43,026 nucleotides of DNA from an uncultured Bacteroidales bacterium (GTDB lineage Bacteria; Bacteroidota; Bacteroidia; Bacteroidales; Muribaculaceae). The notes beneath the pieces are model-generated. The model saw only the letters and a list, made by a program, of their open reading frames with translations. It made no database searches and was not told the origin of the DNA. Below, one piece after another: positions 1-43,026 of this stretch. Positions within the stretch are counted from its first letter, which is position 1. Each line of letters opens with the position of its first letter. The position numbers were made by a program, and so were the translations under genes. The stretch lies in contig CACYAW010000011.1 in the NCBI GenBank assembly GCA_902772455.1, positions 1 to 43,026 of the forward strand, read 5' to 3'.

Positions 1-1
1 C

Positions 2-556
2 TTCAAGGGTAGCAACGGCGAGCGTTACATCACTTTCTGCCCCTACAAGTACAGCCAGGATGACATCGACGCTCTCAATGGTCAGATCAACGGTCTGCGT
101 GGCCAGCTCAACGGCCTGCAGGGTGACCTCGACGCCGCTAACGCACGCAACTCGCAGCTCCAGCGCGATCTCGACGCTGCCCGCAAGGCTAAGCCCGAGA
201 CCAAGACCGAGGTTATCGACAAGACCGCTCAGTACATGAATGTTCTCGTTCACTTCAAGGTTAACAAGACCAACATTACTCCTGACCAGCAGGCTAATGT
301 TGAGCGCGTTGCCATGTATCTGAAGAACAATCCCAAGGCTACTGTTGACATCAAGGGTTATGCTTCGACCGAAGGTCCCCAGGACAACAACATCCGTCTT
401 GCTGATGGCCGTGCCGAGGCTGTTAAGAACATGCTGATCAACAAGTACAAGATTGAGCCCAACCGCATCAACGCTAAGGGTTGCGGTACTACCGACATGT
501 TCGAGGAGCTCAGCTGGAACCGCGTTTCGATCTGCGAACTCATCGTTAAGAAGTAA
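2..556 (+). CDS. OmpA-family outer-membrane protein, C-terminal part (5' end outside window)
   Basis: The open frame enters from the left edge, so the start and any N-terminal barrel are missing. The first roughly 75 visible residues end in a short heptad-like coiled coil (repeats such as LNGQINGLRGQLNGLQGDL). An OmpA-C peptidoglycan-binding domain of about 100 residues follows, with VLVHFKVNKTNI, IKGYASTEG, the RAEAVKN helix and the closing NRVSI arginine motif. Proteins of this family tie the outer membrane to peptidoglycan from the periplasmic side. Codons are strongly biased (AAG, CTC, AAC), as expected for an abundant envelope protein. A strong terminator follows 34 nt after the stop. 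Confidence 0.9.
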   Translation, partial: FKGSNGERYITFCPYKYSQDDIDALNGQINGLRGQLNGLQGDLDAANARNSQLQRDLDAARKAKPETKTEVIDKTAQYMNVLVHFKVNKTNITPDQQANVERVAMYLKNNPKATVDIKGYASTEGPQDNNIRLADGRAEAVKNMLINKYKIEPNRINAKGCGTTDMFEELSWNRVSICELIVKK

Positions 557-590
557 TTGCAGAAACCGGAAACGGTTAATTGACTGAAAA

Positions 591-634
591 GATCTCCCCG
601 CTGGCATTGAGCCGGCGGGGAGATTCTTTTATAG
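591..634 (+). terminator. Intrinsic terminator of the OmpA-family gene
   Basis: A GC-rich stem (GATCTCCCCGCTGGC pairing with GCCGGCGGGGAGATT, one mismatch, loop ATTGA) is followed by TCTTTTAT. It lies just past the stop at 556 and before a minus-strand gene that ends at 655. Confidence 0.85.
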
Positions 635-654
635 GTGGGAGGGATGAATAATGG

Positions 655-1278
655 CTATTTGAGCTGGCGCATGTGTTCTTGGTCGAGCTGGCTGGCATAA
701 CGCTCGCGGATGATGCGTCCCACGGCATCCCCACGATTGATATACTCAAGGGTGAGGTGCTGCAGTGAGTCGTTGAGCAGGCTGTCCTGACGCACCATGC
801 GTTGCTCGTCATCGCGCTTGAGCGATGAGTCGGCCGCCATCTTGAGGTACTCGTGCCAGGTGGCCATGCGTGCGTCCATGATGCCGTTACGGCGGTTGAT
901 GTAGTGCAGGTATGCACTGTTGAGAGGGCTGCCTGTGATGTCCCAAGAGCCGTTCTTGATGTTGACGTTGGTGGTGCCGCTTTCCAACACCAGGTAAAAG
1001 GGGGTGACCGAATCGTTGTCCCAGCGTATCAGGGCCGCTTTGGGCTTGTCGGTCTGTCCAGTGAAAATGAAGGTGCCTCCGTCATTATGTGCGGTTCCGC
1101 ACAGCCTCAACTGGTGATACTCCTCTTCCAGCACCAGCAAGGTGGCGCTGTCGTGATGCTGATGATTGTCAAGGGTGACGTTCAGCACATAGTCAAAGCC
1201 CTTGTCGCGGCTGTCGCAACTGCCTAGCGTGAGGGCCATCGCGATACCAATGATGATTGATAGATGTTTCTTGTTCAT
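655..1278 (-). CDS. Putative lipoprotein with DUF4369-like domain
   Basis: A 207-residue protein with a signal peptide and the lipobox LGSC near residue 21, so probably a membrane-anchored lipoprotein. The part after the anchor (repeated beta segments, GTFIFTGQTDKPKAALI, FYLVLESGTTNVNI, GSPLNSAYLHYI) resembles DUF4369, the N-terminal domain found in front of thioredoxin-like proteins in Bacteroidota. Here no thioredoxin domain follows; the protein ends in a helical stretch. An upstream in-frame Met at 1314 would add 12 residues before the signal peptide, so I chose the Met at 1278. It is transcribed alone, divergent from the peptidase gene. Function unknown. Confidence 0.75.
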   Translation of the reverse strand: MNKKHLSIIIGIAMALTLGSCDSRDKGFDYVLNVTLDNHQHHDSATLLVLEEEYHQLRLCGTAHNDGGTFIFTGQTDKPKAALIRWDNDSVTPFYLVLESGTTNVNIKNGSWDITGSPLNSAYLHYINRRNGIMDARMATWHEYLKMAADSSLKRDDEQRMVRQDSLLNDSLQHLTLEYINRGDAVGRIIRERYASQLDQEHMRQLK

Positions 1279-1378
1279 GTCGGCAAAATTACTAAATGTT
1301 TCCCGTTCAGCCATTCTTGCCAGGCGGTGATATCATGAGATTTTAGGTCAGCGTCTAGGTTTTCTCGGTAGAAAAGCA

Positions 1379-1386
1379 TATCTTTG
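1379..1386 (+). promoter_or_regulatory. Bacteroidota -7 box upstream of the S9 peptidase
   Basis: TATCTTTG matches TAnnTTTG and lies 34 nt before the start codon at 1421. A clear TTTG -33 box is not seen. Confidence 0.6.
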
Positions 1387-1420
1387 CGACAAAATAAAAA
1401 ACCATAACATTACCTGAACA

Positions 1421-3598
1421 ATGAAAATGACAAGACGACATGGCATGACGCTGTTGCTCATGGCACTCATGGTGTTGCCCATTGCAGCGCAGAAGCAGTT
1501 TACGCTGGAGGACTTGAACTTTGGCGGTAACAACTACAGGAACATGATTCCCCAGAACCGGGTTCTCAAGTGGTGGGGAGACCAGCTGGTGCGCCTCACG
1601 GCCGACACTTGCTGGACAGTGAATCCTGTCAATGGCAAGGAAAAGGTGCTGTTCACCCGAGGAAGATTTAATGAACGCACGGGATTATCAGGTTCCAAGT
1701 CAATCATGTCCCTGAGGCAGGTCACCTTCCCCTATGCGGCTCAACCGCTGCTGCTGGCCTCGAATAATGACGAGCTCATGCTCGTGAACTTCAAGACAGG
1801 CAAGGTGGAGTGGCGTCAACCCCTTTGCGGTAGTGCGCAGGCCAGTGAATGGAACGACAAGAGCCGTGCCATGGCATTTGTCAACGAGGATAACCTGTTC
1901 GTCACCGATGCCTCTGGCAATACCCGGCAGGTAACCAGTGACGGTTCTCGTGAATTGGTTTATGGACAAAGTGTGCACCGCAACGAGTTCGGTATCGAGG
2001 GAGGCTTGTTCTGGAACCCGCAGGGAACCCGTTTGGCGTTCTACCGCATGGACCAGAGTATGGTCACCGATTATCCGCTCATTGACGTGCCCGAACTGGA
2101 CGACAGCACTCGGGTGATTGCTGAGCCCGCTCCTGAGAAGTATCCGATGGCGGGCCAGACATCCCATCTGGTGTGGGTGGGCGTGCTGGATGTGGCAACC
2201 GGCGATACAGTGTATCTCAAGGCTGGTGACCCCACCGACCGCTATTTCTCAAATATCTCATGGAATCCTGATGGAGATATCGTCTATATGATGGAAGGCA
2301 ACCGTGACCAAAATGAGGTTGAACTGGTTGCATACGATGCACGCACTGGTAACCGCATCAATTCGCTTTACCGCGAAACACACCCAAAATATGTCGAGCC
2401 TCAGCATCCCATAACATTCCTCCCCTGGGATAAGGAGAAATTCATCCTGTGGAGCGAACGGGATGGCTATAACCATCTTTATCTCTATGACACCACAGGC
2501 AGGGAAATCACCCAAATTACCAGTGGCAACTGGGTGGTCATGGATGTGCTCGGCTTTGATACCGCATGTCAGTCGGTCATCATCAGTGCCAATGCCGACA
2601 ACCCCATTCAGCAAAACCTCTACCGCGTCAATGTCACTACTGGCGAAATGGCACGCATTGACGAGGGCGGCAAGGGCTGGCACAACGGCCAATTGAGCGC
2701 CAGCGGCCGATACCTCATCGACAATTATCAGGAGCCTGACGTGCCCCGCAACATCGCCATTGTCGATACCCGCAATAATAAGCAGAAACGCTACTTTACC
2801 GCTCCCGATCCTTGGCAGGGTTACACCGTGCCCGAGTACCGCTGCGGGACCATCAAGGCAGCCGATGGCGTGACCGACCTCTACTACCGTTTGGTATTAC
2901 CCACCGACTTTGACGAGACAAAGAAGTATCCCACCGTGGTCTATGTTTATGGCGGCCCGCACGCCCACAACGTGGACGCTGGCTGGCACTGGCGCAGCCG
3001 CAGTTGGGAGACCTATATGGCACAGCGCGGCTATGTGCTGTTCATCCTTGACAACCGCGGCAGCGAGAACCGTGGACGTGACTTTGAGCAGGCTACTTTC
3101 CGCCATTTGGGACAGGTCGAGATGCAGGATCAGATGAAGGGCGTGGAATTCTTGCGCACTCTCAATTACGTCGATATGGACCGCCTGGGTGTACACGGCT
3201 GGAGCTTTGGCGGTTTTATGACCATCAGCCTGATAACCAATTATCCCGATGTCTTTAAGGTAGGCGTTGCCGGTGGTCCCGTCATTGACTGGAAATGGTA
3301 TGAGGTCATGTATGGCGAGCGCTACATGGATACCCCCCAGACCAACCCCGAGGGCTATGCCCAGTCCAGCCTCCTGAACAAGGCAGCCGACCTCAAAGGA
3401 CGTCTGCAGATCATTATCGGCTTGAATGACCCCACTGTGGTGCCCCAACACGCCTATAGCTTCCTCAAAGCGTGCATCGCAGCCGGCACCCAGCCCGATT
3501 TCTATGTATATCCCGGCCAGGGCCACAACATGGCAGGCCACCAGAGTGTCCACCTGCACGAGCGCATCACCCGCTACTTCGACGACTACCTCAAGTAA
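1421..3598 (+). CDS. S9 family peptidase, dipeptidyl-peptidase IV type
   Basis: A 725-residue exported serine peptidase, the usual length for bacterial DPP IV. Residues 1-23 form a signal peptide. Residues about 40-480 make the beta-propeller, with the family motif around VHRNEFGIEGG (185-195) and FYRMDQSMV, which normally supplies the glutamates that hold the substrate N-terminus. Residues about 490-725 are the alpha/beta-hydrolase domain with VYGGPHAHNV, the nucleophile elbow GWSFGG (Ser595), Asp670 in GLNDPTVV and His702 in GQGHNM, a complete triad. The family releases X-Pro or X-Ala dipeptides from peptides in the periplasm. The gene is monocistronic: its own -7 box lies upstream and a perfect hairpin downstream. 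Confidence 0.93.
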   Translation: MKMTRRHGMTLLLMALMVLPIAAQKQFTLEDLNFGGNNYRNMIPQNRVLKWWGDQLVRLTADTCWTVNPVNGKEKVLFTRGRFNERTGLSGSKSIMSLRQVTFPYAAQPLLLASNNDELMLVNFKTGKVEWRQPLCGSAQASEWNDKSRAMAFVNEDNLFVTDASGNTRQVTSDGSRELVYGQSVHRNEFGIEGGLFWNPQGTRLAFYRMDQSMVTDYPLIDVPELDDSTRVIAEPAPEKYPMAGQTSHLVWVGVLDVATGDTVYLKAGDPTDRYFSNISWNPDGDIVYMMEGNRDQNEVELVAYDARTGNRINSLYRETHPKYVEPQHPITFLPWDKEKFILWSERDGYNHLYLYDTTGREITQITSGNWVVMDVLGFDTACQSVIISANADNPIQQNLYRVNVTTGEMARIDEGGKGWHNGQLSASGRYLIDNYQEPDVPRNIAIVDTRNNKQKRYFTAPDPWQGYTVPEYRCGTIKAADGVTDLYYRLVLPTDFDETKKYPTVVYVYGGPHAHNVDAGWHWRSRSWETYMAQRGYVLFILDNRGSENRGRDFEQATFRHLGQVEMQDQMKGVEFLRTLNYVDMDRLGVHGWSFGGFMTISLITNYPDVFKVGVAGGPVIDWKWYEVMYGERYMDTPQTNPEGYAQSSLLNKAADLKGRLQIIIGLNDPTVVPQHAYSFLKACIAAGTQPDFYVYPGQGHNMAGHQSVHLHERITRYFDDYLK

Positions 3599-3610
3599 CC
3601 TTGATAGCAA

Positions 3611-3656
3611 ATAAGTCATGGGGCAAGAACCGTCAAGTTCTTGCCCCATGACTTAT
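3611..3656. terminator. Perfect 20-bp inverted repeat, bidirectional terminator
   Basis: ATAAGTCATGGGGCAAGAAC, a 6-nt loop (CGTCAA), then the exact reverse complement. It lies between the convergent S9 peptidase and glmU-like genes and can serve both strands. Confidence 0.85.
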
Positions 3657-3704
3657 ATTAAAGGCGTTATTTAACGAGTGGAAAGTTGTGGGAGATGGTG
3701 GTGT

Positions 3705-4901
3705 TTACTTGTAGCGGTCGCTGATGTTGTAGATGGCCTTGTAGATGTCGCGGTCGATGTCGGTGAGGGGGATGTTGCGACGTTTCATCACGCGCTCGGC
3801 GATGGTGTAGAAGGTGTCGAGCGGTACGTTTTTAAAGCCTGCGGCTGCGCTGCCTTCCTGGAACGAGGCGACGAAGTTGCGGGGGAAGCCTGCACCATGG
3901 ATATTGACGCCGACACCGATCACGGTAGCGGTGTTGATCATGCCGTTGACACCGATCTTGCTGTGGTCGCCCATGAACAGGCCGCAGAATTGCAATCCCG
4001 TGCGCTCAAAGCGTTTGATGGCATAATTCCAGAGTTTGATTTCACCATAGTCGTTCTTGAGGTTGCTGGCTGTAGTGCCACCTCCGATATTGCACCATTC
4101 GCCAATGACGGCATCGCCCAGGAATCCCTCATGTGCCTTGTTGCTGTATCCAATGAAAACAGTATTCTCGACCTCACCGCCGATTTTGCAATGGGGACCC
4201 AGTGTCGTTGCCCCATAGACTTTGGCGCCGATGCGCACCTTGGCATCATGGCAGGCAGCGAAACCGCCACGGATGCATGCGCCCTCCATCACTTCAACAT
4301 CCTTGCCGATGTAGATGGGGCCCTCATGGGTGTTGAGCATGGCACCCTCGACGTAGGCACCCTCTTCGATAAAAATGAGTGAAGGGTCGCCAATGACGGT
4401 GTTGGTCGCCGACAGGGGCTGCGATTTGCGGCCAGCGGTAATGCGTTCAAAGTCCTGCTGGAGAACGATACCGTTGAACATGAAGATGTCATATAGATGC
4501 CTGACAATAAGCGGAATATTCTCAGGGAACTGTACACTGGTGTAGTGACGGGCGTCATAGTCATGGGCCGTGCCGTTGAAAGCAATGAGTTCTTCGCCCA
4601 CCATGAGAGCCTCGCCCTGTTGCAGGCTGAGCACTTGCTGAGCCAGCTCAGGGGTGGGAATGATGTGACCGGCAACCAACAGGTTGCAGCTGCGACGCGC
4701 GTGCAGAGGGAATTTCTTCTTGAGGTAGGGCACGGTGAGGTAGCTGTAGTTGGCTTCGCCAAGTAGCGCTTGCCATTTCTCGCCGATGGTGGTGATGCCC
4801 ACCCGCAGCATTGCCGTGGGGCGAGTGTAAGTGAATGGCATGAGCTGTTTCCTGACCTCATTGTCGTCGAACAGAATGATATTGCGTAAAGACTTCTTCA
4901 T
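3705..4901 (-). CDS. Alternative GlmU-like sugar nucleotidyltransferase / left-handed beta-helix acyltransferase
   Basis: A 398-residue protein matching the Bacteroidota alternative GlmU family. The N-terminal domain (FDDNEVRKQLMPFTYTRP, LRVGITTIGEKW) lacks the classic GGxGTRM loop, as is usual in this family. From about residue 165 a hexapeptide-repeat beta-helix follows, containing NKAHEGFLGDAVIG with His257 at the position of the GlmU acetyltransferase base, and NIGGGTTASNLKNDYG. The expected role is cytoplasmic supply of UDP-GlcNAc for peptidoglycan and glycans; the exact substrate is inferred from the family. It diverges from rmlC and has a TAATTTTG -7 box 25 nt upstream. Confidence 0.85.
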   Translation of the reverse strand: MKKSLRNIILFDDNEVRKQLMPFTYTRPTAMLRVGITTIGEKWQALLGEANYSYLTVPYLKKKFPLHARRSCNLLVAGHIIPTPELAQQVLSLQQGEALMVGEELIAFNGTAHDYDARHYTSVQFPENIPLIVRHLYDIFMFNGIVLQQDFERITAGRKSQPLSATNTVIGDPSLIFIEEGAYVEGAMLNTHEGPIYIGKDVEVMEGACIRGGFAACHDAKVRIGAKVYGATTLGPHCKIGGEVENTVFIGYSNKAHEGFLGDAVIGEWCNIGGGTTASNLKNDYGEIKLWNYAIKRFERTGLQFCGLFMGDHSKIGVNGMINTATVIGVGVNIHGAGFPRNFVASFQEGSAAAGFKNVPLDTFYTIAERVMKRRNIPLTDIDRDIYKAIYNISDRYK

Positions 4902-4926
4902 TGTGTCGCTGATATGAATTGCGGAG

Positions 4927-4934
4927 CAAAATTA
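4927..4934 (-). promoter_or_regulatory. -7 box of the glmU-like gene
   Basis: On the minus strand this reads TAATTTTG (TAnnTTTG), 25 nt before the start codon at 4901. No clear -33 TTTG is seen. Confidence 0.6.
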
Positions 4935-4955
4935 CTTGTTTTTTCTTGAATTCTA

Positions 4956-4986
4956 TTGTAACGGTGCCTAAAAATGGTTAACTTTG
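4956..4986 (+). promoter_or_regulatory. Promoter of rmlC (TTG, N20, TAACTTTG)
   Basis: TTG at 4956-4958 and TAACTTTG at 4979-4986 fit the Bacteroidota housekeeping promoter. The start codon lies 28 nt downstream. It is arranged back to back with the glmU-like promoter. Confidence 0.7.
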
Positions 4987-5014
4987 CACGTTAATTCACT
5001 AACATCGACGGGAC

Positions 5015-5572
5015 ATGACATTTATCGAACAGGAAATCATGGGCGTATGGATCATCGAACCCAAGAGGTTCGGGGACCAGCGCGGCTATTTCAGCGAGGT
5101 GTTCAAGCAGAATGAGTTTGAAAACCATGTGGGACATGTGGATTTTGTTCAGGATAATGAGTCGTTCTCGACTCATGGCGTAGTACGGGGACTTCACTTC
5201 CAGCGTGGTGAGGCTAGCCAAGCCAAACTGGTGCGTGTCTCTCAAGGCCATATCCTGGATGTCATTGTGGACCTGCGTCATGGCAGCCCTACATGGGGAC
5301 GTCATCTTGCGGTTGAATTGAGTGCCGAGAATGGCCGTCAAATGTTCATTCCTCGCGGTTTTGCCCATGGCTTTGCCGTGTTGAGTGATGTGGCCCAGTT
5401 CCAGTACAAGGTAGATAATGTTTATGCCCCCCATAGTGAAGCAACGTTACGATTTGATGATCCGGCTCTAGGAATTGATTGGCGCATCGACCATTCGGAC
5501 ATGGTCTTGAGCGACAAGGACCTGAAAGGCCTTCCCCTTGACGCGATGACGGCTGAATTCCTAGGGTTTTAA
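5015..5572 (+). CDS. rmlC: dTDP-4-dehydrorhamnose 3,5-epimerase
   Basis: A 185-residue cupin-fold enzyme of the normal RmlC length. Visible motifs are FGDQRGYFSEVF near the N-terminus, VRGLHFQ with the catalytic base His61, IFIPRGFAHGF-like FIPRGFAHGF (111-120), and QYKVDNVYAPHSE with the tyrosine that acts as acid. It epimerises C3 and C5 of dTDP-4-keto-6-deoxyglucose on the way to dTDP-L-rhamnose. The gene stands alone between two terminators; rmlB and rmlD are not in the window, and rmlA lies 13 kb away in another operon. Confidence 0.95.
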   Translation: MTFIEQEIMGVWIIEPKRFGDQRGYFSEVFKQNEFENHVGHVDFVQDNESFSTHGVVRGLHFQRGEASQAKLVRVSQGHILDVIVDLRHGSPTWGRHLAVELSAENGRQMFIPRGFAHGFAVLSDVAQFQYKVDNVYAPHSEATLRFDDPALGIDWRIDHSDMVLSDKDLKGLPLDAMTAEFLGF

Positions 5573-5596
5573 CGGTATTTCTATATAACAAAATTA

Positions 5597-5629
5597 CGAG
5601 GGCGGCAGTCATGGCGACTGCTGCCCTCG
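5597..5629. terminator. Bidirectional terminator between rmlC and clpB
   Basis: CGAGGGCGGCAGTC, loop ATGGC, then GACTGCTGCCCTCG (one mismatch). AT-rich flanks lie on both sides, and it sits between convergent genes. Confidence 0.75.
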
Positions 5630-5653
5630 ATTGATAAAGAATGGGAATCAGGA

Positions 5654-8242
5654 TCAATTCCTGAAAATGAGTTCATTGCCGTTGGCATCGATGATGATGG
5701 GACGGTCGCGGTTGACGCGGGCAGCAATGATGTCTTTGCTTAACTGGTTGAGCACCATCGACTGGATGGCCCTCTTGACAGGCCGTGCGCCAAACTCAGG
5801 ATCGTAACCTGCCTTGCCCAGCACATTGATGGCTGCATCAGTAGCTTCGAGAGTGATGCCGTTCTTGGCCAGCATCTTCTTGACGCCTTCAATCTGCATG
5901 GAGACAATCTGTCGAATCTGTTCCTCATCGAGCGGTGTGAACATGATGATTTCATCAATTCGATTGAGGAACTCAGGACGGATAGTCTTCTTCAACATGT
6001 CCATCACCTCCTCGCGGGTGTGGTCAATCACTTCGTTGCGATTCTCATCGGTCATGTGCTCGAAGCGCTCGCGGATGAGGCTGGATCCCATGTTGCTGGT
6101 CATGATGATGATAGTGTTCTTGAAGTTGACGGTGCGGCCTTTGTTGTCGGTCAGACGTCCGTCGTCGAGCACTTGCAGCAACACGTTGAATACGTCAGGA
6201 TTGGCCTTCTCGATCTCGTCAAAAAGCACTACCGAATACGGCTTGCGTCTGACGGCCTCGGTCAATTGTCCGCCCTCATCATAGCCCACGTAGCCGGGAG
6301 GCGAACCGATGAGCCTGGTCACGGAGAATTTTTCCTGATACTCGCTCATGTCGATACGTGTCATCATGTTCTCGTCGTTGAACATATAGTCGGCCAACGC
6401 CTTGGCCAGCTCGGTCTTGCCTACACCAGTGGTGCCCAAGAAGATAAACGATCCGATGGGACGGCGAGGATCATTCAGGCCCGCACGGCTGCGGCGAACG
6501 GCATCACTGATGGCCTTGATGGCATCGTCCTGGCCTACTACACGCTTGTGCAGTTCCTCTTCAAGGTGGAGGAGTTTGTCCTTTTCGCTCTGTAACATCT
6601 TAGTTACGGGGATGCCGGTCCAGCGCGACACGATCTCGGCGATGTCGTCGCTATCTACTTCCTCCTTGATGAGGGCCTTGTCGCCCTGCATGTTGCGCAA
6701 CTGCTCCTGGAAACGCGCGTTCTCGTCCTGTTTTTGCTTGATGAGCGAATAGCGGATTTCGGCTACGCGGCCATAGTCGCCGTTGCGCTCGGCACGTTCA
6801 GCCTCAAAGTTGAGCTGCTCGATGTCGATCTTGTTCTGCTGGATATGGTTGATGAGTTCCTTCTCGCTCTTCCACTTGGCGTTGTAGTCGCTCTCGCGAT
6901 CCTTGAGTTCGGCTATCTGCTTATCCAGGTCTGCAATGCGTGCTTCATCGCCGTCACGCTTGATGGCGGCTCGCTCAATCTCGAGCTGGGAAATCTTTCG
7001 TGAGATTTCGTCAAGTCCTTGGGGCACGCTATCCATTTCAATACGCAACTTGGCAGCTGCCTCATCGATGAGGTCGATAGCCTTGTCGGGCAGGAAACGG
7101 TCGCTGATGTAACGCTGGCTCAACTGGACGGCAGCGATGATGGCGTCATCTTTAATACGCACCTTGTGATGGTTCTCGTAGCGTTCCTTCAAGCCTCGCA
7201 AAATAGCGATGGAACTCTCCTCGTCAGGTTCATCGACCATGACAATCTGGAAACGGCGCTCCAGGGCCTTGTCCTTCTCGAAGTACTTTTGGTACTCGTC
7301 GAGTGTTGTGGCGCCGATACTGCGCAGGTCGCCTCTGGCCAGTGCCGGTTTGAGAATATTGGCAGCATCCATAGCGCCGCTGTTTTTGCCAGCGCCCACG
7401 AGAGTGTGGATCTCATCTATGAACAGGATGATTTCGCCTTCGGCTTGAGTGATTTCGTTGATGACCGACTTGAGGCGCTCCTCGAATTCGCCTTGATACT
7501 TGGCTCCGGCAATGAGGGCTCCCATGTCGAGCGAATAGACCTGTTTGCGTTTCAGATTCTCGGGCACGTCACCGCGCACGATTCGCTGGGCTAATCCCTC
7601 GACAATAGCGGTTTTGCCAGTTCCAGGTTCACCAATGAGGATGGGATTATTCTTGGTGCGACGGCTCAAGATCTGGAGCACGCGTCGAATCTCATCATCA
7701 CGACCGATGACGGGGTCGAGTTTGCCTTGGCGGGCGCGCTCGTTGAGGTTGATAGCATACTTGCTTAAGGCGTTGTACTGCTCTTCGGCGCTCTGCGATG
7801 TGGCATTCTTGCCTTTGCGCAGTTCGTCGATGGCGGCCTTGAGATCGTCATGGGTCATACCAGCATCCTTGAGGATAGATGAAACGTTTGTCTTAACCTC
7901 AAATAATGCCATCAGAATTGCTTCGACGGTGACATACTGGTCTCCGCCTTTGCTGGCAATGTCGTTGGCTTTCTCAAGTACTTTGCTGGCATCGTTGCTC
8001 AGGTAGGGCTCACCGCCGCTCACGCGGGGAAGGCGATTCAACGACTCCTCCAACGGCTTTTCCACTTGGGCTGGATTGATGTCCAGTTTCTGGAAAATGA
8101 AGCGCACCACGGCATCGCCCTCGGTGATCACAGCCTTGAGCAGGTGTTCGGGCTCAATGGCCTGGTTGCCCTGGGTGCGTGTCAGTTGCACGGCCTTTTG
8201 GACAACCTCTTGTGCTTTGATTGTGAAATTGTTGAAATTCAT
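5654..8242 (-). CDS. clpB: ATP-dependent disaggregase ClpB
   Basis: An 862-residue Hsp100 protein, typical ClpB length. It has the N-terminal double Clp-N repeat (1-145), a first AAA+ module with Walker A GEPGTGKT at 204-211 and [12 protein letters not shown], the coiled-coil middle domain (about 385-530), a second AAA+ module with GTTGVGKT and LFDEIEKA, and the C-terminal D2-small domain. It rescues aggregated proteins together with DnaK. An in-frame Met at 8317 would add 25 residues, but MNFNNFT at 8242 matches the family start and follows the strong ribosome site AAGGAG. The upstream region holds an unusual promoter described separately. Confidence 0.97.
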
Positions 8243-8300
8243 ATAGTTGTTTCTCCTTTCATTGCTTTTTATGGTCTGTAAAGACTTCATAGAAACACTA

Positions 8301-8342
8301 CTCAACACTTGTGCCAAGGAGCAAAAACTGCCATTTTGTCAG
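8301..8342 (-). promoter_or_regulatory. Candidate sigma-54-like promoter plus inverted repeat upstream of clpB
   Basis: On the minus strand TGGCAC-AAGTG-TTGAG (8316 to 8301) nearly matches the -24/-12 consensus TGGCAC-N5-TTGCW. Eleven bp further upstream is an imperfect inverted repeat, CTGACA-AAA-TGGCAG (8342 to 8328). The predicted start of transcription would give a leader of roughly 50 nt before the ClpB start. No TAnnTTTG box is evident in this interval. No CIRCE-type repeat is seen. Confidence 0.5.
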
Positions 8343-8345
8343 TAT

Positions 8346-8377
8346 AATAAAAGCGGCCCGTTTTTTCAACGGGCCGC
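8346..8377 (-). terminator. Terminator of the Wza-like gene
   Basis: A 10-bp GC-rich stem (GCGGCCCGTT with AACGGGCCGC, loop TTTTC) lies at 8353-8377. On the minus strand it is followed by TTTTATTATA. It separates the Wza-like gene from clpB. Confidence 0.85.
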
Positions 8378-8404
8378 CGTGGTTATTGTTGAGATTCTAA
8401 AGCC

Positions 8405-9217
8405 TTATTTTTTTGCCATCACAGTGATGAATGTGATGAGTGACATTGCTGTGCCGAGCATACCGATAGCTGTTGAGTAGACGGGGGGCATACTCCATGC
8501 TGCACGTGCCTTGTATACTGTGGGTTCGACATACAAAATGTCATTCTGTTGCAACTCAAATTCAGGCATGGCCATAATATTGGCATCCTGGATATTGAAT
8601 CGCTTGATGGTGCGCTGTCCATTGGGATCGGTGCGGATAAGCAGGATGTTGTCGCGGCGTCCTTGCAGAGTTAAGTCACCAGCCTGGGCAATGGCCTCAA
8701 TAAGATTAAGACGTCCATTCTCGGCATTGACAACCCCACCTCCGCCGAATTCACCGAGGCAGTAAACTCTGAAGTTCTGGAGACGGCACTCAATGGTTGG
8801 GAGCTCATTCAGATATTTTGGATAAATCAGTGATGCGATGTAGTTCTCAATAGCATTTCTTGTCATCCCAACGACGTGCAACTTGCCTAGGATAGGGAAG
8901 TCAATGTTGCCGTAATCATCAACAAGATAATACATGGTTGAACGATCTGTAAGGTTATAGCCACTGCTAGTGCCCAATGTTGGGATGTATTTGATTTTGT
9001 TGAAAGGCTTAACAGCATCTGAGTTAGTTGCTGATACGTTGATGAGCAACATATCGCCTGGCTTGACAGTGAAATCACCAGCGTGGGCGGTTGCCGAAGT
9101 AAGTGCTGCAGATGGGATGCTGTCGATGTTGGTCAAGTAAGGCACGGTCTTCTCGGTCGTACAGGCGACGAACATCAACGCAGTGACAGCGAGCAAAAGT
9201 AGGTTGCGGATTTTCAT
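8405..9217 (-). CDS. Polysaccharide export lipoprotein, Wza-like
   Basis: A 270-residue lipoprotein with lipobox FVAC (Cys19). A Poly_export domain follows (DFTVKPGDMLLINVSA, VDDYGNIDFPILGKLHVVGMTRNAIENYI), then an SLBB-like segment (VYCLGEFGGGGVVNAENGRLNLIEAIAQAGDL), then YVEPTVYKA and a C-terminal hydrophobic helix (about 243-266). Such proteins form the outer-membrane channel for capsule or exopolysaccharide export. The usual partner, a Wzc-type chain-length kinase, is absent from the immediate neighbourhood, so the partner must be elsewhere. It has its own -7 box and terminator. Confidence 0.9.
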   Translation of the reverse strand: MKIRNLLLLAVTALMFVACTTEKTVPYLTNIDSIPSAALTSATAHAGDFTVKPGDMLLINVSATNSDAVKPFNKIKYIPTLGTSSGYNLTDRSTMYYLVDDYGNIDFPILGKLHVVGMTRNAIENYIASLIYPKYLNELPTIECRLQNFRVYCLGEFGGGGVVNAENGRLNLIEAIAQAGDLTLQGRRDNILLIRTDPNGQRTIKRFNIQDANIMAMPEFELQQNDILYVEPTVYKARAAWSMPPVYSTAIGMLGTAMSLITFITVMAKK

Positions 9218-9253
9218 ATTTCTTGTTTCTTAGTTATTATTCTTTCTAAACTG

Positions 9254-9261
9254 CAAAGATA
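9254..9261 (-). promoter_or_regulatory. -7 box of the Wza-like gene
   Basis: The minus strand reads TATCTTTG, 36 nt before the start at 9217. The -33 region is not convincing. Confidence 0.6.
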
Positions 9262-9337
9262 ATATAATTTGGAATATCACGTCATTTTTTTAAGAAAAAC
9301 CTACCATGTAAGGCATATTTTCATTTTCTTTGCACCC

Positions 9338-9913
9338 ATGAACAAAACGCAACCATCAATAGAACGGCATCCGTGGGCTCCCTATGTTCCGGCACGGGCA
9401 AGGTATCTTTTCTTAGGGACATTCCCGCCTCAAGAGCACCGCTGGTCTATGCCGTTTTATTATCCGAATAAGACCAATGATTTCTGGCGAATCATGGGAC
9501 TGCTTTTCATGGGCAACCGCGATGCGCTGTGGAATAATGAGCAGGGAAAATTTGACTTGGACGCTATCCGTTCATTGTTAAATCAGGAAGGAATTGCGCT
9601 GTGGGACACGGCGATGGCAGTAAGACGGCTGAAGGGTAATGCCAGTGACAAATACCTTGAAATCGTTGAGCCGATCTTTCTTGAAGGATTGCTTGACCAG
9701 TATCCCACGATCTCTCAGGTCATCACCACAGGTGAAAAGGCGACCAGTGTGATTGCTCATCAGGCGGGCATTGAAGTGCCGAATATAGGTAACCCCGTGG
9801 ATTGCTGTGTGGGTGGTCATCGCTTCACGCTGTGGCGCATGCCATCGAGTTCGAGGGCCTATCCGTTATCGTTGGAAAAGAAGGCTGAAATGTACAAGAG
9901 GGTTTTCGCCTGA
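9338..9913 (+). CDS. Uracil-DNA glycosylase superfamily protein
   Basis: A 191-residue protein with the UDG-superfamily layout: a first beta strand YLFLGTFPP (the usual motif I position), FYYPNKTNDFWRIMG, LWDTAMAVRRLKGNASD in the middle, VITTGEKA, and the late motif RMPSSSRAYP. The family excises damaged or mispaired bases from DNA; substrate and activity cannot be read from the sequence. The Met at 9338 is chosen because the only upstream in-frame start is a TTG at 9269, in AT-rich promoter-like sequence. A TTTCTTTG box ends 5 nt before this ATG. Confidence 0.8.
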   Translation: MNKTQPSIERHPWAPYVPARARYLFLGTFPPQEHRWSMPFYYPNKTNDFWRIMGLLFMGNRDALWNNEQGKFDLDAIRSLLNQEGIALWDTAMAVRRLKGNASDKYLEIVEPIFLEGLLDQYPTISQVITTGEKATSVIAHQAGIEVPNIGNPVDCCVGGHRFTLWRMPSSSRAYPLSLEKKAEMYKRVFA

Positions 9914-9967
9914 TGTCACATGCGAGGCTTGTTAATAACTTTTTTTGTTCGAATATCGGTTCAACGT

Positions 9968-9998
9968 TTTGTGGCTGATGATAAAAGTTGTACTTTTG
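9968..9998 (+). promoter_or_regulatory. Strong promoter ending at the start codon (leaderless candidate)
   Basis: TTTG at 9968-9971, a 19-bp spacer and TACTTTTG at 9991-9998 form a near-perfect Bacteroidota promoter. The first ATG begins at 10000 and a second at 10003. Transcription would therefore begin at or within a few bases of the start codon. Confidence 0.75.
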
Positions 9999-9999
9999 T

Positions 10000-10941
10000 A
10001 TGATGTTTTCCGTTATTGAACATATTGAATATCTAGTCACTCTTCACGACTGCGTGGTGGTGCCGGGATGGGGCGCATTCATTGCCAATTACAGTGCCTC
10101 CAGCTATGATGCTGAGGCGGGCATGATGTCGCGTCCGCGGCGTTCCATCGGGTTCAATGCGAGTGTGAGCCATAACGACGGCCTGCTGGCTCAGTCGTTG
10201 GTTCGTCGTGAGGGTATCAACTATAATGAGGCAATGAAGTTTATTGCCGACAGTGTGACTACTTTCCGCCAGCAATTGGCGATGGACTGCGAAGTGTCGA
10301 TGGGACGGCTGGGCTATTTCCGCCGTAACGAAGGACGTTTTATTGAGTTTGTGCCATTTTATCATTCCGATGGCACCGACCAGTTCTTTGGCCTCAACGA
10401 CATGGAAATCAAGGATGTGACGACCCTTGAACAAGACATGGCAATGGCCGATGAGACGGCTGCCGTTATTGTTCCCAAGGAGCGCAATCTCTTCATTCGC
10501 AAGGCCTCACGCATTGCGGCCTCGGTCGCTGTGCTGATCGGTTTGGGTGTGGTGCTTACAACTCCTATGATTGTAAACAGGGATCATCAGAATCTGGCAA
10601 GCATGGCCCCGTCAGTCAGTGCACCCAAGGCTCAGCAGCTGAATGTGACCGTAGAACAAGGTGTGTCATCCCAGAGCATTAGCACGGTGACAACTCAGCC
10701 GCGTATCGCCAGCGTGGGCAACGAGTCCGGGCGGTATTACATGGTTATTGCTACACTGCGTAACCAGCAGGAGCTTGATGCGTTCAAGAATTCCAATGCG
10801 GCACTCGTTCCTTATATGAAGGTATTGAAATACAAGGAGTTCATGTGTGTTTATGTTGCCCGCAGTGATGACTATAACACCTTAATGGGGCTGCGTGACG
10901 AGTTGCCTGAGCAATTGCGCGACATCTGGATCTATAGCTGA
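10000..10941 (+). CDS. HU-CCDC81-like / SPOR domain membrane protein
   Basis: A 313-residue protein. Residues 1-60 (IEHIEYLVTLHDCVVVPGWGAFIANY) and about 60-135 match the two prokaryotic HU-related (CCDC81-type) modules known from Bacteroidota. Residues 168-191 form one membrane helix, preceded by basic residues. Residues 195-240 are a low-complexity linker, and 245-305 a SPOR-like fold (GRYYMVIATLRNQQELDAF), which in other proteins binds denuded septal peptidoglycan. The HU-like part would face the cytoplasm and SPOR the periplasm. The start is ATG 10000 or 10003; no later Met fits the conserved N-terminus. Its 3' end overlaps the convergent gene by 60 bp. Confidence 0.85.
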   Translation: MMFSVIEHIEYLVTLHDCVVVPGWGAFIANYSASSYDAEAGMMSRPRRSIGFNASVSHNDGLLAQSLVRREGINYNEAMKFIADSVTTFRQQLAMDCEVSMGRLGYFRRNEGRFIEFVPFYHSDGTDQFFGLNDMEIKDVTTLEQDMAMADETAAVIVPKERNLFIRKASRIAASVAVLIGLGVVLTTPMIVNRDHQNLASMAPSVSAPKAQQLNVTVEQGVSSQSISTVTTQPRIASVGNESGRYYMVIATLRNQQELDAFKNSNAALVPYMKVLKYKEFMCVYVARSDDYNTLMGLRDELPEQLRDIWIYS

Positions 10942-11352
10942 CGACGGAAGCATCAGGCAGGTGTAACGTTTGCCGCGCAGCATTAACATCAGCACATCAT
11001 CCTTTTCAATGATATAACGCACGTCATCCCGATGGATGACGTGCGTTGTCATGCGTTCGTGTGTAAAATCGAGGGTGATGGCGTTTTCATCGATCTGAAC
11101 AGATTTGTCCATGATGGACCAGCGAGCCTCTGGCGAGAGACCATAATAGAAAAAGAGCAGAGCGAGCACCATGGGCAAGACGATAAACAGCACCATCATA
11201 GCCACAATGATAAAACGCACATCAATGAAGATGGCCAACATACCACACACCGCTACTGGCAGTGCCATCCACAGCCAATTATCAGCAAGGAACATGGAAC
11301 ACAAGTGTTTCATGTAACAGCCAGAGGTGACGCTGCAGTTCTCGATGGTCAC
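10882..11352 (-). CDS. YcxB-like small membrane protein
   Basis: A 156-residue protein with two adjacent membrane helices (about 26-46 and 49-70), then a soluble tail with the pattern of the YcxB-like family (ITLDFTHERMTTHVIHRDDVRYIIEKDDVLMLML). Function unknown; sure only at the level of fold. The proposed GTG start at 11352 overlaps the TGA of the upstream amidase gene (GTGA), suggesting translational coupling; an ATG at 11313 is an alternative. Its last 60 bp run antisense inside the end of the SPOR gene. Confidence 0.65.
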   Translation of the reverse strand: MTIENCSVTSGCYMKHLCSMFLADNWLWMALPVAVCGMLAIFIDVRFIIVAMMVLFIVLPMVLALLFFYYGLSPEARWSIMDKSVQIDENAITLDFTHERMTTHVIHRDDVRYIIEKDDVLMLMLRGKRYTCLMLPSSAIDPDVAQLLRQLVTQPH

Positions 11353-12497
11353 TTTTTCTTCCCCTTCTTTGCCTTGTTATAGAGGGCCCGGCGGCGTGCT
11401 ATTTCCTCATATCCGCGTTTATAGGCCTGACGGTTCTTCAATGCCAGTGTCTGGCAGTAGCCGGTCCCGTCATTATTATAAAGTTTTGACAGGTTCAGGT
11501 ATTGCTTGCCATTGCCGCGTTCAACGGGGAACACTTCTGCTTTGCGCTTATTCACGCGGTCGCATTGCACCGAATGATTCTCGGCGGTAGTGCCGGTCAA
11601 TTCGGGAGCCACTCCGTCTTCACCCAGCCATACAGGGAAAACCTCGGCGCACGGAGGATATCCCAAAGCGATCCACATGGTGGTCAAGAGCGGGTTCTCT
11701 CCAGGGATGATGCCCTCAATAACGATGCTTGCAGTGGAGATGCGCCGTGGGATAAAGTCTTGATCGACAATCCAATTGTCCCCACTGCGTGTAAAATCCT
11801 TGCCTAACTGTGCATTATAGAATGTGCGCGATAACTCTTCGGTAAACACTGCCGGGGTGATGTCCTGTGCGGCGATATGCGGGGCCAACAGGTTTTTCTC
11901 GTTTTTCTCGCGCACATATCCCATTCCCTTGTCTTTTACACCGCTGTAAGAATAATTCGTGCGGGTGAGTATGCCGTCGGCAGCATCAGCCAGGTCAAAT
12001 TTCACATATTTGAAATTGCCTGTTTCAAAGTAGGCGCCATTACCGGCCGCATCGATAACACCGAAGTTGGCTTCCACGCCAAGGGGTTTGGGTAGCGTTT
12101 TCAACAGCCCTTCGAAGTCGTCCACCGTCTTGCAGCGTTCCAGGGCATAGCGCATGAGTTCTCCCTCGCGGTCCATGTTTTTCACGCCATCGTTGCCGTT
12201 CAGGTTGTAGGATGCCGTGTTCATGATGGCGAAGCCGGCTTCGTTGAACCCCATCCACGCAGCAGTGTCTCTCGTGTCGCGGGCATCAAACAGGGCGACA
12301 AACTCCATTAACCCGTCATGGGCTTGGATGCGCTCCACGCGGTTATTCAGGTCGTTAGTGTCGCGGTTTTTCCACAACAATGGCCGACCGTTGGCGGTCA
12401 GCTTGCCGCTCACGATGGCTGAGGTGCAGGCATCACCCGTGATGACGATGCCCAGAACCGCTATCAGGGCTATCAATATCCTCTTTTTCATATTCAA
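11349..12497 (-). CDS. Exported Ntn-type linear amide C-N hydrolase (acyltransferase/NAAA-like)
   Basis: A 382-residue protein with an N-terminal signal peptide that ends directly before Cys24 (GDA-CTSAIVSG). In this superfamily (choloylglycine hydrolase, acid ceramidase and isopenicillin acyltransferase relatives) the mature N-terminal Cys is the nucleophile. LLWKNRDT, WMGFNEAGFAIMNTASYNL and GVEANFGVIDAAGNGAYFE match the core strands. The substrate cannot be told. GDAC is a poor lipobox, so I read Cys24 as a catalytic residue exposed by leader removal. The C-terminus is lysine-rich. It is first in a likely two-gene unit with the YcxB-like gene. Confidence 0.8.
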   Translation of the reverse strand: MNMKKRILIALIAVLGIVITGDACTSAIVSGKLTANGRPLLWKNRDTNDLNNRVERIQAHDGLMEFVALFDARDTRDTAAWMGFNEAGFAIMNTASYNLNGNDGVKNMDREGELMRYALERCKTVDDFEGLLKTLPKPLGVEANFGVIDAAGNGAYFETGNFKYVKFDLADAADGILTRTNYSYSGVKDKGMGYVREKNEKNLLAPHIAAQDITPAVFTEELSRTFYNAQLGKDFTRSGDNWIVDQDFIPRRISTASIVIEGIIPGENPLLTTMWIALGYPPCAEVFPVWLGEDGVAPELTGTTAENHSVQCDRVNKRKAEVFPVERGNGKQYLNLSKLYNNDGTGYCQTLALKNRQAYKRGYEEIARRRALYNKAKKGKKK

Positions 12498-12553
12498 TCA
12501 ATTATACAATATATACGACAAAAACTATACCGTCAATTCTTCCTCTGTCACAG

Positions 12554-12913
12554 TCACTTGCGCACGTAGTGGGGCATTTCTTGCGGGATGACCATCGAAA
12601 TCTCCACCATTCCGCAAACCTTGCCGTCCCGCCGCCATGGCGTCTGATAAATCATTTTTTTGACGCCCTGCTTATCTATCGTGTAGCAGTTTACGGTATC
12701 GGTGGCAATCATGTGGCGGATTTTCTCTTGCGACTTCTCGCTGTGGCAGGGCATCAGGTTCTGGCCCAGCATGGTGCGGCCTTCCTTGTCAAATGTCGCA
12801 CGCGAGCGTTCGTTCATGAAGATTACTTTGCCTTCCAGGTCACACACGGTGATGGCGCAATGGGTGCCTTCGGCCCATGCCAGCGCCTCGTTGATGATAT
12901 CATTTTCGTTCAT
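12554..12913 (-). CDS. Small stand-alone PAS-domain protein
   Basis: A 119-residue protein that is little more than one PAS domain: AITVCDLEGKVIFMNERSRATF, a LGQNLMPCHSEKSQEKI helix, and the final strands MIYQTPWRRDGKVCGMVEISM. No kinase, cyclase or DNA-binding partner domain is attached. It may sense a small ligand or redox state (Cys in MPCH and KVCG), but this is inference. The Met at 12913 is 13 nt after the upstream dehydrogenase, so the two are probably co-transcribed; a longer frame upstream would run through that gene. Confidence 0.75.
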   Translation of the reverse strand: MNENDIINEALAWAEGTHCAITVCDLEGKVIFMNERSRATFDKEGRTMLGQNLMPCHSEKSQEKIRHMIATDTVNCYTIDKQGVKKMIYQTPWRRDGKVCGMVEISMVIPQEMPHYVRK

Positions 12914-12926
12914 AGCGCTCTTTGTT

Positions 12927-13892
12927 TTATTTGTTGTTGACAACGTTGACGGGTTTGCCGTCGAGGTAGGCGGCGACATTGCTGGTGATGACATCCATCA
13001 GGCGCGTGCGTGCCTCAAAGCTGGTCCAGCCAATGTGGGGGGTGATGTAGCAGTTGCGGGCGGAGAGCAGGGGATGGTCGGCAGCGGGCGGTTCTACCGA
13101 GGTGCAGTCCACGGCTGCGGCATACAGGTGGCCGCTGTTCAGGGCATCAGCCAGGTCTTGCTCCACAATCAGCGCGCCGCGTGCCATGTTGAGCACGATA
13201 GAGCCCTGCTTCATCATCGCCAGGCCCTCGGCGTTGATCATTCCGGTGGTGTTGGCATTGAGCGGGCAGTGCATGGTCAGGACGTCACTGGTACGCAGCA
13301 GGTGCTCCAGGCTGTCGGCTTTCATGATGCCCTTAGGCAGCTGGTCTTGGCTCTTGCTGGTATAGGCCATGACGCGCATGTTCATCGCCAGCGCGATACG
13401 TGCCACGGCGCTACCGATATTCCCCAGGCCCACAATACCCATCTGCTTGCCGGCCAGCTCAATCAGGGGAGTGTTAAAATAAGCGTAACTGCCGCAGTTG
13501 GTCCACTTCAAGTCATGAGCCTCGTCGGTATAGTGCTGGGGCTGCCAGCAGATGTTCAGCAGGTGAGCTATCGTGAGTTGTGCAACGCTGTCGGTGCTGT
13601 AGGCAGGCACGTTGGTCACCACGATACCCCTACGTGTGGCTTCGGCGCTGTCAACGACGTTAAAGCCCGTTGCCATTACGCCGATGTACTTCAACTCGGG
13701 TAATTGTGCTATGGCGTCGGCGTTGATCGGGACTTTGTTGGTCAGCACGATTTCGGCGTCACGGCAACGCTCCACCACCGTGTCGGCAGTGCCAAAGTCA
13801 TAGATGTCACAGGGTGCAAGTGCCTTCATGGGTTCCCACGATAGGTCACCGGGATTGCCGGCATATCCGTCAAGAATAACGATTTTTCTCAT
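12927..13892 (-). CDS. D-2-hydroxyacid dehydrogenase (NAD-dependent, glycerate dehydrogenase-like)
   Basis: A 321-residue enzyme of usual length. The NAD-binding loop GLGNIG is at 155-160, followed by the LAGKQMGIV core. The catalytic trio is present: Arg238 in NMARGALI, Glu267 in TSVEPP and His286 in TPHIGW. Members reduce 2-keto acids such as hydroxypyruvate or glyoxylate to D-hydroxy acids. Family resemblance (SVEPP, ITPHIGWTS) is to HprA-type glycerate dehydrogenases, but the substrate is not certain. The gene has a good promoter and leads into the PAS gene. Confidence 0.9.
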   Translation of the reverse strand: MRKIVILDGYAGNPGDLSWEPMKALAPCDIYDFGTADTVVERCRDAEIVLTNKVPINADAIAQLPELKYIGVMATGFNVVDSAEATRRGIVVTNVPAYSTDSVAQLTIAHLLNICWQPQHYTDEAHDLKWTNCGSYAYFNTPLIELAGKQMGIVGLGNIGSAVARIALAMNMRVMAYTSKSQDQLPKGIMKADSLEHLLRTSDVLTMHCPLNANTTGMINAEGLAMMKQGSIVLNMARGALIVEQDLADALNSGHLYAAAVDCTSVEPPAADHPLLSARNCYITPHIGWTSFEARTRLMDVITSNVAAYLDGKPVNVVNNK

Positions 13893-13931
13893 AATAATTG
13901 ATTTTTATCAGTAATAATGTTATTTGATGGA

Positions 13932-13964
13932 CAAAATTAAAAGAAAAAACACAAATGACAAAAA
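13932..13964 (-). promoter_or_regulatory. Promoter of the dehydrogenase-PAS unit
   Basis: On the minus strand: TTTTTG (13964-13959), a 19-bp spacer, TAATTTTG (13939-13932). The start codon lies 39 nt downstream. Confidence 0.75.
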
Positions 13965-13971
13965 TTATCAC

Positions 13972-13979
13972 TAAATTTG
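13972..13979 (+). promoter_or_regulatory. -7 box of the HU genes
   Basis: TAAATTTG, 27 nt before the ATG at 14007. It is placed back to back with the dehydrogenase promoter, 8 bp from its -33 box. No -33 TTTG is seen. Confidence 0.55.
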
Positions 13980-14006
13980 CGCTTTGAATAATAGGATTAT
14001 CGAGCA

Positions 14007-14279
14007 ATGGACAATAAGAAACTGGTTAGGACTGTTGCTGCCAATCTGGGTCGAACGACCGAGGATGTGAGCAAACTGCTTGACGCCTTTGCGGGAGTGT
14101 TGGGTTCCTGTTGTGGCGATATGGATACTGTGGTAATACCCAGTTTTGGCGCTTTTGAACCCCAAAAGCGGGATGAGCGTGTGATGTATCATCCCAGCAG
14201 CGGGCACCGCATGCTTGTGCCACCCAAGGTATTGCTGACCTTCAAGATGAGCCGTGTGCTCAAGTCAAAACTTAAATGA
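14007..14279 (+). CDS. HU/IHF-family DNA-binding protein
   Basis: A 90-residue protein of HU length: N-terminal helices (KLVRTVAANLGRTTEDVSKLLDAF), the VVIPSFGAFEPQKRDE beta turn, an arm region (ERVMYHPSSGHRMLVPP) and the VLLTFKMSRVLKSKL end. It probably bends or compacts DNA. The arm carries PSSGHRMLVPP where classic HU has NPxTG, typical of divergent Bacteroidota paralogues. It lies 20 nt before the HU-fusion gene, so they are likely one transcript. Confidence 0.85.
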   Translation: MDNKKLVRTVAANLGRTTEDVSKLLDAFAGVLGSCCGDMDTVVIPSFGAFEPQKRDERVMYHPSSGHRMLVPPKVLLTFKMSRVLKSKLK

Positions 14280-14299
14280 TGTAAATACGGAAGAGTGCT

Positions 14300-15499
14300 A
14301 TGAATAAGAAAGTCACAATAGTGGATCTTGCCCGAAAGATGGCCGAGGCTACCTCGACCACTAACCGCATGTGTGAACTCTTCCTGCGTGAACTCTTCAC
14401 TACTGTTTCCCAGACGCTTATCGATGGCGAGATTGTGAAGATTAAGGGCATTGGAACGTTTAAGGTTACTGAAGTCAAGCCTCGCAAGTCTGTAAATGTA
14501 TCAACGAGCAAGGAGATGGAGGTTAAAGGCTATAAAAAAGTCACCTTTACACCAGTGAAATCATTGGCCGATACTGTCAATCAGCCTTTTGCCCAATTCG
14601 AGACGGTAATTCTTAACGATGAGGTGACCGACGAGAAGTTAGATGCCATCGACAAGGAATATCCGTCACTCTTTAGCGAAGAGCCGCTTGAAGATACTGT
14701 GACCATAGAGCCCAGCGACGTTGCAGCATCTGCCCTTGAGGCGGAACCTGAGCCAGAACCTGAGCCGGTTCCGGAACCTGTCCCGGAACCCGTTTCAGAA
14801 CCTGAATTCGAGCCTGTCCCTGAACCTGATGTGAATGCGGTTTCACTTGGGCATAAAGCACTTGCAGCGTTCGGCGTTCCTGTCGATTCTCCAGAGGAGC
14901 CTATAGAGCCCTCCGAGCCTCATGAGGTTGAACCTCTTATGGGAGTTCCCATTGACGAACCGTCAACCCCAAAGCCAGCCCCGACCCCCGAGCCTGAAGC
15001 TGAGCAAGAGAACGATGACTACTTCTACCGTCCTGCTCCGCGAAATGCTTTCACGCCGACGCAAGAGCAGATTTCACGTCAACGCTCACGCATGAGTAAG
15101 CGTAGGTTGTGGTCATGGCTCATACCGGCGTTGGTGGTAGCAGCTCTCATCGGTTGGGGACTAACCCGATGTGGTGGTAAGGCCGAGAAACCGCAACCCA
15201 TAGTTGCTGTGGATAGCGACTCTGTTGCAGCCGAGGCTGTCGCCCCAGTGATTACCGATACGGTCACCGCCCAAATCGTGCTCAGCACGCTGTCAGACAA
15301 GTATTATGACAGTCCGTGGTTCTGGGTATATATCTATGAGGAAAACAAGGCAATAATCAGTGATCCCAATAATGTGCGCCCAGGCACCGAAGTGGTCATC
15401 CCGCCAGCCGAAAAGTACGGTATCGACGCCAAGGATCCCGCCAGCCTCAAGAAAGCCCAACGCCGTTCATGGGAAATCCTGACGCAAGGCAAACGATGA
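14300..15499 (+). CDS. HU domain fused to membrane helix and LysM-like domain
   Basis: A 399-residue protein. Residues 1-90 are a HU/IHF-like DNA-binding fold (IVDLARKMAEATSTTN, GEIVKIKGIGTFKV, VTFTPVKSLAD). Residues 148-177 are a run of Glu-Pro/Val-Pro repeats, and the linker to about 265 stays acidic and proline-rich. Basic residues SKRR (266-269) precede one membrane helix (271-288). Residues 325-370 look like LysM (STLSDKYYDSPWFWVYIYEE, then NVRPGTEVVIPP). The layout predicts DNA binding in the cytoplasm and a peptidoglycan-facing domain outside. This is architecture, not proven function. It is co-transcribed with the short HU gene. Confidence 0.8.
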   Translation: MNKKVTIVDLARKMAEATSTTNRMCELFLRELFTTVSQTLIDGEIVKIKGIGTFKVTEVKPRKSVNVSTSKEMEVKGYKKVTFTPVKSLADTVNQPFAQFETVILNDEVTDEKLDAIDKEYPSLFSEEPLEDTVTIEPSDVAASALEAEPEPEPEPVPEPVPEPVSEPEFEPVPEPDVNAVSLGHKALAAFGVPVDSPEEPIEPSEPHEVEPLMGVPIDEPSTPKPAPTPEPEAEQENDDYFYRPAPRNAFTPTQEQISRQRSRMSKRRLWSWLIPALVVAALIGWGLTRCGGKAEKPQPIVAVDSDSVAAEAVAPVITDTVTAQIVLSTLSDKYYDSPWFWVYIYEENKAIISDPNNVRPGTEVVIPPAEKYGIDAKDPASLKKAQRRSWEILTQGKR

Positions 15500-15515
15500 T
15501 AAGGGATTAACAGTG

Positions 15516-15547
15516 ACAGGTTCACTAGATGTTGATAGTGCACCTGT
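15516..15547 (+). terminator. Possible terminator after the HU-fusion gene
   Basis: ACAGGTTCACTA pairs with TAGTGCACCTGT (one mismatch, 8-nt loop), followed by ATTGTTCTGCTTT. The T-run is weak. It lies between convergent genes. Confidence 0.4.
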
Positions 15548-15603
15548 ATTGTTCTGCTTTGGCCATCAGCTTGTAATGCAATATTTCCCTATTTCTATTC
15601 GGA

Positions 15604-16662
15604 TTAATGGCGCAAGTAAATCGAAGGCAGGGTTGCCGCATGGTGATAGGCGCTGTCCATGAGGCGTGCGCATTGCTGTGAGATCAGGTGACCGTCGTCA
15701 TAATAATAATGTAGGTCGGTGCCCATTGCGGCATCGTGGCTGTAATCGTGCACACGCTCCATGCCGCAGATTTGTTCCAGTTTGTAGAGGTCATGGCTGC
15801 TGATGGCTTCCCACGCGTAGTGGGGCGGGATGATGATCTGGTAATCGGCCCCTTGGCTGGTCAGCGTGGCGGCAATCTGTGTGAGCAGTTCCTCAACTGA
15901 CGGTGTGATTTTGTCGGGACAGGGCATCAGTCTCATGGGCTGTTCATATCGCGCCAGGTGCTCCGCGGTGAAAAAGGCACTCGGATTGATAGCTATGACC
16001 GAGTCGGCCCAGCGGTAATAACCCTCATTATAGGCCTCGATGCGGTCGGGGATATCGGTTGTGGCATATCCTTTTTCCAATACCAGTTCTGTGGTAGCAG
16101 GAGATGGCCAAAAGGTGTAGGCAACCAGCTCGGGATGCCTGAATGCGTTGAAATACAACTGATGGAATGTCCACCACGAGACGTTGCGTGCCGTCAGCGG
16201 ATGCTGCACGTAGAGCACATCGCCATCGAGGGGCTGTCGCTTGAGCATCTCGTCTTCCATGACAATGAGCGCGTTCTTAATGGTGACGCCTTGCTTTTTC
16301 AAGTAATTCAGTTTGTTGAGAATGCCATGCAGAGTCTCGCGTGACGCATTCATGTGAAAGGCGCTTGCGCCTTCAGGAAGGTGCTTTATCCAGTCCTGGA
16401 TGCGATAGTAACCTGATAGAGACGAGCCGAAGATGAAGGAGTCATAGTGGCGCTCAGGTTCAAAGAACCGGAACGACTCGACCGACACGTAGCCCGTGTT
16501 AACGGTCAGTTGGACCGTATCGGTAGGGGAAGGAGCATTCCCGTCATAAGGTGTCAAGACCTTGAAAGGATCCTTGACGACATATACCCCAATGAGTAAC
16601 AGCACGGGCAGGAGTGCCAGCAAGCCGAGCAGGACAAACCGAGTGAAACCCTTGTTGCTCAT
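15604..16662 (-). CDS. Membrane-anchored SGNH/DltD-like hydrolase, putative glycan modification protein
   Basis: A 352-residue protein with one N-terminal membrane anchor (residues 8-29), the rest outside. IFGSSLSGYY (77-86) fits the block I serine loop of SGNH hydrolases, and YDDGH (Asp322 to His325) fits the block V DxxH dyad. SGNH-like membrane proteins commonly add or remove acyl groups on surface sugars. It is the last gene of the five-gene amino-sugar operon, starting 16 nt after the aminotransferase stop, which supports a role on the same glycan. The family assignment rests on two short motifs only. Confidence 0.6.
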   Translation of the reverse strand: MSNKGFTRFVLLGLLALLPVLLLIGVYVVKDPFKVLTPYDGNAPSPTDTVQLTVNTGYVSVESFRFFEPERHYDSFIFGSSLSGYYRIQDWIKHLPEGASAFHMNASRETLHGILNKLNYLKKQGVTIKNALIVMEDEMLKRQPLDGDVLYVQHPLTARNVSWWTFHQLYFNAFRHPELVAYTFWPSPATTELVLEKGYATTDIPDRIEAYNEGYYRWADSVIAINPSAFFTAEHLARYEQPMRLMPCPDKITPSVEELLTQIAATLTSQGADYQIIIPPHYAWEAISSHDLYKLEQICGMERVHDYSHDAAMGTDLHYYYDDGHLISQQCARLMDSAYHHAATLPSIYLRH

Positions 16663-16678
16663 GTCGGGGGGCGAATTG

Positions 16679-17800
16679 TCAATACTGGTTGATTACCGCA
16701 GCGATAGCGCGGGCGTCATCGGGCGTGATGGGGTGGGCGATGGGCAGCGACACGATTTCGTCGGCCAGCCGTTCGGTAACGGGAAGAGGCGCGTGTTCAA
16801 GACCCTGGTAGCAGGGCTGCCTGTGGGGCGGGATGGCATAGTGGATGTCTGTGCCGATGCCCTGCCCGTCAAGATAGGCACGGAAGGCGTCCCGGCCTTC
16901 GGCACGCACGACGAATTGGTGCCACGTCTGCTTGATGTCTTCAAAGATGCACGGTGCCTTTACCCGTGGGTTGTCGATGCTGTCATGATAGGCTCGTGCA
17001 ACTGCCGCACGGGTGTCGTTCTCGTGTTCCAAGTAACGCAGTTTGACACGCAACATGGCCGCTTGAATCTCGTCAAGGCGGCAGTTAAAGCCCAAATAGA
17101 TATTGTGATAACGGCGGTCCGATCCATAGTTGGCCAGAGCCTTCACTGTGGCGGCCAGTGTACCGTCGTTGGTGACCACGGCGCCACCGTCACCCAGTGC
17201 TCCCAGATTCTTTGTGGGGTAGAAACTGATGCCGGCGACATCTCCCAATCCGCCAGTGACAAATGTGCCGTTCAGTCCAGCCGTGTTGCTTACCGCACCA
17301 ATGGCTTGGGCATTGTCCTCGATGATGCGCAAACCGTGCTGCCGGGCCACATTCATCAGCTCATTGTCCCAGCAGGGGGTGCCGTAGAGGTGCACGGGCA
17401 TGATGGCGCGGGTGCGTGATGTGATCATGCCCTCGAGCAAGCGGGAGTCCATGTTCATCGTGTCCTCCCTGATGTCGCACAGCACAGGCTTTAACCCGTT
17501 ATCACTGATGGCGAGAACGCTGGCGATATAAGTGTTGGCTGGCACAATGACCTCGTCGCCATCGTGCAAGACGCCCATTTCCTTGTATGCGCGCAAGATG
17601 AGCTTGAGCGCGTCGAGTCCGTTGCTCACGCACACACAGTACTGCGCCTGGCACAGTTGCGCAATCTCATGCTCGAGCAGTTCGGTCTGTTGGCCATGCA
17701 GGTAACGTCCGCTCTCGATCACGTCACAGGCTGCTGCCTTGAGTTCCTGCATAAAGGGCGCATTGGAGAGCGCGAGGTCCAGAAATGGGTATCTTTTCAT
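16679..17800 (-). CDS. DegT/DnrJ/EryC1/StrS aminotransferase, QdtB/FdtB-like
   Basis: A 373-residue PLP enzyme of the sugar aminotransferase family. SNGLDALKLIL and VIVPANTYIAS form the cofactor pocket, Asp162 in IIEDNAQAIG contacts the pyridine nitrogen, and Lys197 in FYPTKNLGALGDGG binds PLP. Together with rmlA and the neighbouring ketoisomerase-like cupins it most likely makes dTDP-3-amino-3,6-dideoxy-D-glucose or -galactose from the 3-keto sugar. The choice between the two cannot be read from sequence. It begins 15 nt after the upstream cupin gene. No N-acetyltransferase (QdtC/FdtC) is seen nearby. Confidence 0.9.
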   Translation of the reverse strand: MKRYPFLDLALSNAPFMQELKAAACDVIESGRYLHGQQTELLEHEIAQLCQAQYCVCVSNGLDALKLILRAYKEMGVLHDGDEVIVPANTYIASVLAISDNGLKPVLCDIREDTMNMDSRLLEGMITSRTRAIMPVHLYGTPCWDNELMNVARQHGLRIIEDNAQAIGAVSNTAGLNGTFVTGGLGDVAGISFYPTKNLGALGDGGAVVTNDGTLAATVKALANYGSDRRYHNIYLGFNCRLDEIQAAMLRVKLRYLEHENDTRAAVARAYHDSIDNPRVKAPCIFEDIKQTWHQFVVRAEGRDAFRAYLDGQGIGTDIHYAIPPHRQPCYQGLEHAPLPVTERLADEIVSLPIAHPITPDDARAIAAVINQY

Positions 17801-17815
17801 GTTTTTTATCGTTAA

Positions 17816-18274
17816 TTATTCGGTTTTCGTGCCTCTTTTCAAATTCAGGAAATCTTCATACTCCCTCACGTAGTCATTCTCATCAAAATGGTGTGATGCC
17901 AGGGCAAGACATACCGAGCCTGATGAGAAGTTTTGCAGCGTGCGCCAGATGCCGGGCACGACCAGCAGCCCCTGATAGGGCCTGTTGAGCGTGTAAGTCC
18001 GTTGATTAGAGCCGTCATCGACTGTCACGTCAAAGCTGCCGCTGATGGCGATGATGAACTCATGGCACGTGTAGTGGCTGTGTCCGCCGCGTTCGGCTCC
18101 ACCGGGCACGTCATAGATATAGAAAGTGCGTTGCAGGTCAAAGGGCAACTCCACACCGTTGTTGATGGCCGTGAGGTTGCCATTGGCATGCTCGTGGCGG
18201 TCAAGTGTGATGATCCGGCAGTCGTTGATGTTCGACTGGTTGTGGATCTTTATCTTTTCATCAATGCTATTCAT
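17816..18274 (-). CDS. dTDP-4-dehydro-6-deoxyglucose 3,4-ketoisomerase-like cupin (FdtA/QdtA family), complete histidine pair
   Basis: A 152-residue single-domain cupin. The family core FYIYDVPGGAERGGHSHYTCHEF carries both histidines of the active site (His65 and His67) and Tyr54; GSFDVTVDDG and VVPGIWRTLQNFS follow. FdtA/QdtA shift the keto group from C4 to C3 of dTDP-4-keto-6-deoxyglucose so that the aminotransferase can act. Its ATG overlaps the end of the upstream paralogue by 8 bp. It is the better candidate for the working isomerase of the pair. Confidence 0.85.
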   Translation of the reverse strand: MNSIDEKIKIHNQSNINDCRIITLDRHEHANGNLTAINNGVELPFDLQRTFYIYDVPGGAERGGHSHYTCHEFIIAISGSFDVTVDDGSNQRTYTLNRPYQGLLVVPGIWRTLQNFSSGSVCLALASHHFDENDYVREYEDFLNLKRGTKTE

Positions 18275-18701
18275 TCTTTTTGGGTTGTTCTTTGGAGAGT
18301 TTCAGGAATTGTTCAAAGTCGGAAATATAGTCGTTCTCGTCATAAGCGGTGCTGGTGAGCACCAAGGCCACCGAGTTGGTTGAAAAATTCTTGATGTGCC
18401 GCCAGGTCATGCGGGGGACGTAGAGTCCGATTTGCGGACGTGACATGTGGAACGTGATTTCCTCGTCTCCCGTGTGGAGCACCACATCAAAGCTGCCGCT
18501 CAAAGCCACCAGCAGTTCATCCTGCTCGATAAAGGCATGCCCATCGCGCCACATACCGCTAGGCACGTCATATATCCAGTAGTTGCGTTGCACGATAAAA
18601 GGCACGTGCTTGCCACTCTCGATAAAGGTGAGGTTGCCGCGCGGATCGTTAATCTTGGGCAACTCGATGAGTCGTGGTGTCCTGCTGAGGTCAATATCCA
18701 T
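18267..18701 (-). CDS. FdtA/QdtA-family cupin paralogue lacking the second active-site histidine
   Basis: A 144-residue protein with the same fold and motifs as its neighbour (LIELPKINDPRGNLTFIE, YWIYDVPSG, GSFDVVLHTGDEEITF, LYVPRMTWRHIKNFS). The active-site motif is WRDGHAFIEQ: His55 is kept but the second histidine is Phe57, and the usual RG is RD. It may be a partner subunit, have changed chemistry or be a decaying copy. The Met at 18701 matches the family start and comes 1 nt after the rmlA stop; a Met at 18716 would add five residues and overlap rmlA by 14 bp. Confidence 0.8.
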   Translation of the reverse strand: MDIDLSRTPRLIELPKINDPRGNLTFIESGKHVPFIVQRNYWIYDVPSGMWRDGHAFIEQDELLVALSGSFDVVLHTGDEEITFHMSRPQIGLYVPRMTWRHIKNFSTNSVALVLTSTAYDENDYISDFEQFLKLSKEQPKKNE

Positions 18702-18702
18702 A

Positions 18703-19578
18703 TTACTGTTGGGCAAGCTTAATCAGGTATTGGCCGTAATGGTTCTTTTTCATGGGCTCGGCAAGCTCAAGCAGTTTTTGGGCATCGATCCATCCCTTCC
18801 TGTAGGCGATTTCCTCAAGAGCTGCCACTTGGACTCCCTGCATGTTGACGATGGTGCCGATGAAGTTGGAGGCATCGACCATCGAGTCGCTGGTGCCCGT
18901 GTCAAGCCAAGCGAATCCGCGTCCCAGCGTTTGCACGTGGACACGGTCCTGGGCCAGGTATTCCTGGTTTACAGTGGTGATCTCGAGTTCGCCGCGGGCA
19001 CTGGGCTTGATGTGCTTGGCGATTTCCACCACATCGTTGGGGTAGAAATACAGTCCGGTCACAGCATAGTTGCTCTTGGGGTGCTCGGGTTTTTCCTCCA
19101 GACTTGTTGCCTTGCCGTGGTCATCAAAGGCGACCACGCCGAAACGGTTGGGATCTTTCACTGCATAGGCCCACAATGTGCACACGTTCTCACGCTCGGT
19201 ACGCTCCACGGCTTCGAGAAGCATCTGGGTGAAGCTTTGCCCGTAGAAGATGTTGTCGCCAAGCACAAGACAAACGTTATCTTTACCGACGAACTCCTCG
19301 CCGATGATGAAAGCCTGGGCCAAGCCCTCGGGGCGTGGCTGCTCAGCGTATTCGAAGTGCACGCCGATGTCGTTGCCGTCACCCAGCAGCCTCTTGAACA
19401 TGGGCAGATCCTGGGGCGTGGAGATAATCAGAATCTCGCGGATGCCAGCCAGCATCAGCACCGAGATGGGATAATAGACCATCGGCTTGTCATAGATGGG
19501 TATCAGTTGTTTGGAGATACCTTTGGTCACGGGATAAAGCCGTGTGCCAGAGCCTCCTGCCAGTACAATTCCTTTCAT
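18703..19578 (-). CDS. rmlA: Glucose-1-phosphate thymidylyltransferase
   Basis: A 291-residue nucleotidyltransferase, typical RmlA length. The N-terminal loop [18 protein letters not shown] binds d[12 protein letters not shown] the metal, and [23 protein letters not shown] and GFAWLDTGT are standard RmlA motifs. It makes dTDP-glucose, the precursor for the sugars of this operon and for rhamnose (rmlC at 5015). It is first of the five-gene operon ending at 15604; rmlB, needed for the next step, is outside the window. Confidence 0.95.
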
Positions 19579-19958
19579 ACCGTAATTGTCTTTTAGTCGT
19601 TTTTGTTGCTTTTAACTTGCGAAGTTACAAACTTTTTCACAACACGCCAAGCAATCAGCCTGAAAAAATAAGGCTGTTGTTTCTTGAAGTGCAATTATCA
19701 AACGAAGCCTGGGGTGGTGTAAATAGTTTTTTTTAGGGGCAATGGCCGGTTACGGATTGTATCATGAGGTCTCAGGATGATGAAAAATCATCACTTTTTA
19801 GGCTGAAAGTGTCAAAAAATCTAAACAGGGCTTGAAAAATCGAAAATTTGTTAGCGATTTATAGTGCCTGCGTGACATATTTGCAGTACTTTTGTTGCCG
19901 TAAAAGCTAAAAGTGTAAAAAAGATTGTTTAACTGTTATACAAACCAATATTCTAACA
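19579..19958. promoter_or_regulatory. Intergenic region with divergent promoters of rmlA and pfp
   Basis: 380 bp without a convincing gene. On the minus strand TAACTTCG (19627-19620), with TTGG about 20 bp further upstream, is a weak promoter for the rmlA operon. On the plus strand TACTTTTG (19887-19894) serves pfp, 64 nt before its ATG. Two small hairpins are present: CAGCCT/AGGCTG (19656-19676) followed by TTGTTT, and GATGAT/ATCATC (19776-19792) followed by ACTTTTT. They may be terminators or leader structures. Confidence 0.5.
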
Positions 19959-21617
19959 ATGACTGATAATAAGAGTTTTCTAGAGCAAATGAGGCTTACT
20001 TACAGGCCTAAGCTCCCCGTTACGCTCAGGTGCCCGGTGCGTGCTGTCGAGGGTGAACCCACGCAGTCGGTGGCCGATCAAGAAGCCATCAAATCCCTGT
20101 TCCCCTGCACTTACGGCATGCCTCAATTGACCTTTGAGCGCGACGACTCAGCGATGCCGCCCGAGAAACCCTTCAACGTGGGTGTGATTTTGAGTGGTGG
20201 TCAGGCTCCTGGCGGTCACAACGTGATCTGCGGCCTGTATGATGGCATCAAGGCGCTGAACAAGTATTGCCGCCTGTTTGGCTTTATGGGTGGTCCCAAC
20301 GGTCTGGTCAAGCACCGTTACATTGAATTAACAGGAGACCTCATTGAGCAATACCGCAATACTGGCGGTTTTGACATGATTGGTTCGGGCCGCACCAAGC
20401 TTGAGAAGCCCGAGCAGTTCGAGGCAGGTCTGCAGATCCTGCGCGAGCTCAAAATCGTTGCTCTGGTGATTATTGGCGGCGATGACAGCAACACCAATGC
20501 TGCTCAGCTTGCCGAGTACTATAAGGCTCATGATGCAGGTGTTCAGGTAATCGGCGTTCCCAAGACCATTGACGGTGACCTCAAGAATGAGCACATCGAG
20601 ATTTCCTTTGGTTTTGACACCGCTACCAAGGTTTATAGCGAACTTATCGGCAACGTTGCACGTGACTGTAACTCTGCCAAGAAATACTGGCACTTCATGA
20701 AGCTCATGGGCCGTTCGGCTTCACACATCGCTCTTGAATGCGCATTGCAGACACGTCCCAACTATTGCATTATCAGTGAAGAGGTCGAGGCGCGCAACAT
20801 GACGTTGCACGACATTGCCGAGGAGATTGCCGACATCGTTGTCAAGCGCCACGACATGGGCATGGACTATGGTACCGTCCTCGTGCCTGAGGGCATTGTC
20901 GAGTTTGTCCCCACGATGAAGAAACTCATCGCCGAGCTCAACGAGATGCTCACCAAGTTCCCCGAGATTCCCACGCTGCGTGACGAGGCTCAGAGCGAAT
21001 TTGTGCGTGAACACCTCAGCGATGAGACCCGTGATATCTATGACTCGCTGCCCGAAGACGTGGCCCGTCAGCTTGCGATGGACCGTGACGAGCACGGCAA
21101 CGTGATGGTGTCGCAGATCGAGTCCGAACGCCTGCTCAGCCGCATGGTGGCCCACGTGCTTGACGTGCGTGCCGAGGCTGGAGAAATTGATCGCATCAAG
21201 TTCAAGACGCAGCACCACTTCTTCGGCTATGAAGGCCGCTGCTCGTTCCCCTCGAACTTTGACGCCGACTACTGCTACTCTCTGGGTTACAACGCATCGC
21301 ACCTCATCTTTGTCGGTGCCACGGGTTACATGTCGGCCATTACCCACCTGGGCCGCAAGGCTCAAGACTGGGTGGCCTGTGGTGTGCCCATCACGATGAT
21401 GATGAATATGGAGCGTCGTTCCGGTAAGGACAAGCCTGTTATCCGCAAGGCGTTGGTGGACCTTGAAGGTGCTCCTTTCAAGCACTTCGTCGAGAACCGT
21501 GAACAATGGGCGCTGGAGACCTGCTACATCTATCCTGGCCCCATCCAGTTCTTCGGTCCTGAGGAATTGTGCGACAAGACCACTTACACCCTGTTCTTCG
21601 AGCAGTTCGGTAAGTGA
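19959..21617 (+). CDS. pfp: Diphosphate--fructose-6-phosphate 1-phosphotransferase
   Basis: A 552-residue phosphofructokinase of the long PPi-dependent class. The donor loop is GGDDS (173-177) rather than the GGDGS/T of ATP enzymes, and PKTIDGDL (201-208) and MGRSASH (250-256) match PFP. It performs reversible phosphorylation of fructose-6-phosphate with pyrophosphate in glycolysis, in the cytoplasm. Codon use (GGT, CTC, AAG, CGT) suggests high expression. It is monocistronic, with its own -7 box and a strong terminator. Confidence 0.95.
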   Translation: MTDNKSFLEQMRLTYRPKLPVTLRCPVRAVEGEPTQSVADQEAIKSLFPCTYGMPQLTFERDDSAMPPEKPFNVGVILSGGQAPGGHNVICGLYDGIKALNKYCRLFGFMGGPNGLVKHRYIELTGDLIEQYRNTGGFDMIGSGRTKLEKPEQFEAGLQILRELKIVALVIIGGDDSNTNAAQLAEYYKAHDAGVQVIGVPKTIDGDLKNEHIEISFGFDTATKVYSELIGNVARDCNSAKKYWHFMKLMGRSASHIALECALQTRPNYCIISEEVEARNMTLHDIAEEIADIVVKRHDMGMDYGTVLVPEGIVEFVPTMKKLIAELNEMLTKFPEIPTLRDEAQSEFVREHLSDETRDIYDSLPEDVARQLAMDRDEHGNVMVSQIESERLLSRMVAHVLDVRAEAGEIDRIKFKTQHHFFGYEGRCSFPSNFDADYCYSLGYNASHLIFVGATGYMSAITHLGRKAQDWVACGVPITMMMNMERRSGKDKPVIRKALVDLEGAPFKHFVENREQWALETCYIYPGPIQFFGPEELCDKTTYTLFFEQFGK

Positions 21618-21686
21618 TTCATCCGGCTTCCAGCTCCTGAGGAGAAATCCGTCAGGACTTCAAGCAATAACTTCTAAACAGCTTGC

Positions 21687-21723
21687 TCCCCGTCCCTGGT
21701 GTTCAGGAGGCGGGGATTTTTTT
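21687..21723 (+). terminator. Terminator of pfp
   Basis: TCCCCGTCCCTGG pairs imperfectly with CAGGAGGCGGGGA and is followed by seven T residues. Confidence 0.85.
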
Positions 21724-21836
21724 GGGAAGCGGGGTTCTTGCCGATTTGGGGTTTCCCGATGCAATATTCTCACGCGGTTTGCGTTTTCATCATTAGATAT
21801 AATTAGTCAATAGCATTAAATAAAATAGAGATAATC

Positions 21837-22445
21837 ATGTTCTCAGGAATCGTGGAAGAAGCGGCCCGTGTGGTCGCATTGCGCAAGGACGGCGGAAATC
21901 TGCACATCACGCTCAAGTGCAGTTTCACCGATGAGTTGAAAATAGATCAGAGTGTGTCACACAACGGCGTGTGCCTCACTGTCGTGGCACTGCCGGGTGA
22001 CGGGACTTACACCGTGACGGCCATCCAGGAGACCCTGGACCGCAGCAACCTGGGCTTGCTCAAGGTGGGCGACGAGGTGAACGTGGAACGCTCGATGCTC
22101 ATTCAGGGCCGTCTCGACGGACACATCGTGCAGGGCCACGTGGACCAGACGGCGGTGTGCACCGATGTCAAGGAAGTTGACGGCAGCCACTACTTCACTT
22201 TCAAGTATGAGGTGGCTCCCGAAATGGCCCGTAAAGGCTATGTCACCGTCGAGAAGGGCAGTGTGACCGTCAACGGCGTGTCGCTCACCGTGTGCAACAG
22301 CGAGCAGGACACTTTCCAGGTCGCTATCATCCCTTATACCCGCGAGATCACCAACTTCCACTGCATTGAGGTGGGCACGGTGGTCAATCTGGAATTTGAC
22401 ATCATCGGCAAGTATCTGGCTCGTTTGATGGAGTTTGCCATCTGA
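21837..22445 (+). CDS. ribE: Riboflavin synthase, alpha subunit
   Basis: A 202-residue protein with the signature start MFSGIVEE and two homologous lumazine-binding barrels (about 1-90 and 97-185), marked by SHNGVCLTV and VNGVSLTV, and by GHIVQGHVDQ at the domain junction. It dismutates two 6,7-dimethyl-8-ribityllumazine molecules to riboflavin. No FMN riboswitch-like leader is seen. The metallophosphoesterase gene begins 10 nt after it. Confidence 0.95.
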   Translation: MFSGIVEEAARVVALRKDGGNLHITLKCSFTDELKIDQSVSHNGVCLTVVALPGDGTYTVTAIQETLDRSNLGLLKVGDEVNVERSMLIQGRLDGHIVQGHVDQTAVCTDVKEVDGSHYFTFKYEVAPEMARKGYVTVEKGSVTVNGVSLTVCNSEQDTFQVAIIPYTREITNFHCIEVGTVVNLEFDIIGKYLARLMEFAI

Positions 22446-22455
22446 AGTGTAGCCC

Positions 22456-22950
22456 ATGAAGAAGATTGGCCTGATCAGTGACACGCACGCATGGTGGGAC
22501 GACCGCTATGCACAGCATTTTGCCGACTGTGACGAGGTGTGGCATGCCGGAGACATCGGCAGTGATGACCTGGCCGACAGGCTTGAGGCCATCGCCCCAG
22601 TGTTCAGGGCTGTGTGTGGCAATGTGGACGGTGGTAGTCTGCGACGACGTTTCAAGGAGATGGAAATCTTTGAGGTTGAGGGCGTGAAGGTGGTGATGAC
22701 CCACATCGGCGGCTATCCGGGCAAGTATGCCCCCGGCATCAAGTCGCGCCTTGAACTGTCTCGCCCCAAACTGTTCGTGTGCGGACACAGCCATATCCTC
22801 AAAATCATGCCCGACCGTGCACTGGGCTGCCTTGTGGTTAATCCGGGGGCTGCGGGTGTGCAGGGATGGCAAGTGGTGCGCACGCTGGTAACGCTGACAC
22901 TCGATCAGGGAAATATCACCCATGCACAGGTTATTGAATTAGGAAAATGA
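22456..22950 (+). CDS. YfcE/MJ0936-type metallophosphoesterase
   Basis: A 164-residue protein with all the metal ligands of the family: SDTH (Asp9, His11), HAGD (Asp33), GNVD (Asn56), THIGG (His83) and CGHSH (His111, His113). Members hydrolyse phosphodiesters or phosphomonoesters in vitro; the natural substrate is unknown. Co-transcribed with riboflavin synthase; its stop overlaps the next start (ATGA). Confidence 0.9.
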   Translation: MKKIGLISDTHAWWDDRYAQHFADCDEVWHAGDIGSDDLADRLEAIAPVFRAVCGNVDGGSLRRRFKEMEIFEVEGVKVVMTHIGGYPGKYAPGIKSRLELSRPKLFVCGHSHILKIMPDRALGCLVVNPGAAGVQGWQVVRTLVTLTLDQGNITHAQVIELGK

Positions 22951-23438
22951 AAAAGATATTATACTTATTGATAGCGCTGCTGGCCGTTGTGCTGCCCTCA
23001 TGCCACAGCAATGAGCAGAATTACCGTGAGGCTTACGAGAAGGCGGTCGAGCGGCGCAAGACGGGCATTGGGGCCGAGACCTATGCCAAGATTGAGGCCG
23101 AGCGGCAGCGCTACACGCATGTCATCAACGGTGACAGTGTGAGAATGGTGTATATGAACACCAATGTGGCTATCGACTCGACCGACCAAGCCAAAACCTA
23201 TAACGTTGTGGTCGCTTCGTTCACCCAGCGCATCAATGCCAAGAGCTACCGTGACCGGCTGCGTGAGGAGTGCGGTTTCCCCAGCTACGTCCTGTTTGGC
23301 GGGCCCGATAAGCTGTACTATGTCATCCTGCAAGGTTTCGACGACAAGGAGTCGGCAGCCGCATTGCTCCATGACCTGGACAAAAAGGTGAAAATGAAGA
23401 TATTGGAGCCGTTGCCCTGGATCCTGTGCAAGCTGTAG
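22947..23438 (+). CDS. SPOR-domain lipoprotein
   Basis: A 163-residue lipoprotein with lipobox LPSC (Cys19). A charged helical segment follows (EAYEKAVERRKTGIGAETYAKIEAERQR), then a C-terminal SPOR-like domain (KTYNVVVASFTQRINAKSYRDRLREECGF, LYYVILQGFDDKESAAALLHDL). It is expected at the inner face of the outer membrane, binding septal peptidoglycan. The start is fixed by the ATGA overlap with the phosphoesterase gene. A terminator hairpin follows the stop. Confidence 0.85.
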   Translation: MKKILYLLIALLAVVLPSCHSNEQNYREAYEKAVERRKTGIGAETYAKIEAERQRYTHVINGDSVRMVYMNTNVAIDSTDQAKTYNVVVASFTQRINAKSYRDRLREECGFPSYVLFGGPDKLYYVILQGFDDKESAAALLHDLDKKVKMKILEPLPWILCKL

Positions 23439-23465
23439 CCCCATGGCGTCAGTTCTTATAGTGAT

Positions 23466-23500
23466 AAAATCCTGCTCCGTTTTTTGCGGGGTGGGATTTA
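23466..23500 (+). terminator. Hairpin after the SPOR lipoprotein, overlapping the phoH promoter
   Basis: AAATCCTGCTCCG pairs with CGGGGTGGGATTT using G-U pairs; the loop is TTTTTTG. The loop bases double as the -33 element of the phoH promoter. Confidence 0.6.
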
Positions 23501-23513
23501 TTGTGTAATTTTG
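23483..23513 (+). promoter_or_regulatory. phoH-ubiE promoter (TTTG, N19, TAATTTTG)
   Basis: TTTG at 23483-23486 lies in the loop of the preceding hairpin, and TAATTTTG at 23506-23513 is exactly 19 bp on. The start codon is 25 nt downstream. Confidence 0.8.
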
Positions 23514-23538
23514 TGGGTAGAATTATTAAGGTTTTTGA

Positions 23539-24543
23539 ATGATCGAACGGCACATTATCATTGACAACGTGGATCCCGTGACTTTCTACGGGGTGAACAA
23601 CAGTAACATACAACTTATCCGCAACCTGTACCCGAAACTTCGCATGGCGGCACGTGGCAGTGTCATCACGGTGATTGGCGATGACGCCGAGACATCTGAT
23701 TTTGAGCAGAAAATCCACTCCCTTGCCGACTATTGCGCCCAATACAACACCTTGCCCGAGGATGTCATCATCGACACCATCAAGGGGATGCCCCCCAAGC
23801 AGTTGAAGATGGACGATGTCATCGTGTATGGTGTGAACGGCAAGCCCATCAGCGGGCGCACGCCCAACCAGCAACTGCTGGTTAAAACCTTCATGCACAA
23901 TGATTTGACCTTTGCGCTAGGCCCTGCCGGAACGGGTAAGACCTATCTGGCCGTGGCTCTTGCCGTGCGTGCGCTCAAGAACCGTGAGGTGCGCAAGATC
24001 ATCCTCTCTCGCCCCGCAGTCGAGGCTGGCGAGAAGCTGGGTTTCCTGCCTGGCGACATGAAGGACAAGATCGACCCCTACCTGCAGCCGCTCTATGACG
24101 CGCTCGAGGATATGATACCGCAAGCCAAACTCAAGGAGTACATGGAAAACAACGTCATCCAGATTGCTCCGCTGGCCTTCATGCGAGGGCGCACGCTCAA
24201 CGATGCCATCATCGTGCTCGACGAGGCCCAGAACACCACGACACACCAGATTAAGATGTTTCTCACCCGACTGGGTATGGGTTCCAAGATGATTGTCACC
24301 GGCGATACCACCCAGATTGACTTGCCCCGCAGCGTCACTTCGGGTCTGATTCACTCACTGCGTGTGCTGGATGGCGTGAAAGGCATCGGCAAGGTAGAGT
24401 TTGAGAAGAAGGACATCGTGCGCCATCAGCTGGTGCAGCGCATTGTCGAAGCCTATGAACGCTTCCAGGAGGAGAACAAACTCTATAATGCCGAACGGCG
24501 CGAGGGACGCGACGATTACAAGGAGCAAGACCGACAGGCATGA
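23539..24543 (+). CDS. PhoH-family ATPase
   Basis: A 334-residue protein of the PhoH/YbeZ type. Residues 1-100 form the small N-terminal domain and 110-320 the P-loop domain, with Walker A GPAGTGKT at 128-135 and Walker B IIVLDEAQN around 222-230, followed by GDTTQIDLP. The family is linked to RNA metabolism and ribosome maturation, often next to ybeY, which is not seen here. Instead it overlaps ubiE by 4 bp (ATGA). Confidence 0.93.
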   Translation: MIERHIIIDNVDPVTFYGVNNSNIQLIRNLYPKLRMAARGSVITVIGDDAETSDFEQKIHSLADYCAQYNTLPEDVIIDTIKGMPPKQLKMDDVIVYGVNGKPISGRTPNQQLLVKTFMHNDLTFALGPAGTGKTYLAVALAVRALKNREVRKIILSRPAVEAGEKLGFLPGDMKDKIDPYLQPLYDALEDMIPQAKLKEYMENNVIQIAPLAFMRGRTLNDAIIVLDEAQNTTTHQIKMFLTRLGMGSKMIVTGDTTQIDLPRSVTSGLIHSLRVLDGVKGIGKVEFEKKDIVRHQLVQRIVEAYERFQEENKLYNAERREGRDDYKEQDRQA

Positions 24544-25292
24544 CTGGTGATAAAGGGAATAGGGTAGAGCAGGTCACCCCGTACGGCAGTGACGGCTCGG
24601 CAAAGACCGAACAAGTCAGGCAGATGTTTGACAGCATTGCCCCGGCCTATGACTTCATGAACCGGGCTATGACCATGGGAATCGACATCTGGTGGCGTCG
24701 CTTGGCTGTCCAGCGATTGAAGCGCAAGAAACCATCCACCGTTCTTGATGTGGCCACAGGCACCGGTGACTTTGCCATACAGCTGCACCAGTCCTTGCAC
24801 CCGCGGCACATCATGGGCATTGACCTGTCACAAGGCATGCTCGACGAGGCGCGGCGCAAGGTGAAGGAAAAAGGGTTGGATAATGATATTAGCTTTGAGC
24901 AGGGCGACTGCATGGCGCTGACGATGGGGAATGAAACGTTCGATGCCGTGACGGTGGCCTTCGGGGTGCGCAATTTCGAGCATCTGCAGCAAGGCTATCG
25001 GGAGATGGCGCGTGTGCTCAAGCCAGGCGGCATGTTGTGTGTGCTGGAATTGTCCACACCCACTAATCCGCTGATCCGCTGGTTCTATAACCTGTACACC
25101 CTGCACATCATCCCATGGATCGGTTCCATGAAGAGCGGGGACAAGAGCGCCTATCGCTACCTGCCCAAGAGCATCGCCGCCGTCCCCCAGGGTGACGACA
25201 TGCTGCAGCTGATGCGCAACGCAGGCTTGCGTTCGACTCAATTCAAGCGTCTCACGCTGGGCACCTGCACCATCTACACCGCTGTGAAATAG
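24540..25292 (+). CDS. ubiE: Demethylmenaquinone methyltransferase (UbiE/MenG)
   Basis: A 250-residue SAM-dependent methylase. MFDSIAPAYDFMNRAMTMGIDIWWR is the family N-terminus, LDVATGTGD (69-77) is motif I, GIDLSQGMLDEARRK motif II, and AFGVRNFEHLQQGYREMARVLKPGG the late motif. In an anaerobic Bacteroidales it would perform the last step of menaquinone synthesis. The N-terminus carries about 20 extra residues. Coupled to phoH by the ATGA overlap. No T-tailed hairpin follows; instead an array of TCTAGA units lies beyond. Confidence 0.93.
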   Translation: MTGDKGNRVEQVTPYGSDGSAKTEQVRQMFDSIAPAYDFMNRAMTMGIDIWWRRLAVQRLKRKKPSTVLDVATGTGDFAIQLHQSLHPRHIMGIDLSQGMLDEARRKVKEKGLDNDISFEQGDCMALTMGNETFDAVTVAFGVRNFEHLQQGYREMARVLKPGGMLCVLELSTPTNPLIRWFYNLYTLHIIPWIGSMKSGDKSAYRYLPKSIAAVPQGDDMLQLMRNAGLRSTQFKRLTLGTCTIYTAVK

Positions 25293-25315
25293 CTGTTTCT
25301 ATCTTTTCAAGATAG

Positions 25316-25387
25316 TCTAGATAATCTAGAACCTCTAGAATCTCTAGAATCTCTAGAATCTCTAGAATCTCTAGAATCTCTAGAGGC
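25316..25387. repeat. Tandem array of eight 9-bp units with palindromic TCTAGA core
   Basis: Units have the form TCTAGA plus three bases: TAA, ACC, then ATC five times, then GGC. It sits between convergent ubiE and the permease gene. Five identical neighbouring units suggest recent slippage. Confidence 0.95.
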
Positions 25388-25396
25388 TCCAGGGTA

Positions 25397-26641
25397 TCAG
25401 GGCTCGTATTGGTAGCCCAGGTCCTCGATGCAGTCGATGATGAGCTGGTCGGGGATGGAACCTTCGACAAGGGCGGTGCCCTTGGCCAGGTCAACAGTCA
25501 CTTTTTCTACTCCGGGAAGTGCGGCGAGGCCTTTTTCAACATTGGCCTTGCAGTGGGCACACATCATGCCTTTTACTTTGAATTCTTTCATTGCTGTGGT
25601 TTTATTGCGTTTGATTTGATAGGATTTCCAGTATTTCGCCCCCAGTGCCACAATAATCATGCCAAGCAGGGCCACGCTGCACGCGGTGTTGAGCCATGAG
25701 GCGCTATGCATGCCGTGGTGCATCATGTGGTGGGGAAGGGCATCAATAAACGTCTCGCGCAGGCCTGGCCAGTAATCCACCAGCAGACCAAAGCCGATGG
25801 CGCCGCCGATGATCGACAGCAGATAGACGATGGTGGCCTTGCGACCGAATGCCTTGTTTACGATGAACATGGAGGCAACATTGGCGGCAGGACCGGCCAT
25901 GAGCAGAACCAGCGCGCAGCCGGGTGACATGCCCTTGAGCATGAGCGCGGCGGCAATGGGGATGGAACCCGTTGCACAGACATACATGGGCACAGCCACC
26001 AGCACGATGATGAACATGTTCAACAGAGGCCAGCGGGCATAGGTGGAAAAGAAATTGTCGGGCAGCAGCACGGTGATGAGCGTCGCTATCACGAGTCCCA
26101 GCAATAGCCAACGCCCGATGCTCTGCATCATGTCAAAGAAGCCATATTTGAAAGTTTCCACGATTTTGTTCCACAGGCCTTTAGGTAACTGGCTGAACTC
26201 ATAGTCCCCTTCCTCCTTGATGTCGCCAAGAGACCCTTTGCGCTCCCAATGACCCACGGCCAGACCTCCTATTAGAGATGTCACCAGCGCCGCAACAGGG
26301 CGCAGGATGGCAAAGGGAAGACCCATCATCGAATAGGTCGCCGCAATGCTGTCCACACCTGTTTGGGGCGTGGCGATGAGAAACGATGTGGATGCCGCCC
26401 GCGAGGCACCGCTGCGCCGCAGGGCAACGGCTGTGGGCAGCACGCCGCATGAGCACAACGGCAACGGGATGCCGAATGCCGCCGCCGTCGCTACCGATCG
26501 CAACCCCGTCCCTGCCAGGTAGCGGCTGTAAATCGATGACGGGACAAACGAGTGAAGCACACCCGCAATCAGGAAGCCCAGCAGCAGATAGGGTGACATG
26601 CCGTTGAGCATCGACACGAACGCATTAATATAGTCCATCAT
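25397..26641 (-). CDS. Heavy-metal permease (SO_0444-like) fused to HMA domain
   Basis: A 414-residue protein. Eight or so membrane helices carry the permease motifs PLPLCSCGVLP (Cys63, Cys65) and VCATGSIPIAAALMLKGMSPG, with a histidine-rich loop HHMMHHGMH around 305-315. Residues 351-414 form a heavy-metal-associated domain with GMMCAHC (Cys361, Cys364). This matches the SO_0444 family of copper/zinc efflux transporters; the metal is inferred. The promoter box ends only 8 nt before the ATG, so the mRNA leader is very short. Confidence 0.88.
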   Translation of the reverse strand: MMDYINAFVSMLNGMSPYLLLGFLIAGVLHSFVPSSIYSRYLAGTGLRSVATAAAFGIPLPLCSCGVLPTAVALRRSGASRAASTSFLIATPQTGVDSIAATYSMMGLPFAILRPVAALVTSLIGGLAVGHWERKGSLGDIKEEGDYEFSQLPKGLWNKIVETFKYGFFDMMQSIGRWLLLGLVIATLITVLLPDNFFSTYARWPLLNMFIIVLVAVPMYVCATGSIPIAAALMLKGMSPGCALVLLMAGPAANVASMFIVNKAFGRKATIVYLLSIIGGAIGFGLLVDYWPGLRETFIDALPHHMMHHGMHSASWLNTACSVALLGMIIVALGAKYWKSYQIKRNKTTAMKEFKVKGMMCAHCKANVEKGLAALPGVEKVTVDLAKGTALVEGSIPDQLIIDCIEDLGYQYEP

Positions 26642-26649
26642 ATCAGGAG

Positions 26650-26657
26650 CAAAATTA
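26650..26657 (-). promoter_or_regulatory. -7 box of the permease gene, very close to the start
   Basis: The minus strand reads TAATTTTG, with only 8 nt between it and the ATG at 26641. No -33 TTTG is clear. Confidence 0.55.
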
Positions 26658-26730
26658 GCAATAAATCTCTATAGTGGAGATGTTAAAAGTGTAAAAAAAT
26701 GCCTTTTTCGGCAGTTTAAGGCTAAAATCC

Positions 26731-26761
26731 TTGGCACGATAAAAATTAATCGCTAATTTTA
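26731..26761 (+). promoter_or_regulatory. Promoter of the ATPase-TOPRIM gene
   Basis: TTGG at 26731-26734, a 19-bp spacer, TAATTTTA at 26754-26761: a one-off match at each box. The leader is about 25 nt. Confidence 0.5.
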
Positions 26762-26791
26762 CCCACTAGAAAACAAAACACTAGAGATGAT

Positions 26792-28387
26792 ATGGACATC
26801 AGACTACCCAAAAGAATGGACGGACATCAGCCGGATGTGCTGATAGAGTCCAGGCAGATCACGATTATAGGCGCCAATGGTGCCGGCAAGAGCCGCTTTT
26901 GCTCGGCCCTGGTCGATGAACTGGGCGATAAGGCCTACCGCATCTCGGCCTTGAAGGCGCTGTTCCCGTCCTCCTCCAATGTGAAACCGCTGACCGGCTC
27001 CATTGAGGATTTGTTCAACCGCATGAATGAATCCAATCCGCTGGTCAAAAACCTCGCCGAGACAGAGTTCGACAAGTTATTCTTTGTCATGCTCAACGAC
27101 GAGATGCGTGAACTCATGAACTTCAAGGCCCATCAACTCATGGGTGAGAAAGTGGAGTTCCCCAAGACCAAACTCGACATCACCGTCAAGAAGTGGCAGG
27201 AGGTGTTTCCCAAGAACAAGATGCTGCGCGAAAACGGCAAGCTCATGTTCACCAGCGAGGGTTATGAGGACAAATATCCGTTGAGGCGTTTGAGCGACGG
27301 CGAGAAATCGGTTCTTTACTACATCGGTGCGGTGCTGTATGCCATGCCCGATGCCGCCATCCTGGTCGATGACCCCGAGACCTTTATCCACAGCAGCATC
27401 ATGCGCACCTTGTGGAACGTGTTGGAGCAGTTGCGTCCCGACTGCACCTTCATCTATAACACCCACGATGTGAACTTCGCCAGTTCCCGCATCGACAACC
27501 AGTGTGTGTGGGTCAAGGAGTTTGACCCCGAGTCGGTGGCATGGGATTATGAGGTGATGAGTTCGAGCAGGAACCTTGACACCGCCTTGCTGGACCTGCT
27601 GGGCAGCCGCAAACCCGTCCTTTTTGTTGAGGGCGACGAGAAGCATAGCATCGACTCGCGTCTCTATCCTCTCATCTTCCCTGAATACACGATCAAGCCG
27701 CTGGGCAGCTGTAACAAGGTCATCGAGACCGTGCGGTCATTTGGTGACTTGAAAGGATTTCACCAGCTCGAGAGCCGAGGCATCGTGGACCGTGACCGCC
27801 GTAGCGACCCCGAGGTGGAATACCTGCGTAATAAGAACATCCTTGTTCCTAACGTTGCCGAAGTCGAGAATCTGTTCATGCTCGAGGGTGTTGTCCGTGC
27901 CGTGGCCCGCTACAAGCACCGCAACGAGAACATCGTCTTCCCCAAAGTGAAAAAACGCATCATCGAGATGTTCACCCGCGAGCTCAAGCAACAGGCGCTC
28001 ATGCATGTGCGTCACCGTGTGAAACGAGATGTGGAGGTGCGGATTGACCAGAAATTCCGCAACATCAGCGCTCTCGAGGAACACATGGTGGAACTGGTGA
28101 GCGAGATCAACCCTCGTGGCATGTATGACCAACTGTGCCGGGAGTTCCACACCTATGAGGACAATGGGGACTATGCCAGCATCCTCAAGGTGTATAACCA
28201 GAAACTCATGATAGGGGAGAGCAATGTCCCCATCTTGTGTGGCTATAAAAACAAGGAGGACTACATCCGCGGCGTGCTCAACATCCTCAAGAGCAATAAC
28301 GTTGAAGCCACAGCCATCCGCATAGCCATCAAAGAATGCTTCGGCCTCACAGAACAAGCATCTAACGACCAGAAAACTGAGAACTGA
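26792..28387 (+). CDS. AAA/ABC-type ATPase fused to TOPRIM (DUF4435-like) domain
   Basis: A 531-residue single-chain protein. The N-terminal half is an ABC-class ATPase: Walker A GANGAGKS (27-34), signature LSDGEKS (167-173), Walker B ILVDDPET (190-197) and switch THD (224-226). The second half, from KPVLFVEGDEKHSID (Glu280), through GIVDRDRRSD (Asp333, Asp335), to NVAEVENLFML, fits a TOPRIM-like DUF4435 domain. The same pairing occurs in OLD-family nucleases and, split or fused, in the PARIS antiphage system. A role in defence or DNA repair is inference. Codon use is like its neighbours. The MATE gene starts 2 nt after its stop. Confidence 0.85.
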   Translation: MDIRLPKRMDGHQPDVLIESRQITIIGANGAGKSRFCSALVDELGDKAYRISALKALFPSSSNVKPLTGSIEDLFNRMNESNPLVKNLAETEFDKLFFVMLNDEMRELMNFKAHQLMGEKVEFPKTKLDITVKKWQEVFPKNKMLRENGKLMFTSEGYEDKYPLRRLSDGEKSVLYYIGAVLYAMPDAAILVDDPETFIHSSIMRTLWNVLEQLRPDCTFIYNTHDVNFASSRIDNQCVWVKEFDPESVAWDYEVMSSSRNLDTALLDLLGSRKPVLFVEGDEKHSIDSRLYPLIFPEYTIKPLGSCNKVIETVRSFGDLKGFHQLESRGIVDRDRRSDPEVEYLRNKNILVPNVAEVENLFMLEGVVRAVARYKHRNENIVFPKVKKRIIEMFTRELKQQALMHVRHRVKRDVEVRIDQKFRNISALEEHMVELVSEINPRGMYDQLCREFHTYEDNGDYASILKVYNQKLMIGESNVPILCGYKNKEDYIRGVLNILKSNNVEATAIRIAIKECFGLTEQASNDQKTEN

Positions 28388-28389
28388 AA

Positions 28390-29745
28390 TTGAGAGATAA
28401 CAAAGAAGCGACATTGGCACTGGGAACCCAGCCGGTGGGGCGGTTGTTGTGGCAGTATGCCTTGCCTGGTGTGATAGCGATGACGGCGTCGTCGCTCTAT
28501 AATATGGTGGACAGTATCTTCATCGGCCACGGTGTGGGTCCGATGGCCCTGGCCGCCTTGGGTATCTCATTCCCGCTGATGAACATCGGCGCGGCCTTTG
28601 GTGCGGCAGTGGGTATCGGCGGCTCCACGCTGATGTCGTTGCGATTGGGACAGCGGCAGTATGACAAGGCCAATAACGTCTTGGGCAACATGGTCGCCTT
28701 GAACATCATCACCGGTTTGCTGGTGGGTATTGTCTCAATCATTTTTCTGGATCCTATTCTAAGGTTCTTTGGCGCGAGCGAGCAGACGCTCCCCCATGCC
28801 CATGACTATATGTTCATCCTGCTGGTGGGCAATGTCGTGACCCACCTCTATCTGGGCTTGAATGCGGCCTTGCGCTCGGCGAGCAAGCCGCGGCAAGCGA
28901 TGATTGCCACGATAGTTACCGTGGTGCTGAACACGATACTTGACCCCATCTTCATCTGGCCCCTGCACATGGGCATCAAGGGCGCGGCGATAGCGACCGT
29001 TTTGGCCCAGATGGTCGTCCTGTGTTGGCAGTTGTGGCAGTTCTCGCGGCAAAAGGAACTGCTACACTTGGAGTGGCGTTTCCTCAAGCCGGCCAAAGCC
29101 ATTGTCAAGGATATCGTGAGCATCGGTATCTCACCGTTCTCGATGCAGCTTACGGGTTGTGTGGTAGCCATCTTCATGAATAACGCCCTGATGAAATATG
29201 GCGGAGACCTGGCCGTGGGCGCCTATAGCATCGCTAACCGTTTGGGATTCATCTTCTTCATGGTTATTATGGGCATTTGCCAAGGTTTTCAGCCCATTGC
29301 AGGCTATAACTACGGCGCCCGCAACATGGACCGTGTCAAGCAAGTCCTGCGGCTCACTATCACTGCTTCGGTGATAGCGATGACCGTCGGTTGGGTGATT
29401 GGTGAACTGTTGCCAGGGCCATGCACTCGCCTGTTCACCGATGATTCAAATCTCCTCGCCATCTCTATACGCGGAATCCGCATCAACATGCTCGTCTTTC
29501 CCGTCATCGGATATCAGGCAGTGGTGACCAACTTCTTCCAGACTATCGGCAAGGTGCGTATCAGCATCTTTATGTCGCTCTCGCGCCAGCTGCTGTTCCT
29601 GTTGCCCATGCTGTTGCTGTTCTCCTCGTTGTGGGGCCTCGACGGTGTGTGGGCCTCGCTGCCCGCCAGCGACTTCGCCGCCTTCCTCGTCGCTGTCATC
29701 ATCATGCAACGCTTCAAACTCCAACACAATTCCCAAACAACCTGA
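28390..29745 (+). CDS. MATE-family efflux transporter (TTG start)
   Basis: A 451-residue protein with about 12 membrane helices. TLALGTQPVGRLLWQYALPGVIAMTASS and YNMVDSIFIGHGVG are typical of Bacteroidota MATE proteins, and GFQPIAGYNYGAR marks the second half. It exports drugs or metabolites using Na+ or H+. The only starts between an in-frame TGA at 28378 and the conserved sequence are CTG and TTG, so TTG at 28390 is the likely start, 2 nt after the ATPase stop, and translation is probably coupled. Confidence 0.9.
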   Translation: MRDNKEATLALGTQPVGRLLWQYALPGVIAMTASSLYNMVDSIFIGHGVGPMALAALGISFPLMNIGAAFGAAVGIGGSTLMSLRLGQRQYDKANNVLGNMVALNIITGLLVGIVSIIFLDPILRFFGASEQTLPHAHDYMFILLVGNVVTHLYLGLNAALRSASKPRQAMIATIVTVVLNTILDPIFIWPLHMGIKGAAIATVLAQMVVLCWQLWQFSRQKELLHLEWRFLKPAKAIVKDIVSIGISPFSMQLTGCVVAIFMNNALMKYGGDLAVGAYSIANRLGFIFFMVIMGICQGFQPIAGYNYGARNMDRVKQVLRLTITASVIAMTVGWVIGELLPGPCTRLFTDDSNLLAISIRGIRINMLVFPVIGYQAVVTNFFQTIGKVRISIFMSLSRQLLFLLPMLLLFSSLWGLDGVWASLPASDFAAFLVAVIIMQRFKLQHNSQTT

Positions 29746-29800
29746 TATTAACGCGATTAAAAACTTAGTCGGAATCAACTGGCTAATTGGTGGGGTGTTT

Positions 29801-29808
29801 TAACTTTG
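29801..29808 (+). promoter_or_regulatory. -7 box of the RAYT gene, 4 nt before ATG
   Basis: TAACTTTG ends 4 nt before the ATG at 29813, predicting an almost leaderless mRNA. No -33 TTTG at the right distance. Confidence 0.5.
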
Positions 29809-29812
29809 TGGC

Positions 29813-30802
29813 ATGAGAAATAAACGTGATGAACAGTGTAGGCAATGGTGGCAGCAACATCACGACGGGCATGAGGTGAAACGGTCGATGAAGCGCCGCA
29901 ATGCTTGGCATGATTATTATAGTCGCTGTATCTATATGATTACACTTGCCGTGGATGGCCGCAGGCCTGTCCTGGGTGAGTTGTGCGGCCCTGACGCAAC
30001 ACACCCGGCGCCATGGGTTTGTCCAACTGTGTTGGGGCAGCGTGTATTGGACTGCTGGAACGCTATCTCAGCCCATTACCCCGACGTGAGGACCATGGAT
30101 GTCCAGTTGATGCCAGATCACTTGCATGGCGTGCTCTTTGTCACCAAGCAGGTGCCTTATCACTTGGGCACGGTAGTCAACGGTTTTAAAGCAGGGTGCA
30201 ATGCTGCGTCTAGAGAGGTGTTGGGACGCGTCTTGTGGGAGGAAGGATACCATGACCGCATCCTGATGAAGAAAGGGCAACTGGAAACAATGCTGAACTA
30301 TGTGCACGATAATCCGCGCCGCCTGTGGACGAAGCGCTGCAATCCTGACTACTTCACCGTTCAGCGGGAGTACGCCATTGGTGACACTCAAGTCGCCGTG
30401 GCAGGAAACCGTTTCCTGCTTGAATATCCATTCAAGGTAGTTGTGCAGTGCTCTCGTTCTATCAATACCGATGAGGCCATCGCAAGAGAGGTGAACCGTT
30501 ACATGAATATAGCACGTGATGGAGCCGTGCTGGTGTCGGCCAGCATCAGCCCTTGCGAGAAGGCTGTGATGAGAGCCGCCTTTGAGGTTGGAGTTAAGGA
30601 AATTGTCCTGCTTGAGAATGGTTTTTCCCCTATGTGGAAGCCTGGTGGACAACAATTTGACGCCTGCGCCAAAGGGCAACTGCTATTTATCGCGCCATGG
30701 CCTTACCATAGCGAACGCAAGACAATCACCAGGGCACAATGCATGCAACTCAATGACTTGGCAAAGCAGATTGCCTCTATAGAGCCACAACGTAGCTTGT
30801 AG
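29813..30802 (+). CDS. REP-associated tyrosine transposase (Y1/HUH) with DprA-like C-terminal domain
   Basis: A 329-residue protein. Residues about 30-185 are a Y1 transposase domain: YMITLAVDGRRPVLG, the HUH motif MPDHLHGVLFV (His103, His105) and the nucleophile Tyr163 in LNYVHDNPRRL. No second IS200-type gene or IS ends are seen, as for domesticated RAYTs. Residues about 195-325 form a separate domain (YPFKVVVQCSRS, DGAVLVSASISPCEKAVMRAAFEVG, IVLLENGFSPMWKPGGQQFDACAKGQLLFIAPWP) resembling the Rossmann fold of DprA/SMF. The fusion partner is assigned by pattern only. Two REP-like hairpins follow the stop at once. Confidence 0.8.
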   Translation: MRNKRDEQCRQWWQQHHDGHEVKRSMKRRNAWHDYYSRCIYMITLAVDGRRPVLGELCGPDATHPAPWVCPTVLGQRVLDCWNAISAHYPDVRTMDVQLMPDHLHGVLFVTKQVPYHLGTVVNGFKAGCNAASREVLGRVLWEEGYHDRILMKKGQLETMLNYVHDNPRRLWTKRCNPDYFTVQREYAIGDTQVAVAGNRFLLEYPFKVVVQCSRSINTDEAIAREVNRYMNIARDGAVLVSASISPCEKAVMRAAFEVGVKEIVLLENGFSPMWKPGGQQFDACAKGQLLFIAPWPYHSERKTITRAQCMQLNDLAKQIASIEPQRSL

Positions 30803-30886
30803 CTTGCAAGCCGGTGGCTTGCACTACAGTGACATGCCTCGCTTTGCTTGCTGCCACGTTGCTGTAGTGCAGGGTAATGCCCTGCA
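30799..30886. repeat. Pair of inverted REP-like hairpins (BIME-like) after the RAYT gene
   Basis: Unit 1 (30799-30829): GTAG-CTT-GCAAGCC-GGT-GGCTTGC-A-CTAC-AG. Unit 2 on the opposite strand (30886-30862): TGCAGGG-CATTA-CCCTGCA-CTACAG. Both hairpins end in the same flank TGCACTACAG, in inverted order, 32 bp apart, so the outer CACTACAG and CTGTAGTG can also pair. It begins inside the last codons of the RAYT gene. Confidence 0.75.
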
Positions 30887-30904
30887 ATAATTGTCGGGAA
30901 ACTG

Positions 30905-30934
30905 TTGCTGAATGGGAAATAATGAGTAATTTTG
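30905..30934 (+). promoter_or_regulatory. Promoter of the glycosyltransferase gene
   Basis: TTG at 30905-30907, 19-bp spacer, TAATTTTG at 30927-30934; start codon 29 nt downstream. Confidence 0.7.
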
Positions 30935-30963
30935 TGGGATAATTCATGTAACCTGGTATTACG

Positions 30964-31959
30964 ATGCCTTATTTTTCAGTGATAGTGCCGGTGTATAACC
31001 GGCGTGACGAGGTGGAGGACCTCTTGAAAAGCCTCACCCTGCAAACCGACAAAGACTTTGAGATCATCCTGGTCGAGGACGGCTCAACCGAGCCGTGCGA
31101 GGACATTGCCTTGCGCTATGCCAGCGAGCTGGACCTGCGATATTTCTATAAGAGCAACGAGGGCCGCTCCATCGCCCGCAACTACGGTCTGGAGCATGCC
31201 ACGGGCCAGTATTTCGTGTTTTTTGACAGCGACTGCGTCATCCCGCCCGACTATTTCAAGACGCTGGGGCGAGAACTTGCCAACGACTATGTGCCGTGTT
31301 TCGGCGGTCCCGATGCCGCGAGCGACGACTTCACCGACGTTCAGAAGGCCATTTCCTTCTCAATGACGTCGTTCCTGACTACTGGCGGAATCCGTGGTGG
31401 CAAGGTGCAGATGGAGAAATTCGTGCCGCGTTCATTCAACATGGGCTATAGCCGCGAGGTGTACGAGAAAGTGGGCGGTTTCCGCGAGATGTTCAGCGAG
31501 GACATCGACATGAGCACACGCGTGCGTCAAGCGGGCTTCAACATCCGCCTGGTACGTCCCGCGTTTGTCTATCACAAGCGCCGCACAAGCATCAGCAAGT
31601 TCGCACGTCAGACTTATGTCTTCGGTATGTCGCGCATTACCTTGAAGCTGCTTTATCCCGATAGTCTCAAGGCCGTTCATTGCTTGCCTGCTGTATTCCT
31701 GATTGGCTGTGTGTTGCTGCTCCTTCTTTCGTTGTGGAAGTGGTGGTTTATCCTGCCCATCTTGCTCTATGCCGCGATGTTGTGGGTAGCAGCGCTCATC
31801 GAGACGCGTAACCTCAAAATCGCCTGCTTGGCTGTGGCGACAAGTTTCACGCAGTTGTGCAGCTACGGCTGGGGATTTGTCAAAGCCTATGTGTGGAAAA
31901 TCCTCCTCAAGCATGGCCGCGACATCAACGAGGAAGTGATGATGAGGAAGGGTAAATAG
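30964..31959 (+). CDS. Family 2 glycosyltransferase with C-terminal membrane helices
   Basis: A 331-residue GT-A fold enzyme. FSVIVPVYNRRDEVEDLLKSL and IILVEDGSTE open the nucleotide-sugar site, FFDSDCVIPP (Asp88-Asp90) is the DXD metal motif, and MFSEDIDMSTRVRQAG supplies the catalytic ED. Residues about 238-300 form two or three membrane helices, so it works at the inner face of the cytoplasmic membrane. Donor and acceptor are unknown. No other glycan gene is adjacent. Tandem repeats follow its stop directly. Confidence 0.92.
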   Translation: MPYFSVIVPVYNRRDEVEDLLKSLTLQTDKDFEIILVEDGSTEPCEDIALRYASELDLRYFYKSNEGRSIARNYGLEHATGQYFVFFDSDCVIPPDYFKTLGRELANDYVPCFGGPDAASDDFTDVQKAISFSMTSFLTTGGIRGGKVQMEKFVPRSFNMGYSREVYEKVGGFREMFSEDIDMSTRVRQAGFNIRLVRPAFVYHKRRTSISKFARQTYVFGMSRITLKLLYPDSLKAVHCLPAVFLIGCVLLLLLSLWKWWFILPILLYAAMLWVAALIETRNLKIACLAVATSFTQLCSYGWGFVKAYVWKILLKHGRDINEEVMMRKGK

Positions 31960-31961
31960 GT

Positions 31962-32137
31962 TTTAGGCTTTAGGCTTTAGGTTTTAGGCGTTAGGCTTTA
32001 GGTTTTAGTTAATCCAGTTAATCCAGCTAGTCCAGTTCATCCCGTGATGGAAGAGAAAGAAAACAACAAGTTGGCGGGGTCGCGCAACATCAAGGACACA
32101 GTTCCCGAGGAGGACCGTCCGCGCGAGAAGGCCAAGA
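31962..32137. repeat. Nested tandem arrays: 7-bp TTTAGGC units then 9-bp AATCCAGTT units
   Basis: Seven 7-bp units (TTTAGGC twice, TTTAGGT, TTTAGGC, GTTAGGC, TTTAGGT, TTTAGTT) run from 31962 to 32010. Three 9-bp units (AATCCAGTT, AATCCAGCT, AGTCCAGTT) run from 32011 to 32037. The arrays end at 32037; the radC start at 32047 follows within 10 nt, so the end coordinate given extends into radC only nominally and the repeat proper is 31962-32037. Confidence 0.85.
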
Positions 32138-32772
32138 AGCACGGCTTCGGTAGTCTCTCTACCGCCGAGCTGCTGGCCATCCTGCTGCGCGTGGGCACGC
32201 CTGGCGAATCGGTCGTTGACCTGTGCCAGCGCATCCTGCGCGACAATGACGACAAACTCTATCTCATCGCGCGCAAGGGTATCAACAACCTGGTGAAGAA
32301 CTATCACGGTATCGGCGAGGTCAAGGCCATCGAGATTCTTGCCGCCCTTGAGTTGGCGCGCCGCTACCAGCAGGAGGAGTTCCAGGAACGCTTCAAAATC
32401 ACGAGCAGCGAGGATGCTTATTCTTACCTGCGCCCACGCATGGAACACCTCGACCACGAGGAGATCATGGTCGTGCTGCTCAACCATGCCAAGCAGGTCG
32501 AGGAGTGTGTGCGCATCAGCAGCGGAGGCACCGCAATGACTGTTGCCGACATCAAGATGATCCTGCGGCCTGCCATCGAGCGCCTGTCATCGGGCATCAT
32601 CCTGGCCCACAACCATCCCAGCGACAACCCCAATCCCAGCACGCAGGACGACCGTCTGACCGAGCGTGTGCACCAGGCCTGCAAGGTGATGGACATCCAG
32701 CTGGTGGACCACATCATCGTGTGCCGCGGCAACCGTTACTACAGCTACAACGACCATGCCCGCTTGCTGTAA
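32047..32772 (+). CDS. radC: RadC-family JAMM/MPN+ protein
   Basis: A 241-residue protein. N-terminal helix-hairpin-helix region (SLSTAELLAILLRVGTPGES, NNLVKNYHGIGEVKAIEI), then a JAB/MPN+ domain with Glu139 and the metal motif HNHPSDNPNPSTQDD (His188, His190, Asp201). Historically named a DNA repair protein; the molecular role remains unclear. A GTG directly before the ATG is also possible but ATG at 32047 is preferred. It follows the tandem arrays without a visible promoter of its own. Confidence 0.93.
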   Translation: MEEKENNKLAGSRNIKDTVPEEDRPREKAKKHGFGSLSTAELLAILLRVGTPGESVVDLCQRILRDNDDKLYLIARKGINNLVKNYHGIGEVKAIEILAALELARRYQQEEFQERFKITSSEDAYSYLRPRMEHLDHEEIMVVLLNHAKQVEECVRISSGGTAMTVADIKMILRPAIERLSSGIILAHNHPSDNPNPSTQDDRLTERVHQACKVMDIQLVDHIIVCRGNRYYSYNDHARLL

Positions 32773-32816
32773 TTACCGAGTATTGAACAATCATAACGCT
32801 ATTTAATTCCAACCTT

Positions 32817-33653
32817 ATGAAACTTTTGAAAATGATTTTGTGTGCTGCTGTCGCCCTGATAGCAGTCATTTCGTGCACCCAAAAGAAAGAGGCACCCAAG
32901 ATGCTGGTATTGTACTACTCCCAAACGTCAAACACCAAGGCTATAGCACAGGAAATTGCCACACGTCTTAAAATTGATATTGAGGAGATTACCCTTGTAG
33001 AACCCTATGACACTGCGTTCCAGGCAACGATTGACCGTTGCAAAGCTGACCGCGAGAAAGGCGTCACTCCCGAAATCACTCCCTTGAAATCGGATATCGC
33101 CGATTATGACATCATCTTCCTTGGCTATCCCATCTGGTTCGGAACCTATGCACCCCCCATTGCCACCTTGCTTGATAAGATTGACTTGAGCGGCAAGAAG
33201 GTTGTGCCGTTCTGCACCTTTGGCAGCGGTGGACTTGAGTCTAGTGGTCAAGACCTGGTTGAAAGGTTGCCAAATACAGAGATTCTGCCAGGCTATGGCG
33301 TGCGTGCCGCTCGCATGAACGCCATGCCCAAGGAGGTTGGAGAATTTTTGGCTGCCAGCCTTTTCTGCGATGGCAAATTTGATATGCCTGAATCCTTCCC
33401 CGAGCAGCATCCCGTTAGCGCCGAAGAGGCCGCCATCTTTGATGCCGCTGTCAACGGCTACCCGATGCTCAATGCCAAGGCCACAACCGTTGCATCACGA
33501 ACCGTACACGATGGGGAGGGCACCGAATACCTGTTCACCGCGATGGACATGCCACGCGAGAAAAAGGCCGATATGCCTCCTGCCAGCGAAATCAAAGTCT
33601 ATGTCTTGGTTGAGAATGGCAAGGCCCCAGAGTTTACAAAGGTTGTCAGGTAA
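32817..33653 (+). CDS. Flavodoxin-like lipoprotein
   Basis: A 278-residue protein with lipobox VISC (Cys20). The flavodoxin fold begins at residue 29: LVLYYSQTSNTKAIA is the FMN phosphate loop, followed by DIIFLGYPIWFGTYAPP and VVPFCTFGSGGLESSG. It should bind FMN and act in electron transfer outside the cytoplasm or at the membrane. From about residue 205 there is an extra domain (FDAAVNGYPMLNAKATTVASRTVHDGEGTEYLF and onward) that I do not recognise. Partners unknown. Confidence 0.85.
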   Translation: MKLLKMILCAAVALIAVISCTQKKEAPKMLVLYYSQTSNTKAIAQEIATRLKIDIEEITLVEPYDTAFQATIDRCKADREKGVTPEITPLKSDIADYDIIFLGYPIWFGTYAPPIATLLDKIDLSGKKVVPFCTFGSGGLESSGQDLVERLPNTEILPGYGVRAARMNAMPKEVGEFLAASLFCDGKFDMPESFPEQHPVSAEEAAIFDAAVNGYPMLNAKATTVASRTVHDGEGTEYLFTAMDMPREKKADMPPASEIKVYVLVENGKAPEFTKVVR

Positions 33654-33761
33654 CAGCAATCCTCCTGGCTGAGCAAATGGCTATTACGGCTCTTGTGAGT
33701 CTTGATTTTATGAAATTGCGACATGCGGTGAGTTAATTATCCGTATGTCGTTTTTTTTATA

Positions 33762-33769
33762 TACCTTTG
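33762..33769 (+). promoter_or_regulatory. -7 box of the cmk operon
   Basis: TACCTTTG, 25 nt before the ATG at 33795. The -33 region lacks TTTG. Confidence 0.55.
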
Positions 33770-33794
33770 TGGCAGATAATCAACATTAATAGAA

Positions 33795-34496
33795 ATGACA
33801 CTGAAAAAGATTACCATTGCCATTGACGGACACTCGTCAACCGGCAAGAGCACGATGGCCAAGACGCTGGCAAGGCGCATTGGCTATGCCTATGTGGACA
33901 CGGGCGCCATGTACCGTGCCGTGACACTGTTTGCCTTGCGCAACAAACTCATCAGGCGTGGCAAGGTGGATGAGCCCGCCCTCAAGGATCACCTGAAACG
34001 CGGCGACATCGTCATCACCTTCCGCCCCACTAAGGAGGGCAAGAGCGTGACCGTGCTCAATGGCAAGAATGTGGAGCGCTACATCCGCTCAATGCGCGTG
34101 AGCAACGTGGTGAGCATCATTGCCGCCATCGGTTTTGTACGCAAGGCGATGGTCAAGCAGCAGCAGGCCATGGGCAAAGACAAGGGCTTGGTGATGGATG
34201 GCCGTGACATTGGAACGGTGGTATTTCCCGATGCCGAGATGAAGGTGTTTGCCACGGCAAGTGCCGAGGTGCGTGCCCAGCGACGCTACGATGAACTGCG
34301 GGCCAAGGGTGACACCACCACGACATTTGAAGAGGTGCTGGCCAACGTCACCGAGCGTGACCGCATCGACAGCACCCGCAAGGAGAGCCCCTTGCGCCAG
34401 GCCGATGACGCCGTGGTGCTCGACAACTCGCACATGACCCTCGAGGAGCAGGATGAGTGGTTGTATAACCTTTACCTCGACCGTGCCAAAAACTAA
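33795..34496 (+). CDS. cmk: Cytidylate kinase
   Basis: A 233-residue P-loop kinase: GHSSTGKS (12-19), [40 protein letters not shown] and [20 protein letters not shown] are all CMP-kinase motifs. It phosphorylates CMP and dCMP. It is followed by ispH, a pairing common in Bacteroidota. Confidence 0.96.
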
Positions 34497-34542
34497 AAAC
34501 TGATAAAGGTGGTGCAGCCCACCTGGCACGAGCAATGCGAGT

Positions 34543-34577
34543 GAAACTGGAAACTAGGGATTAGAAACTAGAAACTA
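34543..34577 (+). repeat. Five 7-bp tandem units (GAAACTA) before ispH
   Basis: GAAACTG, GAAACTA, GGGATTA, GAAACTA, GAAACTA, ending 3 nt before the GTG start of ispH. A similar AAAACTAAAAACT stretch covers the cmk stop codon. Confidence 0.75.
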
Positions 34578-34580
34578 AAA

Positions 34581-35468
34581 GTGGCAATCATTGAGATAGA
34601 CAAGGGATCAGGATTCTGTTTCGGGGTAACAACAGCGATTCGCAAGGCCGAGGAGGAACTCAACAAGAGCGGGCATCTGTACTGCCTGGGTGACATTGTG
34701 CACAATACTGCCGAGGTGGACCGTCTGGCGAGCTGCGGCCTGGAGACGATTACCCACGAGCAGCTTGAGCAGCTCCATGACGTGAAGGTGTTGCTAAGGG
34801 CTCACGGGGAACCTCCCGAGACTTATGAGATCGCCCGCCGTAACCGCATCGAGATCATCGATGCCACATGCCCCGTGGTGCTCAAGCTGCAACAGCGCAT
34901 CCATGCCACTTTCAACAGCGATGCACAGGCCGACAAGTCCATACCGCAAATCGTTATTTACGGCAAGCGGGGCCATGCCGAGGTATTGGGCCTTGTGGGA
35001 CAGACTCAAGGACAGGCAACCGTCATAGAGAATATCGACGAGATTGACAAAATCGATTATTCCCGTGACATCTATCTCTATTCCCAAACGACAAAGAGCG
35101 TACAGGAATTTCAGCATATCGTGGAGGAAATCAAGCGCCGGGTAAAGCCTGGTGTGACCTTCCGCAGCTTTGACACCATCTGCCGCTCGGTGGCCAACCG
35201 CATTCCTCAGATACGTGAATTTGCACGCCAGCATGAGCTTATCCTGTTTGTCAGCGGTGCCAAGAGCAGCAACGGGCGCATCCTGTTTGCCGAGTGCCAG
35301 GACGCCAACCCTGATTCTCATCTCATCAGCGGTGAGGGTGACATCGATCCTGCATGGCTGCAGGGAAAGGAGCGAATAGGCGTTTGCGGCGCAACTTCCA
35401 CCCCGCGCTGGCTCATGCAGCGTGTGAGCGACGCCGTTCAGCAGCTCATCACCGATAACAACGCATAA
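34581..35468 (+). CDS. ispH: 4-Hydroxy-3-methylbut-2-enyl diphosphate reductase (GTG start)
   Basis: A 295-residue iron-sulfur enzyme. The three cluster cysteines are Cys13 (GFCFGV), Cys97 (DATCPVV) and Cys201 (FDTICRSVANR). It makes IPP and DMAPP in the last step of the MEP isoprenoid pathway. An in-frame TAG at 34569 lies upstream, so the GTG at 34581 is the only sensible start. A tandem GAAACTA array lies right in front of it. Probably co-transcribed with cmk and with the membrane protein 18 nt downstream. Confidence 0.95.
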   Translation: MAIIEIDKGSGFCFGVTTAIRKAEEELNKSGHLYCLGDIVHNTAEVDRLASCGLETITHEQLEQLHDVKVLLRAHGEPPETYEIARRNRIEIIDATCPVVLKLQQRIHATFNSDAQADKSIPQIVIYGKRGHAEVLGLVGQTQGQATVIENIDEIDKIDYSRDIYLYSQTTKSVQEFQHIVEEIKRRVKPGVTFRSFDTICRSVANRIPQIREFARQHELILFVSGAKSSNGRILFAECQDANPDSHLISGEGDIDPAWLQGKERIGVCGATSTPRWLMQRVSDAVQQLITDNNA

Positions 35469-35486
35469 AAGAGTTAACAGACAAAT

Positions 35487-36641
35487 ATGACCAAAAGAAA
35501 CCTCATCATCATCATCATTCTGCTCAGCATCATGGATATGGTGGCCGCAGGATGGTATATGTCCCGGCGCATCGAGTCTAGCGGCAAGAGCCAGAGCCTG
35601 TTTGACCAACGTGATTCCACCGAGGTCATCGCCATGGCCGATACGGTGGTGTCCTCGTCCCAGGCTGACGTGTTTGACAAGCTGCAGCACAACACATACT
35701 ACTTCATCGCCAATGAACCCGCAATCAAGGGAGATGTGACCTCATACTACACCAGCACCAAACACGTTAAGGTGCGATGGCCTCAAAAAGTGAATGGCAA
35801 CGATGACCTGGCCGAACTCAACAAGGAACTGATCAAGAAAGCGTTCGGCAATAGCCAGACAACGATGAAGGACGCCCGCTACGTTTTCCTGAATACGCCT
35901 GCGTTCAATCGTCCCGTTGGCGACGACTACCGCACGCTGGTTAAGGCACCCAGGGTTTATCCTGTCTATGGAAACGTGAACCAGGTGCTGGTATATCCCT
36001 ACATGACTTCGCAGCGGTTGCTGGTGATGGAAATAGACAAGGTGGAGTATGATGGCAGCGCGACGGTGAAGAACAGTAGCTTTGTCCACTATGACCGCAT
36101 GCGGCAACGGGTGCTTTCCAGGTTGGATATCCTCGTCGCCGACGTGGACAAGGAGACCCAGTTGCTCAAGCTCATCAACAAGAAGATTGACGTGCTCAAC
36201 AGGGGGCGTGCCGACAACAATCTGCTGCAACATGCCTTGAATGTCCCTGCCGACGTGTGCTGTGGCAAGAAGGGGGTCAAGTTTGAGTACAAGCAGGGCT
36301 CCATTTCCAGCGGCCCCGTTGACGTCCTGTTGGAATATGACCAGTTGGAACCTTTCATGACCAAGGAATTCAAGCAGTTACAGGAGAACAACAGCGATTA
36401 CTTCGTTTATAAGAACGATAACATCAAGCCTGAACCGCTGCAACAGTCATCACCGGCTCCTGCTGTCAAGAAGACCCCGACAACGGTAAAATCAAAGAAG
36501 AACTATTATTACAATAATCGTTACAAGTACCGCCATGTCAAGCCAAAACAAACCAGGAGGAAGAGATATAGCGGGGCAACGCATAGATTTGGACATCGCG
36601 GTCACGCTGCGAAGCGGCATTGGAGGCATCGCCGACGCTGA
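35487..36641 (+). CDS. Membrane-anchored DUF3298-like protein with basic overlapping tail
   Basis: A 384-residue protein with an N-terminal membrane anchor (residues 5-26). Residues about 60-310 resemble DUF3298/RsiV-type domains (VNGNDDLAELNKELIKKAFG, SFVHYDRMRQRVLSRLDILV, ISSGPVDVLLEYDQLEPFM). From about residue 340 a linker leads to a tail of about 45 residues rich in Arg, Lys, His and Tyr (KPKQTRRKRYS, HRGHAAKRHWRHRRR). This tail is read from DNA that encodes, on the other strand, the end of the metallo-beta-lactamase gene (104-bp overlap). Function unknown. Confidence 0.75.
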   Translation: MTKRNLIIIIILLSIMDMVAAGWYMSRRIESSGKSQSLFDQRDSTEVIAMADTVVSSSQADVFDKLQHNTYYFIANEPAIKGDVTSYYTSTKHVKVRWPQKVNGNDDLAELNKELIKKAFGNSQTTMKDARYVFLNTPAFNRPVGDDYRTLVKAPRVYPVYGNVNQVLVYPYMTSQRLLVMEIDKVEYDGSATVKNSSFVHYDRMRQRVLSRLDILVADVDKETQLLKLINKKIDVLNRGRADNNLLQHALNVPADVCCGKKGVKFEYKQGSISSGPVDVLLEYDQLEPFMTKEFKQLQENNSDYFVYKNDNIKPEPLQQSSPAPAVKKTPTTVKSKKNYYYNNRYKYRHVKPKQTRRKRYSGATHRFGHRGHAAKRHWRHRRR

Positions 36642-37569
36642 GACCACGCCCTTCAAGCGCTTGGCGCATCTTTGAGAGGGCGATTTCCTCGGTATTGTTG
36701 TCTTTGCTCAGGTGGCACAGGAACACGTGGCGCAGGCTCTCGTGATAATGTTGTGCCACAAATTGTGATGCCACGGCATTGTCGAGATGTCCTTTTTCCC
36801 CTTTGACGCGGTCCTTTAGCATCTGGGGATACCTGCCATGCTCGAGCATATCCAGGTCATAATTGCATTCAATCATCAGGTGATTGGCGCGGCTCATGTA
36901 ATAGGCTGCGCGCTCGGTAATGACACCCATGTCGGTGGCGACGACAAACCGCTCCCCTTCATATTCGATACTGAACCCTACACTCTTGACATCGTGACTG
37001 GTCTCAAAGGCGGTGATTTCCATATCCAGCACACGGAAGGGGATCTCCTTGAAGATGGGCACATGATGATCGGTGATGCGTCCCGAGATGCGGCATCGCT
37101 GCAACAGCTGGCTCATGACCCCCATTGTGCAATACACGCTGCACTTGCAGCGGCTCACGGCGGGGTAGAGGCAACGCATGTGGTCCTGGTGTGCATGAGT
37201 GAGGAGCACTCCCTTAATCATATCAACGGACACGCCGTTCCGCTCCAGTTCGGCAAATGCCTGGTCCAATGTCAGGACATTGGGTTGCTCGGGATTCTTT
37301 TTCTTGCGGTGGTATTTTACCGGTTCACGGATGCCGGCATCAATCAGGATGCCGCCGCGCGGGGTGCCCAGATAGGCCATGTTGCCGCTGCTGCCACTGC
37401 CAAAGCTGATGAAACACAGCCCCTTGCCCACGCCAGCATATCGTTGTCGCGCCGTATCGTTGTCCAATGGCAGCGGTGACATGTGCGGTGTGTCGTCGCC
37501 ATCCACGTCAAATGCTATTTTCAGCGGACGGCCGTCATTGGTGTATCCTTTATATTTGTGTCCTGGCAT
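36538..37569 (-). CDS. Metallo-beta-lactamase-fold hydrolase, YycJ-like
   Basis: A 343-residue protein. The MBL core starts at LCFISFGSGSSGN (51-63) and carries THAHQDH (His125, His127, Asp129, His130), the ETSHD histidine and VVATDMG aspartate, and HVFLCHLSKDNN. This matches YycJ/WalJ-like nucleases or hydrolases. About 50 extra residues precede the core; the start at 37569 is 12 nt after the methylase stop and is supported by that spacing. The end VQIYALPRY is typical of the family, so the 104-bp convergent overlap with the plus-strand gene is genuine. Confidence 0.85.
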   Translation of the reverse strand: MPGHKYKGYTNDGRPLKIAFDVDGDDTPHMSPLPLDNDTARQRYAGVGKGLCFISFGSGSSGNMAYLGTPRGGILIDAGIREPVKYHRKKKNPEQPNVLTLDQAFAELERNGVSVDMIKGVLLTHAHQDHMRCLYPAVSRCKCSVYCTMGVMSQLLQRCRISGRITDHHVPIFKEIPFRVLDMEITAFETSHDVKSVGFSIEYEGERFVVATDMGVITERAAYYMSRANHLMIECNYDLDMLEHGRYPQMLKDRVKGEKGHLDNAVASQFVAQHYHESLRHVFLCHLSKDNNTEEIALSKMRQALEGRGLSVGDASNAASQRDRDVQIYALPRYISSSWFVLA

Positions 37570-37581
37570 TGTGGCGATGGG

Positions 37582-38301
37582 TTATTGAAACAATAGGAAA
37601 ATCGTGGGAATCTTGTGGTAGTCATATTGAGCATGGCGCCACTGCTCCATGGTGCGGGTGATAATGCTCTGGCGCTCGCCGGTGATGTCGCTGGCCACAC
37701 ACAGCCGCATGGAGGACGGCAAATGGGTGGTCAAGTGGGCAATGAGCTGGTTGTTGCGGTAGGGGGCCTCGATGAAAATCTGGGTCTGGCGCTCACGCTC
37801 GATGCGTCGCGTCATCTCCTTGAGCCTTGCTTGACGCTCATGGGCGTCTACGGGCAGATATCCAAGGAAAGCAAAACTCTGGCCGTTGAAGCCCGAGCCC
37901 ATTAAGCTCATCAGGATGCTTGACGGCCCCACGAGCGGGAACACCTTGTATCCCCGTTGCTGAGCGCACGCGACAAGGTCAGCGCCAGGGTCGGCGACAG
38001 CAGGACAGCCCGCATCGCTGATGACGCCCACAGCCTCACCCCGTGCGATGGGGTCCAGTAAGGCTTGGATGGCGGCAGTGTCCTTGAGGTCGGTGTGCTC
38101 GTTGAGCTCGTTGAAGCATAGACTGTCAATGTCGATGTCCCGGTCACATTTCTTGAGGAAACGGCGGGCCGAACGCAGGCTCTCGACCACAAAATAGCGA
38201 AGCTGGCGCACGATCTCAAGATTGTGCGCAGGCAAGACCTGCTCCAGCGGCACATCGCTCAACTGAGTGGGTATCAGATATAAACCAGCTTCAAGCGCCA
38301 T
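37582..38301 (-). CDS. RsmI-like SAM-dependent (tetrapyrrole-methylase fold) methyltransferase
   Basis: A 239-residue protein of the RsmI/tetrapyrrole methylase fold: GVISDAGCPAVADPGADLV and VGPSSILMSLMGSGFNGQSFAFLGYLP match RsmI, which methylates the 2'-OH of C1402 in 16S rRNA. However the N-terminal LYLIPTQLSDVPLEQVLP differs from the usual LYVVATPIGNL, and Bacteroidota often have this as a second, separate paralogue. The substrate may therefore differ. First of two genes with the MBL hydrolase. Confidence 0.82.
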   Translation of the reverse strand: MALEAGLYLIPTQLSDVPLEQVLPAHNLEIVRQLRYFVVESLRSARRFLKKCDRDIDIDSLCFNELNEHTDLKDTAAIQALLDPIARGEAVGVISDAGCPAVADPGADLVACAQQRGYKVFPLVGPSSILMSLMGSGFNGQSFAFLGYLPVDAHERQARLKEMTRRIERERQTQIFIEAPYRNNQLIAHLTTHLPSSMRLCVASDITGERQSIITRTMEQWRHAQYDYHKIPTIFLLFQ

Positions 38302-38332
38302 TGTTTTCTAGTTGTCATATTCGATTGACCGA

Positions 38333-38340
38333 CAAAGATA
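38333..38340 (-). promoter_or_regulatory. -7 box of the RsmI-like gene
   Basis: The minus strand reads TATCTTTG, 31 nt before the ATG at 38301. Confidence 0.6.
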
Positions 38341-38485
38341 ATCAAAAAACTCAACTTACATTACATTTTTATGACATTTCGCTTCGATAGCGGATTTCTT
38401 GATAACAGGGCTGCTTAAAAAGCAACGAGGGAGCATCCTGTTGTCGGAAGTCCCTCGTTGTCTTGTTCGATTATGTGGAACCGAT

Positions 38486-39009
38486 TTACCTAACGCGGCC
38501 CTGATAGCTGCCGTCGCGGGTGTCCACCTCGATGATCTCGTCGGTGTCGATGAACAGGGGCACGCGAACGGTGGCGCCGGTCTCGACGGTGCAGGCTCGG
38601 TGTAAGTGATCTTGAGCTGGGTCTTGATGGGCATCTCGGCGAACAGGACGGTCTCGGTCGATGCGTCGCTGACAACCTCAACGATGTCACCCTCCTTCAT
38701 AAAGTCAGCACCAGTGATCAGGTTCTTGTCGATGGGAATTTGCTCAAAGGTCTCGTTGTTCATGAACATGGCGTCGTTGCCGTCCATGTACAGGTACTGA
38801 TAGGGGCGGCGCTCCACACGCACGTCCTCGAGCTTCTCACCGATGTTGAAGCGGCGCTCCAGCACGCGGCCGTCAACCACGTTTTTCAGTTTGGTGCGCA
38901 TGAAGGTGTTACCCTTGCCAGGCTTTACATGAAGGAATTCGATGCAGAAATACAGATCGCCGTCCATGCGGATGCACGTTCCGTTCTTGATGTCTTGAGC
39001 ATTAATCAT
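38486..39009 (-). pseudogene. efp: Elongation factor P gene with a 43-nt deletion and frameshift
   Basis: From 39009 the frame gives a normal EF-P start (MINAQDIKNGTCIRMDGDLYF, HVKPGKGNTFMRTKLKN) through ITYTEP. At about 38590-38595 the frame breaks. The conserved C-terminus ([20 protein letters not shown], then [14 protein letters not shown] and TAA at 38488-38486) continues in another frame. The remaining length is 524 nt; an intact 188-residue gene needs 567, so 43 nt are missing. Read without correction the protein runs out of frame to a stop at 38356 (217 residues). EF-P relieves ribosome stalling at polyproline. Either the gene is broken or the assembly is wrong here. Confidence 0.85.
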
Positions 39010-39074
39010 AATTGTACTTGTTATTATGCTATTATTTTATGTGAATATTGTTTGTTCTCAGTCGTTTGTGGGTG

Positions 39075-39105
39075 CAAAAGTAGTGTTTTTGAGAAAAAAA
39101 ACAAA
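39075..39105 (-). promoter_or_regulatory. Promoter of efp (TTTG, N19, TACTTTTG)
   Basis: On the minus strand TTTG (39105-39102), 19 bp, TACTTTTG (39082-39075). The leader is about 62 nt. The promoter is intact although the gene is frameshifted. Confidence 0.75.
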
Positions 39106-39131
39106 AACTTTTCCGTAAAAATGCGTTTGGA

Positions 39132-39163
39132 TTTGTGTAATTTGAAAAAAAGGACTAATTTTG
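39132..39163 (+). promoter_or_regulatory. Promoter of rpmH (TTTG, N20, TAATTTTG)
   Basis: TTTG at 39132-39135 and TAATTTTG at 39156-39163; start codon 51 nt downstream. Divergent from the efp promoter. Confidence 0.75.
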
Positions 39164-39214
39164 CACCGCATTTTGCGAAAAATTTTCGGAACAACTAAAA
39201 AACTGAGATAAGAA

Positions 39215-39367
39215 ATGAAAAGAACATTCCAACCCTCCAACCGCAAGAAAGCCAATAAGCATGGCTTCCGCAGTCGCATGCGCACCGCCGACGGCCGCAA
39301 GGTGCTTGCCCGTCGCCGCGCTAAGGGTCGTTACAGCCTCACTGTTAGCGATACCGTCTATAAGTAA
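39215..39367 (+). CDS. rpmH: 50S ribosomal protein L34 (bL34)
   Basis: A 50-residue, very basic protein, easily missed because it is so short. It starts [20 protein letters not shown] and continues [19 protein letters not shown], the hallmark of L34; the C-terminus [11 protein letters not shown] is an extension often seen in Bacteroidota. It has its own promoter and a pair of hairpins downstream. In many bacteria it lies next to rnpA and dnaA; here it is beside efp. Confidence 0.95.
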
Positions 39368-39385
39368 TCCTCCCCTGTGAGGGAT

Positions 39386-39455
39386 GTTGCGGGCAGCGCC
39401 CGCAACGCACAACGCATCAAGCCGTTATGGTCGTCCAAGACCGTAACGGCATTTG
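39386..39455 (+). terminator. Two successive hairpins after rpmH
   Basis: First a perfect stem, GTTGCGGGC-AGC-GCCCGCAAC (39386-39406). Then GCCGTTATGGTC with GACCGTAACGGC (39421-39450), followed by ATTTGTT; the second is the better terminator. Confidence 0.75.
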
Positions 39456-39518
39456 TTGCATTCAGCAGGGTCCCCATCATGTTGTCACATTTCGTGGATG
39501 AAATGGAGCTGTTCTGTT

Positions 39519-40073
39519 TTATAGGTGCTTGATGACGCGGCAAGGGTTGCCCACAGCCACGCAATTTGACGGAATGTCGCGTGTGACGACCGAGCCGGCA
39601 CCGATCGTCACATTGTCGCCGATGTTCACTCCGGCGAGGATAGTCACCGACCCGCCAATCCACACATTGTCACCGATGGTCACGGGCAGCGCCCACTCCC
39701 GACGGCTGTTGCGTTCCACTGGGTCGGTGCTGTGGCAGGCCGTGTAGATGCTCACATTGGGCCCCACAAAGCAGTCGTCACCAATGGTCACGAGCGCCTC
39801 GTCAAGCACCGTGAAATTGAAATTGGCAAAAAAGCGTTTGCCCACACTGATGTGCTTGCCGTAGTCACAGTAGAACGGCTGGTTGATGAAGATTTTGTCA
39901 TCCCCCACATGTCCCAGCAGCGACATCAGCATCGCCGTGCGCTCAGCCCGCTTGGACGGCAGCAACTCGTTATAGCGATGGACAACGTCTTTGCACTCAT
40001 TCAATTCCTTCAACAATTGTTCATCGATCGCGCTATAGGGCAATCCCGCCATCATTTTCTCTTTCTCCGTCAT
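39519..40073 (-). CDS. Maltose/galactoside O-acetyltransferase family protein
   Basis: A 184-residue hexapeptide-repeat acetyltransferase. MTEKEKMMAGLPYSAIDEQLL is the Mac N-terminal domain, then the beta-helix with FVGPNVSIYTACHSTDPVER (catalytic His) and IGDNVWIGGSVTILAGVNIGDN. It transfers acetyl from acetyl-CoA to a sugar; the physiological sugar is unknown. The Met at 40073 is chosen over one at 40130 because the promoter box lies between them. Confidence 0.92.
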   Translation of the reverse strand: MTEKEKMMAGLPYSAIDEQLLKELNECKDVVHRYNELLPSKRAERTAMLMSLLGHVGDDKIFINQPFYCDYGKHISVGKRFFANFNFTVLDEALVTIGDDCFVGPNVSIYTACHSTDPVERNSRREWALPVTIGDNVWIGGSVTILAGVNIGDNVTIGAGSVVTRDIPSNCVAVGNPCRVIKHL

Positions 40074-40099
40074 AGCATCAATGATTGTGATAGTTCCCG

Positions 40100-40130
40100 C
40101 AAAGTTACGCAGAAATAATAACCCATGCAA
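40100..40130 (-). promoter_or_regulatory. Promoter of the acetyltransferase gene
   Basis: On the minus strand TTG (40130-40128), 20 bp, TAACTTTG (40107-40100), 26 nt before the start. Confidence 0.7.
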
Positions 40131-40154
40131 CCCACAGCACCGCTAGACGAAAGC

Positions 40155-40191
40155 AAAAAAAAATCAGCACGACTCTCACGAGGGATGCTGA
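40155..40191 (-). terminator. Orphan minus-strand terminator at the edge of the integrase region
   Basis: TCAGCA ... TGCTGA stem with an inner CTC/GAG pair; on the minus strand it is followed by nine T residues. No minus-strand gene lies to its right within the window, so it seems to have lost its gene. Confidence 0.65.
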
Positions 40192-40404
40192 CAATCATGT
40201 TTAACCCTAAAAAACCTCCAAAAATTATGAGTTCGAACCTATATCTGCAATTACCGCTATATTACAAGCGGTTGCGATGAAATATTAAACCAAATCGGCT
40301 CAAGAGTGACGTGATAAGAAGTGTTCAAATACTGCCGAAAACAGTCAATTTTTGCCCATTTTTTGGGCGTTTATGCACACTTTTTATGCACACTTTTGAG
40401 AATT
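40192..40404. other. Intergenic junction before the integrase, with 13-bp-period direct repeat
   Basis: No gene seen apart from a 17-codon frame at 40227, which I do not believe is coding. At 40354-40368 GCCCA/TGGGC can form a small hairpin, and TTTATGCACACTTTT occurs twice (40370-40384 and 40383-40397). Such repeats before an integrase may be recombinase or repressor binding sites. Confidence 0.5.
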
Positions 40405-41731
40405 ATGAGCATGATTATCAATGACAAGCAACAGAAGTATTATGGTGAAATCAAGGCGAGATTTTACCTGCGTAGACCTACAGCCTCTGGACCGCGAAAA
40501 ATCTACTTAATTGTCTATATTGACGGCAAGCAGTATCGGTACTCAACCGGGGTAAGGGTTTATCCAAATCAGTGGAATTCCAAGAAGGAACTCGCAGTGG
40601 TTTCAAACACCTTAAGCAAGCAGGACAATCAGAATAACATGATTGCTAATGAAAGATTAGCTAAAGTCAGGCGTTATTTTGCTGAATTTATTGAGTTATC
40701 AGGATGTTGCAAAAACTAACTTCGACCCGTATGCGACGATTATGGGCGCATTGGAACATTACCATAATTACGTCAAGCCATCAATTAAGGACAGCACAAA
40801 ACGGCAGAGTGAATCCCTCTTAAGTGAGTTTGCTCGTTTCCTTGACACTCTACCTGAAAAAGATAAGACGATGGAGATATTCAGTCAAAGCGGATTGAAC
40901 ATGTACAAGGAATACCTGATTAACAAAATGAACAAAAGCAAAGCTGGTGCCACCAAGAGAAACTTTGGCGTTGGTCAGTTGAACCGTTGCGGAGCCATCA
41001 TAGCCTTGCTAATTAACAAAGTTCTTGTCCCAAAAGAAGAGGTCTCAAACCCTGTTGTCTGGATCAAGGTGGAGGATCCCCGTAGAGAAGACCAGGTAGG
41101 ACACATTCCTCTGTTGGACGAAGAAGTCACTGCGATTGAGAACTGCACTGGTCTAACCCCTGTCGAAGAAGAATACCGCGACGTGTTCTTGCTTCATCTG
41201 GAGTGCGGTCAGCGTGTTTCTGACTTGGCCAAGCTGCTCACTGGGAACTACAAGGTCAAGCAAGGCAAAAAATACAAGTATATTGTCGTTTCGACAATGA
41301 AGGAGAACATCAAAGCGATTATACCCTTAACGCCTAGGATGACAATGTTGATGGAAAGAATCAAGAGCCAAAAGCTTGTTGACCCTGTAGAATTTGAAGA
41401 AAAGACAAGGGGTAAAGGCAACAATACATATAATGAAGCGATTCGTCGGATTGCTAAAAAGGCAGGGTTAGATAGGGAAATCGTCAAGATTGATTCAACA
41501 CAAAAGGAAGTAAGGAAACCGCTATACAAGACGGTATCCAGTCACGACGCTCGATGCACGTTCATCACTAACATGATCAGGAAGGGCGTAAGTCCTGAAA
41601 GATTGTGCCGGATGACAGGTCATGCCAATGATGAGATGATAAAAAGGGTTTATGCCCAGCTCACAGTCGATGATGAAATCAACAGAATCGAATCCGACCT
41701 GTATAGCGATGTCGAAGACGATGAAGAATAG
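40405..41731 (+). pseudogene. Tyrosine recombinase (integrase), copy 1, split by a 1-nt frameshift
   Basis: The first frame (40405-40719) holds the arm-binding domain (YYGEIKARFYLRRPTASGPR, IDGKQYRYSTGVRVYPNQW). The second (to 41731) holds the core-binding and catalytic domains: Arg in ECGQRVSDLAKLL, HDAR in the SHDARCTFITNM box, His in MTGHANDEM and Tyr in KRVYAQL. Removing one T of the pair at 40696-40697 (GAGTTATCAG to GAGTATCAG) joins them as FIEYQDVAKT. It is a phage-type integrase of a Bacteroidota mobile element. It may be newly inactivated, or a sequencing error; the domains themselves are complete. Confidence 0.85.
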
Positions 41732-41815
41732 ATGATTCCATCTTCTCGTGCAAGTGATGGCACTGTCATTTAACAATTAATTGAGCCAATACGTAGCTGT
41801 TTGGGTATTATTGAT

Positions 41816-41823
41816 TATATTTG
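41816..41823 (+). promoter_or_regulatory. -7 box before integrase copy 2
   Basis: TATATTTG, 53 nt before the ATG at 41877; no -33 box at the right distance. Confidence 0.4.
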
Positions 41824-41876
41824 CGGTAACAATAAACAACATCGCTGATTCCTTCAAACAATAAACCTATCAAGAT

Positions 41877-42969
41877 ATGGCTAAGAAAAAGAAAATAGAC
41901 ATCAAACAGATTATTGCTGACGCATTGGAGCATTATCATAAGATGAAGTCTTCAATAAAAGAAAGTACAAAACGGCAGAATGAATCTCTCTTGAGCGAGT
42001 TTTATCGTTTTGTTGATACTTTACCCGCAAGAGACAGGACGATGAAGATCTTTAGCCAGAAAGGACTGAATCGGTACAAGGAGTATCTGATTGATAAGAT
42101 GGAGCGCAGCAAAACTGATGGTAAAAAGAGGAATTTTGGTGTTGGCCAACTGAACCGTTGTGGCTCCATGATTGCCCGTCTGATAAACAATGTGCTAAGA
42201 GGACCAAAAAGGGCATTTTCCCCTGCTCGACAATGAAGTAACTGCAATAGAGAATTGTTCGGGACTAACCCCTGTAGAAGAAGAGTATCGCGACATATTC
42301 TTACTTCAAATCGAGTGTGGGCAAAGGGTCTCCGACTTGGCAAAAATACTTACAGGCAAATATCGAGTTAAACAAGGAAAGAAATATAAGTACATTATAA
42401 TTTCAACCATTAAAGAGAATATTAAAGCCCATATTCCTTTGAGACCTAAAATGAGAATGTGGATGGAAAAAGTTAATTCTCATAAGCTATTACTATTGGA
42501 AGTGAGAGGACCATTGTATGAAGAGATTACCAACCATGCTGCTCGTTGCACATTTATAACAAATATGCTCAAAAAGGGTGTGAGTACTGAACGGTTGAGC
42601 AAGATGACCGGCCATGCCAGTGATGAAATGATCAAGAGAGTCTATGCTCAGCTCACAGAAGATGACGAAATTAACCTTATCGAATCCGACCTGTATAGCG
42701 ACGTTGACGACGATGAAGCTCCTATGGAGGAACTACCGCCTACAACGATTGCCCCTCAAAAAAATGCTGCTGTTCATGAGGCAGAACCATCACCATTTAT
42801 AAGTGATTTGCCAAATTATAACCAAACAGTTGTTTTTGATCGAGATAATTATATTAAAGGACTTGAGGATGTTGTCGAGACGGCCTTGACAAAAGCAGAG
42901 TCTATGCGTGATGTATTTATTTTAGGACATTACTGTCCCATTAAAATCAGAAAGAGTTCTTTGAAATAA
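41877..42969 (+). pseudogene. Tyrosine recombinase, copy 2, decayed tandem paralogue
   Basis: The frame from 41877 (MAKKKKIDIKQIIADALEHYH) lacks the arm-binding domain and matches copy 1 closely (SIKESTKRQNESLLSEF, NFGVGQLNRCGSMIA). About 24 residues around NNVL are lost and the frame shifts near 42205-42211; the catalytic domain resumes in another frame at GHFPLLDNEVTAIENC. A second deletion of about 45 residues lies near 42490-42515, between VNSHKL and GPLYEEI. The Arg, HAAR, GHASDEM and VYAQ motifs survive. The C-terminus is about 85 residues longer than copy 1 and ends ILGHYCPIKIRKSSLK. It is a relic of a duplicated or second integrase. Confidence 0.85.
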
Positions 42970-43026
42970 TTGATATTTAGTTCGTTGTAGAGTTTTCAGA
43001 AGCGAACGGATCTGATTTTGTATTTT

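Follow-up and report, generated by a model that had tools for sequence, protein, structure and literature searches.

A RAYT-like HUH-Y1 protein with a C-terminal DprA-like domain and associated REP hairpins in an uncultured Bacteroidales bacterium

The stretch of DNA analysed here (the window) comprises 43,026 nucleotides from an uncultured Bacteroidales bacterium, the genome of which amounts to 3.15 Mb on 163 contigs and is 87% complete. On the plus strand, positions 29813..30802 form an open reading frame for a protein of 329 amino acids that combines a RAYT/TnpA_REP-like HUH-Y1 part with a C-terminal DprA-like domain, as seen from the open frame, NCBIfam, AlphaFold and Foldseek. Two inverted hairpins follow the stop codon. 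The AlphaFold2 model of the full-length protein, based on 63 sequences, has a pLDDT of 91.5 and a pTM of 0.82, and a gene that is 99% identical to the window gene is present on a contig of the uncultured Prevotellaceae bacterium RUG497. A preliminary description of this DNA had proposed a RAYT transposase fused to a DprA-like domain and accompanied by its own REP pair. Our work confirms that the open reading frame, the hairpin pair and the DprA-like C-terminal match are real observations; the predicted architecture and its link to the repeats are well supported, and we have moderate confidence in a mechanism in which the protein would cut, hold and rejoin DNA strands.

The HUH-Y1 core covers about residues 25-185 (29885..30367, plus strand), as delimited by conservation and Foldseek. 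Its HUH motif is H103-L-H105, and the tyrosine, Y163, is part of YVHDNP. In the alignment of the family (A3), H103, H105, Y163, N167 and P168 are each invariant (63/63), and a Foldseek search of the PDB with the full model has Y1 transposases at the top, with ISDra2 (2xqc) at E 2.2e-6 and the REP transposase 4er8 at E 2.2e-5. Both the invariant residues and the matched structures bear out the RAYT-like HUH core of the preliminary description. The NCBIfam model REP_Tyr_transpos (NF047646) matches 25 of 25 members at E up to 1 and the window protein at E 1.5e-8; since the score of 34.6 bits lies below the curated cut-off of 80 bits, the window protein would be placed outside the NF047646 equivalog. 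Similarly, Pfam Y1_Tnp scores 15 bits, below its cut-off of 23 bits. Two more Y1_Tnp matches are present in the window genome, on contigs C33 and C158, in frames of 176 and 280 amino acids, and neither was matched by the window protein query.

The second half of the protein, about residues 186-325 (30368..30787, plus strand), is a DprA-like Rossmann domain according to profile search, model and Foldseek. The C-terminal 144 residues modelled alone have a pLDDT of 93.1. When this isolated domain was compared by Foldseek, the first twelve ranks were taken by ShosA and DprA structures alone (E 2.8e-4 to 8.9e-3, TM by query 0.60-0.67, each at probability 1.00), with ShosA as the best of the DprA-type folds; at rank 13 the probability falls to 0.38. 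The full-length model gives the same picture against the PDB: ShosA is found at E 3.2e-5, and DprA (3maj, 4ljk, 3uqz) at about 1e-3. The preliminary description had named a structural match in advance as the point on which its DprA-like domain depends, and all of the twelve top ranks are matches of this kind.

At the level of sequence, the picture is more mixed. When the C-terminal profile was compared with the PDB, the first four matches were DprA (3uqz at E 0.0046, H. pylori DprA at about 0.07), and PdxJ came next at E 0.081, near the value for H. pylori DprA. PF02481 matches 5 of the 63 members (best E 0.027) and is the sole Pfam family matching more than one member; the window's own C-terminal domain matched no Pfam family, PF02481 included, and would not be assigned as DprA by PF02481. 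The best single Pfam match among the members is Fascin, at E 6e-4 in one of 63. Since PdxJ lies this close in the profile search and Fascin is the best single Pfam match, the link to DprA is not settled by sequence alone. The profile of PsyrA, which we take to be a DprA-related antitoxin, has weak matches in 3 of 24 members (best E 0.004). The host genome has a separate DprA gene (372 amino acids), and hhalign gave a probability of 1% for the C-terminal profile against this DprA, a comparison that is weak since it involves one sequence.

Several residues of the domain are strongly conserved. R215, an arginine in 58 of the 63 sequences of A3, is aligned in the profile search to R115 of S. pneumoniae DprA (SpDprA), the arginine of the ssDNA pocket, and the exchange R115A reduces ssDNA binding (PMC4066776). 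Thus, the window protein has a counterpart of the DprA pocket arginine (SpDprA R115, HpDprA R52). K276 is a lysine in 62/63; it pairs with SpDprA K175 only by a two-residue extension of the profile alignment, which covers SpDprA residues 98-173 only. Moreover, C285, E249 and P277 are invariant in the C-terminal domain. The residues of S. pneumoniae DprA that contact RecA are E235-E281 (PMC4066776). The modelled domain has 144 amino acids as compared to 213-353 residues in the DprA chains: as modelled, it is a short DprA-like domain rather than a full DprA and, judged by length alone, it appears to stop before the RecA-contact segment. The loading of RecA, to which the preliminary description had pointed, is rated lower because of this short length.

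Downstream of the stop codon, the hairpin sequences TGCAAGCCGGTGGCTTGCA at 30805 and TGCAGGGTAATGCCCTGCA at 30868 are inverted relative to each other, and both have the foot CTACAG. Hairpin 1 (30805..30823, plus strand) has a stem of 8 bp and a loop of 3 nt, with the foot CTACAGTGAC on the 3' side, which reads GTAG on the opposite strand. The inverted hairpin 2 (30868..30886, minus strand) has its foot CTACAGCAAC on the minus strand; both hairpins are seen in the folds and with the covariance model R1. In folds of both strands, the ends of the spacer between them (30824..30867) are the two feet, which pair with each other to give a REP doublet, and GTAG precedes each hairpin on the other strand. 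The flank occurs as TGCACTACAG at 30820 and in reverse-complement form at 30862. When folded as ssDNA, the bottom strand beats 200 of 200 shuffles (z -4.48) and the top strand 196 of 200. Model R1 finds hairpin 1 with E 2.6e-8, a value to be read with the identical unit of the RUG497 contig in the training set, and hairpin 2, which is not a training unit, with E 6.9e-4. An Rfam search gave no match. The REP pair behind the gene thus stands as described before: two inverted hairpins with GTAG feet that can fold as a REP doublet.

Hairpins of this kind were sought at 78 loci, the window and 77 relatives. An inverted flanking pair with 8 or more of 10 foot bases in common was found at 21 of the 78 loci, 20 of which are sound since the window row was counted with a wrong hairpin pair, as compared to 0 of 267 control windows; 57 of the 78 loci had no such pair. 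A second scoring found 17/78 loci and 0/236 controls at threshold 17, and 37/78 loci and 7/236 controls at the loosest threshold. The first scan for hairpin pairs, which found 9/77 loci and 1/176 controls, was discarded as too strict. At some loci, the hairpin pair lies upstream of the gene. Four foot types can be distinguished: A, CACTAC (the window type); B, CCACGNGACA; C, about ACAGNGRACC; and D, GCAATAC. A 5' GT[AG]G foot is present in type A (GTAG) and type B (GTGG); types C and D carry other feet, and a strict GT[AG]G foot is not a property of the whole family.

The hairpin types agree with the protein tree: 6 changes along its branches account for them, the mean after shuffling is 22.4, and none of 200 shuffles was as low. 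This tree contains 66 proteins, 41 labelled and 25 unlabelled; three paralogs of the window genome were labelled by hand, and the labels of L079, L101 and L114 are based on one unit each. In each of three hairpin alignments, 19 cells have changes on both sides of the stem, a covariation that is partly built in because the hairpin units were selected for pairing. The surroundings of individual genes vary: the C21 gene of the window genome has near-identical hairpin pairs in the same orientation on both flanks, pairs on both flanks are likewise found at the type-B genes of G156 and G170, and in L085, L086, L088 and L093 several copies of the type D hairpin lie close to the gene, with five upstream copies in L088. 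By eye, a tRNA-like sequence can be read closely 3' of the gene in L040, L042 and L044.

The preliminary description had expected the flank of the hairpins to recur in the genome. The class of hairpin does recur, but the flank in its exact sequence does not: the only two copies of CTGTAGTGCA in the 87%-complete genome are those of the window pair. We do not take this count as a refutation of the REP reading since covariance-model matches elsewhere in the genome indicate that an exact 10-mer is too strict. At E<0.01, the models R1, R2 and R3 have 13, 8 and 12 matches in the window genome, including those that flank genes; gene-adjacent are 5 of the R1 matches (two at the window, three at C10), 2 of R2 and 3 of R3. 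Among the feet of the 13 R1 matches, three are CACTAC (the window pair and C55:9060), nine are the sister foot AATAC, and one is partial (C43); per foot type, there are 3 to 12 matches in this genome. At E up to 0.1, R1 and R3 together give 30 matches; 26 were readable and, with ORFs of 100 codons as the criterion, 20 of the 26 lie between genes, with L180, L185, L187 and L193 left out as they are clipped at a contig end. REP-like elements are dispersed at low copy in the window genome and its relatives. REPs usually exceed 100 copies per genome (PMC2817692), an abundance that was seen in none of the 41 genomes of the genus: the highest counts in any of them were 22 for R1 and 12 for R2, both lower bounds from searches with strict filters that scored 150 of 747-3,410 candidates per genome.

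The distribution of R2 elements is related to that of the type-B gene. Genes that share 73% identity or more with the type-B protein are present in 11 of the 41 genus genomes, at least two of these genes being broken (in the window genome and in G178). As repeats next to type-B genes had served to train the R2 model, the elements were recounted by eye on other contigs or away from the gene only: such elements are present in 9 of the 11 genomes with the gene and in 8 of the 30 without it (Fisher p 0.002). Genomes without the gene have up to 12 R2 elements (G180). The eight exceptions may have lost the gene, may be incomplete MAGs, or may have repeats that are served by another protein.

Hairpins also occur inside paralog genes. 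The set considered here consisted of 12 paralog loci that had been picked for a split match and the window genome's own stretch on C126. At 11 of the 12 loci (L195-L203, L205 and L206), the stretch from the HuH to the Tyr codons contains a hairpin of 7 bp or more within an open frame, a count without a control set; L204 has only a 7-bp hairpin within the conserved core. In 5 of the 11 loci, a near-identical copy with no more than 2 differences is found upstream at a distance of 481-507 bases; one further locus has a second copy inside the gene. A comparable in-gene hairpin has been described for TnpA_Y1 subclass 2.4 (PMC6006769). The damaged C126 copy (L008/L207) matches the window protein only over residues 19-137 and 286-321, with hairpin-like sequence in between and no frame found.

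The protein is widespread among relatives of the host. The window protein found matches at E up to 1e-5 in 49 of the 149 genomes of its family; these belong to 17 of 30 genera. Within the genus, 32 of 41 genomes matched at E up to 1e-20. The match spans both halves in 40 of the 149 genomes, as counted by eye (in G139 in two pieces), and is partial in nine; since the partial matches lie mostly over the HUH half, some of these genes may be unfused. With the full-protein profile and the best five candidates at most scored per genome, 11 of 395 genomes of the class matched at E up to 1e-25. The match of the window genome extends along the entire profile; those of 10 of the 394 others are limited to profile positions 4-160, in frames that encode 167-221 amino acids. 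As these other matches are restricted to the HUH part, the fused form would seem confined to the window's Bacteroidales family, where alone it was seen within the limits of the class search. The relatives' records and the searched genomes overlap, and the counts from both are not independent.

Within the window genome, relatives at 49-56% identity are present on contigs C136, C21 and C10, in addition to the damaged one on C126. In the C136 copy, codon 148 of the 311 matched is a TAA, which interrupts the gene. Because of this stop and the damage on C126, the copies in the window, on C21 and on C10 are those that appear intact. The full-length copies, at 49-56% identity to the window protein, are low-identity paralogs and not high-copy IS elements. 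For 36 close pairs of relatives (80-98.5% identity, the window gene in none of them), dN/dS has a median of 0.091 in the HUH half and 0.086 in the DprA-like half; with medians this low, each half appears to be maintained for a function among the relatives. In-frame stops had suggested interrupted genes at 16 loci, an idea that was abandoned for 14 of them, where the stop is the natural gene end; truly altered are L050, which is frameshifted, and L061 (L061:4001-5098), where a stop-bearing insert splits the gene within the DprA-like domain. A viral or plasmid origin found no support: plasmid records gave no match to the window family, phage records one weak match with 44% coverage, viral contigs no match with either query of a pattern scan, and no viral structure matched at E up to 0.001.

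We suggest, with a probability of roughly 0.6, that the protein is a REP-associated HUH endonuclease/ligase that combines, as a fusion, the HUH-Y1 core with a shortened DprA-like Rossmann domain for the holding of DNA strands. The HUH-Y1 core would recognise the REP hairpin with its 5' GTAG-type foot on single-stranded DNA, e. g. on the lagging strand, would use Y163 to cleave beside the hairpin and would rejoin strands, and the protein would thereby move or copy its own REP type. TnpA_REP is known to recognise GTAG plus a palindrome, and GTAG can direct cleavage (PMC8266576). Meanwhile, the flanking or released strand would be held by the DprA-like domain, in which the arginine of the ssDNA pocket is conserved. 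That the window protein cuts and joins DNA, holds ssDNA and spreads REPs is an inference. The preliminary description had called the system domesticated; this fits with the purifying selection and the absence of recent copies, and a function for the host is putative. It is tempting to speculate further that an enzyme with its own DprA-type strand-capture domain represents a new class of REP system, in which repeat spread would be coupled to the protection or hand-over of the cut strand in one polypeptide, with several enzyme/repeat pairs per genome, each with its own foot, and some repeats inserted in frame in the enzyme genes; this wider proposal is tentative and we consider it possible rather than probable.

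Other explanations for the domain have to be weighed. ShosA and PsyrA antitoxins or other SLOG-fold proteins may have a regulatory or ligand-sensing role, and the C-terminal domain might accordingly be a module that switches the HUH core on or off. ShosA is the best DprA-type fold match, PsyrA is weakly matched in 3 of 24 members, and ssDNA holding does not explain the invariant C285, E249 and P277, but R215 (58/63) and K276 (62/63) seem to be kept just where DprA binds ssDNA, and we regard a regulatory module as unlikely, if worth keeping in mind. If the domain were a RecA loader, the REP DNA would be cut, the strand would be handed to RecA, and the REPs would spread by recombination. The DprA fold match agrees with this, as does the loading of RecA on ssDNA by DprA (PMC4066776), but a domain of 144 amino acids as opposed to DprA chains of 213-353, and an alignment that covers SpDprA 98-173 while the RecA contacts lie at 235-281, make this role improbable.

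The gene and its hairpins might also form a mobile element of the IS kind and not a resident RAYT, as would fit with the several paralogs per genome and with the hairpin pairs on both sides of some of them. However, the three full-length paralogs are only 49-56% identical to the window protein, there are no recent copies, both halves are under purifying selection in relatives, and the searches of plasmid records (none), phage records (one weak match at 44% coverage) and viral contigs (none) lend it nothing; we give this idea very little weight. Even less likely is that the hairpins serve only as a bidirectional terminator unrelated to the protein: they lie directly behind the stop codon and REPs are able to end transcription (PMC6006769), but at other loci the pair is found upstream of the gene, the foot type tracks the protein tree, and the same kind of element is dispersed in the genome.

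The strand-holding REP endonuclease/ligase that we favour has much in common with the TnpA_REP/RAYT REPtrons of E. coli, Stenotrophomonas and Marinomonas, as far as these are described in the parts of PMC8266576 compared here: an HUH motif and a single tyrosine with Y---NP, inverted flanking hairpins with 5' GT[AG]G feet (in type A, that of the window, and in type B), and one REP type per protein lineage, low-identity paralogs and dispersed copies. In contrast to the REPtrons, the window family has a large C-terminal DprA-like domain, few copies per genome and, in types C and D, feet that deviate from GT[AG]G, and it is found in one Bacteroidales family among the genomes searched. Quentin et al. 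(2018) divided TnpA_Y1 into subclasses and separated those flanked by REPs from those with large C-terminal domains (PMC6006769). In that work, subclass 2.1 has an HTH/Bac_DnaA_C-like extension and subclass 2.3 a subclass-specific one, with a median length of 325; like the window family, both combine the HUH-Y1 core with a large conserved C-terminal extension, but the sections compared here describe them without REPs beside them, whereas the window family has both the extension and the REPs. Subclass 2.4 occurs in Bacteroidetes and has the motifs NH[IFV]H, WQ and YIxNNP (PMC6006769, same sections), whereas those of the window family are mostly DH[LVI]H, WE and YxxDNP, together with the DprA-like domain. 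The window domain shares the Rossmann fold (Foldseek) and the conserved pocket arginine with DprA and ShosA, and differs from them in being shorter, fused to a nuclease, apparently devoid of the C-terminal RecA-contact segment, and without a Pfam DprA match. The main text of PMC6006769 does not mention DprA, and in the open-licence PMC literature we found no RAYT/TnpAREP-DprA fusion in print, which does not prove that none exists.

The findings bear on the spread of REPs and on the persistence of RAYT genes in bacteria. The window family unites REP flanking and a large extra domain, two properties that the published classification separates in the sections compared here (PMC6006769). As the extra domain resembles an ssDNA-binding protein, it suggests a step after strand cutting, and in this single-gene system such a step can be tested by the removal of one domain. 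Moreover, the presence of several enzyme/hairpin pairs per genome allows the joint change of enzyme and repeat to be studied. The fusion of an HUH core to a DprA-like domain in a gut bacterium thus suggests a testable route of REP spread.
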